A stretch of 56,470 bases of DNA from Desulfofustis sp. PB-SRB1 (GTDB taxonomy: Bacteria > Desulfobacterota > Desulfobulbia > Desulfobulbales > Desulfocapsaceae): assembly GCA_016722945.1 (NCBI GenBank), contig JAEQMT010000021.1, forward strand, positions 1 through 56,470, written 5' to 3'. The notes beneath the pieces were generated by a model that did no database searches, was not told the origin of the DNA, and was given only the letters and a program-made list of their open reading frames with translations. This document shows positions 1 through 56,470 of the stretch, in pieces; the stretch's first letter is position 1; each line of letters opens with the position of its first letter. The position numbers and the translations under genes are program-made.

Positions 1-651
1 CCCGTATTTATCCGGATTTTTAAAAGTTCATACGAACTGGAACTCTGGATGATGTCGTCAAAGGGATACTTCGAACATTTCAAGACCTATATCATCTGCC
101 ATTTCTCAGGCGGACTTGGGCCAAAGCTCAAAGAAGGTGACCGGCAAAGCCCGGAGGGGTTCTATCTGGTGGACAAAGATCAGCTCAATCCATGGAGTTC
201 GCAGCACCTCGCCTTCAATATCGGCTATCCCAACGAATACGATCGTTACCACCGGCGCACCGGCAGTGCGATCATGGTGCACGGCAAATGCGTTTCAACG
301 GGGTGCTTCGCCATGACCAATTACAACATCGAACAGATTTATACCCTCGTTGACGCCGCCATCAAGGGTGGCCAGCAGGCGTTCTGGGTACATGTTTTCC
401 CGTTCAGACTCACCCGGAAAAATCTGGCCGCCCATACCCAATCCCGTTGGCATCCCTTCTGGACACAGCTGAAAAAAGGGTTTGATCTTTTTGAATATTA
501 CCGTACTCCGCCACACATCGGGGTTGAAAACGGTGCCTATACCTTCAACGCACCCCCGCCTGTTGCCAATACCAACGATTCATCCGCTACAACCTTGTCT
601 TTATCACCCCCCACACACCATAACATATGGCCGCGGCAAAGTGCTCAATAA
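1..651 (+). CDS. YafK-family L,D-transpeptidase (5' partial)
   Basis: Periplasmic cysteine L,D-transpeptidase of the YafK/DpaA type, which acts on peptidoglycan or on the murein-lipoprotein link. The reading frame is open from base 1, giving 16 further codons before the first ATG at 49, so the start and signal peptide lie outside the window. The catalytic YkuD motif HGKCVSTGCFAM is intact, with the His and the second Cys as expected catalytic residues. The preceding block with SGGLGPK and GDRQSPEGFY matches the YafK pattern closely. The last 35 residues are Pro/Thr/Ser-rich and unlike the core. dinB follows 82 bases downstream on the same strand. The family is sure; the exact substrate is not. 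Confidence 0.88.
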   Translation, partial: PVFIRIFKSSYELELWMMSSKGYFEHFKTYIICHFSGGLGPKLKEGDRQSPEGFYLVDKDQLNPWSSQHLAFNIGYPNEYDRYHRRTGSAIMVHGKCVSTGCFAMTNYNIEQIYTLVDAAIKGGQQAFWVHVFPFRLTRKNLAAHTQSRWHPFWTQLKKGFDLFEYYRTPPHIGVENGAYTFNAPPPVANTNDSSATTLSLSPPTHHNIWPRQSAQ

Positions 652-733
652 CGATGGATATTTTTACCGCCTCATCGCGCTCCTTCACCATACCATTTTC
701 TTCCGGCAGGGGCAGCTAAAGGACTCTTGAGCC

Positions 734-1819
734 ATGGATTCCGGCAGAAAAATTATCCACATCGATATGGATGCATTTTACGCCTCCATCGAGCAGCGCG
801 ATAATCCCCGGCTGCGGGCAAAACCGGTGATTGTCGGCGGCCATCCTGCCTCGCGCGGGGTGGTCGCCGCCTGTTCCTACGAGGCCCGGGCCTACGGCAT
901 TCACTCGGCAATGGCGTGCGCCCAGGCCTATCGGTTATGTCCGCGGGCGGAATTCATCAAACCACGGATGGCTCGGTACAAGGAAGTTTCCGAGCGGATC
1001 ATGGCAATTTTTGCCAACTACACCGATCTGGTGGAACCGCTCTCACTGGATGAGGCCTATCTTGATATCACCGAAAACAAGTTGGAGCAACAATCCGCCA
1101 CCCTACTCGCCACCACCATCTGCAATCATATTGTTACCGAAACCGGGCTTACCGCATCAGCCGGGGTATCGTGCAATAAGTTCGTGGCAAAAATTGCTTC
1201 CGGACTGAAAAAACCAAACGGTATCAGTGTGATCGAGCCGACTCGGGTCGATCAGTTTATTGCTGGTCTGCCCATTCATACATTTCACGGGGTCGGAGCG
1301 GTGACGGCGGCAAAGATGAAATCGCTGGGAATCCACAACGGCCATGACCTGCGCGGGTGGTCTCGGGAAAAATTGATTACCCATTTCGGCAAGCAGGGAG
1401 ATTTTTATTACAATATTGCCCGCGGTATCGATACACGACCGGTCAATCCGGAACGGATCCGCAAATCCATCGGTGCTGAACGCACCCTGGCCCAAGATAC
1501 CACCGATACCGGGTTTTTGATGTTGCTATTAGAGCAACTCGCACAGCGCGTCCACGCCACCGCCCACCGCTTTGATTTCACCTTTCAGACCGTGACCCTG
1601 AAGCTGCGTTACCACGATTTTACCACGATTACCCGTTCGTCAACCACGCCCCATGCAATGACCAGCATCGAAGAGCTTATCGAGGTCGCCAGCCGTCTCT
1701 TCAAACAGGCCACCGCCAAGACCAGGAAGATTCGCCTGATTGGTGTATCCATCGGAAAACTGCAAGCCAGATCATCACGAAAGCCCCGACAACTCAGTCT
1801 GCCATTTCAATTACGGTAA
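734..1819 (+). CDS. dinB: DNA polymerase IV (Y-family)
   Basis: Error-prone Y-family polymerase for translesion synthesis. At 361 residues it has the normal family length. The palm acidic residues are visible: Asp11 in HIDMDAFYASIE and Asp106-Glu107 in SLDEAYLD. A helix-hairpin-helix thumb (GVGAVTAAKMKSLGI) and a little-finger domain follow, and the C-terminal QLSLPF is a plausible beta-clamp-binding peptide. The ATG at 734 follows the purine-rich stretch AAAGGA. I see no LexA-type box in the short upstream gap, so SOS control is not supported by the sequence. Confidence 0.96.
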   Translation: MDSGRKIIHIDMDAFYASIEQRDNPRLRAKPVIVGGHPASRGVVAACSYEARAYGIHSAMACAQAYRLCPRAEFIKPRMARYKEVSERIMAIFANYTDLVEPLSLDEAYLDITENKLEQQSATLLATTICNHIVTETGLTASAGVSCNKFVAKIASGLKKPNGISVIEPTRVDQFIAGLPIHTFHGVGAVTAAKMKSLGIHNGHDLRGWSREKLITHFGKQGDFYYNIARGIDTRPVNPERIRKSIGAERTLAQDTTDTGFLMLLLEQLAQRVHATAHRFDFTFQTVTLKLRYHDFTTITRSSTTPHAMTSIEELIEVASRLFKQATAKTRKIRLIGVSIGKLQARSSRKPRQLSLPFQLR

Positions 1820-1870
1820 AAGTAGGCTACAACCGGTAATCATCAGATACAATTTATCCGGGAGCACGAC

Positions 1871-3721
1871 ATGATCCGTTTTCTTTTCAAATCAGTGAGG
1901 AGCATTATCCGTGGAATCTTTGGCTTTCTCACCTTTATTCGCACTCTTTTTTTCAATCTGATCTTCCTGGTGCTGATTGTTGTCATTGCGGCGGCCTATT
2001 TTTCCGGGCGTACCGACACAATAAAAGGCAATTCAATCCTTACCCTCACCATCTCCGGAACGGTGGTGGAACAGCCCTCCCGTTTTGATGATTTCGACCA
2101 GGGCTTGCAGGATATCCTGGGATTTTCACAGCCGCCGGTGACCCTGCTGCAAGATATCCTTGACGTAATCGATCACGCCCGTGCAGACAACAGGATCGCG
2201 GCAATAAAGCTGGATATTGATGGGCTCGAGCAAATCGGCATCGGCCAGGCCCGGGTTATCGGCAGGGCCCTGAATAATTTCAAAGAAAGCGGCAAAGAAA
2301 TTATTGCCGCGCAGGGATATTTTACGCAGAATCAATATTATCTGGCATCGTATGGGTCAAAGATCATCATGAACCCCATGGGCGGCGCCTATATCCAGGG
2401 GTTCGGGGTATTTCGTACCTATTTCAAAAATGCCCTGGAAAAACTCAAAATCAATTTTCACGTCTTTGCCATCGGCACCTACAAATCAGCCGCTGATCCC
2501 CTGATCCGCAACTCCATGTCCGCACCCGACAAAAAGCAGACCAGGGAATGGCTCAACTTTCTGTGGGACGGCTACGTTGACGACGTTGCCGACAATCGCG
2601 GCATCACCGCTCATCGTTTTCTTTCGTACATAAACGATATCCCAACTAACCTGGCCCGAGTGGATGGCGACATGGCCCGCCTTGCGCTGGAATACGGTCT
2701 AGTGGATGAACTGGCCTTTCAGAGCGAGGTCGATGAACTACTCCGGTCAATCACCGGCCAGCAATTTACTGAGAAACTGCGCACTGTCTCCACCTACCGC
2801 TATCTCTCCACCATTGATCGCTCCTTTACCGCAACAGGCGAGGAAGACAATGTCATTGGTCTGATTGTCGCCGAAGGCACCATCGTTCCGGGCGCCAGCG
2901 AAGAGCAAACCATCGGTGATGAAACCATGGTAAAATTGATCCGCCAGGCAACTGATAACGATGCCATCAAGGCGCTGGTGGTTCGCATCAACAGCGGCGG
3001 CGGTTCCGCCTTTGCCTCCGAACAGATACGCAGGGAACTGAGCAAACTTCAGGCAGGCGGTAAGCCGGTCATCATTTCCATGGGATCGATTGCCGCCTCA
3101 GGGGCCTATTGGCTCGCCGCCAGCAGCGATCAGATCTGGGCATCAGCAGATACCCTCACCGGCTCAATTGGTATTTTCATGGTCCTGCCCACCATCGATC
3201 AGGCGCTGAATGATCTGGGTATATCACGCGACGGCATCGGCACCACCGACTTTACCGCTGCTTTCGATATCACTCAGCCTTTGAGCGACAGGACGCAGGA
3301 CGCCATTCAACTGTCTCTTGAACATGGCTATAGCACCTTTATAACCATTGTCGCCGAGGGCAGGGGATTAGAACGCAGCCGGGTCGAGGAATTGGCCCAG
3401 GGGCGCATATACACCGGTGCCGCCGCCCTGGACGTTGGTCTCGTGGATCATCTGGGTGAGTTAACGGATGCCATTGGTGCAGCGGCTGAGGTTGCCGATC
3501 TCGCTCACTATCAGGTACGGTATCTGGAAGGACAACGCTCTCTGCGCCAGCGATTCATGAGCGTTATGCGCGGTTCCGCTACCGCGCTCGCTGCTTCTCT
3601 TCACATCAGAATGCCGGCATGGATTGAGGCCGTTGCGGATAGTCCGGAAATCACTATGATGATGTATTTTGATGATCCACGCGGGCTCTATGCCCACTGG
3701 ATGCTCAATGTTGCCCAATAA
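1871..3721 (+). CDS. sppA: signal peptide peptidase SppA, 67K type
   Basis: Inner-membrane serine protease that degrades cleaved signal peptides. The 616 residues give the long two-domain (tandem S49) form. One membrane anchor lies at about residues 20-43. Lys205 in GTYKSAADP and Ser410 in GSIAASGAYW fit the catalytic dyad split between the N- and C-terminal halves, as in the E. coli enzyme. The start at 1871 is preceded by GGGAGCACGAC. The gene sits 51 bases after dinB and 21 bases before a binding-protein gene, so cotranscription with the latter is likely. Confidence 0.95.
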   Translation: MIRFLFKSVRSIIRGIFGFLTFIRTLFFNLIFLVLIVVIAAAYFSGRTDTIKGNSILTLTISGTVVEQPSRFDDFDQGLQDILGFSQPPVTLLQDILDVIDHARADNRIAAIKLDIDGLEQIGIGQARVIGRALNNFKESGKEIIAAQGYFTQNQYYLASYGSKIIMNPMGGAYIQGFGVFRTYFKNALEKLKINFHVFAIGTYKSAADPLIRNSMSAPDKKQTREWLNFLWDGYVDDVADNRGITAHRFLSYINDIPTNLARVDGDMARLALEYGLVDELAFQSEVDELLRSITGQQFTEKLRTVSTYRYLSTIDRSFTATGEEDNVIGLIVAEGTIVPGASEEQTIGDETMVKLIRQATDNDAIKALVVRINSGGGSAFASEQIRRELSKLQAGGKPVIISMGSIAASGAYWLAASSDQIWASADTLTGSIGIFMVLPTIDQALNDLGISRDGIGTTDFTAAFDITQPLSDRTQDAIQLSLEHGYSTFITIVAEGRGLERSRVEELAQGRIYTGAAALDVGLVDHLGELTDAIGAAAEVADLAHYQVRYLEGQRSLRQRFMSVMRGSATALAASLHIRMPAWIEAVADSPEITMMMYFDDPRGLYAHWMLNVAQ

Positions 3722-3742
3722 CAACAGAAAGGGAGTCTTTTT

Positions 3743-4654
3743 ATGAACTATCGAAACCTGATTCTGACAACGCTTGCCGTACTCTGCTGCTTCACTATAT
3801 CGGCCAGAGCGCAGGAGGCGGTGCTCATTTCCGGCAACCCCAACGCACCACCGGTGGTGTGGGAACAGTATGAACAACTGGTGGGTCTGGGTATCGATCT
3901 TACCACCTCGATTCTTGACGAGCTGGGTATCGGCTACCAGATTAAACGGTTCAGCAACTGGCAGCAGGTACAGGACGGCGCCCGGCAGGACAAAATCGAT
4001 ATCATCGTATCGGCCTATCGAAATCAGGATAGGGAACAATATCTGGACTTTTCCATTGCTTATCTCAACCAACCCACCGTCATCATGGTGAAAAAGGGCA
4101 ATGAGTTCAAACTCACCAGCTGGGAGGCACTCAAGGGTAAAAAGGGGGTATCAAATATCGGCGAGAGTTACGGTCAGGAGTTTGACAGCTATATTAAAGA
4201 GCATCTGGATGTCGAATATCATCAGTTCGAGCGGGCCATACAAATGCTCAAACTGAACATGGCCGACTACCTCATCGTCGACCTTTACACCGGTCTGATT
4301 TACACCCGCCTGCTCCAGGGCGAAGATGCTGTTACCATGCTTGACCCACCGGCTACCGTGCAGTCATTTCACCTGGCAATCAGTAAGGATTCACCGCTGG
4401 CCGGTCGAATCGACGAGATTAATGCAGTGCTGCGGAAACGCATCGACAGCGGCTTCGTGGAGGACTCCATGTTGACTCATTTCGACGATTGGCAGAAACT
4501 TATCGATCGCCGCTCCGCCGCACTCAAACATCAAAGTGAGGAGCAAGCATCGTTAAACGAGCAGTACGCCAAAGAGCAGCGTGAAATGGCTCAGCAACGA
4601 ATTATCGGCACCATGGTCAACCGCGAAGGACCGTCGCCGGAGATGACCCCGTAG
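3743..4654 (+). CDS. periplasmic solute-binding protein, family 3
   Basis: Extracellular solute-binding protein of the amino-acid (SBP_bac_3) type, 303 residues. An N-terminal signal peptide of about 23 residues ends near ARAQ. The core has the two-lobe pattern with RFSNWQQVQDG and DIIVSAYRNQDREQY, followed by KGKKGVSNIGESYG. The C-terminus from about residue 255 is a charged Glu/Gln-rich tail that looks helical and is unusual for the family. No permease or ATPase gene is adjacent, so it may be a sensor-type or orphan binding protein. The stop codon TAG at 4652-4654 is the first three bases of a MITE-like repeat. The ligand is unknown. Confidence 0.8.
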   Translation: MNYRNLILTTLAVLCCFTISARAQEAVLISGNPNAPPVVWEQYEQLVGLGIDLTTSILDELGIGYQIKRFSNWQQVQDGARQDKIDIIVSAYRNQDREQYLDFSIAYLNQPTVIMVKKGNEFKLTSWEALKGKKGVSNIGESYGQEFDSYIKEHLDVEYHQFERAIQMLKLNMADYLIVDLYTGLIYTRLLQGEDAVTMLDPPATVQSFHLAISKDSPLAGRIDEINAVLRKRIDSGFVEDSMLTHFDDWQKLIDRRSAALKHQSEEQASLNEQYAKEQREMAQQRIIGTMVNREGPSPEMTP

Positions 4655-4816
4655 TGTCATGTCAAGTTTCAGATGTTCAAAAATTGCGCCGTATTTTTGG
4701 TTTCCCGCAAGGCGCGAAAGAGGGTGCATAGCAGCGCTATGTAAACGACTGAGTAACGAAGTCGGGAAGCTAAAAGGACAAGCAAGATTGAACAGATGAG
4801 GCTTGACAGGACACTA
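4652..4816. repeat. MITE-like inverted-repeat element, family 1 copy A
   Basis: A 165-bp non-coding element with terminal inverted repeats of about 35 bases. The left end is TAGTGTCATGTCAAG and the reverse complement of the right end is TAGTGTCCTGTCAAG, with further matches inward (CATCTGTTCAA against CAGATGTTCAA). The centre has shared words (GCATAGCAG, GTAACGAAG) with a second copy at 13975-14142. It carries no ORF and fits a non-autonomous mobile repeat. The left end provides the stop codon of the upstream binding-protein gene. Confidence 0.75.
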
Positions 4817-4829
4817 GTCCGATTCGCAT

Positions 4830-5795
4830 TTGAGTGTAGTCTTGTTTAGTCCCGATGAGTTGTGGACCGGTCTGGGGTGGCCGCTCACCCGGATGATGCT
4901 GTTCATTTCCATCGGCCTGTTTGTCGCTATTGTGGTGGAGTCCCTCAATTGGAACCGGAGAATCGGCGCTCTGACGCGGCCGTTGATCCGCGCCGGAAAT
5001 TTCTCCGATCGCACCTCGGCCGCATTTTCCATGGCATTGATCTCAGGGGTCAGCGCCAATACCATGCTGGCGGAATCTTATACCGAAAACAAGCTGAGCA
5101 AACGGGAGTTGATTCTTGCCAATCTGCTCAACAGCCTGCCCACCTATTGTCTCCACCTGCCCACCATGATGGCCATTACCATCCCACTCATCCCCACGGC
5201 AGCCGCCGGCTATCTCGGCATAACCCTGGGTGCCGCCGCCTTTCGCACATTGGCTATCGTTTTGGTGGGCAGACTGACTTTGAGCGGCAATGACGCCGAC
5301 CGGGTGCATGCGCCATCTGAAAAACCCGATTCTGCCCGCTCGTTCATGAAAACGGTGTCGGCACGTTTCAGCAGACGGCTTAAAAAAATTGCCATGTTCA
5401 CCGTGCCTATCTATATCTGTGTCTATTTCATGAACCGGCTGGAGTTCTTCTCTGCTCTTGAAAACATCGTCGCCGCTCAGCTCAGCTTTATTCCGCTGCT
5501 TTCACCCCAGGCCATGGGCATAATCGCATTAGGCTTTACCGCTGAAATCAGTGCTTCACTGGCAGCGGCGGGGGCGCTGCTCAATGACAACGTCCTCACC
5601 ACCCAGCAGGCAATCGTTGCGCTGCTGATCGGCAACATCATTTCCTCACCGCTTCGTGCGCTTCGCCACCAGTTTCCCTATTACGCGGGAATTTTCAAAC
5701 CACGCCTCGCCATGGAATTGATTGTATATAATCAAAGCTTTCGCGCCCTCAGCCTTATTGTGGCAACTATTTTCTATATCATCTTCAACTCCTAA
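4830..5795 (+). CDS. multi-pass membrane protein, nucleoside-recognition (GATE) type
   Basis: Integral membrane protein of 321 residues with about eight hydrophobic segments and short loops; one basic loop occurs around residue 175 (SRRLKKIAMF). The repeated small-residue pattern, such as ALISGVSANTMLAESY and LGFTAEISASLAAAGALL, resembles Gate/nucleoside-recognition-domain proteins. I do not recognise a specific member. The start is uncertain: TTG at 4830 gives the best N-terminus before the first membrane segment, with no strong ribosome binding site because a repeat element ends 14 bases upstream. The gene ends about 110 bases before a cobalamin riboswitch that serves the next genes, so a link to B12 or its precursors is possible but unproven. 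Confidence 0.6.
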   Translation: MSVVLFSPDELWTGLGWPLTRMMLFISIGLFVAIVVESLNWNRRIGALTRPLIRAGNFSDRTSAAFSMALISGVSANTMLAESYTENKLSKRELILANLLNSLPTYCLHLPTMMAITIPLIPTAAAGYLGITLGAAAFRTLAIVLVGRLTLSGNDADRVHAPSEKPDSARSFMKTVSARFSRRLKKIAMFTVPIYICVYFMNRLEFFSALENIVAAQLSFIPLLSPQAMGIIALGFTAEISASLAAAGALLNDNVLTTQQAIVALLIGNIISSPLRALRHQFPYYAGIFKPRLAMELIVYNQSFRALSLIVATIFYIIFNS

Positions 5796-5904
5796 AACAT
5801 CGGTGGTTTTGAAAAAGAAAACAATCTTTTGAGCCCTGGGCGCGAAGGTTTCACGACACCATCATAGATTGACAATTCTCAGTGCAAAAAGTAGATGTGC
5901 GCGA

Positions 5905-6080
5905 TGGACTCAGGTACCGCCGTTAGATACTGAGAGGTAAGAGGGAACTCCGTGTAAATCGGAGAGGGAGACGCCGCTGTAATGGGAACGACCGCCACCT
6001 TATACCACTGGGGTATTGATACCTGGGTGGTGAGCCAGCAGGGCGAACCGGAAGTCACAGGACCTGTTTAAGCAACCGCC
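5905..6080 (+). promoter_or_regulatory. cobalamin (AdoCbl) riboswitch
   Basis: Conserved B12-riboswitch core is readable: AACTCCGTGTAAATCGGAG at 5945-5963, then GCCGCTGTAATGGGAACGA at 5973-5991 (the B12 box region), a variable hairpin with CCACTGG, and GGAAGTCACAGGACCTG at 6050-6066 closing the core. Order and spacing match the family. About 15 bases later a 10-bp stem (arms near 6078-6112, GCCGCACATC against GATGGTGCGGC, one bulge) could be the expression platform; it lacks a U-run, so translational or Rho-linked control is more likely than intrinsic termination. It precedes a BtuC/BtuD-like pair, which supports cobalamin-repressed uptake. Confidence 0.92.
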
Positions 6081-6214
6081 GCACATCCCGCATTAGATGG
6101 TGCGGCAAACGAGACGAGGAACTATCAGGGCATCCCCGGATCAGCAATGATCGGTTTTTTCTTGCCTGCGTTTAACTCAACGGATACTGCTTTTCACGGC
6201 ACGACATCGTCACG

Positions 6215-7249
6215 GTGGCACGCATTTCATTACCAATTCGGCTCATCCTGCTCGGCACCGCACCAATTCTCATCATTGCCGTTACCATCGGATTGGGCTA
6301 CATCGATATCAGCCCGCCTGATATCTACCATGTCCTGCTGGCTCGGTTTGGCTGGCCGCTGCCCGATTCTGTTGACCCAAGCTTTTCGTTCGTGATCTGG
6401 GAAGTACGGCTGCCGAGAATTCTCTGTGTGGCCATGGTCGGCGGCGGACTTGCCGTTTCCGGCTGCGTCTTTCAGTCTCTGCTGCGAAATCCACTGGCCG
6501 ATCCCTACACCCTCGGTATCTCCTCGGGTGCCGCCTTCGGTGCTTCGCTGGGTTTCGTACTGGTGCTGTTCGGCTGGCTGCACCCCGATCCATGGTTTGT
6601 GCCTGGGTTCGCCTTCATTGGGGCACTGGCCACGTTGGCGGCGGTTTTTTATCTGACCGCGCCTTCACAACAGCTTTCCTCAAACAGCCTCATCCTGGCC
6701 GGCATTATTGTCTCCGCCATTTTATCAGCGGCAATCAGCTTCATTAAGTTTCTTGCTGATGAACAGGTTAGTGCCATCATTTTCTGGCTGATGGGCAGCT
6801 TTATCGGTAAAACCTGGCGGGAGACATCGGTGCTGGCGGGAATCAGCCTGCCATGCATGGCCGTTTTGATGTGCTATACCCGGGAACTGGACATCATGAG
6901 CTTTGGCGAACGCACCTCTGACGCACTGGGCATTGAAACAGTTAAAATTCGAAAATTACTGCTCATTATCGCATCGCTTACCACTTCCGCCTGCGTTGCA
7001 GTCTCAGGAATTATCGGTTTTGTGGGGCTCATTGTGCCCCATTTCATGCGCCTTGTTCTCGGTCCACATAATAGACTTCTGGTTCCGTACAGTTTTCTCG
7101 GCGGCTGTGCTCTGCTGCTGGTGGCAGACACCATCACCCGCGTCTATCTTCCGGTCGAACTGCCCATTGGCATTCTCACGGCCCTGCTTGGCGGCCCGAT
7201 ATTCTGCGTGATTTTCAGAAAGTATCAGCTTGCCAGGTGGCGCTCGTGA
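6215..7249 (+). CDS. btuC: cobalamin ABC transporter permease (FecCD/BtuC family)
   Basis: Inner-membrane permease of 344 residues with the FecCD fold of about ten membrane helices. Family signatures include WEVRLPRILCVAMVGGGLA, SGCVFQSLLRNPLADPYTLG and GFVGLIVPHFMRL. The GTG at 6215 gives the shortest N-terminus before the first helix; a longer start is possible. It is the first gene after the cobalamin riboswitch and overlaps the ATPase gene by 13 bases, so uptake of cobalamin or a corrinoid is the best reading. Iron-siderophore permeases share the fold, and the riboswitch is what decides the call. Confidence 0.85.
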   Translation: MARISLPIRLILLGTAPILIIAVTIGLGYIDISPPDIYHVLLARFGWPLPDSVDPSFSFVIWEVRLPRILCVAMVGGGLAVSGCVFQSLLRNPLADPYTLGISSGAAFGASLGFVLVLFGWLHPDPWFVPGFAFIGALATLAAVFYLTAPSQQLSSNSLILAGIIVSAILSAAISFIKFLADEQVSAIIFWLMGSFIGKTWRETSVLAGISLPCMAVLMCYTRELDIMSFGERTSDALGIETVKIRKLLLIIASLTTSACVAVSGIIGFVGLIVPHFMRLVLGPHNRLLVPYSFLGGCALLLVADTITRVYLPVELPIGILTALLGGPIFCVIFRKYQLARWRS

Positions 7250-8037
7250 ATGAGCGCACTGTAGAAATCACCCTCACCGGGGTAACCTTCTCGTACGGCC
7301 CGCTGCCGTGTTTGCATAATCTGAGCCTCAGCCTTCAGCCGGGCACGCTCTATGGTCTCATCGGCCCCAACGGCAGCGGCAAATCTACCCTGCTCGATAT
7401 CATTGGTGGATTTGCCCGTCCCCAGGGTGGTCGAGTCACTATCGGCGGGCGTCGACTGGAGAGCTATTCGCGCGGTGAACTGGCCCGTTTGATTGGCGTT
7501 GTTCCGCAATCTTTCACCCTCAATTTCGATTACTCAGTGGAGCACGTCGTCCTGATGGGCCGATATCCATATTTAAAGCGATTTTCCGGGCCATCCCCAG
7601 AGGATCTGCACCAAGTACGTCACGCTCTGGAACTGCTCGATATCGCCAAACTGGCGGAGCGACCGGTACGTACCCTGTCCGGTGGTGAAAAACAGCGGGT
7701 GATGGTGGCCCGAACCCTGGCGCAGGATACCCCGGTCATCCTGCTCGATGAGGCTACCGCTAACCTTGATATCAAGCATGCCATCTCGATCATGCACATT
7801 ATGGCGAAACTGGTGAAAAACTCATCGAGAACGGTGGTCGCCGCCCTGCACGATCTTAATATGGCCTGCGCCTACAGCGATCAGATCATCGCTCTGTATG
7901 GTGGTAAACTGGTTGCTTCCGGAACCACCGAAGCAACCATATCACCGGCCCTGATCGAAACATTGTACCAGGTGCCGGTGACCATAACAGCCGGTACAGA
8001 TGATACACCGCAGACGATCAACTATCGCTACCACTAA
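7237..8037 (+). CDS. btuD: cobalamin ABC transporter ATP-binding protein
   Basis: Cytoplasmic ATPase of 266 residues paired with the FecCD permease. It shows Walker A GPNGSGKST (about 43-51), Q-loop VVPQSF, signature LSGGEKQRV (about 147), Walker B VILLDEATANLD and switch His in ALHDLN. The start is either GTG at 7237 or the next GTG at 7246; both overlap the permease end, showing translational coupling. Its stop TAA overlaps the ATG of the following truncated binding-protein stub. The FepC/BtuD subfamily is clear and the substrate is inferred from the upstream riboswitch. Confidence 0.88.
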   Translation: MALVNERTVEITLTGVTFSYGPLPCLHNLSLSLQPGTLYGLIGPNGSGKSTLLDIIGGFARPQGGRVTIGGRRLESYSRGELARLIGVVPQSFTLNFDYSVEHVVLMGRYPYLKRFSGPSPEDLHQVRHALELLDIAKLAERPVRTLSGGEKQRVMVARTLAQDTPVILLDEATANLDIKHAISIMHIMAKLVKNSSRTVVAALHDLNMACAYSDQIIALYGGKLVASGTTEATISPALIETLYQVPVTITAGTDDTPQTINYRYH

Positions 8038-8177
8038 TGAAATCACCCCTTATCAACATACTCTCACTACTTCTGCTCACCGGCACGGCGGCTATATCGG
8101 CACCCGCTGCCTGGGCACGAACGACAATCCCTGACGACAGCGGCATCAGCCATCACCTGGCTAAACGGGCCGGTTAA
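8037..8177 (+). pseudogene. truncated periplasmic binding protein stub (BtuF-like)
   Basis: A 46-codon reading frame starting in the TAATG overlap with the ATPase stop. It encodes a good signal peptide (MKSPLINILSLLLLTGTAA, then APAAWA) followed by RTTIPDDSGISHHLAKR, which resembles the first strand of TroA/BtuF-type binding proteins (pattern TVTDDAGNxVTLxKP). It then stops. The next 190 bases show no continuation of the family in any frame, so this is a deletion rather than a simple frameshift. The transporter would thus lack its own binding protein at this locus. A genuine small secreted peptide is the alternative. Confidence 0.5.
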
Positions 8178-8370
8178 GAAATGGAGTTCATCACCATCGA
8201 TCTTTACTTGCTGCGCCACCGGCCGCACTACTTTTCGACGATCAGTGTAAGGCCTTCTCGATATGAAGCCCCCGGTGATGATAAGGTAAAAAAAGCCTCC
8301 TATCTTTATAATTTCGAGATAGTAATCCGTCCTGCCGACAATAATCTCGCCGATTAACATGGAGTAGCAA
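8178..8370 (+). other. gap with a possible 58-aa ORF
   Basis: Between the binding-protein stub and the SDR gene lies a 58-codon frame from ATG 8181 to TAA 8357, with no clear ribosome binding site. Its product has no signal peptide or membrane segment and matches nothing I recognise. It could be a short real gene or chance; the position inside the former binding-protein locus favours chance or debris. Confidence 0.25.
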
Positions 8371-9210
8371 ATGGAGCCTGACGCATTCACCGTAATAGTT
8401 CCCGGCGCCAGTAGGCCCATAGGACGCGCCGTTGCTCATGAGTTTGGCCGCCGAGGCGCCACCTTGGCCCTTCCCTGTTACACCGACTGGCCTGAATCCA
8501 CCGCCGAGATGGAAGCGGAGTTTCACCGCGCCGGTTACAATTTTATGAGCGTTTTCTGCGATCTGCGTGATGTAAAGTCCACCAGCGCGGCAATTACTCA
8601 GATCGATTCCAGCCTTGGCAATATTCGCGTTCTGATCAACAATATCGAACGGGGCGGTATGCCGGTGGTGCACGGTTCGTACAGTCATCCTCACAACAGT
8701 GACCAATGGAATCTTGAATTTGACACCACCGTCAAGGCAAAATGGAACCTCTACCAATGTTGCCTGCCGCTGCTAAAACGATCCGGCGGGACCGTGATCA
8801 ATATATCTTCCATTGCCGCCCGTATCGGCCGCGCCGGTCCCGCCTCTTATTTGTTCAGTGACGGCTACAGCGCCGCCAATCGCGCCGTCTTTTCAATGAC
8901 CCGCGGCTGGGCTCGGGAGGCGGCACCGGAAGTTCGCGTTAACGAGGTTATGCTGGGAATTATCAACGGCCGACACGGGCAAGGCACCAGAGGGTGGGGA
9001 TTGCTGGACGCGGACCAGCGCCGGGATATCATCGATCACACCCTGCTTAAACGAAACGGGTCGCCGCAAGAAGTTGCCGAGTTGGTATGCTATATCGCCA
9101 CTCAGGCACACTACATGACCGGCGCCTGCATCACCCTTGACGGTGGATTCTGCCTGGGATCGGAACCTTACATGAAACTACCCGCCGGAGATATTTCCCC
9201 GCAAACCTGA
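8371..9210 (+). CDS. SDR-family protein with altered catalytic site
   Basis: Rossmann-fold short-chain dehydrogenase/reductase-like protein, 279 residues. The cofactor loop is GASRPIGRA (12-20) and the fourth-strand motif is INNIERGG in place of NNAG. Ser146/147 of INISSIAA is present. The active-site motif, expected as YxxxK, reads YSAAN at 166-170, so the catalytic lysine is asparagine. The C-terminus has the usual GACITLDGGF. Loss of Lys suggests a changed reaction or a binding role. It lies behind the cobalamin uptake genes and converges with the DVU0298-type gene, overlapping it by 43 bases. The start ATG follows ATGGAGTAGCAA. Confidence 0.8.
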   Translation: MEPDAFTVIVPGASRPIGRAVAHEFGRRGATLALPCYTDWPESTAEMEAEFHRAGYNFMSVFCDLRDVKSTSAAITQIDSSLGNIRVLINNIERGGMPVVHGSYSHPHNSDQWNLEFDTTVKAKWNLYQCCLPLLKRSGGTVINISSIAARIGRAGPASYLFSDGYSAANRAVFSMTRGWAREAAPEVRVNEVMLGIINGRHGQGTRGWGLLDADQRRDIIDHTLLKRNGSPQEVAELVCYIATQAHYMTGACITLDGGFCLGSEPYMKLPAGDISPQT

Positions 9211-9920
9211 GAAGTAGAGGCCACCGCTTCCATGCTCCTTCCAGCCAGTTCCATAAGGCTGTACTCGTGAAACTCTTTTTGCCAATAAATCGTTATCCGG
9301 CTTTCATCGGTGGTTAGAGAGCGCAATTGGCTGGTGTATTGAAAAAGCCCCAGCATACCGCATAACATGCAGGCCAGTCCCCGCACCGTGGCGGAGGATG
9401 AAGCAAAATAAGGAATCAGAAAACGGTCGTGCAACTGCGGCCCCAGCAGATCAGGAAAGGCATCAGCTAACCGGCACAAGGCCCAGAGGACTCCTTCCTG
9501 CAACCGCGGCAGCTCAAGAAAATTGCCGTGCTGAAACGGCTCCGGCCCATCATCGAGGGTATAGCTGATCACCATATGGCAATACTCCCCGGCCAGCCGC
9601 CGGTTACCCGCCATCGCCGTTGCCATCGCCTCGGGAACTCCCCAACCGATTCCACCCGACTCATCGTTGAGCATCCAGAGACAACGTCGCATAATCACCC
9701 GCCCCTTTTCAAGATCATCGCGCACGATCTTACCAACGACAATGCCGAAAAGCTCAATAGCGGACCAGCGTATCGCATCTTCTGTATGGCACAAACAGGC
9801 AAACAACGGATTAACGAGCTTGGCCGGTGAGTAAGTGCGGATCATCAGGTCAAACTCGGCCGGATCCGAACTCCTGCATACCTCGACTACACGATCTTTG
9901 AGCTGACGACGTGCGGACAT
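9168..9920 (-). CDS. DVU0298-family HEAT-like protein
   Basis: Soluble, helix-rich protein of 250 residues. The block VIMRRCLWMLNDESGGIGWG, followed by PEAMA, is the hallmark of the DVU0298 family found widely in sulfate-reducing bacteria; the function is unknown. The repeated pattern of amphipathic helices (RWSAIELFGIVVG, GVLWALCRLADAFPDLLG, TVRGLACMLCGMLGL) looks like HEAT-type repeats. The 3' end overlaps the convergent SDR gene by 43 bases. A small membrane-protein gene lies 44 bases upstream on the same strand, so the two may be cotranscribed. Confidence 0.8.
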   Translation of the reverse strand: MSARRQLKDRVVEVCRSSDPAEFDLMIRTYSPAKLVNPLFACLCHTEDAIRWSAIELFGIVVGKIVRDDLEKGRVIMRRCLWMLNDESGGIGWGVPEAMATAMAGNRRLAGEYCHMVISYTLDDGPEPFQHGNFLELPRLQEGVLWALCRLADAFPDLLGPQLHDRFLIPYFASSSATVRGLACMLCGMLGLFQYTSQLRSLTTDESRITIYWQKEFHEYSLMELAGRSMEAVASTSQVCGEISPAGSFM

Positions 9921-9964
9921 TTCAGGGAAAACGAGCTATGCCGAATTTGTCTGCCGGCTCGCTT

Positions 9965-10294
9965 TCAGTCGGAGCGCCCCAGCAGGGCGAAAAGGGCGAT
10001 AATCGCGACAAACAAGCCTGCTACAATAAATGGAATGAGTCTTGGCAGGTTAATTTCACCGTCGACAACCATGCCGGCAATATATTCCGTTCCGCTGAAG
10101 ATCCAGATACCAACGGCAATAGCCACGAGAATCACCACCCGCCATTTCCCCCACATCACCAGAACTAAAATGAAGAGGCCAAAAGGAGCCATAAACCAGG
10201 GATTGGTGAATAGTGCTTCGTAGTCAACCCGGTTGACTTGTGAAATGACGTTTGTAGAGAGGATAAACTCCCAAGCCTTATGCAGATATTCCAT
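9965..10294 (-). CDS. small membrane protein
   Basis: About 109 residues with three hydrophobic segments: roughly PWFMAPFGLFILVLVMW, VVILVAIAVGIWIF and LIPFIVAGLFVAIIALFALL. I do not recognise the family. ATG 10294 is preferred over the upstream ATG at 10315 because GAGGG sits seven bases before it. It ends with LLGRSD. It lies just upstream of the DVU0298-type gene on the same strand and could be in its operon. Confidence 0.65.
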   Translation of the reverse strand: MEYLHKAWEFILSTNVISQVNRVDYEALFTNPWFMAPFGLFILVLVMWGKWRVVILVAIAVGIWIFSGTEYIAGMVVDGEINLPRLIPFIVAGLFVAIIALFALLGRSD

Positions 10295-10614
10295 TCGTCC
10301 CTCGTATGTGGTCATGCACCGTCACATGGTCATCTCTCCCATAGTTTACATACTCGTTCATCTATGGTGATAACCCATTGAAACTTATCCTCATCTATAG
10401 TAACTCATGAAGAATCCCATATGTCAATTGCAGAGTAGCGAAATTGTGCCATGCCATACTATTTTTTGTCACCTCTTGCATGGAACATTGAAACATGATG
10501 CCTTTCGTTCAAGGTTCCCTCAAGATAATGTCGCTCGGGATAGATCCCGAGGTGCGCAGCCGGAAATTACTTCTTTTCATTGCCTATGTGATGCTGGGAT
10601 GAATCATACATAAT
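10295..10614. other. intergenic region, no gene seen
   Basis: Divergent intergenic stretch between the small membrane-protein gene (minus) and the shikimate kinase gene (plus). I see no convincing ORF, RNA gene or repeat. It must hold the promoters of both flanking units, but no strong -35/-10 pair stands out. Confidence 0.5.
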
Positions 10615-11145
10615 ATGGGATCACATCTTTTTACGGCGAAGCATGAGCATATCAATATTGTGCTGATCGGTATGCCTGGGTCAGGCAAAAGCAGTCTAGG
10701 GGCACTTCTGGCGCGTGCTCTTAACCGGCCATTGCTTGATACCGATACCCTTATTGAATCTTCTGAAAACGCCACCCTTCAGGAAGTACTTGATCTGCGC
10801 GGTTACGACTATTTCTTGAAAAAAGAGGAAGAAGTCCTGGTATCGATACAATGTACGAACCATATTATCGCAACGGGAGGCAGCGCCATTTACAGCGATC
10901 TGGCTATGAATCACCTGAAAAAATCGGGTATCGTGGTATTTCTATACACATCTCTGGCCACCCTGCGGCAACGAATCTCGAACTACACCTCACGCGGGGT
11001 CGCCAAGCAAAGCGGACACAGCTTTGCCGATCTCTACCATCAACGCCAGCAGCGCTATAACCACTATGCCGATATTACCATCGAAACTGATGATGTCGGG
11101 CCGCACCAACTGACAAAGCAGATTATCGCTCGACTCACCCAATGA
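10615..11145 (+). CDS. aroK: shikimate kinase
   Basis: P-loop kinase of 176 residues that phosphorylates shikimate in the chorismate pathway. Walker A is GMPGSGKSS (19-27), followed by DTDTLIE with the substrate-binding Asp near 44, and GGSA near residue 88. The lid segment ISNYTSRGVA has the expected Arg. The ribosome binding site before ATG 10615 is poor. The usual GRDIF-type strand motif is diverged, so assignment to aroK/aroL is by overall pattern and a related P-loop kinase cannot be excluded. Confidence 0.8.
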   Translation: MGSHLFTAKHEHINIVLIGMPGSGKSSLGALLARALNRPLLDTDTLIESSENATLQEVLDLRGYDYFLKKEEEVLVSIQCTNHIIATGGSAIYSDLAMNHLKKSGIVVFLYTSLATLRQRISNYTSRGVAKQSGHSFADLYHQRQQRYNHYADITIETDDVGPHQLTKQIIARLTQ

Positions 11146-11225
11146 CACCAGCGCATACTTTTGGTATCATTTGCGGGACATAGTGTTCTACTAACGGGAA
11201 TTTTGAAAACAACAGGACCACATCC

Positions 11226-12140
11226 ATGCACATTCTCATTACCGGCGCATCAGGACTGATTGGCAGCACCCTGGTTGAGTATCTCTTTGCCAAAGGTCAT
11301 TCATTTTATATTCTGCAAAGAAACAAAGACGGCACTAGTGAGGGGTTCTGGCAGACCGAACAAGCGCGAATAAGCGCTGATGAAAAGCCGTTTGATGCGG
11401 TCATTCACCTGGCCGGGGAGAATATCGCCTCAGGCCGCTGGACCAGCCGGAAAAAACAGCGGATCCTTACCAGCCGGGTTGACGGTACAAACAGTTTGGC
11501 TGCATTCTGTAATGAACTTTCCCCCGCCCCCGCTACCTTCATCTGCGCCTCGGCTATTGGTTTTTACGGCAACCAGGCGGATCGATGGGTTGATGAGCAA
11601 AGCGGTTACGGTGACAATTTCGTGGCGCTCGTGTGCCGCAAATGGGAGCAGTCCGCCGATACCGCCGCCAAGGCGGGAATGAGGGTGGTAAAGGGAAGAA
11701 TCGGTATGGTGTTAAGCAGCAAAGGAGGGACCCTGCCGATGATGCTTCCCTCTTTCAAGCTAGGCGTAGCCGGAGTGGTAGGCAATGGTACGCAGTATAT
11801 CAGCTGGGTTGAACTCGACGACCTGGTGCGGATGTTCGAGTTTCTCCTGCATCAATCTGATATTGCCGGCCCCGTCAACCTGGTCTCACCGGAACCGGTA
11901 ACGAACCGGGAATTCACCAAAACGCTGGGGAGCCTGCTGAAGCGGCCCACCGTCATGAAAATGCCAGCGTTTGCCGCCAAGACAATATTTGGCCAGATGG
12001 GCGAGGAGTTGATTCTGTCCAGTACCCGGGTAAAACCTTCGGTACTGCTTGACCACGGTTACGATTTTCTCGCGCCGACCATAGGCGAAGCCCTTGCTCA
12101 CTGTCTGAGTACTACCAGCAACGATACCGGCCGCGCTTAA
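11226..12140 (+). CDS. TIGR01777-family epimerase/dehydratase-like protein
   Basis: NAD(P)-binding extended-SDR protein of 304 residues, of the SulA/YfcH type. The N-terminal glycine motif GASGLIGS is at residues 7-14, followed by HLAGENIASGRWT, which is diagnostic of the TIGR01777 family, and later SAIGFYG. The C-terminal DUF1731 segment has LSSTRVKPSVLLDHGYDF. The role is not well defined in any organism. The gene has its own good spacing from aroK (80 bases) and converges with purC, overlapping by four bases. Confidence 0.9.
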   Translation: MHILITGASGLIGSTLVEYLFAKGHSFYILQRNKDGTSEGFWQTEQARISADEKPFDAVIHLAGENIASGRWTSRKKQRILTSRVDGTNSLAAFCNELSPAPATFICASAIGFYGNQADRWVDEQSGYGDNFVALVCRKWEQSADTAAKAGMRVVKGRIGMVLSSKGGTLPMMLPSFKLGVAGVVGNGTQYISWVELDDLVRMFEFLLHQSDIAGPVNLVSPEPVTNREFTKTLGSLLKRPTVMKMPAFAAKTIFGQMGEELILSSTRVKPSVLLDHGYDFLAPTIGEALAHCLSTTSNDTGRA

Positions 12141-13023
12141 CCGATGATCCGGTGGGCTGCCTCCTCATAGCGCTCACTGGTTTTTTCGATGATATGGGCC
12201 GGCAGAGATGGCGGTGGGGGATTTTTATCCCAACTCAACGATGAGAGATAATCGCGCAGAAACTGCTTGTCAAAGCTGGGTTGAGATCGCCCCGTCTGGT
12301 AGGTTTCCATCGGCCAGAATCTTGATGAATCGGGGGTCAGAACCTCATCAATCAGAACAAGTTCGTCATCCTTGATCCCGAACTCAAATTTAGTGTCGGC
12401 AATAATGATGCCTTTATCACGCGCATACTCGGCGGCGCGTTCATAGAGTTGCAGACTCATCTGGGCCAATTGCCGGGTTCTTTCCGCACCGATCAACTCC
12501 TCCATCTGGGCAATGGAGATATTTTCGTCATGAAGCCCCTGTTCAGCCTTGGTGGACGGAGTGAAGAGCGACTCGGCAAATCTGTCTGATTCACTCATCC
12601 CCGCCGGCAGGGTAAAACCGCACACCACCGGTGAGGACTGATATGCCTTCCAAAACGAACCCGACAGATACCCCCGCACAATACACTCCACCGGCAGCGG
12701 TTTGGTTTTGGTGATAAGCATCGACCGTCCAGCAAGCTGGTCCGCATACTGCCGACATATATCGGGGTATTCCGCTACCTCGGCGCTGATCAGATGATTT
12801 TTGCAGACGTCATTCAGCAGAGAAAACCAGAAAGTTGAGAGTTGGGTGAGTATCTTTCCTTTACCAGGAATGGGTTCAGCCATCACCACGTCGTATGCCG
12901 ATATCCGATCAGTCGCCACCATCAGCAGCATCTCTTCATTTCGGGGACACCATACATATCTCTCACTTTGCCGCGATGCAGCAGTGGCAGATCATTGAAA
13001 TTGGTCTCATGGAGTACGCTCAT
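12137..13023 (-). pseudogene. purC: SAICAR synthase with a single-base frameshift
   Basis: Phosphoribosylaminoimidazole-succinocarboxamide synthase of purine synthesis. ATG 13023 starts MSVLHETNFNDLPLLHRG, then KVRDMYGVP. The frame then breaks at the run of four G on the plus strand (12943-12946); adding one base restores NEEMLLMVATDRISAYD and the rest of a normal enzyme (SLFTPSTKAEQG, IADTKFEFG, LIDEVLTPDSSRFW). The repaired length is 295 residues, the normal length for this longer subtype. With only the downstream part translated, the protein lacks about 33 residues of the nucleotide-binding N-terminus. Since purC is normally essential, a homopolymer error is the likely cause. It follows the DUF3108 gene after 14 bases. 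Confidence 0.9.
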
Positions 13024-13037
13024 GGCTCATCTAAATT

Positions 13038-13949
13038 CTAAGGATTAAAGTTTTTATAAAATGCGATGCTGCTCCTTGTTCCATCTCTTTCAAGAGCAAC
13101 GCTATCGTAAGCTGGGCAGTGCGGATTTCGGTAGGCGACAAGGTTGGCGGTAAATGATCCGATCATCAGTCGTGAATTGACCTTTACCGGCACCCGGCAT
13201 GAATCATCGGTAAACCACACAACCGTATCTCCACGCTTTTCGTAGATGCCGGCAAATTCGAGAATCGGTTCGATAATTATAGTCTTGATCTCACCAAACA
13301 TCGTTTTACGCAATGTTTCAGTCCCCTTGACCATCACCTTCACCTCATTTCGACGATCATCGGCAAAGGTCGGGACGATGAAAGGCTCATTGGGAATAAG
13401 CTGCATAACCCTGGTGGCAAGAAAGGCGGAAAATTCATTATGGGTATCCGGCCCCATTGTTATAATCCTGGGGTTTTTCCCGTTGAGCTGATACGAGACT
13501 GAGCCCTTTTGCTGGTCGAATATAAACAGCCGGTGCGCCTCATACCCATCGCCCTCTTTCTGAAATACTTCATAACGGAACGGGAACCGTTGCGGCCCCC
13601 GGACATGGGTGATATGGACATCTTCAATGGGGTAAATCCAGTCAAACACCCCGTTATCGGTAGTGGCACGCATGTATATTTCAATGAACGGACCGCCGCC
13701 TTCACGGCGGCTGATGGTAAAGTAGATCTCACCAACCTTTACGCCACCGGTATATGAAACATCATAGGCAAGATACTCATCACCGACATATCCAATCTCC
13801 ACCAATTCAGGCTGCATAGTACCGTAAGGGATGGGCGCTGCCCCCTGCTTGTCAGCATCATCAGCCCGCACACTGAGCGGAGTAAGGAGAAATGCACTGA
13901 GCAAGAGGGTGATCGCCCAACTACCCAAACGATGAAGACGAGAAGCCAT
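13038..13949 (-). CDS. DUF3108 secreted protein
   Basis: Protein of 303 residues with a signal peptide (LLLSAFLLTPLSVRA, cut near residue 29). The mature part is beta-rich and shows DUF3108 features: an early LAYDVSYTGGVKVGEIYF strand, a central region with VSYQLNGKNPR and a late FTDDSCRVPVKVNSRLMIGS motif. DUF3108 proteins are periplasmic or outer-membrane-associated and of unknown function. It is 14 bases upstream of purC on the same strand; its own upstream side is a MITE-like repeat. Confidence 0.85.
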   Translation of the reverse strand: MASRLHRLGSWAITLLLSAFLLTPLSVRADDADKQGAAPIPYGTMQPELVEIGYVGDEYLAYDVSYTGGVKVGEIYFTISRREGGGPFIEIYMRATTDNGVFDWIYPIEDVHITHVRGPQRFPFRYEVFQKEGDGYEAHRLFIFDQQKGSVSYQLNGKNPRIITMGPDTHNEFSAFLATRVMQLIPNEPFIVPTFADDRRNEVKVMVKGTETLRKTMFGEIKTIIIEPILEFAGIYEKRGDTVVWFTDDSCRVPVKVNSRLMIGSFTANLVAYRNPHCPAYDSVALERDGTRSSIAFYKNFNP

Positions 13950-13974
13950 CTTGGTCGGGGTGAGAAAAAGACTC

Positions 13975-14142
13975 TGATACCATGTAAAGTTTTAAATAAC
14001 GCAATAGTGGACAGCTATTTTTTGTTCTAGGCGAGACATCATTGAGGGAGCATAGCAGTACCACGTTACTGAAAGGGTAACGAAGCATAAAACGCAAAAG
14101 AGCAAGCTCGGCGATATTTTCAAGCCTTACAGGGTACTGCTA
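13975..14142. repeat. MITE-like inverted-repeat element, family 1 copy B
   Basis: About 168 bases between the DUF3108 gene and the sigma factor gene. The ends are imperfect inverted repeats: GATACCATGTAAAGTTTTAA on the left against the reverse complement AGTACCCTGTAAGGCTTGAA on the right. Central words GCATAGCAG and GGTAACGAAG match copy A at 4652-4816. The right end begins with TAG on the minus strand, and this is the stop codon of the sigma factor gene, mirroring copy A. Confidence 0.65.
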
Positions 14143-15471
14143 GTCGATAAAATATTTAAGCTTTTCCCGTCTGCTGGAATGGCGTAACCTGTTCAGCGCC
14201 TTTTTCTCGATCTGGCGAATCCTCTCTCGTGAGACGTTGAATCGTTTGCCGATTTCCTCAAGGGTGAATTCTGCCTTTTCGCCAATACCGAAACGCAAGC
14301 GGATGATTTTCTCTTCCCGCTCCGACAAGGTAGACAGAATTTCGTTTACCCGACCGGCAAGCTCTCTTACCTGCACCGCTTCATAGGGAGACTGGGATTC
14401 CTGATTTTCAAGAAAATCACCAAGTGTCGAGTCATCATCGCCGACTGGGGTTTCCAGTGAGATGGGTTCACGCGAGGCCTCCAGAATGGATAAAATCTTA
14501 TCCATCGGCAGATTGGTGGAGCTTGAAATCTCCAGCGGTGTGGGTTCCCGCCCCAACTCCTTGTAAAGGGCATAAAATGCCTTGAAAAACTGGCTGCGCA
14601 ACTCAAGGAAGTGAACCGGCAGCCGAATTGTTCTTGTCTTGTCAAGAATCGCCCTGGTGATGGCTTGGCGTATCCACCAGCTTGCATAGGTGGAAAATTT
14701 GTTGCCCTTGGTATAGTCAAACCGAAATACCGCCCGCATCAGGCCAAGGTTTCCTTCCTGGATCAGATCGGCCAGCGTCAGCCCCTGATGCATATATCGT
14801 TTGGCGATGGACACTACCAGACGCAGATTCGCCCTGATCATGGTGTCTTTCGCCACCTCTATGGAACGGCTGTACGCCTCCATCTTGGTCTGAAGCTCGA
14901 AAAGTTCGCGTTTCTCACTATATTTTTTGGCGGAACTGGTAACACTGTAGCGCATAAAGTTGAGCTGCTGTTTTTTCGGCTTCAAGGTCGGGTCACGCTT
15001 TTCCCACAGATCGATACGTTCTTTGAGCAGGGTTATTTCGGCCACTTCGGAAGAATCTTCGCGAATAGCGGTGATGATGGCCTCGAAGCCCTGGCGGATG
15101 GTCTTACTGTACTTCGCCTCCTCTTCGGGGGTAAGCAGGTCGTAGCGCCCCATTTCGCGAAGGTAGGTGGTGGTGGTCTCTTCGGTATCGTGCTGCTCCT
15201 CGTCAGAAAGAGCAAGAATAGGATCGCCACCTTTACCGTTATCGGATTTGTCTTCTGTCTTTTCCCACAATTCACCGGAAAGCGTTCGTTTCTCTCCGGA
15301 TTTTTCCTCGGTTACAACTTCGATATTATTATCCCCGAGAAAATTAAAAATTTTTTCAATGTCTCGGGGATCGTTAACATCATCAGGGAGCAGATCGTTA
15401 AGGTCGTCGAAACTGATACAGCCTCTCGATTTTCCCGCTTTCAGCAGATCTTCTTTGATTTTCGATAACAC
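14140..15471 (-). CDS. RNA polymerase sigma-70 factor (RpoD/RpoS group)
   Basis: Sigma factor of 443 residues. The N-terminus resembles region 1.1 (about 1-65). Region 1.2 starts at TYLREMGRYDLLTPEEE, followed by a modest non-conserved insert, regions 2.1-2.4 with LIQEGNLGLMRAVFRFDY and FSTYASWWIRQAITRA, region 3 (TRTIRLPVHF) and region 4.2 with NVSRERIRQIEKKAL. Compared with the primary RpoD of deltaproteobacteria (often near 590 residues) it is short, so it may be a second, RpoS-like factor. The stop codon is supplied by the abutting repeat element. Divergent from malQ. Confidence 0.88.
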   Translation of the reverse strand: MLSKIKEDLLKAGKSRGCISFDDLNDLLPDDVNDPRDIEKIFNFLGDNNIEVVTEEKSGEKRTLSGELWEKTEDKSDNGKGGDPILALSDEEQHDTEETTTTYLREMGRYDLLTPEEEAKYSKTIRQGFEAIITAIREDSSEVAEITLLKERIDLWEKRDPTLKPKKQQLNFMRYSVTSSAKKYSEKRELFELQTKMEAYSRSIEVAKDTMIRANLRLVVSIAKRYMHQGLTLADLIQEGNLGLMRAVFRFDYTKGNKFSTYASWWIRQAITRAILDKTRTIRLPVHFLELRSQFFKAFYALYKELGREPTPLEISSSTNLPMDKILSILEASREPISLETPVGDDDSTLGDFLENQESQSPYEAVQVRELAGRVNEILSTLSEREEKIIRLRFGIGEKAEFTLEEIGKRFNVSRERIRQIEKKALNRLRHSSRREKLKYFID

Positions 15472-15914
15472 TGGCAGTAAACTCCGGTCACCACTAAGAA
15501 CAGTTCATTCGCACGATATAATAGCGCGATGGCTTCGTCCACGTATCACAAGTGCTTTTTAAAAGCCGCTATACACTAAGCAGAGACTCATATAGGGGAA
15601 TTGGGCGTAGGATTAAAACCCTGTAATATACATATTTTATCTACCATGCCAAAATGATAATTCCCATGCCCGGTAAAATCCAGTATCAGCGCTCAGATAC
15701 AGTGATTACGATTACTCTTGACACCATAAGATTTCAGGGAACCTTGAAAAATGGCCTTTTCGCCCAATCTCCGCGTTGCTCAAAAAAATTTTACCCTCGG
15801 AATATAAGTCATATGCCCGCGGTAAAATTTCACTCGCGCCTTGATCTTGAACGAAAATTCTCATTTTCCAAAGACCCCTTCAGCTTGCTCTGGCCGTAAC
15901 AATATTATATTGCC
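15472..15914. other. divergent promoter region
   Basis: A 443-base gap between the sigma factor gene (minus) and malQ (plus). No gene is convincing. An 81-codon frame at 15654-15899 lacks a ribosome binding site and protein-like composition. A short palindrome GCTTTTTAAAAGC lies near 15555. The half nearest malQ is AT-rich and presumably carries its promoter. Confidence 0.5.
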
Positions 15915-17442
15915 ATGAACCGCCCACCAGAAACCAATCGTGCCAGCGGCATACTGGCTCACATAACATCACTCCCGTCGCCATTCGGCATCGGCGATAT
16001 CGGCGTCGCCGCACAACGCTTTCTCGATTATCTCAGCAGTGCCGGCCAGACATACTGGCAGATTCTTCCCACCGGACCATCCGATGAGGTATTTGATAAT
16101 TCACCATATATGAGCAGCTCGGCATTTGCCGGCTCCCCTCTTTTGATTTCACCTGAGCTGCTTATCTCAGACGGACTACTCGTTGAACAAGACATTGCCG
16201 GACTCAAAGATGTCTCTGACTTCAGCGTTAATTTTCACGCGGTAGCCCGATTCAAAAGCCAGCTGCTCACCAAAGCACTCACCGCTTTTGCTAAAAACCC
16301 CACTGATGCATTTGCCGCATTTCAGAAGGCCACCCATTGGCTCGATGATTATGCGCTTTTTATGGTACTCAAAGAAAAATTTAACAATAAACCATGGTAT
16401 CATTGGCCGACGGAGTTTGCCAACCGGCATACAAAGAGTCTTGAAGAAACACGGCTGAAGCTGCTCCCCCGGCTCACCTACTTTGCCTTTGAGCAGTATA
16501 TATTTGCCCGGCAATGGCATGCCATGAAACAGCATGCCCACCATAAACGTGTGCGCCTTATCGGCGATATCCCCATCTATGTGGCTCTGGACAGTGCCGA
16601 TGTCTGGGCTCACCAGGAACTATTCGAACTCGACAAAAACACCGGACTCCCGCTGCTCGTGGCCGGAGTTCCTCCCGATTACTTCAGTAAAACCGGACAA
16701 TTATGGGGTAATCCGATCTATCGATGGGCAAGTCCAGAGACATCCGTGCAACAGGCACTCACCACCTGGTGGACGAATCGTCTAGCCGCCATGTTCAGCC
16801 TGGTTGACATGGCACGGATCGATCACTTCCGCGGTTTTGAGTCGTATTGGGCAGTGCCCGCCAGTGACAAAACAGCGGAACACGGATCATGGTTGAAAGG
16901 CCCAGGTGAACAATTGTTTCGGCAAATCGAAAAAAAACTTGGCCCTCTGCCGATCATCGCCGAGGATCTCGGCATCATCACCGAGGCCGTCACAACACTG
17001 CGTGAAACACTGGGCTATCCCGGTATGAAGGTGCTCCAGTTTGCCTTTGACGGCCATCCGGACAACCCGTTTCTTCCCTGGAATTTTGAGACTTCCCGCT
17101 GCGTCGTTTACACCGGCACCCACGACAACGATACAACCTTAGGCTGGTTTTTATCTGAAAATCTCAGCGAAAATACACGCAGCACTATCAAACAGAGCGC
17201 CAACCAGAAAATAACAGGCAACTCCCCTATCCATCACGATCTCATATATTTAGGCACAGAGCTCAGTCGCCCAGCTTTCCATCATCCCGTTGCAAGATAT
17301 CCTTGGTTTCGGTGGTGATTGCCGGATGAATATCCCCGGGGTGGCCGCTGGAAACTGGCGATGGCGCTGTGCCCAACATTTTTTAACCGAAGAACTGGCC
17401 GACTGGCTCAAAGAGATTACGCGTCGTTTCAACCGTCTGTGA
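15915..17442 (+). pseudogene. malQ: 4-alpha-glucanotransferase with a 3' frameshift
   Basis: GH77 amylomaltase that transfers alpha-1,4-glucan segments in glycogen/maltodextrin metabolism. Conserved blocks are present: GIGDIG near the N-terminus, GDIPIYVALDSADVW, the nucleophile region ARIDHFRGF, the acid/base IAEDLGIIT and YTGTHDNDTTLGW. The frame then breaks near 17253: removing one G from the GG there joins the body to SSVAQLSIIPLQDILGFGGD, then MNIPGVAAGNWRWR and a stop at 17442. The repaired length is 508 residues, normal for the family. As read, the ORF ends at 17318 with an unrelated tail. Confidence 0.92.
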
Positions 17443-17449
17443 AAATAAC

Positions 17450-17469
17450 CGGCACGTATATGCGTGCCG
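17450..17469 (+). terminator. hairpin after malQ
   Basis: A perfect 7-bp stem CGGCACG/CGTGCCG with a six-base loop lies eight bases after the restored malQ stop codon. There is no following T-run, so it may stabilise the mRNA end or aid termination rather than act as a strong intrinsic terminator. Confidence 0.35.
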
Positions 17470-17589
17470 TCAATTGGTAAAGAGCCCACCATCAGCCCCC
17501 TTTCAGCTATAGCGATGAGCGAGGGTTATCCCCCGCCATCGTGCTTGACAAAGAAACACTTTTCGGCTAAACGAGTCGCATCCTTTGTC

Positions 17590-17665
17590 GGCCCCATCGT
17601 CTAGTGGCCTAGGACACCGGCCTCTCACGCCGGGAACAGGGGTTCGAGTCCCCTTGGGGTCACCA
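17590..17665 (+). tRNA. tRNA-Glu (anticodon CTC)
   Basis: A complete 76-base cloverleaf. The acceptor stem is GGCCCCA with TGGGGTC (one G-T pair), the D arm has GTCTAGTGGCCTAGGAC, the anticodon arm is CCGGCCTCTCACGCCGG with CTC in the loop, and the T arm contains GGTTCGAGTCC. The 3' CCA is encoded at 17663-17665. Body and identity elements match bacterial tRNA-Glu. A T-run follows at 17666. Confidence 0.95.
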
Positions 17666-17769
17666 TTTTTTCGCCAACGACAACGGCAGTGTGCAATAGT
17701 TATACCCGCACCGCCATCACATGCATCAACTCAGAGTTTTCCACCGACAACCGGGGCATTTCTTGAGAG

Positions 17770-18595
17770 ATGAGGCTTAAACAGAGACTACGCCCCTTTC
17801 TCACCGAGTTTGAACTATCTTATCTCCATAACTCTTACGACATAATCGGCGATATCGCGGTTACTTCAATTGCTGAGCCGTTGTGGCATCGGCGTCAGCT
17901 TGTCGGCACTGCAATTCTATCCTCAAATAACCGCATCAAAAGCAGTGCTTGCCCGCACCGGGAGCTATCAGGGTGAGGCGCGAACCGCATCTTTTACCTG
18001 CATCGCCGGGCAAGACCGGACGACTACCATGCACATGGAGCATGGCCTGAAGCTTTTCGTGGATCTTGCCGAAACCTATTTTTCACCTCGCATGGGTGTC
18101 GAGCGACAACGGATAGCAAAGCTTATCCAGCCTGATGAGCACATTCTGGTTATGTTTTCCGGTATCGCGCCGCTGCCGCTTGCCATCGCCAATATCGGCC
18201 GTTGCTCCTCAATCACCGCAATCGAAGCAAACCCGGTCGCCCATGCCTGCGCCGTGCGCAACCTCGCGCTGAACAAGGCGGCGGATACAATCAATGTGAT
18301 TCATGGAGATGTAGGCGAGGTAATACCGAATCTGCCCACCACATTTGACCGGGTCGTAATGCCCCATCCCCACGGTGCGGGAAACTTTATACCGGAGGCC
18401 TTATCGGTGCTGCGTCGGGGAGGCTGGCTGCACTGGTACTGTTTCCGCGAGAAAGATGGACAGGAAGAGCTGATGCGTTCCCTGGCCCGCCACTGCGCAA
18501 CAGAGTCAAGAGCCGTGAAATATGGAACCACTCATCTCTGCGGCCATTGCGGCCGCCAAACCTACCGGGTGTGCGTAGATGGATGTATTCTCTAG
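17770..18595 (+). pseudogene. Trm5/TYW2-like tRNA methyltransferase with a frameshift
   Basis: SAM-dependent methyltransferase of the Trm5-like class I family (tRNA G37 modification in archaea, also found in some bacteria). The first frame gives RPFLTEFELSYLHNSYDIIG, then DIAVTSI; the second gives AVLARTGSYQGEARTASF, DLAETYFSPRMGVERQRIA and the SAM-binding region. They join if the AAAA at 17938-17941 is read as AAA. The repaired protein is 274 residues. The C-terminal HLCGHCGRQTYRVCVDG resembles the family end, with extra Cys residues. The usual NLP-type catalytic motif reads VVMPHPHGA. Homopolymer miscount is likely. It converges with an SDR gene. Confidence 0.75.
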
Positions 18596-18599
18596 CGTA

Positions 18600-19340
18600 T
18601 CAGCCAGTGGTTGCAAGGGTTGAGCGGCCGCCATCCACCTTAAATATCTGACCGGTAATCCAATCAGATTCCGGCAAAACGAGAAATTCGGCCATCCGTG
18701 CTACATCATCAGCTTCACCAAGTCGCTGTAGCGGGTGTTGACGGGCCACCGCTTCTCTGATCTGCTCACTGCCGACAATTTTTTCCGACAAAGGGGTAAG
18801 GGTCAACGAAGGAGCGATCCCGTTCACCCGGATGTTTGGCGCCAACTCAGCCGCCAGCGCCACAACCAACCCTTCCACTGCCCCTTTTGCCATGCTGATC
18901 GAGCTATGCAGGGCAAAACCGGTGTGCGCCGCTACACTTGAAAAGAGCACCACGGCGCCGCGACCCTCGGCTTTTTTCAAAACGCTCAGGGCCGCCTGCA
19001 CGGCCAGCGCCGCACCGACACTGTTTACCGTAAAATCGTCGAGTAAATCACTGCTTTTGACCCGCCTGATACTTGCCAGATTGATGGTGCCCACTGCATA
19101 AACCAATCCACAAATATGGCCGGCATCCTTCATCACCTGTTTAAACAAGGTATCATCGCGAACATCGCCGACGGTGAATTCACAATTGAGATTCGCCGCC
19201 AGATTCGACAGTTTATCTTCATCTCTGCCTACCAGGTGAAGATCATAACCGCGCTGATGGAGCAGCGACGCCAATTTAGCACCAACACCGCCGCTGCCGC
19301 CGTATATCAAGATTTTTCCTTTACTCTTGTTGTCGTCCAT
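18600..19340 (-). CDS. SDR-family oxidoreductase-like protein lacking the catalytic Tyr
   Basis: Rossmann-fold protein of 246 residues. The cofactor loop is GGSGGVGAKL (14-23), with GDVRDD at about 58-63 and the catalytic-region Ser in LFSSVAAHTG (134-135). The YxxxK motif reads ISMAK at 148-152: the lysine is present and the tyrosine is isoleucine. The C-terminus ends GQIFKVDGGRS as in normal SDRs. Some SDR subfamilies have this Tyr loss, so it may be a real variant with altered chemistry. It ends five bases after the convergent Trm5-like gene; a MITE-like element lies upstream. Confidence 0.82.
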   Translation of the reverse strand: MDDNKSKGKILIYGGSGGVGAKLASLLHQRGYDLHLVGRDEDKLSNLAANLNCEFTVGDVRDDTLFKQVMKDAGHICGLVYAVGTINLASIRRVKSSDLLDDFTVNSVGAALAVQAALSVLKKAEGRGAVVLFSSVAAHTGFALHSSISMAKGAVEGLVVALAAELAPNIRVNGIAPSLTLTPLSEKIVGSEQIREAVARQHPLQRLGEADDVARMAEFLVLPESDWITGQIFKVDGGRSTLATTG

Positions 19341-19380
19341 AATTGATTCCCTTCTACGGTATGCAAACCAAACAAGACAT

Positions 19381-19537
19381 GATGGCGTCGTAAAAACTTC
19401 GCTCTACGTCGTCGTGGGATCATTTTCACTTCTCGACGTACCACATGTACGCCTGCGAGGTCAAAACGACCACCACTCCTGGCAGATTTATTACTTAGCC
19501 ATCTTAGCCTGCAAGCCTGACTTTTTACGACTTCATC
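19381..19537. repeat. MITE-like element, family 2, with target duplication
   Basis: A 157-bp non-coding element. The left end is GATGGCGTCGTAAAAA and the reverse complement of the right end is GATGAAGTCGTAAAAA, giving 16-base inverted ends with two mismatches. AAGACAT occurs directly on both sides (19374-19380 and 19538-19544), which fits a 7-bp target duplication. It contains no ORF and shares no sequence with the family 1 elements. Confidence 0.65.
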
Positions 19538-19652
19538 AAGACATACTGGTTGTATTTTCGTGAGTTAAAAGAGTATGAAATGTCAATCCAACCCTCAGCC
19601 AACAATATAGCTCTTTGCATGCGAAGCAAGAAACCCCGGAGGACACATCGTT

Positions 19653-20390
19653 ATGAACGAAACGATCACCCTGCTCAGCAACCACCGCTCCATCCGTAAA
19701 TTCACCGATGAGGCTGTTGACCGCACAACCGTCGAACAATTGGTGAGCGCCGGCCAGCATGCCGCCACCTCCAGTTTCATCCAGGCCTGCACCGTCATTC
19801 AGGTGCAGGATCAGAAAGTACGGGAAAGGTTCTACGAAATCACCAACGCCCAGCAGTATGTCAGGGAAGCCCCGGTTTTTCTGGTGTTTTGTGCCGACAT
19901 GCAGCGCCATCGTCTTGCCTGCACCATGCACGATGCCCCGATGATGAGCGGATTTACCGAGCAGTTTGTCACCGCATCACTTGATTGCGCCCTGTTTGCC
20001 CAGAATGTTGCGATCGCCGCTGAATCACTGGGGCTCGGCATCTGTTATATCGGGGCGCTGCGCAACGACATCGCCGCGGTGGACGCACTGCTCAATCTGC
20101 CCGATCTGGTCTATCCGGTGTTCGGGATGTGCATCGGCCACCCGGCACAGGACCCAGAAGTAAAACCGCGCCTGCCCCTTGAGGTTGTCCTCAAACAGGA
20201 GACATACACGGATGAACACGATGAACAGTACTTGCAAGAGTATGACAAGGCCGTGCGCGCCTACTACCAAAACCGCGGCGGAGGCGCTAAAGATCAATCA
20301 TGGACGGAACAGATCTCTGCTATGCTGATCAAGGAGGCACGGCCACACATGCTGGCTTATCTCAGATCAAAAGGATTTTTACAGAAGTAG
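19653..20390 (+). CDS. oxygen-insensitive NAD(P)H nitroreductase, NfsA-like
   Basis: FMN-dependent nitroreductase-fold enzyme of 245 residues. The N-terminal NHRSIRKFTDEAVD holds the FMN-phosphate-binding Arg-Ser-Arg/Lys pattern. Further on, AAESLGLGICYIGALRND and MCIGHPAQDPEVKPRLPLE match NfsA/FRP. The start follows GGAGG (19637-19641) with good spacing. The physiological substrate is not evident. It faces the dienelactone-hydrolase-like gene, with a shared hairpin between them. Confidence 0.88.
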   Translation: MNETITLLSNHRSIRKFTDEAVDRTTVEQLVSAGQHAATSSFIQACTVIQVQDQKVRERFYEITNAQQYVREAPVFLVFCADMQRHRLACTMHDAPMMSGFTEQFVTASLDCALFAQNVAIAAESLGLGICYIGALRNDIAAVDALLNLPDLVYPVFGMCIGHPAQDPEVKPRLPLEVVLKQETYTDEHDEQYLQEYDKAVRAYYQNRGGGAKDQSWTEQISAMLIKEARPHMLAYLRSKGFLQK

Positions 20391-20397
20391 GCTGCAA

Positions 20398-20436
20398 CAA
20401 CCCCCACCCCTTCTGCCTTCAGGCCGGCGGGGGTTG
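20398..20436. terminator. hairpin between convergent genes
   Basis: An 8-bp stem CAACCCCC/GGGGGTTG with a 23-base loop starts eight bases after the nitroreductase stop and ends 12 bases before the convergent hydrolase stop. It is placed like a shared terminator, although neither side has a long T-run. Confidence 0.45.
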
Positions 20437-20447
20437 CTCGGCGGACG

Positions 20448-21179
20448 CTACATTGTTTCCCGCAGATACTGGGTAAACCGCGCCCAGGATTTCTGGTCGG
20501 CATCCTCACGGTATCGCGGCGAACCAAACACCGTAAAAGCGTGCGGCGCCCCGCTGTAGGTGATCATCTCATGCGGTACCGAAGCACCTTCCAGCTGAGT
20601 TGCCAGAGAGGCAAAATCCTCCATGGTCACGGCAGTATCAGCGGTGCCGTGCAAGACCAGAACCGAGCCCTTCACCCCGCTGTAATCCTGGCCCTCCGGA
20701 GTGGTCAGACCGCCGTGAAAGGAGACGAACCCATCAAGATCGGCCCCTGATCGGGCCAGCTCCAGGACCGCGGCCCCACCGAAACAATACCCAAATGCGA
20801 CCACCTCATCGCTACCGCCACTGAGAGCCACGGCTTCGGCCAGACCGGCATTGAGCAGGGTACGCATTTTCTCGCGATCCCCGTAGAGCGAGCCGGTCAG
20901 CTTGCGCTTCTCCTCGGTCTCCGTGGGTCGTACCCCCTTGCCGAACAGATCCACGGCAAATACCGCATAGCCCAGCTCGGCAAGCATCTCCGCTCGCTTC
21001 ACCTCGTAATCGGTAAGCCCGTCCCAATCGTGCACCATAAGAGTCATCGGCGCATCGCCGCCGGGACTAATGAAATACCCCTCATATTCCTGGCCATCAA
21101 CCGAATAGGTAATAAATTCACCGGCACCATGCGCCGATGAGCCGATCGTGAGGAGCGCGACAATAAAAAGATATTTCAT
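20448..21179 (-). CDS. secreted dienelactone hydrolase-like protein
   Basis: Alpha/beta hydrolase of the DLH family, 243 residues, with a short signal peptide (residues 1-18, SSAHGA). The catalytic triad is readable: Cys132 in GYCFGG, Asp181 in HGTADTAV and His213 in GAPHAF. The DLH-type motif DLFGKGVRP is also present. The periplasmic location sets it apart from cytoplasmic dienelactone hydrolases, and the substrate is unknown. The ribosome binding site AGGAGA lies just before the ATG. Confidence 0.86.
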   Translation of the reverse strand: MKYLFIVALLTIGSSAHGAGEFITYSVDGQEYEGYFISPGGDAPMTLMVHDWDGLTDYEVKRAEMLAELGYAVFAVDLFGKGVRPTETEEKRKLTGSLYGDREKMRTLLNAGLAEAVALSGGSDEVVAFGYCFGGAAVLELARSGADLDGFVSFHGGLTTPEGQDYSGVKGSVLVLHGTADTAVTMEDFASLATQLEGASVPHEMITYSGAPHAFTVFGSPRYREDADQKSWARFTQYLRETM

Positions 21180-21508
21180 CCTATCTCTCCTGTAATTGCA
21201 GGTAAAAAAAGAGCCCCTTCCTGGTTGACTGCATGGAGTATTTCAATTCAACACTTCATGCCACATTGCCATAGCTGTTGTGATGGAAGTTGAGAGGTTA
21301 AACTAATCCCGCTCAGTCGACTCAGGTGGCTCCATCCACAAAAACCCGCCACCTCGCAGCCATGAAAAACCAAACATATTGAATCAGTTACAAAAGGCAG
21401 CGGAATGCCGAAAACATAGTGCCGTGAATGGTAAAAGCAATAACCAGGGCCAAATAATGGCAAGTTCTCAGCTTAAACCGCTCTTTTGCCTCCCTCATCA
21501 AAAAACAC
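21180..21508. other. intergenic region upstream of the FadR-family operon
   Basis: Divergent gap between the secreted hydrolase gene and the regulator gene. I find no gene here: short frames lack ribosome binding sites. The distal part near 21250-21330 is unremarkable; the regulatory elements I can support are listed separately at 21509-21547. Confidence 0.45.
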
Positions 21509-21547
21509 TTGACGAAATAGTTCTTCCAAGGATAACTTGTCAGACAA
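21509..21547 (+). promoter_or_regulatory. candidate promoter with FadR-type operator
   Basis: TTGACG at 21509-21514 and GATAAC at 21531-21536 are separated by 16 bases and form a reasonable sigma-70 promoter. Directly after the -10 lies TTGTCAGACAA (21537-21547), a perfect 5-bp inverted repeat around one base. Dyads of the form TTGTC-N-GACAA are typical of FadR-subfamily GntR operators. A dimer here would block the promoter of the regulator's own operon. Confidence 0.5.
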
Positions 21548-21571
21548 TCAGTCATCTTAACAGCAACCATT

Positions 21572-22297
21572 ATGCAGCCCATCAAAAAAGTCCGACTATC
21601 TGACTCAGTGATCGATGCCATCGAGGCGATGATTGATGCTGAGCAGCTCAAACCCGGTGATAAGATATTTTCCGAGCATGAGCTTACCAGACGTCTGCAG
21701 GTGAGCAGGGCCTCAGTTCGAGAGGCGATTCGAATTCTCGAGGTAACCGGCAGAGTAACCGTCAAACACGGGAAAGGGGTGTATCTTGCCGATTACTCAG
21801 CCTCACGTTTTGAACCCTTTGTCGCATGGTTGCAAAACAACGAACAATCTCTGAACGACAGTTTTGAACTGCGCCTGATTATTGAGCCGGATATTGCCGC
21901 CCTCGCCGCTCAACGCGCAGAAGAAACAGACATCGACGAGCTCAATACAGCGCATAAGTATTTTACCACCTGTGCCGCCGACGCCAATACTACTGAAATT
22001 ATTAAATCAGACCGAAATTTCCACCGCCTTCTGGCCGGAGCGAGTAAAAACCGCGCTCTGTCGATGCTGATGCATTCCATTACGACATCGCTGCCCGGTG
22101 ATTGGATATCAAGCCTGCATACCCCCGGCAGAATCAAAAAAACCATTACCGAACACGGTGAGGTACTGAAGGCTGTCACACATTCTGATAGCAACCAGGC
22201 ACGCCACTGCATGCACAGCCATCTCACCAATGCCTGGGCTGATATCCGAAATTTCATGCACCAACATACCACTACAGTTGGGGAGCCGACATTATGA
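21572..22297 (+). CDS. GntR/FadR-family transcription regulator
   Basis: Regulator of 241 residues. The N-terminal winged helix (about 1-75) has the GntR pattern KPGDKIFSEHELTRRLQVSR then ASVREAIRILE. The C-terminal all-helical FCD domain (about 85-230) has FELRLIIEPDIAALAA and metal/ligand-site residues in DRNFHRLLAGAS and HLTNAW. It overlaps the next gene by four bases, so it heads an operon with a metallo-hydrolase, a TRAP transporter and a glycerate kinase. It probably senses the transported hydroxy acid or a derivative. Confidence 0.9.
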   Translation: MQPIKKVRLSDSVIDAIEAMIDAEQLKPGDKIFSEHELTRRLQVSRASVREAIRILEVTGRVTVKHGKGVYLADYSASRFEPFVAWLQNNEQSLNDSFELRLIIEPDIAALAAQRAEETDIDELNTAHKYFTTCAADANTTEIIKSDRNFHRLLAGASKNRALSMLMHSITTSLPGDWISSLHTPGRIKKTITEHGEVLKAVTHSDSNQARHCMHSHLTNAWADIRNFMHQHTTTVGEPTL

Positions 22298-23124
22298 CCA
22301 CTCACATCACCACTCTCGTTGAAAACCGGACCGGTGAACACAAGGCGCTTAAAGCGGAACATGGGTTATCCTTTTTTATCCAACATAACGGTATGTACCT
22401 GATTTTCGATACCGGTCAAAGCGACGCTTTCGCTGACAATGCCAGACTGCTGAACCTCGATCTTACCAAAGTCGATACGGTTATTCTCAGTCATGGCCAC
22501 TACGACCATGGCGGTGGTTTGAGATATTTAACTGATCTTACTACCTCTTTCACTTTGCATACCGGGACAGGATTTTTCCGGCAAAAATATGCTGTTTCCG
22601 GGCAGGCAGCCGCGTACCTGGGGGTAAACTTCAAGACTGATTTCCTTCGTTCTCATGCCATACCCCATGAGGAACTGCGTGCCCCGCACAGAGAAATTGC
22701 TCCGGGAGTGCATCTTTTTTCACAATTTCCACGAGTACATGAAGATGAGACCATCAATCCCCGCTTCATGATTTTTGAAGACGGGGATTTCAAGCCCGAT
22801 CCCTTTGCTGATGAAATATGTCTGGCCCTTGACTCGTCAAATGGTCTGATCGTACTTCTGGGCTGTGCTCATCCCGGAATGAAGAACATGCTCGACCATA
22901 TCCGGCACACCATGAAGCAACATATTTACGCCATTTTGGGTGGTACCCATCTCGTTGAAGCCGCGGATAACGGAATGGAATCTTCTTTTGCCTACCTGCG
23001 CAACAATACTATCGAGGTCATTGCCGTCTCCCATTGTACCGGGGAAAGCGCCCTGAACCGGTTGGCGGCTGAAAACAGTAACTATGCGATGAACTGCACC
23101 GGCAGTTCGCTCTTTGTCGCGTGA
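22294..23124 (+). CDS. MBL-fold metallo-hydrolase
   Basis: Metallo-beta-lactamase-fold protein of 276 residues. The metal motif HGHYDHGGG is at 67-75 (His67, His69, Asp71, His72), with later His in LGCAHPGMKN, ILGGTHLVEA and VSHCTGES. The long inserted form resembles the archaeal-type family annotated as dihydropterin synthase-like metal-dependent hydrolases. Its placement between a FadR regulator and TRAP genes suggests hydrolysis of an ester or lactone precursor of the transported acid; that is inference. Confidence 0.85.
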   Translation: MTTHITTLVENRTGEHKALKAEHGLSFFIQHNGMYLIFDTGQSDAFADNARLLNLDLTKVDTVILSHGHYDHGGGLRYLTDLTTSFTLHTGTGFFRQKYAVSGQAAAYLGVNFKTDFLRSHAIPHEELRAPHREIAPGVHLFSQFPRVHEDETINPRFMIFEDGDFKPDPFADEICLALDSSNGLIVLLGCAHPGMKNMLDHIRHTMKQHIYAILGGTHLVEAADNGMESSFAYLRNNTIEVIAVSHCTGESALNRLAAENSNYAMNCTGSSLFVA

Positions 23125-23207
23125 TGGAGGGGCAGCACTGGCTATCATCAGCAATTGATTCGCCGCTGCTTCCCCTATGAAACAAACCAATTGAAGGAGG
23201 AGAACCC

Positions 23208-24260
23208 ATGAAACCGAGGACCATGAGAACACTGATCACTACCGGCCTTGCCGTCACCGCGCTGGCATTGGCCGCCGGCATCGGCGCGGCCCCGGCGCAG
23301 GCCAAAAACATCGTCTGGAAATCTTCCGGTCACGGCCCCGCATCTGATCCCTCACAGATCTATCACGACAAACTCTGCAACGCCATCACCGAGGCCACCG
23401 GTGGCCGGCTGACCGTCAAGCCGTTTGTCGGCGGTTCCATCGTACCTGCCTACAAAGAGCTTGACGCAGTTGATCAGGGTGTTTTGCAGATGGCCTACAC
23501 CTGCCCCATGTATAACCTCGACAAATGGTCCGCGGCCGGACTCATCAGTTCACGTCCCGGCGGGCTGCCCGGCGAGGCCTTGCGCACCTGGTTCAATTAC
23601 GGCGGCGGCGCCGAATTGCTCAATAAGATGATGGAAGGCTACAACGTCATGACCTTTCCCGGCGCCTTGTCGCCGCTTCCCGAGGAAGTCTTCTTTCATT
23701 CAAAGGTAAAACTCGAATCGCTTGATGATCTCAAAGGGCTTAAGGCCCGATGCATGGGCGACGGCGGCGAAATCCTCAAGCGAATGGGAGCAGCGACAGT
23801 GATCATCCCTGGCGGCGAGCTTTATGAAGCAATGCAGCGTGGCACCATCGATGCCTTCGAGTACTCGACCCTTGCCTCAAACTGGAAGATGCATTTCAAC
23901 GAAGTTGCACCCTATGTTTATCTCTCCCCGGCCCGGGCGCCCAGTGACCCACAGGTATTTTTTGTGAACAAAACCGCCTGGGAGAAACTTCCTGAAGATA
24001 TCAAGGTGATCGTCAAGGCTTTGATCGACAAATATACTCAGGCCCAGCATGAATACCTGGTATACGAGTCGGTGCAGGCGGTGGAGAAATTCCGTGAAGC
24101 CGGCAACCAAGTCTACAAGGTACCCAAAGACATCGAAGATGCGTTGAACGCGGAAGCGGCAAAATTTTATGAGGAAAAATCTCAATCCGAACCACCGATA
24201 TTTGCTGAGATTTACAACTCCATGAAAGAGTTCGGCGAAGCCTACAACGCCATCAAATAA
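23208..24260 (+). CDS. dctP: TRAP transporter substrate-binding protein
   Basis: Periplasmic DctP-family solute receptor of 350 residues. The signal peptide runs to about residue 32 (GAAPAQAK). Family hallmarks include DLKGLKARCMGDGGEILKRMGA, with the conserved ligand Arg, and GGELYEAMQRGTIDAFEYS. It resembles the TakP-like branch that binds 2-oxo or 2-hydroxy monocarboxylates. The start ATG 23208 has an excellent AAGGAGGAG. It is followed by the two membrane components. Confidence 0.92.
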   Translation: MKPRTMRTLITTGLAVTALALAAGIGAAPAQAKNIVWKSSGHGPASDPSQIYHDKLCNAITEATGGRLTVKPFVGGSIVPAYKELDAVDQGVLQMAYTCPMYNLDKWSAAGLISSRPGGLPGEALRTWFNYGGGAELLNKMMEGYNVMTFPGALSPLPEEVFFHSKVKLESLDDLKGLKARCMGDGGEILKRMGAATVIIPGGELYEAMQRGTIDAFEYSTLASNWKMHFNEVAPYVYLSPARAPSDPQVFFVNKTAWEKLPEDIKVIVKALIDKYTQAQHEYLVYESVQAVEKFREAGNQVYKVPKDIEDALNAEAAKFYEEKSQSEPPIFAEIYNSMKEFGEAYNAIK

Positions 24261-24284
24261 TCTGTAACACCTCAACAGCGGGCG

Positions 24285-24803
24285 ATGCTCATGCTTTCAA
24301 AACTACTTGGTTATATCGACTGGTTAAGTGAAATGTCGGGAAGCATCGGCAAATGGTTTGCCGTCGTCCTGGTGCTGGCCGGCACCTTCGAGGCAATCGC
24401 CCGCCACTTTTTCAACGCCCCGACCATCTGGGCATATGATTCCATGTGCATGGCCGGCGGCGTCGTCTATATGCTTGGTGCTTCCTACAACTACAAACAC
24501 AACGCCCACACCAGGGTCGACATTTTCTACTCAGCCATGTCGCCCAAACGTCAGGCCTGGATCGACCTCATCTGCGCCCTTCTATTCTTTTTCCCGCTTA
24601 TGGTGGTGATGTTCAAGCTTGCCATGGACTGGGCCATTCGGGCATGGCGCATTGACGAAGTAATGTTCAACAGCTTCTGGTACCCACCCGCGGCCCCCTA
24701 CCGCACCGTATTCGCAGTGGGCCTGCTGCTCCTCATCCTGCAGGGAGTGTCCAAATTTATCCGCGATCTGTACTTCATCATCAAAGGAGAGCGCCTTGCT
24801 TGA
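24285..24803 (+). CDS. dctQ: TRAP transporter small membrane subunit
   Basis: Four-helix DctQ subunit of 172 residues. ARHFFNAPTIWAYD and the following helix match the family, with a conserved AHTRVDIFY. It couples the binding protein and the DctM pump. The reading frame overlaps the start of dctM by eight bases, showing tight coupling. A start at the later ATG (24291) is possible. Confidence 0.9.
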   Translation: MLMLSKLLGYIDWLSEMSGSIGKWFAVVLVLAGTFEAIARHFFNAPTIWAYDSMCMAGGVVYMLGASYNYKHNAHTRVDIFYSAMSPKRQAWIDLICALLFFFPLMVVMFKLAMDWAIRAWRIDEVMFNSFWYPPAAPYRTVFAVGLLLLILQGVSKFIRDLYFIIKGERLA

Positions 24804-26145
24804 ACTGAGCCCTGAGATTGTCGCCTTCTTGATGCTGGGCGGCGTATTCGCGCTGGTCCTGACCGGTTTTCCCATCGCCTTTGTCATCGGCAGTGTGGCA
24901 TTTTTCGTCGGACTTGCAATTTTTGGCCCGACCACCACCTTCCACATTCTTTACAGCCGGTTTTACGACCTTTCCCTCAACTATCCCTACCTGGCGGTAC
25001 CACTTTTCACCTTTATGGGAGTGGTGCTGCAACACTCAGGCACCACCAAGGAGTTATACGAAAGTCTCTACGATGCTCTGGGTGGCCTCAAGGGAGGGCT
25101 TGCCGTGGTCACCATCGTCTTCGGCACGATTCTAGCCGCATGTCTCGGCGTTATTGCCGCCTCGGTAACAATTTTAACCCTAATCGCCCTTGGCCCCATG
25201 CTAACCCGCGGCTACGACAAACCACTTGCGGCCGGCACCATCGTCGCCTCCGGCACCCTGGGGATTCTCATTCCCCCTTCCATCATGCTGGTCGTCTATG
25301 GCCCACAGGCCGGGATATCCATCGGCCAGATGTTCATGGGTGCGGTATTTCCCGGCATCATCCTTTCAACCCTTTACATAGCCTACGTTATCGTCCGCTG
25401 CTATCTCAACCCTGATCTCGGCCCATCCCTGCCGGCCGACCAGATCACCCCGTTCTCCACTACCAAACTTCTCAAACTGCTCAAATCGCTGGCGCCTCCG
25501 GTGCTCCTCATTATTGCCGTTCTCGGGACCATTTTTTCAGGTATCGCCCCACCCACCGAAGCAGCCGCCGTCGGTTGCTCGGCCGCCTTATTGCTCACCG
25601 TGCTGTATCGCCGGTTCAGTTTCGATCTGGTGAAACATGCCGCTCTTGAGACCTTGCGGGTAAGCGCCTTTGTCCTCATGATCGCGGCACTTTGCTACGC
25701 GTTCGTGGGCATTTTCATGAGCGCCGGTTCCGGCGAGGTGGTGCAGGCGATGATACTCGCGGTTCCCGGTGGCAAATGGGCCTCTTTTGCGATGATCATG
25801 GCCATTGTTTTTCTTCTCGGTTTATTTATCGAATGGATCGGTATCGTTTTCATCATCGTCCCGATTTTCTCTCCCATTCTTGAATCGCTGGGTTTCAATC
25901 CGCTCTGGGCCGGTATGATGATCTGCATCAATCTGCAGATGGCATTTCAAACTCCGCCTATGGCCATGTCTATCTTCGTGCTCAAAGGGGCGGCGCCGCC
26001 GGAACTTGGCCTGAGCATGTCAGATATCATCAGAGGGGTCATTCCTTTCGTCCTGATCATCATCACCACCCTGGTATTATGCACCATCTTTCCGGAGATT
26101 ATTACCTGGCTGCCGGAAAAAATGATCGGGCCGTCTCATCAATAA
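24796..26145 (+). CDS. dctM: TRAP transporter large membrane subunit
   Basis: DctM sodium-driven permease of 449 residues with about 12 membrane segments. Diagnostic stretches are LTGFPIAFVIGSVAFFVGL, GTLGILIPPSIMLVVYG and PPTEAAAVG. The start is TTG at 24796, seven bases after AAAGGAGA, within the end of dctQ; no ATG is better placed. Ends 20 bases before the glycerate kinase gene. Confidence 0.93.
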   Translation: MLELSPEIVAFLMLGGVFALVLTGFPIAFVIGSVAFFVGLAIFGPTTTFHILYSRFYDLSLNYPYLAVPLFTFMGVVLQHSGTTKELYESLYDALGGLKGGLAVVTIVFGTILAACLGVIAASVTILTLIALGPMLTRGYDKPLAAGTIVASGTLGILIPPSIMLVVYGPQAGISIGQMFMGAVFPGIILSTLYIAYVIVRCYLNPDLGPSLPADQITPFSTTKLLKLLKSLAPPVLLIIAVLGTIFSGIAPPTEAAAVGCSAALLLTVLYRRFSFDLVKHAALETLRVSAFVLMIAALCYAFVGIFMSAGSGEVVQAMILAVPGGKWASFAMIMAIVFLLGLFIEWIGIVFIIVPIFSPILESLGFNPLWAGMMICINLQMAFQTPPMAMSIFVLKGAAPPELGLSMSDIIRGVIPFVLIIITTLVLCTIFPEIITWLPEKMIGPSHQ

Positions 26146-26165
26146 CGTATTCCACCAGGTTAGTT

Positions 26166-27542
26166 ATGGCTGACGGCAGGCGGCAGATTCTTACAAAGAT
26201 CTTTAACGCGGCACTGGCGCGGGTCAATCCCTACCAGATGATGCGTGATCATATCCGGCTCGATAATGAAATCCTCACTATCCGTTTTGAAGATACCATC
26301 CACACCGTTGATCTGAGAAATTTTGAAACAATCTTAGTGCTGGGCGCCGGCAAAGCCACCGCACCCATGGCCAGGGCACTTGAGGAAATCCTCGGCGAAC
26401 GTATCAATCGGGGAGCGATTGTCGTGAAATACGGCCATGGCGAACCCCTGAGATACATCCAGGTGATCGAAGCGGCTCACCCCCAGCCGGATGAGGCGGG
26501 CGTACAAGGCGCTGCCCGGCTTCTGGAACTGGCCGGGTCAGCCGATGCACACACCCTTGTTATTACCCTGCTTTCCGGCGGTGGTTCGGCCCTGCTGCCG
26601 GCTCCGCTAAATGCCACTGTAGACGGCGAACCAATCCAATTGAGCCTGCGGGACAAGCAGGACGTTACCCAGGCGCTGCTGCGCTGCGGCGCCGACATCA
26701 CCGAGATAAACTGCATCCGTAAACATCTCTCGGCCATCAAAGGCGGACGGCTGCTGCAAAAAATCGCCCCGGCAACGGCCATCAGCTTTATCCTCTCCGA
26801 TGTGATCGGCGACGATCTCAGCTCGATAGCCTCCGGTCCCACCGCCGCTGATCCCACCACCTATGGGGACGCCCTGGCGATTATCGATCGCTATGCGATC
26901 CGCTCCCACTTGCCGGCAGCAGTCCTCACCGTGCTTGAGGCAGGGACCCGCGGCGCCATCACCGAAACGCCTGAGGCAACCGATCCGATATTTTCAGGCA
27001 CCACCACCCTGCTCATTGGCACCAACAGGGTTGCTCTGGCAGCCGCCAGAGAGCAGGCACAAGCATTGGGCTATCCGTGCCAGACGCTGACTGCACGCAT
27101 CTCAGGGGAGGCCAGAGAGGTCGCTAAAATTTTAGCGGCTATCGCCATGGATGCCAGGCAATCGGGCTTGCTCGCTGGCGCTCCCTGCTGTATTCTGGCC
27201 GGCGGTGAGCCGGTGGTCACCCTGCGAGGCGATGGCACAGGCGGCAGAAACCAGGAAATGGCCCTGGCCTTTCTGGCGGAGATCAAGCGCTCCCCCCACC
27301 TTTTTGAGAATGTCTGTTTTCTTGCCGCCTCCACCGACGGCAACGACGGCCCCACCGATGCCGCCGGCGCGTTCGCCGATCTGGAGATGCTTGTCCGCGC
27401 CGAGCAAGCAGATTTGTCACCGGCGGATTATCTTGCCGCCAACGATTCCTACCATTTTTTCACGGCCATTAACGGTCTGCTCAAGACTGGCCCTACCAAC
27501 ACCAACGTCTGTGACCTGCAGATGATTCTGATCGACCCCTGA
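26166..27542 (+). CDS. gckA: glycerate 2-kinase, MOFRL family
   Basis: MOFRL-type D-glycerate 2-kinase of 458 residues (GckA/TtuD). Seen are VLGAGKATAPMARALEE, the nucleotide loop TLLSGGGSALLPAP, SDVIGDDLSSIASGPT and the C-terminal MOFRL motif GGRNQEMALAFL with ASTDGNDGPTDAAGA. ATG 26166 is chosen over upstream frame starts because it fits the family N-terminus (MADGRRQILTKIFNAAL). As last gene of the TRAP operon it suggests that the imported compound is glycerate or is converted to it, feeding 2-phosphoglycerate into glycolysis. Confidence 0.92.
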   Translation: MADGRRQILTKIFNAALARVNPYQMMRDHIRLDNEILTIRFEDTIHTVDLRNFETILVLGAGKATAPMARALEEILGERINRGAIVVKYGHGEPLRYIQVIEAAHPQPDEAGVQGAARLLELAGSADAHTLVITLLSGGGSALLPAPLNATVDGEPIQLSLRDKQDVTQALLRCGADITEINCIRKHLSAIKGGRLLQKIAPATAISFILSDVIGDDLSSIASGPTAADPTTYGDALAIIDRYAIRSHLPAAVLTVLEAGTRGAITETPEATDPIFSGTTTLLIGTNRVALAAAREQAQALGYPCQTLTARISGEAREVAKILAAIAMDARQSGLLAGAPCCILAGGEPVVTLRGDGTGGRNQEMALAFLAEIKRSPHLFENVCFLAASTDGNDGPTDAAGAFADLEMLVRAEQADLSPADYLAANDSYHFFTAINGLLKTGPTNTNVCDLQMILIDP

Positions 27543-27590
27543 ACCGGAGCATAATGAGGCATTTACACCACACCAGATGAGGTGAATTGA

Positions 27591-30122
27591 CTATTCTTCA
27601 CGGTCTTCCCGAGCAGGGCCAGAGGGTTGCCCGGCCATAACATAGCGGATTTCACCGTAGCTGAAGTCCTCACCAAGGATTTCCTTGATGGGCTTTAACC
27701 GCTCGCTTTGTGCCTTCTCGATTGCATCGGCGATAATCTGCTGGCGCCGGCGATCGACCAGCTCATCGAGTTCGATATCGCCGGCTGCCAGACACTGAAC
27801 TAGATGTGTTTCTATGGTGGTAAGGGCAAGACCACGCTCACTGGCAATCTCGGTGGCACTGAGCCCCTGGGCGTGCAGCGCCAGACTTTTCCTTCTCGAA
27901 TCCCCGGCAGCCGCCTGCTTCTTTTGTGAGTTCTCTTCGCCGTCGCGCTCAACTAACTCTTCGTGCACACCCTCTACCTGCTGCTCAATTCCATGTTTGT
28001 TCCGGTAAGCAAGGATAAGAGCCAACAGCTCGTCCCCATATTTTTCAGCGATTTTAGGACCGATTCCTTTGATTTTTTTAAGCGCACCAAGCGATGCGGG
28101 CAGATGCGCGGCAATCTGGATCAGCACCTTCTGGTGCAAAATCCGGTAAGCTGCAACATCTTCGACAGCCGCCTGTTTCGTCCGCCACTCACGCAGAGAA
28201 TCAAACAGCTCCTGATGAACCTGCTCACTGCTCTCATCAACCACCGTTTCTCTTTTTTTCTCTGGTTTTTCCACCATAACCGCACCCGCGGCGCAGGCCC
28301 GCAGATAATCACCGTTATCAAATCCGGTGGCGCAGCATGCCGACGTCAGCGCTTTGGTGTGGATCTCCTGACGCAGATTGGCAAGCAGATCCCGAACCTG
28401 TTTTCTCACTTCCTTGTTATCAGTCTCAGCGGAAAAACGATCAAGTCGTTGGTCCAAATGGGTGGCGATCTTTTCGGTGAAATAGCCCGAAGCCTTGTGC
28501 AGCCGTTCGAGCACGGCGGGATCTTGTGCGGGAAGCAGATCTTCGCGAAACAACCCGCGCAATTGCGTACAAAAATTCCGGCCTACCGCGCAAATTTCCG
28601 TCAAGACGTTCTGGTGCAGGGCGTCGAGATCATCAATTCCCTGAAGATGCAGAAGGTCGCGGTACCGGCGCACCGTTGATACCAGCCTGCCCACAAGGCT
28701 ACCCAGCCGGGTATAATCAAAACAATCAAGAATCAACTTCTGCTGATAGCTGATCTTAGCTGCCGCCAAAGCTTCCATGGTCGGCTGTCTCGAGGCGATC
28801 TCACTGGTGAACCGCAGCACGGCGGGATCAAGACTGATACCGCGACGATCAAGTGGAGTGCTGAGCACCAGCCCATCCAGCGAGCGGCAGCGGCTCAAGG
28901 CCACATACACCTGACCGGGGGCAAAGGCGGCCTGCGCGTCAATAACCACCTGATCAAAGGTCAATCCCTGGCTTTTATGAATGGTGATGGCCCAGGCGAG
29001 TTTAAGCGGCACCTGGGTAAAGCTACCGACACTGTTCTCGCGCACCTGCATGGACTCGGTATCCAGGGAGAACTGGACATTTTTCCAGCTCAGCGGTTCC
29101 ACCACGATTTCCTCTTCATCCCCCTGGCAACGCACCCGGATGCGTGTTTCATCAAGCTGTACAATCCGGCCGATTTTGCCATTAAAATAGAGTTTTTCAG
29201 GTGATGGGTCGTTGCGCACAAACATCACCTGCGCGCCTGCCTTCAGCTCAAGTGTCTGCTCGGTGGGATAGGCGTGCTCGGGAAAATCTCCTTCGATGGT
29301 GGCGGAAAAGGTATGGCTGGCGGCGGAAAGACTAGCCAGCCTCTTTTTGTTGATGCTCTCGGCCCGGTTGTTATGGGTACACAGGGTGATGGTTCCCGAC
29401 TGCCGCGCCGTTTCCGTTGCTCTGTCCGGCTGGTGGCGGGCATTGAGATGGTTGAGATGTTCGCCGTCAAGATTATTGTCGCGCACCCGGTTAAGCAACT
29501 CGATAAAGGTATCGTCACTCTGCCGGTAGATGTGTTGCAGCTCAATGGGAATCAGCTCAGTTTTTCGCAGCGCCTTACTGCTGAAGAAATAGGGAGAATC
29601 GTAAAGAGACGCGAGAACCTTCCATTCATTGGCCTTAACCACCGGCGGCAGTTGGTGCATATCGCCGATCAACAGTAACTGCACACCGCCAAAAGGCAGG
29701 CTGGTGCGACGAAGACGGCGCAGCACATCATCCACCCCATCAAGCAGATCGGCCCTGACCATACTGATTTCATCGATAACCAGGAGATCCAGCCCCTTGA
29801 TCAGCTCCCGTTTGTCGCGACTAAATCGAAAAAACCGCTTCTGCTCGCCACCCGGCACAAAGGGGCCAAAGCTCAACTGGAAAAAGGAGTGCAGGGTAAC
29901 GCCGCCGGCATTGATGGCCGCCACCCCGGTGGGCGCGGTCACCACCATGCGTTTGTCGCAACCGCTCTTGAGGCTGCCGAGAAACGTGGTCTTGCCGGTG
30001 CCCGCCTTGCCGGTGAGAAAGATATTACAATCAGTGGCCAGGACAAACTCCGTCACCAGCCGCAGCTCTTGATTTTCCCGTATCACTGTTCCGTCTCGGT
30101 CTTCCTCTACCCAGCACCTCAC
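27591..30122 (-). CDS. PIF1-family helicase with HRDC and HTH domains
   Basis: Superfamily 1B helicase of 843 residues. Walker A is GKAGTGKTT (38-46), followed by TAPTGVAAINAGGVTLHSFF, the Walker B region LLVIDEISMV and LIGDMHQLPPV, and motif VI VYVALSRCRSLDGL. After the helicase core there are a middle region of unknown fold, an HRDC-like domain near 660-730 (HLPASLGALKKIKGIG) and a C-terminal HTH_40-type domain (ALHAQGLSATEIASERG). This fusion probably recognises unusual DNA structures. The GTG at 30122 has no good ribosome binding site, so the start may be a few codons off. Confidence 0.9.
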   Translation of the reverse strand: MRCWVEEDRDGTVIRENQELRLVTEFVLATDCNIFLTGKAGTGKTTFLGSLKSGCDKRMVVTAPTGVAAINAGGVTLHSFFQLSFGPFVPGGEQKRFFRFSRDKRELIKGLDLLVIDEISMVRADLLDGVDDVLRRLRRTSLPFGGVQLLLIGDMHQLPPVVKANEWKVLASLYDSPYFFSSKALRKTELIPIELQHIYRQSDDTFIELLNRVRDNNLDGEHLNHLNARHQPDRATETARQSGTITLCTHNNRAESINKKRLASLSAASHTFSATIEGDFPEHAYPTEQTLELKAGAQVMFVRNDPSPEKLYFNGKIGRIVQLDETRIRVRCQGDEEEIVVEPLSWKNVQFSLDTESMQVRENSVGSFTQVPLKLAWAITIHKSQGLTFDQVVIDAQAAFAPGQVYVALSRCRSLDGLVLSTPLDRRGISLDPAVLRFTSEIASRQPTMEALAAAKISYQQKLILDCFDYTRLGSLVGRLVSTVRRYRDLLHLQGIDDLDALHQNVLTEICAVGRNFCTQLRGLFREDLLPAQDPAVLERLHKASGYFTEKIATHLDQRLDRFSAETDNKEVRKQVRDLLANLRQEIHTKALTSACCATGFDNGDYLRACAAGAVMVEKPEKKRETVVDESSEQVHQELFDSLREWRTKQAAVEDVAAYRILHQKVLIQIAAHLPASLGALKKIKGIGPKIAEKYGDELLALILAYRNKHGIEQQVEGVHEELVERDGEENSQKKQAAAGDSRRKSLALHAQGLSATEIASERGLALTTIETHLVQCLAAGDIELDELVDRRRQQIIADAIEKAQSERLKPIKEILGEDFSYGEIRYVMAGQPSGPAREDREE

Positions 30123-30596
30123 AAGAAAAAGGCCAATGTATCGTGTAATGCTTCCCCCAGCTATGGATTTTTTCCCGGTGTTTTACGCAAAACCCAGTAT
30201 CCTTGCATTAAGTAGGCCCATTCGCACGGAAAGAAGATACACCTTTTAGTGATATTTAATTTTTTAGGAATTTATGCCGGAACAGCACACCTTCGATAGC
30301 TTCATGAAAGTATCTTGTCTTCTTGAAGATACCCTGAGCCAAAAAAATAGAGGTCGGCTTCCTGGGTAGTCTTAATCCTCATATTGGAGCGCATATCGCC
30401 AATGAGGTTGAGAGTGCGCCACTCGCCGTCTGAATATATTCGCCACATACTCGACGAGATTACTATCCGCGGAGCCGGGCACCACTAATGGATTATGAGG
30501 CGTTTCATAGAGAAAAGACGGCCAAGAAATCACTCACTAGGAGTGTTGGGACAAGTCTTTGCCGATTATCCGCAACCCAAACCGTCTCCTGAGCAT
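30123..30596. other. intergenic region with a possible short minus-strand ORF
   Basis: Between the PIF1 gene and nifB. A 48-codon minus-strand frame from ATG 30448 to the stop at 30302 reads plausibly as protein (MWRIYSDGEWRTLNLIGDM onward) and stays open upstream for about 20 codons without a start. It may be the tail of a lost gene. Otherwise I see only AT-rich sequence and no RNA gene. Confidence 0.3.
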
Positions 30597-31850
30597 TCAC
30601 CGCGGCTGCATGTGCGCTTGCGTCGTCTGGTGATGGTGCCCCGTTTTACCCTGATAGACGGCCGCCAGTCCTTCCGCGATCAACCCTTCGGCCTCGATTG
30701 TCTCGATGCCGGCGGTGGCGAGAATTTTCGCCGGTTTTTCACCGACGCCGCTGACCAGAACGGCGCGGCAATCAGCCAGCACTTCGGCCATTTCACGCCA
30801 GCGCCTGGCGCCGCTGCCGGGTTGCGGGGCGGCTCTTTTTTCAACCTCGACATAATCACCATTGCGGCGTTCCCAGATGGAGAGAGAAGCCGCCTCGCCA
30901 AGATGCTGATTAATAAGAAACCCCTCTTCACTTGCCACCGCCACATAGGGACGCTCCGCCGCTCCACCACTATGCTGCTCGGATAGACGGTCTTCCGCCA
31001 TACAGCCAAGCGACGCAGCGGTGTGACTCTCGCCCAGCAGCCCCACCGCATCGGCCCGGCAGCGGCGGCAGTGGCGCATCTGCGGCAGATATGACTCGGC
31101 CTTTTGGCGGACGCGTTCAACGCTCTTTTTATCGGGCTGCGGCAGTGAACCAAAAACGCTGTTCTTGGCCGGGTAGAGCGGCATGCAGTTGAACAGATCG
31201 ACGCCAAGACTCTGCATTCTCTGGGCCACCCGTTCCACATGATGGTCGTTGATGCCGGGGATCAGGATGCAGTTCACCTTAATGGTCATCCCGTGCTTTT
31301 TAATGGCTGTTATGGCTTCGAGCTGCCGGGAGAGCAGCAACGCGGCGCCGGACTCGCCCGTCAGGATGGTGTCGCCATCCTGCACCCGGCTGTAGATACG
31401 GGCCCCAATGGCAGGATCCACGGCGCACACGGTGATGGTCAAATGAGACACATTGAGTTCCGCTAATTCATCAATATATGGGCCGATGGCCAGGCCGTTT
31501 GATGAAATGCACAGCAGCAAGTCGGGATGAGCACGGTGAAGCAGCCGCAGGGTGGACATGGTTTTGTCGGGGTTGGCGAAGGGGTCGCCCGGCCCGGCAA
31601 TACCCGCTACCGTGATGTTGGAGTGACGGCTGCGTACCTGATTCACATAATCAACCGCCTGATGTGGGCTCATCACCACGCTCGTCACTCCGGGCCTAGA
31701 TTCGTTGACGCAATCGTAACGCCGATCACAGAAGTTGCAGGAGATATTGCAGGCCGGCGCCACCGGCAGGTGGACGCGACCGTAGAGCCCCTTTACGGAG
31801 CTGTTAAAACAGGGATGCTTGATACGGGAGTTTTCAAGTGCGGCAGTCAT
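30597..31850 (-). CDS. nifB: NifB with C-terminal NifX domain
   Basis: Radical-SAM enzyme that makes NifB-co, the core of the FeMo cofactor. ATG 31850 gives 417 residues. The cluster motif is CNISCNFC (Cys34, 38, 41), followed by the NifB-specific DRRYDCVNESRPGVTS and the SAM-site region AGIAGPGDPFANP. Two further Cys pairs (FNCMPLYP, HCRRCRADAVG) fit the additional cluster ligands. From about residue 300 a NifX-like cofactor-binding domain follows (VAVASEEGFLINQHLGEA, AEVLADCRAVLVSGVG). Last gene of the nif operon, 28 bases after nifN. Confidence 0.95.
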   Translation of the reverse strand: MTAALENSRIKHPCFNSSVKGLYGRVHLPVAPACNISCNFCDRRYDCVNESRPGVTSVVMSPHQAVDYVNQVRSRHSNITVAGIAGPGDPFANPDKTMSTLRLLHRAHPDLLLCISSNGLAIGPYIDELAELNVSHLTITVCAVDPAIGARIYSRVQDGDTILTGESGAALLLSRQLEAITAIKKHGMTIKVNCILIPGINDHHVERVAQRMQSLGVDLFNCMPLYPAKNSVFGSLPQPDKKSVERVRQKAESYLPQMRHCRRCRADAVGLLGESHTAASLGCMAEDRLSEQHSGGAAERPYVAVASEEGFLINQHLGEAASLSIWERRNGDYVEVEKRAAPQPGSGARRWREMAEVLADCRAVLVSGVGEKPAKILATAGIETIEAEGLIAEGLAAVYQGKTGHHHQTTQAHMQPR

Positions 31851-31878
31851 AACCGATCCAGTATAAATAAGATTGCGG

Positions 31879-33237
31879 CTACATATAGCTGTAGCCGATG
31901 GGGGAACTATCCTGCTTGCGGGCGATAATGGTGTTGGTAATTTCGTCGAACAGACGCTGGGCGCCGGCAAAACCGACATGCAGGAGCCGCTGACCGCCGA
32001 CCCGGTCATGGATGGGAAAGCCCACCCGAATGAGCGGCAGGTTGTGCTGACGGGCAAACCGGTATCCCTTGGAATGGCCGATCACCAGATCGACGCCGCA
32101 CTCAGCCGCGCGGTTCTCGATATCGTAAAAGTCGACTCCTTCATGCACCTCCGGGGTCGGCACCTCGATGTCGCCAATCGCTTCACTTATCGCCTGGGCA
32201 AACCGCCCGCTTTTGTCGCCGGATGCACACAATACCGGGTGAATACCGATTTCACTTAAAAATCCGGCCAATCCCGCCACCAGATCCTGTTCGCCGTAAA
32301 TCACCGCCCGTTTGCCGAAGATATATTTGTGCCCGTCCACCATGGCATCCACCAGCCGTCCGCGGGCTTTGGCATAACAAGGTGGCATTGGCTTGTCGGC
32401 ACAATCAGACAAAAGCGCCATAAACTGATCAGTTGCCCTGATGCCGATGGGCAGCCCACAGCCGGCAACGTTAGCGCCATAGTGGCGGGCCAGATAGGCT
32501 CCGGCGCTTTTCTCATCGACGGTAGCGCCAAGCTCGATGGTAAGTTGCGCCCCGGCCATGGCGGCGATTGATCTCTGATCAGTACCGCCGGCGGGGATGA
32601 GCGGGTAAGAGTTGAGGGCTACGCCATCCAGGGTCTCGGAATAGTCGGGTAGCAAAGTCGCATCAAGACCGAAGTGGGCGCATATATCCTTGAGATGGCG
32701 GATATCGGCCGGTGAGAGCATGTTACCCAGGATGGTAACCCCGTCATGGGGTGGAGTGGGACCGGTAAGTTGCTCCACCACGGCTCGCATGGCGGCATGA
32801 AATCCTTCCATATGGGTGCCGCCATAGGATGGAGTGGAAACGGTGACGATTTTGGGTCCGTCTTCGGCACCGAATTCTTCGTTATACTCCCGTACCAGCA
32901 TGGGCAGATCATCGCCGATGGTCTCGGTGAGGCAGGTAGAGGCAACCCCGATCAGGCTGGGACCATACCGTTTGATGACATTTTGCAGACCAAGTTTCAG
33001 ATTCGGCCCGCCTCCGTAGATTGCATTTTTTTCTCCCAAAGAGGACGAGGCGATATCCACCGGCTCACTGAAGTGGCTGATCAGATAACGCCGCATATAG
33101 GTGGCGCACCCCTGAGATCCGTGCAAAAATGGCACGCATCCTTCGATCCCGCGAAAGGCTAAAGCGGCGCCCAGCGGCCGGCACAATTTACAGCCGTTGG
33201 TGGTGGAGATATAATCTGGGTTGAGGGGAGCGCTCAT
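31879..33237 (-). CDS. nifN: nitrogenase cofactor scaffold NifN
   Basis: Subunit of the NifEN complex on which NifB-co matures to FeMo-co. ATG 33237 overlaps the nifE stop (ATGA), leaving 452 residues. Cluster-ligand regions include NGCKLCRPLGAALAF and HGSQGCATYMRRYL, with STCLTETIGDDLP as in the NifK/NifN family. The C-terminus ends in SYM. No NifB fusion is present, unlike some clostridial NifN-B proteins. Confidence 0.93.
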   Translation of the reverse strand: MSAPLNPDYISTTNGCKLCRPLGAALAFRGIEGCVPFLHGSQGCATYMRRYLISHFSEPVDIASSSLGEKNAIYGGGPNLKLGLQNVIKRYGPSLIGVASTCLTETIGDDLPMLVREYNEEFGAEDGPKIVTVSTPSYGGTHMEGFHAAMRAVVEQLTGPTPPHDGVTILGNMLSPADIRHLKDICAHFGLDATLLPDYSETLDGVALNSYPLIPAGGTDQRSIAAMAGAQLTIELGATVDEKSAGAYLARHYGANVAGCGLPIGIRATDQFMALLSDCADKPMPPCYAKARGRLVDAMVDGHKYIFGKRAVIYGEQDLVAGLAGFLSEIGIHPVLCASGDKSGRFAQAISEAIGDIEVPTPEVHEGVDFYDIENRAAECGVDLVIGHSKGYRFARQHNLPLIRVGFPIHDRVGGQRLLHVGFAGAQRLFDEITNTIIARKQDSSPIGYSYM

Positions 33238-34598
33238 ACAACCTCCTTGCGCCGGGGCACAAATCGCCAGACCGGACTCATCACTGACTGGTACACTTCT
33301 TTGGTAAAATTGAGCATGCCGGCAAACCCGGCCAGCATTTCCTTGCGCTCGTGATTGTGGTCGCAAAACGCCACCCCGAGTTTATAAGCGATGGGTCGCT
33401 CCTTTACTCCGCCGACAAAGATATCCACATCCTTTTCCCTGATAAACGATGCCAACTCAAGGGTGTTGGCATCATCGACGATGATGGTGCCGGGATCGGT
33501 AATCTCCGCCAGTTCCTCATAATCCTCTTTAGTACCGGTCTGCGACCCGACCATGACCACATCCATATTGAGCATGCGAAAGGCCTTAACCAGGGAAAAC
33601 GCCTTGAAAGCGCCGCCTACGTAAATCGCCGCCTTTTTTCCGCGCAGCGCTTCCTGGTATGGCACCAGTTGCGGCAGCAGGGTGCTGATTTCCTCGCGCA
33701 CCAGGTTTCTGGCCCGCTCCAGCAGCACCGGGTCACCAAAATGGCGGGCCACCGAATAGAGGGCCTCGGCCATATCCTCGACCCCGAAATATGACACCCG
33801 CAGCGAAGGGGTGCCGTAGCGTTCATGCATAATATCGGCCAGCCCCATGGTGGCCCCGGAACATTGCACCACGTTGAGGGCGGCGCCGTGTGCCCGGGCA
33901 ATGTCCGCCACCCGTCCGTCACCGGTTATATTGGCCACCACCTCGATGCCGATGCGCTCAAAATAGTCCCGAATCTGCCATATCTCGCCGGCCAGGTTGA
34001 AATCACCCAAGATATTGATGGAATACGGAGAGATACCGCTGGTGTCGCCGGTACCCACCAGACATCCCATGGCGTGGCAGGCGGCCTCATAACCGGCCCG
34101 CTTGTTACCCTTGAACCCTTCTGATTTAACCGGCAGCACGGGTATCTTGGTCTGGGCGGCAACCTTTTTGCACACCGCATCCAGATCATCACCGATAATG
34201 CCCACTATGCAGGTGGAATAGACAAAGGCGGCGGCGGGACGATGGCGCTCGATTAGCTCGAACAGGGCGCGTTCGAGTTTCTTTTCGCCGCCGAAAATTA
34301 CATCCATCTCCTGCAGATCGGTGGAAAACGAGAGACGGTTGAGCTCCGGCCCCGAGGACAGCGCACCGCGAATATCCCAGGTGTAAACGGCGCAGCCGAT
34401 GGGGCCATGGACCAGATGAAGGGCATCGGCAATGGGATAAAGCACCACCCGGGAGCCGCAGAAAACGCAGGCACGCTGGCTGACGGCGCCGGCTAAAGAG
34501 TCCTTGTTGCACTCCATGGCACCTTCATCAGCACCGGTGCGGCGGATCTGAGGGGCTCGTTCAGCAAGTATGGTCGAGCTGTTCATAGCTGTTTTCAT
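33234..34598 (-). CDS. nifE: nitrogenase cofactor scaffold NifE
   Basis: Partner of NifN in the cofactor scaffold, 454 residues. Conserved blocks: RACVFCGSRVVLYPI, LHLVHGPIGCAVYTWD, DVIFGGEKKLERAL, STCIVGIIGDDLDAVC and GTGDTSGISPYSINILGDFN. Starts at ATG 34598, with ATG 34586 as a nearby alternative. It couples by a 4-base overlap to nifN. It follows the 81-residue protein gene after 50 bases. Confidence 0.94.
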   Translation of the reverse strand: MKTAMNSSTILAERAPQIRRTGADEGAMECNKDSLAGAVSQRACVFCGSRVVLYPIADALHLVHGPIGCAVYTWDIRGALSSGPELNRLSFSTDLQEMDVIFGGEKKLERALFELIERHRPAAAFVYSTCIVGIIGDDLDAVCKKVAAQTKIPVLPVKSEGFKGNKRAGYEAACHAMGCLVGTGDTSGISPYSINILGDFNLAGEIWQIRDYFERIGIEVVANITGDGRVADIARAHGAALNVVQCSGATMGLADIMHERYGTPSLRVSYFGVEDMAEALYSVARHFGDPVLLERARNLVREEISTLLPQLVPYQEALRGKKAAIYVGGAFKAFSLVKAFRMLNMDVVMVGSQTGTKEDYEELAEITDPGTIIVDDANTLELASFIREKDVDIFVGGVKERPIAYKLGVAFCDHNHERKEMLAGFAGMLNFTKEVYQSVMSPVWRFVPRRKEVV

Positions 34599-34648
34599 GA
34601 TCGATAGAGAAAGTGCGTAAAGGCATCATACGATGTTGTTGAATGAGG

Positions 34649-34894
34649 TTACTGTTCGCTGGAAATGGTGCGTACCGAGTCGATGGCTTCCCAACCCATA
34701 TATGTGTTGATCGATTCGTTATCGACCTGCTCGGTGATGCGGACAAATTGTTCCCCCATAAACAGCACCGCTGAATCAAGTACTTTTCCTTCGTTTATCT
34801 GGAGCTTGACGCCTTTACGCAGCTTTCGCGACAGGGTGCCGTGCACCGGCATGGATGCGTATTCAAGGATTTTTTCAAGGGTATCTTTGTTCAT
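34649..34894 (-). CDS. small nif-operon protein of unknown function
   Basis: An 81-residue soluble protein, MNKDTLEKILEYASMPVHG at the start, with a Lys/Arg-rich middle (LSRKLRKGVKLQI) and an acidic C-terminal half. No Cys, no membrane segment. A good GGAGATAG ribosome binding site precedes ATG 34894. The length, composition and operon position speak for a real gene, probably an accessory or regulatory protein of the nitrogenase system. I do not recognise the family. Confidence 0.7.
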   Translation of the reverse strand: MNKDTLEKILEYASMPVHGTLSRKLRKGVKLQINEGKVLDSAVLFMGEQFVRITEQVDNESINTYMGWEAIDSVRTISSEQ

Positions 34895-34951
34895 GGCTAT
34901 CTCCTTACCGGTACTACCGGCTAAGTTTGAAAAAAACAGAGTGGTGCGAAA

Positions 34952-35401
34952 TCAATAGTTCCAGCTAGTATTTCGCAGACAGATCAGGTTGGTATGCTGC
35001 CAGCCGTGTCGGCGGTACCACATCAGTCCCGTTTCGTTGTCACGATCAGCCAGCAGCTGCATACGGCCCGCACCTTGTGAGCTTGCCCACCTCTGCAGCT
35101 CCGCGAGCAGCAGAGTTCCGATCCCCCGACGCCGCCAGCCCTCGTCCACAACCACATCTTCCACCAGAACCGACAAACCGCCCTGGGCCGTGGAGACGAC
35201 CAGCTGACCGGTGGCCATACCGCGCACCGCACCTTCCGCCTCGGCAACAAAAACCCTGGCCAGGGAGGATGCAAGCAGCATGGCAAGGCCACGGTGCTGG
35301 GTCGGGGCGTCGAAGCAAAAATCCTGTTCGACACCGAAAAGCTGATTGAGAAGCACAAGCATCGCGTCGCTATCTTCGGAGGTGGCGCAACGAATCAGCA
35401 T
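34952..35401 (-). CDS. GNAT-family acetyltransferase in the nif operon
   Basis: N-acetyltransferase of 149 residues. The acetyl-CoA loop is WRRRGIGTLLLAEL (motif A), preceded by VEDVVVDE, and motif B is GLMWYRRHGWQHTN. The substrate is unknown. It sits between the ferredoxin and the small protein in the nif operon, with 24 bases to the ferredoxin gene, so it is presumably coexpressed with nitrogenase. It could modify a nitrogenase component or a metabolite; nothing in the sequence decides this. Confidence 0.85.
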   Translation of the reverse strand: MLIRCATSEDSDAMLVLLNQLFGVEQDFCFDAPTQHRGLAMLLASSLARVFVAEAEGAVRGMATGQLVVSTAQGGLSVLVEDVVVDEGWRRRGIGTLLLAELQRWASSQGAGRMQLLADRDNETGLMWYRRHGWQHTNLICLRNTSWNY

Positions 35402-35425
35402 GGATTTCGGTTGGATGAAACCATC

Positions 35426-35728
35426 TCAGCGCAGCAGGTAGTCGGCCGCCGGCTCACCATCTTCGAGTCCGTCTAAAATGGCCTCGATGGCGGCTTCACT
35501 GTCAACGTTTTGAAACCACCAGTTCTCCGGTTGAACCACCATCACCGGCCCCGCATCACATTGCTTCATGCAGCCGGTGGCCACCACATGCATGTCCAGG
35601 CCGCGGTCGATGATCTCTTCTTCGATGAACTGCAGGAAGCCATCGGTTTTCTTGTGACAGACTCCCTTCGGATCTCCCTTGAGACGAAAGCTCTGACACA
35701 CCAGTATTTGTCGTTCAGGAATGGCCAT
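35426..35728 (-). CDS. thioredoxin-fold [2Fe-2S] ferredoxin
   Basis: Small (100 residues) ferredoxin of the thioredoxin-like [2Fe-2S] type. Four Cys at 11, 24, 53 and 57 fit the pattern C-x12-C...C-x3-C (VCQSF, GVCHKK, TGCMKQCDAGP). Such proteins occur in nif clusters of several bacteria, where they may donate electrons to nitrogenase or to cofactor assembly. ATG 35728 with GGAG upstream. It directly follows the NifB-like/NifX gene in the operon. Confidence 0.88.
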   Translation of the reverse strand: MAIPERQILVCQSFRLKGDPKGVCHKKTDGFLQFIEEEIIDRGLDMHVVATGCMKQCDAGPVMVVQPENWWFQNVDSEAAIEAILDGLEDGEPAADYLLR

Positions 35729-35755
35729 GATGGACTCCAGTTAAAATATATTTGA

Positions 35756-36883
35756 TTATTTCAACGGTTTGCCGGAATACAGAGCGGCAACCGTTACGGA
35801 AACGTTATCATTGGCGCTGAGCACCGATATCCCCTGTTCTTCCAATGTCCGGCGCGGGGTATCACCCACCGCCGCGGCCACCAGGGCAAAACAATCAGCC
35901 AGAGTTTCGGCCAGTGTCCTCCAGCGTTTATCGCCACCGCCGGGCGGCGGGGTTTCTCTGGTTTCGCGAAGCCCGATGGTGCCGTTTTCGTCAGGACCGA
36001 TGATCAACAGATGGCTGCATTTCCCCAGATGAAGATCAACATGGGTACCGGTACTGCTTGCCACCGCCACGTTGGGACGGTTCGAATCATGTTCGATGGT
36101 CGCCTGGACAGCCAGCAGGTCGCTCACCGTATCCCGCATGGGTTCACATACACTCAGATAGATGCTGAGATCTTTCTCGGCCCGCTCCATCTCGTTTACT
36201 GTCGGTTCGCGCAGACTGGCCGGTGCGGCCGGGTCTGGATGATATGCGGAGATGGCCACCGCGGAGGCCCCGCAGGTTTGCATGACCTCGCCCAGCATCT
36301 GCAAATGAGCGGTGTTAATCTCTGGAAAAACGGTGGTACCAATCACCACCGGCGCTCCCGCAAAACCAAAGGCGGCAACACATTGACGCTGCCGCTCTGC
36401 AAATACAATGGTGGCTTTTTCAAGCTTGAGCGTCTTGCGTTCCGGCCGTATCCAGGCGTAGAGCTTTGCCAGAATCTCGGGACTTACGGCATGAACCGCA
36501 ATTTCCACGTAATCCACTCCGGCAGCTACCAGTTCCCGGGCATAACGACCACCATCGATGCCCAGGGTGCGCAGACCGATGCGCATATCCGGATAGGCCT
36601 TTCGCACCATGTCAATTGTGCGCAGAGTCGGCTCGGGGGTGGCCAGTGGATCACCGGTACCGCCAAGGACAACCATGTCGATACGACCATCACGTGCCGC
36701 CATACAGAACGCGAGATGGGCTTGTGCCCGGTCCGCTGAAAAGGGGGTGAAGGAAGAGGACATGGTGGTGGCAAAGCGTAGCTGCGCCACCACCTGGGTG
36801 CCCACCGGCAACTCAATGATGTTCGGTGGCAATGGCGCCGGCTTAGCGGCGCCTGCCTCAACATATGCGTGTAATGCGGACAT
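35756..36883 (-). CDS. NifB-like/NifX fusion lacking radical-SAM cysteines
   Basis: Protein of 375 residues with the same two-domain plan as NifB but without its Fe-S motif. The N-terminal strand that carries CxxxCxxC in NifB reads ELPVGTQVVAQLRFATTMSS here (about 24-43) and the region 1-55 contains no Cys. The barrel remains recognisable: VLGGTGDPLATPEPTLRTID aligns with the NifB segment AGIAGPGDPFANPDKT, and VDYVEIAVHAVSPEI with its partner. The C-terminus (about 270-375) is NifX-like (NVAVASSTGTHVDLHLGKCS, ETLADCFALVAAAVGDTP). ATG 36883 follows nifK by 11 bases. It could bind and carry a cofactor intermediate, without SAM chemistry. Confidence 0.85.
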   Translation of the reverse strand: MSALHAYVEAGAAKPAPLPPNIIELPVGTQVVAQLRFATTMSSSFTPFSADRAQAHLAFCMAARDGRIDMVVLGGTGDPLATPEPTLRTIDMVRKAYPDMRIGLRTLGIDGGRYARELVAAGVDYVEIAVHAVSPEILAKLYAWIRPERKTLKLEKATIVFAERQRQCVAAFGFAGAPVVIGTTVFPEINTAHLQMLGEVMQTCGASAVAISAYHPDPAAPASLREPTVNEMERAEKDLSIYLSVCEPMRDTVSDLLAVQATIEHDSNRPNVAVASSTGTHVDLHLGKCSHLLIIGPDENGTIGLRETRETPPPGGGDKRWRTLAETLADCFALVAAAVGDTPRRTLEEQGISVLSANDNVSVTVAALYSGKPLK

Positions 36884-36894
36884 CAACGGTATGC

Positions 36895-38270
36895 TTACAG
36901 TACGAGTTCAAACTCTATTTCGGAATCGTCCCGGTCCTTGCGATCAAGCAGGGCTTCCAGGATTTTTTCGAGGATGCGCAATCCACCCATATAACCGACC
37001 GTCGGAAAATGCTGGTGCCCCTGCCGGTCAAGGATGGGAAAACCCCAGCGAACCAGCGGTGTATCTTCATCCCGGGCGATGTATTTGCAATAGGTGTTGC
37101 CGATGATCAGATCCACCGGCTCATTCTTGATAAGCTGATGGAACAGGAACATATCACCCTTGGCCTTGACGTTGACTTCAAAACCGGCCGCTTCGGCAAT
37201 CGCCCTGATCCGCTTTTCAAATTTCTTACCAGGTGTTCCGGTCACCACATGCACCGGATGCATATCCAGGCCGCTGAGAAATTCGGTCATGGCGATGAGA
37301 TGGTCCGGGTCTCCCACCAGCGCCACTTTCTTACCGAAAAAGTACTGATGCATGTCGGAGATCATATCCACCAGCCGACCCCGCTCGATCATCAGCTCCT
37401 CCGGCACCGCCACCCCGCCGACCTTGCGCAGGGCATCGACAAACCGGTCGGTAGCCTGCAGGCCAAAGGGAATATCGAGTACCGAGCAGGGCACCTTGCA
37501 TTGGGTATCAAGCAGACGGGCGCCATCGGCCGAGCACCATTCCCCCAGTGCCAAAGTGCCGATGCCATCACCGCTGGCGATGATATCGTTGATATCGGCG
37601 CCGGCATCGGGGAAACATCGCATAATCGCCGGTCAGCGGCCCATTGAGTACCCCGGAAGTATCTGGGTACATGGTGATGGGAGTGCCGATCAATGAGGCA
37701 ATCCGCTTTATTTCCGCCATATCGGCCGGTTCTACCCAGCCGGGAAGAATATTTACCTTGCCGTTGCGCCGTTGTGATCGTTTTGCCAGCGCCGCCATGG
37801 CCTTGACCATATTGGCAAAGCCGGTGACGTGAGAGCCAACGTAACTGGGAGTTGGGGCGCCAAGCAGAAATTTGCCTTCGGGCACCTTGTTCTCCTTTTT
37901 TGCCTTATCAAAAATCTGCGGCAGATCATCACCGATGGTCTCTGAGAGGCAGGTTGTATGAACCGCGATACCCTGACGGTTCGTAGACATTGAAAATATT
38001 ATCGATGGCCTGGAGCAGATTGGCCTGGCCGCCAAATACCGAGGCGCCCTCGGTAAATGAGCTGGTGGCCGCCGAAATCGGCTCTTTGTAATGCCTGGTA
38101 AGGGTGGAGCGATGATACGCGCAGCAGCCCTGAGAGCCGTGGCTGTGCGGTAAACACCCTTTGATGCCCAAAGATGCGTACATGGCGCCGATGGGCTGGC
38201 AGGTTTTAGCCGGGTTGATGGTTAACGCCTTGCGTTCGGTAATTTCTTTGGGGGTATGTTTTAAAAGCAT
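36895..38270 (-). pseudogene. nifK: nitrogenase MoFe protein beta subunit, two frameshifts
   Basis: Beta chain of dinitrogenase. ATG 38270 starts MLLKHTPKEITERKAL; P-cluster ligand regions KTCQPIGAMYAS, HGSQGCCAYHR and TTCLSETIGDDLP are present. The frame breaks twice: near 37979-37981 (one extra base, restoring VYEPQGIAVHTTC) and at the GGGG run 37609-37612 (plus strand; reading three bases restores YAMFPDAGADINDIIASG). The repaired chain is 457 residues, the short form lacking the N-terminal extension, as in clostridial-type nitrogenases. Since nifD, nifE, nifN and nifH are intact, these indels are more likely sequencing errors than loss of nitrogen fixation. Confidence 0.92.
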
Positions 38271-38289
38271 GTCAATTCCTTTGTCTCGA

Positions 38290-39927
38290 TTATTCCCATA
38301 CGTAGGTAGCACGCAGTTCCGGTTCATCCTGCCAGGGCGCCTTGAGGTAGCCCCACACTCTGCTGTTCACCAACCGGTCAATTTCGTGGTAGAAGTTCAC
38401 CGCACCCTTAAAACCGGCATAGGGCCCGCCGGAATCGTAGCTGTGCAACTGTTTCATCGGCACACCAAGTTTCTGGATGGAGTATTTTTCCTTGATACCG
38501 GCACAAAACAGATCCGGCTTGAGCATCTCGACTAGTTTTTCCGCTTCGAACTGATTGAGATCGTCAATCACGATGGAGCCCTGCTCCATATCCTTGATCA
38601 TGCCGTCATACTCTTTGAACTCGAGACCCCGGCGGATAAGCTCGGCCATTTCCTCGGCCGTTTTACGGGGCTTGAACTGCTTGGGATCGGCGCTTACCTC
38701 GATCTCTTCGATGTTGCGGCTGTCGGCATCCACCTTGAGGCTGCCAAGAACCTCGCGCCCCTCATAATCGTCCCGGTGAGCAAATTCATAGCCGGCCGAG
38801 ATCGTGCGCATACCCAGTTCAGCAAACAACTCCTGGTAATGATGGGCCCGTGACCCGCCGACAAAAAGCATAGCCGTCTTGCCCTCGGTGCGTGGAGAAA
38901 TCTGTTTCCGCACCCGCTCAACCTCGGGCAATTCCTCGCTGATTACCGCCTCGATACGTTCCTTGAGGGCGGCATCATCGAAATAGTCGCCGATTTTGCG
39001 CAGGGATTTAGCGGTGGCATGGGCACCGATGAAGTTCACCTTGATCCACGGAATACCGTATTTGGTCTCCAGCATGTCGGCCACATAATTGATGGAACGG
39101 TGACACATGACACAACTGAGATCCGCCTGGTTGGCGGTGGCAAACTGCTCATAGGTGGAATTGCCGGAGAAAGTAGCGATATTGGTGATGCCGCATTTTT
39201 CCAGAATACGGTCGATCTCAAACCCATCGCCGCCGATATTGTATTCCCCCAGAAGATTTATCTTGAAAGGCTCATCACGCTCTTTCTCACCGGTACCCAC
39301 CACATGACGAAATACCTGGTTATTAGCGATATGATGGCCGGCGGACTGAGAGACCCCTTTGTAGCCTTCGCAACTGAAGGCAAAGACGTTGCAATCACCG
39401 AATTTTTCCTTCATTTTTTTGGCAACCGCGTGGATGTCGTCACCGATCAGCCCCACCGGGCAGGTGGCAAACACGGCGATGGCCTTTGGATGAAACAGGT
39501 CGTAGGCCTCCTGAATCGCCTTTTCGAGCTTCTTCTCACCACCGAAGATGATATCTGAATCCTGCATATCGGTGGTCATGGCATAGGTCATGAAGTTCTC
39601 ACCACGTTCACCGGAGGCATCGGTCTGGTTGCGCCTGGTCAGCCAGGCGTAAAAACTGCAGCCCACGGGACCATGGACGAGATTGACGATATCGCTGGTG
39701 GGTCCGAGAATTACCCCTTTACAGCCGGCATAGGTGCAGCCGCGCATGGTGATGATGCCGGGAATAGTGCGCACGTTGGCGGTAATTTCCGGCGTCGTAT
39801 TCTCCATCGCCTCATTTATGAGGATCTGCTTGGCACGCTTGCGTGCCACCTTGGGAGGATACTTTTCCAGCAGTGCTTCTTTGATGACGGCGGGGTCGGT
39901 GGGTGTCGTTTTAATAGCTTTTCCCAT
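38290..39927 (-). CDS. nifD: nitrogenase MoFe protein alpha subunit
   Basis: Alpha chain of dinitrogenase, 545 residues. P-cluster Cys64, Cys90 and Cys156 lie in MRGCTYAGC, HGPVGCSFYAW and FATCPVGLIGDD. FeMo-co ligands are expected at the Cys of MCHRSINYV and the His of QLHSYDSGGPY. An insertion of about 50 residues before the C-terminal domain (GSLKVDADSRNIEEIEVSAD onward) is the mark of the group with short NifK. ATG 39927 has TAGGAGGAA upstream. Molybdenum type is supported by nifE, nifN, nifB and modABC nearby and by no anfG/vnfG gene. Confidence 0.96.
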   Translation of the reverse strand: MGKAIKTTPTDPAVIKEALLEKYPPKVARKRAKQILINEAMENTTPEITANVRTIPGIITMRGCTYAGCKGVILGPTSDIVNLVHGPVGCSFYAWLTRRNQTDASGERGENFMTYAMTTDMQDSDIIFGGEKKLEKAIQEAYDLFHPKAIAVFATCPVGLIGDDIHAVAKKMKEKFGDCNVFAFSCEGYKGVSQSAGHHIANNQVFRHVVGTGEKERDEPFKINLLGEYNIGGDGFEIDRILEKCGITNIATFSGNSTYEQFATANQADLSCVMCHRSINYVADMLETKYGIPWIKVNFIGAHATAKSLRKIGDYFDDAALKERIEAVISEELPEVERVRKQISPRTEGKTAMLFVGGSRAHHYQELFAELGMRTISAGYEFAHRDDYEGREVLGSLKVDADSRNIEEIEVSADPKQFKPRKTAEEMAELIRRGLEFKEYDGMIKDMEQGSIVIDDLNQFEAEKLVEMLKPDLFCAGIKEKYSIQKLGVPMKQLHSYDSGGPYAGFKGAVNFYHEIDRLVNSRVWGYLKAPWQDEPELRATYVWE

Positions 39928-39937
39928 GATGTTCCTC

Positions 39938-40312
39938 CTAGCTGATTGACCTTTCGCCGCGCTCGCCGGTTCGTACCCGGAAGGCGTCACGCACCGGCAC
40001 AACGAAAATCTTGCCGTCGCCCGGCTTACCACTCTGATTGGCGCCGATAATGGCATCGATCACATCCGGCGCCCGCTCATCCTCGACCACAACCGTCACT
40101 ACCCGTTTTGGATAGAGCTTGCCTTTCTCGCCAAGCAGGGCGGCGGCTTCTTCATATCCCTGTTCAGTGCCCTGGATCAGGGTTCGATTTACAAAGCCGA
40201 GGCCACGCCCCTGAGCTTCGTGGACAAAAAAGGCATCGACTCCCGAATCGGTAAGGGCCTGCTTGGTCTGGTTCATCTTATTCATGCGCACCACGGCGAC
40301 GACCTCTTTCAT
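39938..40312 (-). CDS. nifI2: nitrogen regulatory PII-like protein NifI2
   Basis: GlnB-family protein of 124 residues, encoded between nifI1 and nifD. It has the PII core (MKEVVAVVRMNKMNQTKQAL, VTVVVEDERAPDVIDAI, GDGKIFVVPVRDAFRVRTGE) and the longer T-loop region typical of NifI2. In organisms with this pair, NifI1-NifI2 bind dinitrogenase and switch it off when 2-oxoglutarate is low after ammonium addition. The ATG overlaps the nifI1 stop. Confidence 0.94.
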   Translation of the reverse strand: MKEVVAVVRMNKMNQTKQALTDSGVDAFFVHEAQGRGLGFVNRTLIQGTEQGYEEAAALLGEKGKLYPKRVVTVVVEDERAPDVIDAIIGANQSGKPGDGKIFVVPVRDAFRVRTGERGERSIS

Positions 40313-40665
40313 GCCGTCACCTCCTCATCGCAGGAAACGGCCTCTTTGACGCCGGTGCTGATGGTGTAGACCTCTTCCACCTCGCTGACGAAAATCTTGC
40401 CGTCGCCAAAGGCACCCTTACCCGCTGAACGGGCAGTCTCCATAATGGTCTTGATAACAAACTCCTGATCGCAAGACTCAACCACCACAAGCAGCATGGT
40501 CTTGGGAATTTCATCGTAGGTAACTTCACCGATTTTTATACCGCGCTGCTTGCCGCGACCGGCCACGGAATACTTGGTGACGGCGGGAAAACCCGCATCC
40601 ATCAGTGCCGCCAGAACCGGATCCACTTTTTCTGGGCGGACAATCGCCCGTATCATGATCATCAT
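40309..40665 (-). CDS. nifI1: nitrogen regulatory PII-like protein NifI1
   Basis: GlnB-family protein of 118 residues. MIRAIVRPEKVDPVLAALMD is the PII N-terminus, followed by RGKQRGIKIGEVTYDEIPKT, in which the T-loop lacks the uridylylation Tyr context of GlnB, and GAFGDGKIFVSEVEEVYTI. The start is one of three closely spaced ATGs (40665, 40662, 40656); I chose the first, after AGAGGA. Forms the ammonium switch-off pair with NifI2. Confidence 0.93.
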   Translation of the reverse strand: MMIMIRAIVRPEKVDPVLAALMDAGFPAVTKYSVAGRGKQRGIKIGEVTYDEIPKTMLLVVVESCDQEFVIKTIMETARSAGKGAFGDGKIFVSEVEEVYTISTGVKEAVSCDEEVTA

Positions 40666-40699
40666 CGTAGCTATCCTCTTTAATCTATTGTGAAAGCGG

Positions 40700-41542
<843 letters not shown>

Positions 41543-41624
41543 TCACAATGATTGTGTAAACGTGGTCAATTTGTTCCGATCCGCACAGGACTCGAAACGA
41601 AAACCCCTTGATAGCCACCCTTTT

Positions 41625-41639
41625 CCAAAATATGTGCCA
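41625..41639 (-). promoter_or_regulatory. sigma-54-like promoter of the nif operon
   Basis: On the minus strand TGGCAC (41639-41634) is followed after five bases by TTGG (41628-41625). This matches the -24/-12 layout TGGCAC-N5-TTGC with the final C replaced by G. The predicted transcript start is near 41613, leaving an 85-base leader before nifH. The NifA-type activator gene is divergent next to it. Confidence 0.6.
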
Positions 41640-41713
41640 CATCTGTCCAAAAATATATTCTCGAGTAATATTAAATAGATAAAGCTACACAAGAAAATTA
41701 TTCTTAACACTTA

Positions 41714-41862
41714 ATGTAAATAGCAAACATTGCTTCTTGAAAAAATGTAACAATATAGTTATAAACGAACATATTTACCTTTTAGCCAGTGCATGTGATC
41801 GAAAAACCATATATTGTTACATATATGTAATTATTTACCCCTGGGTCTTGTCCGCGGACAAG
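41714..41862. promoter_or_regulatory. palindrome cluster in the nifH-nifA gap
   Basis: The gap contains a 13-bp perfect inverted repeat ATGTAACAATATA (41745-41757) and TATATTGTTACAT (41810-41822), an overlapping 14-bp palindrome TTACATATATGTAA (41817-41830), and a 16-bp palindrome CTTGTCCGCGGACAAG (41847-41862) just 20 bases before nifA. The hexamer ATGTAA or its complement occurs four times (from 41714). They look like protein-binding sites controlling nifA and/or nifH. No exact TGT-N10-ACA NifA site is present. Confidence 0.5.
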
Positions 41863-41882
41863 CTCTACATCGCCACTTATCC

Positions 41883-43466
41883 ATGAGCGCTCACAACACC
41901 TCCAAAACCCATGTCATAGAACTGATCGCCCTGAACCGTATCGCCACGCTGATCGGTAATGCAGTTGATCTGGACGGCACGTTGTTCAGAATTTTCGAGA
42001 TCCTCCATAAGACCCTGAAAATGGAGCGGGCCACCCTGCTACTCTATGATAGTGAACGAAAGAAACTGACGATAAAGGCGTCTTACGGGCTCTCCGAGGT
42101 GGAAAAGGATCGCGGCGTTTACCGGCCTGATGAAGGGGTATGCGGCCAGATATTTCGAACCAGGTCTCCCTTTGTGGTACCTGATATCAGCAGCGAACCA
42201 TTATTTCTCAATCGAACCGGAGCCCGTTCCGGGCTCAACCGGGATACCGTCTCCTTTATTGGTGTGCCGGTGCTGGTAAACGGAATCCCGGCCGGAGTGC
42301 TGACCGTTGACCGGTTGTTCGGTGATGATATCTCATTTGACGAAGACATCAGGTTCCTCTCTATCCTCGCCACCCTGGTTGCCCAGTTCATTACCCTCAA
42401 TCAAAAGATTGAAAAAAAGGAGGCGAAACTGATCGCCGAGAATAGATCGCTCAAGGCAAGGTTGCACCGGGCCCACGGTGATCACTTCATTATCGGCCAT
42501 TCAAAACCGATGCAGCAGGTCTTTTCGATCATCGAGAAAATTGCCGACAGCACCGCCACCGCTCTGTTGCTGGGCGAATCGGGAACCGGCAAGGAACTTG
42601 TTGCCCGGGCCATTCACGAGGCGGGAAACCGACACCGCCGGCCGTTCATAAAGGTCAATTGTGCCGGCCTGCCGGAAACATTGCTGGAGGGTGAGTTGTT
42701 CGGCCACGAACGAGGCGCCTTCACCAACGCCCATGCCACTCGTCAGGGCCGCTTCGAGCTGGCCGATGGCGGGACGATTTTTCTTGATGAAATCGGTGAA
42801 CTACCGTTTTCCTTGCAGGCCAAAATGTTGCGCGTTCTGCAGGAAAAAGAGTTCGAGCGGCTGGGTGGCAGCAAAACCATGCAGGTGGATGTGCGCATCA
42901 TTGCCGCCACCAATGTCAGCCTGGAGACGGCCGTTGAGAACGGTGATTTTCGAGCCGATCTCTACTACCGGCTTAACGTGGTGCCAATTGTGCTGCCTCC
43001 TTTGCGGCAACGAGCAGAAGATATTCCCCTGCTGTTCAAGCATTTTCTTACCATCAGCAACCAGCGAAACGATAAAGAGCTCAAAATTTCCATGGAGCTG
43101 CTGGATTTCTTCAACCGCTATGAGTGGCCGGGCAATGTGCGCGAGATGCAGAATCTGGTGGAGCGCATGGTAATCCTGGCCGAAGGCGAACAGCTCACCA
43201 TACATGACCTGCCGCCGCCATTGCGGACAAGGTGCAACACCCCTGAGGTGGCTGCCCCATACGAACCTCCTTCCCTGCCGGAGCAGCCCGAGGTGCGTGG
43301 TCTTGAACAAATCGAAAAAGATGAGATTGTCGCCGCTCTTAAGCGCAACGGCTGGATTCAGGTGCGGGCGGCGCGTGAGCTGGGACTGACCCAGCGTCAG
43401 CTTGGCTACCGGATCAAGAAGTATGGGTTGAGCGGCATTGAATCATTCAAGACATCACCCATGTAA
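41883..43466 (+). CDS. nifA: sigma-54-dependent Nif activator NifA
   Basis: Enhancer-binding protein of 527 residues. A GAF domain spans about 25-175 (ATLLLYDSERKKLTIKASYG). The AAA+ domain has Walker A GESGTGKE (231-238) and Walker B GGTIFLDEIG (296-305). The sigma-54 contact loop, usually GAFTGA, reads GAFTNA (278-283). A Fis-type HTH is at the C-terminus (RAARELGLTQRQLGYRIKKY). ATG 41883 is preferred over upstream frame starts since it begins the GAF-proximal helix. Divergent from nifH, it should activate the nif operon and possibly modABC. Confidence 0.93.
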   Translation: MSAHNTSKTHVIELIALNRIATLIGNAVDLDGTLFRIFEILHKTLKMERATLLLYDSERKKLTIKASYGLSEVEKDRGVYRPDEGVCGQIFRTRSPFVVPDISSEPLFLNRTGARSGLNRDTVSFIGVPVLVNGIPAGVLTVDRLFGDDISFDEDIRFLSILATLVAQFITLNQKIEKKEAKLIAENRSLKARLHRAHGDHFIIGHSKPMQQVFSIIEKIADSTATALLLGESGTGKELVARAIHEAGNRHRRPFIKVNCAGLPETLLEGELFGHERGAFTNAHATRQGRFELADGGTIFLDEIGELPFSLQAKMLRVLQEKEFERLGGSKTMQVDVRIIAATNVSLETAVENGDFRADLYYRLNVVPIVLPPLRQRAEDIPLLFKHFLTISNQRNDKELKISMELLDFFNRYEWPGNVREMQNLVERMVILAEGEQLTIHDLPPPLRTRCNTPEVAAPYEPPSLPEQPEVRGLEQIEKDEIVAALKRNGWIQVRAARELGLTQRQLGYRIKKYGLSGIESFKTSPM

Positions 43467-43553
43467 AGCATTGTTCTCGATTGTCGTGTTCACCATGTCG
43501 AAAGAAGACTAACCACCTACTCGAAAGCCTGGCAATACCTTGTTCCAGCTTCA

Positions 43554-43582
43554 ATTCCAGTTAATTCCAGTTAATTCCAGCT
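43554..43582. repeat. short tandem repeat before modA
   Basis: The 11-base unit TTCCAGTTAAT occurs in about 2.5 direct copies just upstream of modA. It may be a slippage product. A regulatory role is not shown. Confidence 0.5.
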
Positions 43583-43591
43583 CATCAGACT

Positions 43592-44347
43592 ATGCTTTTG
43601 AAACTATATTTTTCTACTTTATTCATCATTCTCACCATCTCTTTGCCGGCATATGGCGAAACCATCCATTGTTCAATTGCCGCCAGCATGAGTGATCCAT
43701 TTGCGGAGATCATCCGCCACTTTCACAAGATTCATCCAGACGCACGGGTTCTCACCAATATCGGCTCATCGGGCACTCTGGCAAAACAGATCGAACAGGG
43801 CGCCCCGACAGATCTTTATCTCTCGGCAAACGAGTCATGGATGGACTACCTCGTTGGCAAAAACGGTGTTGCACCGTCCACGGTAACGAGTATCGCCCGC
43901 AACACCCTGGTCTTTATCGCCAAACCTGAATCATCGGTTGCCGGCTTCACCGAACTGGTCAATGTGGATCTCATTGCCATGGGCAACCCCCAGAGCGTGC
44001 CGGCCGGGGTTTACGCGCAGCAGGCCATGATACAGGCCGACATCTATGATGAACTGCTGGCAACGGGCAAACTCATCTTTGCCAAAGACGTTCGCCACGC
44101 CCTTGCCTATGCTGATCGAGGCGAGGTCGACGGCGCCTTCGTGTACAAAACCGATGCGCTGGCAGCCCGTAGTGCCGTGCTCTCCTTTGTGGTTCCCGGC
44201 ACGTACCATGATGACCCGATTATCTACCCCATTGCCCTGACCAGGGCGGGAACCAAGAAACCAATGGCGCTCGCTCTACACGATTTTCTGCGGGGCGATC
44301 AGGCCCGAGAAATCCTGGCGCGTTTCGGCTTTGAGCCGCCACAATAG
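43592..44347 (+). CDS. modA: molybdate ABC transporter binding protein
   Basis: Periplasmic ModA of 251 residues. The signal peptide runs to about residue 22 (TISLPAYGE). Oxyanion-site regions are readable: AASMSDPFAEI, GSSGTLAKQIEQGAPTDLYL and YADRGEVDGAFVYKTDA. Supplies molybdate for FeMo-co. Located behind nifA and ahead of modB. Confidence 0.93.
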   Translation: MLLKLYFSTLFIILTISLPAYGETIHCSIAASMSDPFAEIIRHFHKIHPDARVLTNIGSSGTLAKQIEQGAPTDLYLSANESWMDYLVGKNGVAPSTVTSIARNTLVFIAKPESSVAGFTELVNVDLIAMGNPQSVPAGVYAQQAMIQADIYDELLATGKLIFAKDVRHALAYADRGEVDGAFVYKTDALAARSAVLSFVVPGTYHDDPIIYPIALTRAGTKKPMALALHDFLRGDQAREILARFGFEPPQ

Positions 44348-44373
44348 CAGAGCCTGAGCGGAGCGAGAAGGAG

Positions 44374-45063
44374 ATGTTTGGGTTAAACGATACCGATATC
44401 CGGGCTATCATATTGTCGCTACAGGTGGCGGGGGCGGCAACGATAATCACCCTGCCGGCTGGTTTTTTCTGCGCCTATCTGCTGGCCAGAACCCAGTTTT
44501 ACGGGAAAATACTGTTCTCCGGATTGATCAATCTACCCCTTGTTCTGCCGCCGGTGGTCACCGGCTACCTGCTGCTCTTGCTCTTTGGCCGTTCGGGATG
44601 GATCGGTTCGATGCTGGAAACCATGAACATCAGGATCATCTTCAGCCTCAATGGCGCCATTCTCGCCTCTTCTATCGTCGGGTTTCCGCTGCTTGTCCGC
44701 GCCATCCGGATCGGGCTGGAAAACGTCGATCCCCACCTGGTGCAGGCGGCGCGTACACTGGGGGCGGGCTGGTTCAATTCGCTCTTTACCGTCACCATTC
44801 CCCTGTGTGATCGCGCCATTCTCGCCGGCATGAGTCTGATGTTCGCCCGCAGTCTTGGTGAATTCGGCGCCACCATCGTGCTGGCGGGCAATATCCCGGG
44901 TGTTACCCAGACCATTCCGCTGGCGATTTTCCAATACACCACCACGCCTGGAGGCGACCGTGCCGCGCTGCTGCTGTGCCTGGTTTCCATCAGCTTGTCG
45001 TTGCTGGTGCTGATCTTAAGTGAGACACTCAACCGAAGGCTGGCCGGAAGATCCGCCCGATGA
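44374..45063 (+). CDS. modB: molybdate ABC transporter permease
   Basis: Inner-membrane permease of 229 residues with five to six helices. The PLVLPPVVTGYLLLLLFGR stretch and the EAA-type loop AARTLGAGWFNSLFTVTIPL, then RSLGEFGATIVLAGN, match ModB. It overlaps modC by four bases. The start ATG 44374 has AAGGAG directly adjacent, so a slightly later start is possible. Confidence 0.93.
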   Translation: MFGLNDTDIRAIILSLQVAGAATIITLPAGFFCAYLLARTQFYGKILFSGLINLPLVLPPVVTGYLLLLLFGRSGWIGSMLETMNIRIIFSLNGAILASSIVGFPLLVRAIRIGLENVDPHLVQAARTLGAGWFNSLFTVTIPLCDRAILAGMSLMFARSLGEFGATIVLAGNIPGVTQTIPLAIFQYTTTPGGDRAALLLCLVSISLSLLVLILSETLNRRLAGRSAR

Positions 45064-46115
45064 ACCTGCGAGTACAGATAACAAAGCAGCTCGGCGACTT
45101 CACCTGCCATGCCGATTGTACCATAAGTCACCATAAATTCGGCGTTTTCGGCCCGTCCGGCAGCGGCAAATCGACCCTGATGGCGATGCTTGCCGGACTC
45201 ATCCGGCCCGATTCAGGCGTTATCACACTTAGCGGGGAAACCCTGTTTGATCATTACAAAGGAATCAACCTGCCGCCTGAGCGCCGCCGGATAGCCATCG
45301 TCTTTCAACACGCCTACCTTTTTCCGCACTTAAACGTAGAGAATAACCTTCTCTACGGCTACCGGCGCAGCAGATCAGACGGCACCCCCGCTACCCCCAC
45401 CGCCGTTATCGATATGCTTCACCTGCAACCGCTGCTTCAGCGCGGCGTTAACAAACTCTCCGGGGGCGAGCGGCAACGGGTGGCACTGGGCCGCGCCATC
45501 CTCTCACAACCACGCCTGATTCTCTTGGATGAGCCGTTGTCAGGTCTTGACGGGTCGCTGAAATATCAAATCATCCCCTACCTGCAACGGGCATTTGAAC
45601 GGTGCAATCTGCCGTTTATCTTTATCAGTCACAGCCTTGAGGAACTGCGCCTGATGACCGATGAGGTGATGAGCATGAACAACGGTGCTACCGGGGAGCC
45701 GATGTCCACGGAAACACTTGCCAGATCGCGAGTCGGCAACGATATAGAAGAGTACGACAACCTGCTCGAACTCAGAGAACCGCTAGAGTGCGGCAATTTA
45801 GTCAGGTTTCACTGGGGGCCAACCGAGGTGACTGCTTTGCGTACTACACCGGCCACCGCCGGCACCTACCGCCTGAGCAGCCGCGACATTCTACTGTTCA
45901 AGAAACATCCGGAAGCGGCCAGCGCCCGCAACATGCTCTCGTGCACAGTGCGCGACACGAAAGACTCGGACTGGCTGTCAACCATCGAGCTTGACTGCCA
46001 CGGCAACATCTTGATCGCCGAGATCGTTCCACAATCACTCACTGAACTCGACATCAGGCCAGGCAGCACGGTAATCGCCGTTTTCAAGGCATCGGCACTG
46101 CGCAGACTCTGGTAA
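45060..46115 (+). CDS. modC: molybdate ABC transporter ATP-binding protein
   Basis: ATPase of 351 residues. Walker A GPSGSGKST (31-39), signature LSGGERQRV, Walker B LILLDEPLSGLD and the switch His in ISHSLEEL. A C-terminal TOBE/Mop-like domain (about 285-351) gives the full-length ModC form, with molybdate-responsive regulation of the transporter possible. Translationally coupled to modB. Confidence 0.94.
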   Translation: MNLRVQITKQLGDFTCHADCTISHHKFGVFGPSGSGKSTLMAMLAGLIRPDSGVITLSGETLFDHYKGINLPPERRRIAIVFQHAYLFPHLNVENNLLYGYRRSRSDGTPATPTAVIDMLHLQPLLQRGVNKLSGGERQRVALGRAILSQPRLILLDEPLSGLDGSLKYQIIPYLQRAFERCNLPFIFISHSLEELRLMTDEVMSMNNGATGEPMSTETLARSRVGNDIEEYDNLLELREPLECGNLVRFHWGPTEVTALRTTPATAGTYRLSSRDILLFKKHPEAASARNMLSCTVRDTKDSDWLSTIELDCHGNILIAEIVPQSLTELDIRPGSTVIAVFKASALRRLW

Positions 46116-46330
46116 CGAATGCACCATTGAACATCGCCCTCACCCATTACCTAAACCACTGAGCTTTGCAAAGAACATCTGATGTTCGGGAATTTGCAAG
46201 CAAGCCCTTTCGTGCAGCCACGAAACCATTGAGGGCTAAAACCGGGCAGACCGGTGAACTCAGGATTACCTATATAGATCAATCTGCCGCTACACCAGAC
46301 AAGCCGGTGAGCTCATTATTGATCAGTGTC

Positions 46331-46446
46331 AAGGATCAGGATCTGACCCCCGTCTTTCGACCGAGCTGAGACGAGCTCCTCGACGAGGCCTTTTGGGGGC
46401 CTCTTTGTTGCGCTCGTCTCAGCTCTACCGCAGCCTTGATCCTTAT
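46331..46446. repeat. large nested inverted repeat / terminator
   Basis: Arms of 14 bp, GAGCTGAGACGAGC (46363-46376) and GCTCGTCTCAGCTC (46412-46425), are perfect inverted copies. Inside them lies GAGGCC/GGCCTC (46385-46403) followed by TTT, and outside them AAGGATCAGG (46331-46340) faces CCTTGATCCTT (46434-46444). The nested structure can form a long hairpin in either strand. It separates modC from the accessory region and may be a bidirectional terminator or a trace of recombination. Confidence 0.55.
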
Positions 46447-46657
46447 GGGTGACTGGGTACAGCAGGAGTGATCGCTGACACAAAAGCGCCGAAATAACGG
46501 GTGCGGGAAAGTACTGACAATCAGTGCGTATAAAACCTGGCACGATTGCTCTGGTTAGAAAAATCTATTTTTTCTTGGATGGCGAAGTCTTTTCCTTGAC
46601 AAGAGGCCTTTTAATGGGTGACCCCAATCTTCCCGAAATCAGTGCTCTACTCTACCC

Positions 46658-47323
46658 CTACTCTACGTTTGCCTCCGCATGCTCAACACCCATTTTTTGC
46701 ACTTGACCAAGCAATCTAACGAACTCAAGTAATAGCTTGTCATCACCATTTTCTCTCAATGCTCTTTCAATATTCATTTCTCCATCTTTTGCTGAATATT
46801 TCTCAATCAATGAGTTAATATATTTTCTTTCATTATCACTCAGTTGGTCAAAAAAATCAATTATTTGACTCGCTGAAAAGAAATTTGAAACAGATATAAT
46901 TACTTTACAAAGAGTTTTTTCGTTTTTAGGAAAAGCAGATATAGACAATAAAAACCTAAGCGTCTTCTCCTTATCAGCCCAACTTTTAACGTATTTTGCC
47001 GGTAGATCATTGTGAAATATGTTTTTCCTTTTGATCCCGTTTACGTTCCACTCGCCAGTACCAATAGTATCAACAAAGTACTCAACATAATGTTGCTCTG
47101 ACATTATTCCATCATAAAATTGCACTACATCATTACATATATCATCAGTAATTAGAGAAAATTCTTTACTCTTTGTTTGTATTTTTTCGTCACTTGAAAC
47201 CACAACATCAGTAGTGTTATAAGGCAATGGCAATTCGATACTGTGATATTTTGCATGTATTTCATCTGGTGTCAAAAAAAACACATGCAAAAATAATACG
47301 GTGAAGTGTACCCTATTTTTCAT
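46658..47323 (-). CDS. secreted protein, putative immunity partner of the RHS tip
   Basis: Protein of 221 residues from ATG 47323, with a likely signal peptide (VHFTVLFLHVFFLTPDEIHA). The mature part is polar and helix-rich, with several Lys/Glu stretches, and has no motif I recognise. It starts 10 bases after the stop of the RHS fragment on the same strand, the usual place of an immunity gene. Base composition is strongly AT-rich compared with the nif region, pointing to transfer. A periplasmic immunity protein is an inference from position. Confidence 0.55.
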   Translation of the reverse strand: MKNRVHFTVLFLHVFFLTPDEIHAKYHSIELPLPYNTTDVVVSSDEKIQTKSKEFSLITDDICNDVVQFYDGIMSEQHYVEYFVDTIGTGEWNVNGIKRKNIFHNDLPAKYVKSWADKEKTLRFLLSISAFPKNEKTLCKVIISVSNFFSASQIIDFFDQLSDNERKYINSLIEKYSAKDGEMNIERALRENGDDKLLLEFVRLLGQVQKMGVEHAEANVE

Positions 47324-47333
47324 TATAAAGACA

Positions 47334-47933
47334 CTAGTTTGACCAAAAGCCAGGGGGTCTAGATTTAGCAGCACAGGAACATGTGCTACCACTCTGGTAA
47401 CCTTCTCCGCCTTCTGATTGCATTCCGCCCCAACGCGTCTCTGTCTTTATTGGTCCATTTTTTTGATATGTATTTTCCAATTTATCAACAATATATTCGG
47501 GCTCGTGTACAGTATATGGGTTGGTAATCTTCCCACACTCATCTACATCATAACATCTATAGACAGGAGTTGCATATTTTGTATAAATCCAAGTAACTGT
47601 AATAGTACTGTTCTTATACCAATAACACTGACAAAGAATATTTAACTGCACAAAATGTGAAAATCTCCAATCACCATAGACAGGATCAGACTCATATTTT
47701 ACTTCATCATCCCGATATTTTGTATCAATATATACACAAACCGTTTTTAAGCCCATTGGGTCTAATTTGTTCAATGGATCAAGCATTGAGTACCCATATT
47801 GGTTTATGTCCCCCCCAACCAACCCCAACGGATCAGCGGAGATATACCGCCCGGTCTCAGGATCATAATACCTGTGCCAAGATTTCACGATGCGCCTTCT
47901 CCCCCCAAAGAGCTGTTTTTTGTGGGGGATCAC
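47334..47933 (-). CDS. RHS core C-terminal fragment with toxin-like tip (5' truncated)
   Basis: The N-terminal third holds the RHS repeat-associated core signature [18 protein letters not shown], then [22 protein letters not shown], after which RHS proteins switch to a variable toxin. The tip here (about 135 residues, Cys-rich, with CQCYWYKN and [12 protein letters not shown]) is not one I recognise. The long beta-shell body is missing: upstream of about 47880 the sequence is unrelated GC-rich DNA. The apparent GTG start at 47933 is thus doubtful. It is either an orphan tip kept for recombination into a full RHS gene or a remnant. Confidence 0.75.
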
Positions 47934-48090
47934 GCAGATTCAAAGAGCAGTGTTCAGTAATACCCGAGATCGCCTGACAAGACAAGCACCAGCAGGCGGT
48001 TAAAGAAAAAAGAAAGGCGGCAGATGATGGTCACAGCCGACCGTAGGGATACTTCTGGGGGAGCCCCCGCGCAGCAGGGGGCGGACGGGT

Positions 48091-48334
48091 GGGCACGGCA
48101 GCGGCGGTAGGTGGGTGGCGGGTGGAGGGTGGTGTGCCTTTCGCCACTAAACATAAGAACTTATGTTGAGCGGACAAGGGAACAGGCCGGCGGCCCGGCT
48201 GCTTGTCGTTTATGCAGCCGGGATGACGGACTGCACGTCGCATAATAGCGCTATTGTGCGACGTGCCGCCGGGAGCGCAGTGGCGGAAGGTGCACTGCCC
48301 GGAACTCGGCGCCGCCTTCGCTGCTGCCGTGCCC
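48091..48334. other. hairpin cluster beside the recombinase genes
   Basis: Non-coding GC-rich stretch downstream of the two recombinase genes. Twelve-base inverted arms GGGCACGGCAGC (48091-48102) and GCTGCCGTGCCC (48323-48334) enclose three hairpins: AACATAAG-AA-CTTATGTT (48150-48167), CCCGGCTGC/GCAGCCGGG (48194-48222), and a 34-base palindrome with one T-G mismatch (48233-48266, centre AATAGCGCTATT). Paired half-sites with CATAA next to a 6-base centre resemble tyrosine-recombinase core sites. This is the best candidate for the recombination site of the element. Confidence 0.5.
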
Positions 48335-48393
48335 GGGCGGGCGGGGGTCCTCAGTTCAAAGGGCCGCGGGCCCCACTGATCCACGTAGTTGTT

Positions 48394-49314
48394 TTATACA
48401 GACTCGCCCGGATGATACCTGGCGTGGATCTCTTTGAGGTCGTTGATGGTGACCCTGGTGTAGATCTGGGTGGACTCCAGGGACGCATGGCCCAGCATCT
48501 CCTGGATATGACGGATGGGCGCCCCGTTCTTCAGCATATGGGTCGCACAGGTGTGACGGAAGGTGTGGGTGGTCACGTTTTTTCTAATCTTTGCTTGGTG
48601 AGCCGCCTTTTTAACGATGGCCCAGACGGCGGTGGGCGTCATCTTCGCTCCCCAGCGATTGAGCACCAGATACCCTGTTTCCTTTCCCCGGCTCATGGCC
48701 GGCCGGACCATGAGAAGATAGGTCTTTATCAGTCCACAGACCCGTGAGCTTATCGGTACGACCCGGTCTTTTGCTCCCTTGCCGGATCTGATCGTCAGAT
48801 ATCCATTCACGATATCGAGATCACCGGTCTTGACCGCCGCCATCTCAGCGGCCCTGATGCCGGTATCATAGAGGATTTCCAGAATGATCCTGTTGCGATA
48901 GCCGTCAGATGTCCGCATGTCCGGGGCGGCCATGATCTTTGTTATCTCAGCGTGCTCCAGGATCACCTTTGGTAAGCGTTTCGGCTGCTTCGGCAACGTG
49001 ATCGTCTTGCTGAGATCAGCGGTAAGATAATCCGTTGCATAGAGATACCGGGCAAAGCCGCGAACCGAGCAGAGATACTTTTCCCTGGTACTGACCGACA
49101 GTTGCTTACCTTTGGCAGTCAGCCGGTAGGCAAGGTCTTCCTGGAACAGATGCAAGGCATCCCGGTTAAACTGCACCAGCTCGGTTATCCCTTCATGTTC
49201 CAGAAAGAGAACCATGGCATTCAAGGCGCCCCGGATGTTGCGGATCGTCAACGGTGAACGGTTCAGGATCTTCAGTTCCTCTAGATATCCCGGTATCAGT
49301 TCTCTGATCAGCAT
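48394..49314 (-). CDS. tyrosine recombinase, second of a tandem pair
   Basis: Integrase of 306 residues. SAM-like N-terminal domain (LKILNRSPLTIRNIRGAL), then the catalytic domain with Arg in DTGIRAAEM, Lys in SGKGAKDRVVP, HTFRHTCATHML (His-x-x-Arg), LGHASLESTQIYTRV with His and the nucleophile Tyr. The last residues (DLKEIHARYHP) match the end of its neighbour, so the two are paralogs. Start overlaps the stop of the upstream recombinase by seven bases, so they are made together. Confidence 0.92.
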   Translation of the reverse strand: MLIRELIPGYLEELKILNRSPLTIRNIRGALNAMVLFLEHEGITELVQFNRDALHLFQEDLAYRLTAKGKQLSVSTREKYLCSVRGFARYLYATDYLTADLSKTITLPKQPKRLPKVILEHAEITKIMAAPDMRTSDGYRNRIILEILYDTGIRAAEMAAVKTGDLDIVNGYLTIRSGKGAKDRVVPISSRVCGLIKTYLLMVRPAMSRGKETGYLVLNRWGAKMTPTAVWAIVKKAAHQAKIRKNVTTHTFRHTCATHMLKNGAPIRHIQEMLGHASLESTQIYTRVTINDLKEIHARYHPGESV

Positions 49315-50207
49315 GGTGGATGCGTCCGGGTATGGGTTTCCTTGAGGTCGATCGGGTATACTCGGGTATAGATTTGGGTGGTCCGGATATGCCGGTGCCC
49401 CAGCAGCTTCTGGACATAGCGAATATCAGCCCCCTGTTGGAGAAGATGGGTTGCACAGCTTCGGCGGAAGCTGTGCGGTGAAGCGGTCTTTGTGATTCCG
49501 GCGGCTTTTTTGTAGTGAAACAGCGATGTCCTGATACTGTTGCCGGTCACCGGCCTGCCCTGATCGGTGAGAAAGAGCCGTCTTTGCTGCTTGTTCTTCC
49601 GGGCATACCGGGGCCGGATGTTTTCAAGATATTCTTGCAGATACGTGGCTGCATTTTTACCGATAGGAACCACCCGCTGCCGGTTGCCCTTGCCTTTTCT
49701 GATATGCAGAACCTTATCTTTGAGATCAACGTCATGAACGGTGAGCTGCACCAGCTCATTGAGCCGTATTCCTGAAGAATACAGGGTTTCCATGATAGCC
49801 CTGTCTCTGATCTGCATCCGTAACGAGAGGTTGGGCTGTTCCAGCAGCAGCCGCATTTCCGCGACTGTCAGCACCTCCGGCACGGTCCGGTTCTGCCGGC
49901 TAGTCTCCCGGATGTTCTCGGTGGGATCAAGCAGGAGCCGGTGCGTATCCAGCAACCAGCCGAACAGCCGCTTTACCGGTCTGAGCCGCATTCCCTTTGT
50001 TTCTTCAGCGATATCCATATCCATGACCAGGAGCTGATAGCTTCTGATCGTCTCATGGGTGACCTGCTTGAGATCCATCACCTCTATTTTCCTGAGATAG
50101 TCCAGAAAGTAACCAAGATAGACCGAGTAACATTCAATGGTTGAGGCGGCATAGCCGCTGCTTTCCAGGTAGTTCTTGAACCTGATCTTCGCTGTATCGA
50201 TATCCAT
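49308..50207 (-). CDS. tyrosine recombinase, first of a tandem pair
   Basis: Integrase of 299 residues from ATG 50207, the best start before the SAM-like domain ([20 protein letters not shown]). Catalytic residues: Arg in SSGIRLNEL, Lys in [40 protein letters not shown]. It ends [13 protein letters not shown]. The plus-strand GAGGAGGGA (about 11 bases upstream on the coding strand) may serve as ribosome binding site. A heteromeric recombinase pair acting on one site is likely. Confidence 0.92.
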
Positions 50208-50322
50208 ATTCTTCGTATCCCTCCTCTTGTGGCGGTTCTCGTCAGAGACCCGGTGCATGGTGGCTTCATTGCGGTATCGATTACCTTTGCCCGTGACAGC
50301 CCGGCAGCGTCACTCGTTTTCC

Positions 50323-50490
<168 letters not shown>

Positions 50491-50585
50491 GTACCCCTGG
50501 GTCTTGTTCTCCTGCCTCGCCCTCGGGGTTGTTGTCTTTTTTCTTTAACTGCACGGAGTTATCTATATTTTTCCGAACCTCGGAG

Positions 50586-50640
50586 TACCCTCGGGGTAGC
50601 ACGTTTTACCCTCGGGGTCGGGGTATTTACCCTCGGGGTA
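50586..50640. repeat. three iterons with 21-bp period
   Basis: TACCCTCGGGGTA at 50586-50598, TACCCTCGGGGTC at 50607-50619 and TACCCTCGGGGTA at 50628-50640 recur with exact 21-base spacing, two helical turns. A degenerate fourth copy CCCTCGGGGTT lies at 50520-50530. The last repeat overlaps the end of the primase frame. Phased near-palindromic repeats beside a primase gene suggest a replication origin or operator. Confidence 0.6.
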
Positions 50641-53415
50641 ACGCTTCATCTTCCCGGTTCATCAACGTTGTGATCTGCTCAACGCTGGTCAGGTTGAGGT
50701 AACACCTTTCTTGATGCTCCTCCCCCTGGCCCTGATAGTTGAGGATATAGCTGTACTCCTTGCCTCTGGAGCTGGTGCGGACACCGATGTACTCCATTTC
50801 TTCAAGTTGCTTGATATGAGCCCTGATCTGCCAGTCACTCCAGCCGGTGTACTCCCGGATCATCCTCCGGGTGAAGAAGATTTCATCTATGGGGGCGTTG
50901 TTCTGCTCCGCCTGTTCCTGCACCATGGCATAGATCAGGGACAGCAAGGTCCTGGACGGTTTGACCAGTTCATCCATGGATTGACCGAGAACCACATTGG
51001 CAAGGCGGTTAGCTGTCTCAATGTCGGTAAGCGTGACTTCGATATATTCAACCGGCGTGCCGTCCACCTCCACGGTTTTTATCTCCCGCTGATACTGGTG
51101 CAGGAAGGCCACCGCCCGGATCAACCCGAGGTATTTCTTGTGGTCCCGCCTGGCCCGGAGCGAGTGGCTGGGATAACTGAGATATTCGGCATAGGGGTTG
51201 ACCACCGCCAGGGGCTTGAGCATTCGTTGCACCGCATGGTGCTTTCTGGTAACGGTGTGCTGCTTCTTTTCCCGGATCAGCCCGGCCAGCGTTTCCGCCT
51301 CCCGCTGCCGCTGATGGATGGCCCCGGTCATGGCGGCCGATTCGTCGATGGTGAGGAAGATAAACCTACTTGCCGTCTCCTGGTCGATCTCGGTTGCGGT
51401 GGTGGTGATCATCACGCAGACCGGGCCGTTTACCGTGTATTCCTCGGTCTTCATCCTGCCGTTGGCATCCTTGCCGGTGGCGGCCACGGTGATCTTCTTG
51501 GCGGACTGGATCGTTCTGATCGAGTAGGCGGCGCCGCCCATCCCTTCGGCCTCCTCGATGGCCAGGATCTTGTGCACCAACGAGTCTTCTTCTTTGTAGA
51601 ACAGGGCCTGGTCGGTGACCCGGGTGTATTTGATATACTCTTCATCGGGAATCAGCGAGACGATGGCATCCTGCAGGGTGGATTTGCCGGCCGCGGAGCG
51701 GGACTGGATGAGCACCGATAAGGGCTCGGCCAGCTTCCTTGAGGTGGCGGCCAGATAGCCCACCAGCTTGTTGATCTTCTCACCGGTGACGCCCAGGGTG
51801 TCGAAGTCGGTGAGCAGCGCCGCGAAGATATCGTCGCTTTTCAGAAAGGATAAGGCCAGCTCCTTATCCCCTGTGCTGATCTCGGTGTGCTGCTGCTCTT
51901 TCTTCTCCGGCCGCCACTGTTCCACCAGCTGCAGCAGCTTGGCCAGGTCTTCCTTGATCAGCGCTTCCGGCTCCTGGAACAGATCGGCACAGAGTTTGGC
52001 GAACCAGTGGCGGGATCTCGATGAATAGAGATCGATGGTGGTCAACTCGAATGGTTTACTACTTGAGATATCCTCGCTTACCTTGATGGTGGCTTTTAGC
52101 TGGGTGTCGCCCCGCTGGATGCCTTTGACTTGGTAGTGCCGTTTGGCATAGCCGACGGTGAAGCCGTGTTCTTCTTGCTGGTATAGGGTTTGTTTGCGCT
52201 TGTTCAGCGAATCTGACTGCTCCACCGAGCCCGGATTGGCGTCTTTCAGCAGCTGCTCGAACTCTTCGGGAGTGTGGCGGTTGAAGTAGATGGTGATGTC
52301 TTTGTCCGGCAGCTCCACCGTGTAGACGGTGATTCCTTTCTTCCGTAACTGCGCCGCCGCCTGTGTTGCTCCGTTCTTGCCGGCCTGGTCACTGTCAAAG
52401 CAGAGATACACCTCTGTTACCGCGTTGTTAAAGAGAACAAGATGATCCTCGGTTACCCCGTTTACCCCATAGGCGGGAATGACATTGGTAAAGCCCTGGT
52501 CGTACAGGGTTACCGCATCGATAATCGATTCGGTAAGGATAATGGAAGCGCTTCGTGGTACCGCCTGGCGGTTGACGAGCCCGGCGCGTGAACCGGCCAG
52601 GTACAAGGTGGCTGACCCCGTTTTCCGGGTCGATGTTTCTCCGTTAAAGGTTGACGATTGCTCCATCTGTATCATAGATCGGAAAGACGACGCACTTGTA
52701 GAAGATTTCGTTGCCTTTGGCATTGGAGGATGCCGAGCGTTTTCAGCGTCTTGATGACGGCCGGATCTTCGGGCAGGATCTTTTTCAGGCTGCCGTTCAC
52801 AAAGCCCGCGCCGAAGTCGGTCAGCGTCTGGTTGTTTGTAATCCCCCGGTTCTTGAGGTAATCCAGGCCTCTCTGATCTTCCGTGAAGCTGTGCTGATAA
52901 TACCCCACTACTCGGGCCAGTAACTTCTTCTCGGCCACACTCAGCACTTTCTTACCCGGTCTTTTCTGACTTCTGTCCTCTGTCTTCTGACTTCTGTTCC
53001 CACGAGCCAGCCAGCTTCTTGTCGGCCACGCTGATCTCTTTCTTTTTTTCTTTTAACTGCTGTTTTTCTCTCTCTGTCCTCTGTCTTCTGATTTCTGACT
53101 TCTGACTTCTGTCTTCTGTCCTCTGACTTCTGACTCTGAGGGCGGTCTCTCAGCCAGCCGTCTGACAGCTTCTTTGAATCGACTCCATGTATTAGCTCAA
53201 CAAAGCGAATCACATCGCCGCCCGCCCCACAGCCAAAGCAGTTCCACAGGTTTTCCTTGGGATTGACGGTAAGTGATGGGGTGGTGTCTTCATGGAAGGG
53301 GCAGAGGCCCCGGTAGTTCTCGCCGACCTTGGTGCAGCTCGATGCCGCGGGCCTTCATGAAAGAACCAGCTCAACGCCGTGTTTGATGGCGCTCTATTTC
53401 GTCTTGACTGATCAT
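50627..53415 (-). pseudogene. DnaG-like primase/ATPase, frameshifted
   Basis: Replication protein of a mobile element. ATG 53415 begins MISQDEIER; a CHC2-type zinc domain follows in pieces (RGLCPFHEDTTPSLTVN, NLWNCFGCGAGGDVIRFVEL). Then a TOPRIM domain (SIILTESIIDAVTLYDQGF, CFDSDQAGKNGA) and an ATPase domain with the P-loop-like SRSAAGKSTLQDAIVSL and a C-terminal winged-helix-like end. The part from 52620 down to 50627 is one clean frame. Between 52630 and 53415 I count at least six single-base frame changes, and heptamer repeats are inserted between the zinc and TOPRIM parts. Decay or poor sequence quality. Confidence 0.75.
52965..53137. repeat. heptanucleotide repeats inside the primase gene
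   Basis: Two short arrays of the CTTCTGN family, about 52965-52997 and 53073-53137, with units CTTCTGA, CTTCTGT and CCTCTGT. The same unit type forms array 1 at 50323-50490. They sit between the zinc-finger and TOPRIM parts of the primase frame, where the family would normally have coding sequence or a linker. Confidence 0.75.
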
Positions 53416-53429
53416 GGTTCTCTCTCCTC

Positions 53430-53676
53430 ATATCTCGCAGGTCAAACAGCATATCTCTGAGCAGGTTCAGTGATTCTCGCAGATGCACCGGGGTTCACCA
53501 GGGCCTGACCGCTTCGGTATTGCCGCTCCAACCCCTCCAGGTCGGCGCCGCTGATCTCAAAGGCGGCGATCCCTCTGGCCGCGTCCTTGATCCTGATGCC
53601 GCGCAGTGCCGGCGCCCTTGCACAGGAAAAAGGCGCCGACATAGATGTCCGTGGTCTCATAAGTGGCGTAGCTCAT
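53430..53676 (-). pseudogene. DUF5659-like small protein, frameshifted
   Basis: ATG 53676 with a perfect AAAGGAGGG ribosome binding site starts MSYATYETTDIYVGAFFLCK, the DUF5659 pattern. The frame changes near 53612, after which ALRGIRIKDAARGIAAFEIS and later LRESLNLLRDMLFDLRD continue it in other frames. The 3' end is approximate and runs into the primase start. Such small proteins are common next to primases in mobile elements; their role is unknown. Confidence 0.5.
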
Positions 53677-53761
53677 CCCTCCTTTGGGTCGCCATGATTG
53701 ATTTTTTCCGGGAGATATGGAAGAAGAGCAGGACGCTTCGGTATCTCGCCGGGGTCGTACC

Positions 53762-53811
53762 AGCCCGTCACCTTCGCTCTTGCCACAGACCGGAAAGTGA
53801 CGGGCTTTTTT
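53762..53811 (+). terminator. intrinsic terminator-like hairpin
   Basis: A perfect 10-bp stem AGCCCGTCAC (53762-53771) and GTGACGGGCT (53797-53806) is followed by TTTTTT on the plus strand. No plus-strand gene precedes it in the window, so it may end an unrecognised short transcript or serve the leader of the minus-strand unit. Confidence 0.5.
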
Positions 53812-53883
53812 CGTTCAGACAAGCCTGTTCAAAAACCTGTCAAGCGTAAATGCGCTAATGCAAAATAATTTCAAGAACTAAAA

Positions 53884-53900
53884 TATAACATAATGTTATA
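53884..53900. promoter_or_regulatory. 17-bp palindrome, possible operator or recombination site
   Basis: TATAACAT-A-ATGTTATA is a perfect dyad with 8-bp arms in an AT-rich stretch between the IS66 element and the DUF5659-like gene. Its core AACATAA also occurs in the hairpin at 48150-48167 at the other side of the recombinase-primase block. Confidence 0.4.
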
Positions 53901-53962
53901 ATAATGCAAGCGCTAAGCCCGGAAATGGAAATCGTGATGTATATTGGGGGTAAGCGCTTAAG

Positions 53963-55553
53963 TTAAACACCCGTCACCCGATCACCGATGTCGAGATCGG
54001 CGGGTTTTAGCTGACTGGGGAGCAGTGCTCGGTAATCATCTTCACTTGTTGCACACGGGATTTTTTCAAAGAGATAGCGAAGATATTTGTAAGGCTCCAG
54101 GCCGTTGGCCTTGGCGGTTTCGATCAGGCTGAACAGATCACCACTGGCCTGAGCACCTTCGGGGGTGCCGGCAAACAACCAGTTCTTCCTGCCCAACACA
54201 AAGGGGCGGATCGCATTCTCGGCCCGGTTGTTGTCGGGGTCATAGAGCCGTGATCGAGATACACCAGTAGCCGAGCCCATTGGCTCAATGCGTAGTTAAC
54301 CGCCTTACCCAGCAAGCTCTTGGGAACCACCTGGGTTTTCTTTTTGGCCAACCATGCGTAAAATTCGGCAAAAGATTTTCCTGGCTTTTTCTTGCCGTAT
54401 TTTTACCAGCTCCTCTGCCGAGAGTTCGGCCTTCTTTGCCTCGGATTCAATCCGGTAGAGGGCGCCGATATAGTGCAACGCCACATCGGCTCCGCCGGTC
54501 TTGGTCGCCGTCTTGCCTCGCGCTTTTTTGGCTTCATCGAACTTCCGCCTGACATGCGCCAGACATCCGCCATGGAGTACGTCCGGGTGGTGATCAAGAT
54601 AGTCATATCCGACATAGCCATCGGTCTGCACCACCCCTTTGTACCCTGTAACAATGCCTGGGCCACCGTGGATGAGCGGCTCGGTGCATAGCGATAGATA
54701 ATTACCGGTTTATCCGGCGGCCCGCCACGGCATACCCACATGTACGACTTCGTGGTCGGCGAACGGTTCGGTTCGTCAAGCACCTGCACCGTTGTTTCGT
54801 CTATGTTGATCAACGGGCCGGAACGAATTTCAGTATGTAACAGTGCCAGCACCGGCCCACAGGCGGTAGCCGCCTTTATCGCCCAGTTTCCCATGGTCGC
54901 CCGGCCAAGCTCCACGCCCAATCGGGCAAATTGCTTCTCCTGCCGGTAAAACGGCAGCGCATCACAGAACTTGGCAGTCAGTATGTGGGCCAGTAAACCG
55001 GCGGTGGCAATACCTTTGGGAATAATCTGCTTCGGCGCCGGAGCAATCGTTACCGTCGCGTTCTTGGTCTCAATTCCTTCACACTGCCGGCATCCATACT
55101 TAGGCCGGACATGTCTGATTACCCGGATCACCGCCGGAATGATATCAAGCTTCTCACAGACATCTTCGCCGATCTTTGACAAGGGTGCACCACAGCCACA
55201 CTGCTTGTCCGCTTCGTCTATATCGTGGACGAGCTCAACCCGGGGCAATTCCTCCCGGCAAGGGTTTTCTTCCTCGCTTTGTACGGGTGTGGGCGGGTAC
55301 CTCGATGGTCTCGGGTTCTGGCTCGATCTCGCGGGCTCCGGCATATCGAACAATGACAATTGCGGACTCTCATCATAGAGAGCAGGCTTCTCGCTCTTCT
55401 TGCCGAATAATTTGGCACGCAGAAGCCGAATCTCTTCCCGTAACAGATTATTCTCATGAGTGGGAGCGCTCATGTTCCCGAACCAAAGAATTGATCATCT
55501 CTGTGAGTTCGGCAACCGTCTCAGGCAGAGGTGGTATGAGCAGTGTTAATCAT
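53963..55553 (-). pseudogene. tnpC: IS66 transposase TnpC, frameshifted
   Basis: The DDE transposase of IS66. From ATG 55553 the start MINTAHTT runs into a shifted frame (LPETVAELTEMINSLVREHE), then NNLLREEIRLLRAKLFGKKS, a zinc-binding CGCGAPLSKIGED and CRQCEG, catalytic Asp in NIDETTVQVLDEP, Asp in VQTDGYVGYDYL and Glu in NRAENAIRPFVLGRKNWLF. These parts lie in at least four frame segments, with breaks near 55525, 55470, 54650 and 54350. The order and spacing are complete, so only indels separate it from a full gene. Confidence 0.85.
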
Positions 55554-55675
55554 GCTCACATACTACCACCATTGGGCAATTATTTCACGAATAAAATCAA
55601 CCATAATATCATATTTTTTGTGATGTTTTTTACGATACCGAGCCATACCCCAAGCGACCATGTGCCTGGCTCACA

Positions 55676-55955
55676 TCAAGGACCGCTGAGCAGCCAGCTC
55701 AACGCCCGTTCGCTCATCGCCATGACCTCCTCGCCGTCCTCGGGCCAGCGATAACAATCCTGTTCCAAGGCGCTTCATCCACAGACAAAACCCACTGCCG
55801 TCCCAATACAAGATCTTCACCAGATCACGACGACGATTGCAAAATGCAAACAAGCTGCCACCAAACAGGTTCAGTTCGAACTGCTCTTCCACCAGCAGTG
55901 CCAACCCGTTGATCGATTTGCGCAGATCCGTAGCGCCCACCGCAACGTACACCAT
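55676..55955 (-). pseudogene. tnpB: IS66 accessory protein TnpB, frameshifted
   Basis: The small IS66 ORF2 protein. MVYVAVGATDLRKSINGLAL, then FGGSLFAFCNRRRDLVKILYWDG and FCLWMKRL are family hallmarks. One base change after KRL shifts the frame; the true continuation is EQDCYRWPEDGEEV with a stop at 55676. The real start may be a few codons upstream of 55955 (PGSPEGS precedes in frame). Confidence 0.8.
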
Positions 55956-55977
55956 CGAGCCCTCGGGTGAGCCGGGT

Positions 55978-56333
55978 CATCAATCGCTGCTCCAGAATCC
56001 CGATCAATTCACGCAGGGTCGCCGGGCAAAAGTGTTGCTTTATGGTTATATGGAATCTCTCGTTACCGAGTATGACCCCCAGGCCTGAGTCGGCGGTGCT
56101 CTGGTTGTGGTGAGATTGTCCGAGTACCGGTGCCGACCATTACCGGTGAAAGCGTGCTTGGTCGTCCCCCGCCTCTCTTGAGCCGGCTCCGCCAATAGCC
56201 AAAACTCGAGAGGGAAAGCTGGTGCTTGCGGCAGTACGCCTGCTGACTCAATCCTGATTGTTTCCAGCCTGCGATGTGATCACCCCAGTAGCCTGCGTTT
56301 TGCATCTCTGCCGGATCGCTTGTTCTGCTCCAT
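55978..56333 (-). pseudogene. tnpA: IS66 accessory protein TnpA, frameshifted
   Basis: The IS66 ORF1 protein. ATG 56333 has AAGGAGG upstream but its frame closes after 17 codons; the recognisable helix-turn-helix part HIAGWKQSGLSQQAYCRKHQ, then LSLSSFGYWRSRLKRG is in another frame (ATG 56305). A further shift near 56080 leads to the conserved end FCPATLRELIGILEQRL. The 3' limit is approximate. Confidence 0.7.
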
Positions 56334-56470
56334 ATGGCGCCTCCTTGAAAAAGTTCAGCACAACAGAGCATGGGGGGAGGGATAAAAAAAAGAGGGGTTT
56401 GTTGAGCGCTTACATATTGGGTGCATGGCACAGCAAACGACACAGAAAGAAAATCGTGAGACGCTGGGGG

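Follow-up and report, generated by a model that had tools for sequence, protein, structure and literature searches.

NifB, NifX and NafY, three proteins of nitrogenase building, have an HFG motif in common, and H121 of NafY has been described as the key ligand of FeMo-co (PMC8496260; this and the other papers cited by PMC number are drawn on for the parts of their text that were accessible). In NifB of Methanosarcina, Cys50, Cys54 and Cys57 hold the SAM cluster, Cys30, Cys63 and Cys129 together with His43 hold K1, and Cys264, Cys274 and Cys277 hold K2 (PMC6053413; PMC7145814). NifX binds NifB-co via its His, which is missing from NifY and NafX (PMC13128457), and NafY and NifY bind the MoFe protein lacking FeMo-co (PMC6016461). 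A survey of NifB published in 2017 set aside 28% of the sequences annotated as NifB, most of which lacked the Cx3Cx2C motif and all of which had a NifX domain, and its authors took them for NifX mis-annotated as NifB (PMC5715403).

Here, we describe a gene that lies between nifK and a ferredoxin gene in a large group of anaerobic diazotrophs and appears to have neither a name nor an assigned function. It encodes a conserved NifB-NifX paralogue without the radical-SAM cysteines, which is a family rather than a mutation, and which is called the twin below. In the open full-text literature, with subscription papers mostly outside the scope of the search, no account of this family was found beyond the sentence on the set-aside sequences in PMC5715403, and the accessible parts of PMC8351635 and PMC7341956 hold nothing on the gene.

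The twin and its gene row

The window is a stretch of 56,470 nucleotides of a Desulfofustis sp. PB-SRB1 contig (JAEQMT010000021.1). Its minus strand carries a row in the order nifH, nifI1, nifI2, nifD, nifK, twin, ferredoxin, GNAT, 81-aa ORF, nifE, nifN and nifB (Table 1). By their coordinates, the nifK stop and the twin start are 11 nt apart, and the twin end and the 2Fe-2S ferredoxin 27 nt. The initial annotation had placed the gene directly after nifK and ascribed to it the plan of the operon's own NifB, and the alignment of the two proteins bears this out, with 29% identity over 330 positions (E 1e-42) spanning both the barrel and the NifX half. The clean frame claimed over 375 codons is likewise found, starting with ATG on the minus strand and open throughout; read on the plus strand, 35756-36883 is not a gene and contains stops. 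Residue numbers of the twin are counted here from a TTG one codon upstream (376 codons), and those of the ATG protein are lower by one.

In place of the CxxxCxxC strand of NifB the twin has a Cys-free strand, as had been noticed at the outset. The stretch without Cys, first given as 55 residues, in fact covers residues 1-60, the earliest Cys being residue 61. The GxGDPxA barrel motif and the NifX half, both said to be kept, are present, the former as GTGDPLA and the latter with 38.4 bits to PF02579 against a cut-off of 26.3.

Table 1. Features of the nif row in the window and of the twin within it
Feature	Coordinates	Strand	Basis
nifH	40700..41539	-	recognised from sequence; matches annotated nifH of N. 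vulgaris
nifI1 (PII-like)	40309..40662	-	recognised from sequence; slot annotated P-II family in N. vulgaris
nifI2 (PII-like)	39938..40312	-	recognised from sequence; slot annotated P-II family in N. vulgaris
nifD	38290..39942	-	TIGR01282, 673 bits
nifK, two frame breaks in assembly, directly upstream of twin	36895..38270	-	comparison with relatives
Cys-free NifB twin (NifB-NifX pseudoenzyme)	35756..36883	-	open frame, 375 aa from ATG, plus stop
NifB-type barrel without cluster ligands, residues 23-245	36152..36820	-	AlphaFold model and PDB NifB matches
Strand VVAQLRFA, residues 32-39, where NifB has CNxxCNFC (CNISCNFC in the operon's NifB)	36770..36793	-	alignments
GTGDPLA, residues 76-82, the AGPGDP motif of NifB, kept	36641..36661	-	alignment
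YAWIRPERKT, residues 143-152, family motif	36431..36460	-	alignment
NifX domain, residues 268-373	35768..36085	-	PF02579; model
His286 of HLG, in register with the cofactor-binding His of NafY (HFG) and NifX	36029..36031	-	alignment
2Fe-2S ferredoxin (thioredoxin-like), directly downstream of twin	35426..35728	-	NF041612 3e-15, below cut-off; conserved neighbour
GNAT acetyltransferase	34952..35401	-	PF00583
81-aa ORF, no family	34649..34894	-	Pfam none over cut-off, NCBIfam no match
nifE	33234..34598	-	ORF list and locus comparison
nifN, start uncertain	31879..33366	-	named from gene order and sequence recognition
True NifB, CNISCNFC and NifX domain	30597..31853	-	TIGR01290, 366 bits, over cut-off

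The copy in the window is a divergent twin: its end branch in the tree described below is 1.26 long against a median of 0.24, and several family residues, such as C305, R299 and Y296, are missing from it. The nifK breaks lie near NifK residues 98 and 219 and leave three pieces that are 78-96% identical to two relatives; they are either an assembly error or a recent lesion. With its divergent twin copy and its nifK broken in the assembly, the operon of the window may be atypical. As for the smaller genes of the row, 43 of the 51 twin loci, and 7 of another 10 that came from the phylum search, have a GNAT acetyltransferase in their nif region, and the 81-aa ORF is found in 17 of the 51, the window counted.

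A family separate from NifB

Close homologues carrying CxxxCxxC, which would have reduced the loss to a local mutation, were sought. When 97 related genomes were searched with the protein, the matches fell into two classes, and none of the 30 best has the motif. When relatives were assigned to the twin or to NifB by the best-matching query, the motif was absent from all of the former (0/51) and present in all of the latter (23/23), so that the homologues assigned to the twin lack the motif throughout and the motif-bearing relatives form a separate NifB side. The 51 comprise 49 twins from the relatives and two from Desulfovibrionaceae loci, the frames having been taken from nifD regions and from loci L031-L036. 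A local mutation is thus rejected, since the relatives are also without the motif.

In a tree of 108 proteins, which also took in the regions from the phylum search and three NifBs from other phyla, one branch divides the 62 proteins without the motif from the 46 with it (SH-aLRT 100). The NifBs from cyanobacteria, gammaproteobacteria and chloroflexi fall among the other NifBs, and twins of family f51 group with the Desulfovibrionaceae loci L032 and L034, which points to Thermodesulfobacteriota as the phylum of the search. For the tree and for the residue counts given below, the motif itself served to sort twins from NifBs, so 0/62 holds by construction; the independent motif counts are 0/30 and 0/51, and what the tree shows is that the label changes only once. 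It is a quick, unrooted tree, in which fast evolution after the loss of catalysis may exaggerate the split between twin and NifB, and from which frames shorter than 250 aa, over-long motif-free frames (two loci excepted), the repeats L103-L113, identical proteins and hits scoring below 140 were left out.

The profile TIGR01290 (NifB equivalog) matches the window twin with E 2e-31 and 109 bits, its cut-off being 344, and L042 with 116 bits; all 24 twins scanned match it, the best with E 2.8e-39. The same 24 all match PF02579 at 0.001. The radical-SAM profile PF04055 gives 25.8 bits for the window copy and 26.2 for L042 against a cut-off of 29.5; it also matches 24/24 at 0.001 (best E 6e-10), and some twins may pass the cut-off. 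By descent, the barrel of the twin belongs to the radical-SAM superfamily. TIGR02663 (nifX equivalog) gave no match on the window twin up to E 1 and was not among the nine families matched by the 24 twins at 0.001. A peptide-pattern scan of genome contigs with the window copy, a method that picks up close relatives only and here had a divergent query, found four loci, each centred on a CxxxCxxC NifB, and two of them, from Desulfovibrionaceae, have a twin nearby.

Distribution and gene order

Among the 97 relatives, 58 match nifD (TIGR01282) at 0.001, 55 of them with more than 600 bits. The twin is present in 49 of these 55 genomes and lacking in five (G063, G085, G068, G069 and G082), which have none after nifK and no match of the twin class; one, G087, whose contig ends at nifD, is assigned to neither group. 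nifK lies at most 240 nt upstream of the twin in 50 of the 51 loci and a ferredoxin downstream in 50 of the 51, the exceptions, L059 and L045, being contig ends. Wherever the contig extends far enough, the twin is thus found between nifK and the ferredoxin; in L038 the gap to the ferredoxin is about 2 kb.

A profile built from 24 twins was run against 394 genomes of the phylum with completeness of at least 90. Twins were found in at least 20 of them, all among the 102 with nifD at 1e-150: 11 of 13 in the window's order, 6 of 7 in f26, 2 of 12 in f51, 1 of 3 in f86 and 0 of 67 elsewhere. Nineteen score 396 bits or more; the twentieth, in G409, scores 322 bits, is motif-free and occupies the usual slot. 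Below it come four motif-bearing NifBs (307-316 bits), and all six weaker matches inspected (L118-L123) are of this kind too; the count of 20 is a lower bound, given that divergent twins under about 300 bits could be missed. The order nifK-twin-ferredoxin holds in all nine twin genomes outside the window's order.

The twin was not found in two plasmid nif regions of N. vulgaris, where nifK is followed by the ferredoxin. A search of a plasmid collection matched 57 records, with three N. vulgaris plasmids at the top, and most of the other matches listed are annotated nifB; a phage collection held no match to the twin of L058. The twin is thus not essential in general, being absent from five of the 55 relatives and from the two N. 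vulgaris regions and not found in 82 of the 102 phylum genomes with nifD.

Two further observations concern the neighbourhood and the architecture of NifB. On the plasmid of N. vulgaris DP4, a gene annotated as the antiviral reverse transcriptase drt2 is found downstream of nifB (L036:13670-14953). Open frames of 929-970 aa in L150, L151 and L152, from families f51 and f88, fuse NifN, NifB (CNxSCNYC) and a NifX domain, a three-domain form that has been described as confined to Firmicutes (PMC5715403).

Residues lost, kept and gained

By spacing and motif, the equivalents of the Methanosarcina ligands in the NifB of the window are C35, C39 and C42 for the radical-SAM (RS) cluster, C15, C48 and C115 with H28 for K1, and C262 and C265 for K2; Cys264 has no counterpart in this comparison. 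Of the 23 NifBs in one alignment, 21 have a tail rich in Cys at the C-terminus (such as CCGAGDGC; one example is L032:5779-7071), which is absent from the NifB of the window. The nine ligand positions and H13 of the HPC motif, ten in all, are invariant in 46 of 46 NifBs. Of these ten the twins retain none in 25 cases, one in 20, two in 12, three in two and four in three; that is, 57 of 62 keep at most two, none keeps more than four, and of the three RS cysteines at most one is left in any twin. C35, C39 and C48 are kept in no twin, C42 in two and H28 in 14.

The ligand position most often kept is the Cys at the HPC register (C15), found in 29 of 62 twins and in several as part of CxC or CCC. 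This Cys cluster in about half of the members, together with a Cys-rich insert late in the barrel region of the twins of two Desulfovibrionaceae MAGs (L032:1152-2450 and L034:1173-2486), could mean that the protein is still an enzyme, with a replacement Fe-S cluster bound near its N-terminus. This is very improbable: 33 of 62 members have no Cys at the C15 register, the window copy has none at all before its residue 61, and N119, an Asn invariant in 46/46 NifBs, is Leu in 52/62 twins.

G76 and G78 are found in 62 of 62 twins, P77 in 60 (T in the window) and D79 in 57, and W145, R147, Q166 and N191 are invariant. In the NifX half, H286-L-G and C332 are present in all 62. Residues have also been gained: R35 in 56 of 62, R37 in 52, P148 in 60 and K or R at 151 in 59. 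The His of the HLG motif, examined in the member L058, aligns with the His of HFG in the NafY core (1p90) and with the corresponding His of NifX (9ian).

Predicted structure

In a full-length AlphaFold model, the barrel has block means of pLDDT between 73 and 95, with a dip to 53 at residues 41-50, and the second domain is of low confidence (block means 26-64 from residue 251 on), for which reason it was also modelled alone. The best PDB matches of the barrel are four NifB entries, 7jma, 7jmb, 7bi7 and 6y1x, with Foldseek E of 8.5e-18 to 1.1e-16 and VIA Z of 27.0-27.8 (rmsd 1.9-2.4 over 214-237 residues), against Z 19.4 for the best match other than NifB, a PFL-activating enzyme. The model thus predicts the NifB-type barrel that the initial annotation had proposed; five NifBs were in the predictor's input alignment, and the fold therefore counts as support and not as independent proof.

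Modelled alone, the NifX half reaches a mean pLDDT of 91 and matches the core of NafY (Z 13.2) and the NifX of a NifEN complex (Z 12.7), which are tied. Proteins of the PF02579 type from outside nif, among them PH0822 and the orange protein, come next with Z 11.7-12.0; a nif carrier can therefore not be recognised by its fold alone.

Constraint and selection

In the 25 loci with both genes, pairwise identities average 61% (barrel) and 55% (NifX half) for NifB, and 39% and 57%, respectively, for the twin. Pair by pair, the NifX half is better conserved than the barrel in 299 of 300 comparisons among twins, and the barrel better than the NifX half in 262 of 300 among NifBs; the full sets (62 twins and 43 NifBs) give 58 and 53 for barrel and NifX half of NifB, and 39 and 60 for those of the twin. 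In the twins, constraint has shifted to the NifX half and away from the barrel.

This bears on whether the twin might be a partner of NifB, pairing with it in order to regulate or stabilise it or to take its product directly. Pseudoenzyme partners of active paralogues are a known kind, and the twin has the two-domain plan and the predicted barrel fold of NifB. However, the barrel is the faster-evolving half of the twins, unlike what a tight barrel-barrel interface would predict, and nifB need not be near the twin, the two being about 0.48 Mb apart in G037, a genome in one contig. We regard such a partnership as improbable.

dN/dS of the twin ranges from 0.15 to 0.57 in seven close pairs, six of them at 0.15-0.24, and that of nifK from 0.02 to 0.19; the twin is faster than nifK in 7 of 7 pairs and faster than nifB in 4 of the 4 compared. 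These values indicate that the twin is under purifying selection yet changes more quickly than the enzyme, as would be expected of an accessory factor, and they speak for the earlier view of it as conserved rather than decaying. A decaying or mis-assembled nifB copy without function could be suspected in the window, where the copy sits on a long branch, lacks family residues and adjoins a nifK with two frame breaks, and one pair does show dN/dS of 0.57. At the family level, however, decay is largely refuted: 49 of the 55 nifD genomes retain an open frame at this position, 22 alignment columns are invariant across 62 members, and the other six pairs have low dN/dS. Its probability is very small indeed, the lowest we would give to any reading considered here.

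A possible cofactor escort

What would a NifB without its cluster ligands do? A NifB-NifX protein would have been duplicated, and one copy has lost the RS, K1 and K2 ligand sets; judging from the sequences, this copy cannot make NifB-co in the way that NifB does. The duplicate would then have settled permanently in the nifHI1I2DK row, and the half of it that works would be the NifX domain, which has the cofactor-binding His in every member examined; the twin would bind NifB-co or FeMo-co via His286, as NifX and NafY do, and the empty barrel may act as a docking module. The likeliest dock would be cofactor-less NifDK, which the twin would cap or load, as NafY and NifY do in Azotobacter, because it follows nifK, and this is the slot of the NifY-type gene in the Pantoea nifHDKT-Y-ENX row. 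The Pantoea plasmid has nifHDK, nifT, a gene of 220 aa and nifEN, with a NifX-type gene after nifN; the names NifY and NifX were given by size and position, the record calling both 'NifB/NifX family', and gene order is weak evidence for a binding partner. With moderate confidence, we thus favour a NifB pseudoenzyme turned cofactor escort that would cap or load apo-NifDK. Sequences and models provide the family, the ligand loss, the slot, the kept His and the predicted fold, from which we infer cofactor binding, the partner and the direction of transfer. Since conservation in the twins is now higher in the NifX half, where this His lies, a carrier is favoured over a regulator, as far as sequences tell.

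Ranked second to the escort of apo-NifDK is a NifX-like delivery, in which the twin would pass NifB-co from NifB to NifEN and the dead barrel would recognise NifEN or the exit surface of NifB. The NifX half of the twin aligns and superposes with the NifX of the NifEN-NifX complex, nifE stands later in the same row of the window, and none of 60 genomes of the window's family has a NifX-type match at 1e-8. On the other hand, the twin lies beside nifDK, whereas the NifX-type gene of Pantoea comes after nifEN, and a NifX-type protein is present in 7 of the 49 twin genomes as well. Such a shuttle is possible, although doubtful. NifX-type proteins occur in nine of the 97 relatives, all below the family cut-off, and the two other than those seven are in twin-less genomes (2/5), which weakens a simple replacement of NifX by the twin.

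Three more PF02579 proteins of the window's genome lie on another contig, C1, outside the nif region, beside what, read by eye, we take to be MinD-type ATPases and a response-regulator cluster. PF16844, the N-terminal domain of NafY, matched in 0/97 genomes, and since the controls and the Pantoea nif plasmid were also matchless, its absence proves nothing.

A bolder version gives both halves a ligand. In the sequence, the basic residues R35, R37, R147 and K/R151 fall within or close to the former cluster region, and the emptied barrel might hold homocitrate or molybdate via these residues while the NifX half holds NifB-co. The protein would then join the precursor cluster with the organic acid (or Mo), or carry finished FeMo-co into NifDK. 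We give this reading a slim chance.

If the preferred reading of the twin as a cofactor escort is correct, the twin supplies a NafY/NifX-type step in those anaerobic diazotrophs. It would then also be a radical-SAM pseudoenzyme whose origin can be traced and in which constraint has passed to the second domain, and a candidate component of engineered nitrogenase. It is probably an unrecognised carrier protein for nitrogenase building in many anaerobic diazotrophs. There is also a warning for annotation: in these genomes, a match that bears the name NifB could in fact be the dead twin.

Comparison with known systems

With NifB, the twin shares the domain order, the predicted barrel fold, the GPGDP motif and the His of HLG, at the identity to the operon's NifB given above. 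It differs in lacking the RS, K1 and K2 ligand sets, in having its own side of the tree and in scoring far under the equivalog cut-off.

Like NafY and NifY, the twin consists of an N-terminal module and a NifX-like domain, and its slot after nifK resembles that of the Pantoea NifY-type gene. Its N-terminal module, however, is a dead NifB barrel of about 220-260 aa and not a domain of the NafY type. The twin keeps the cofactor His as NafY does, whereas NifY is without it, according to the accessible text of PMC13128457.

The C-terminal half has the same predicted fold and His register as NifX (PDB 9ian), the shuttle of NifB-co to NifEN. NifX is a single-domain protein whose gene lies downstream of nifEN in Azotobacter (PMC13128457), in contrast to the twin, which has a barrel and follows nifK. 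The proteins set aside in the 2017 survey are compared by their description only, as given in the accessible part of PMC5715403: the twins would fit it, but they carry a full NifB-type barrel and are not NifX.
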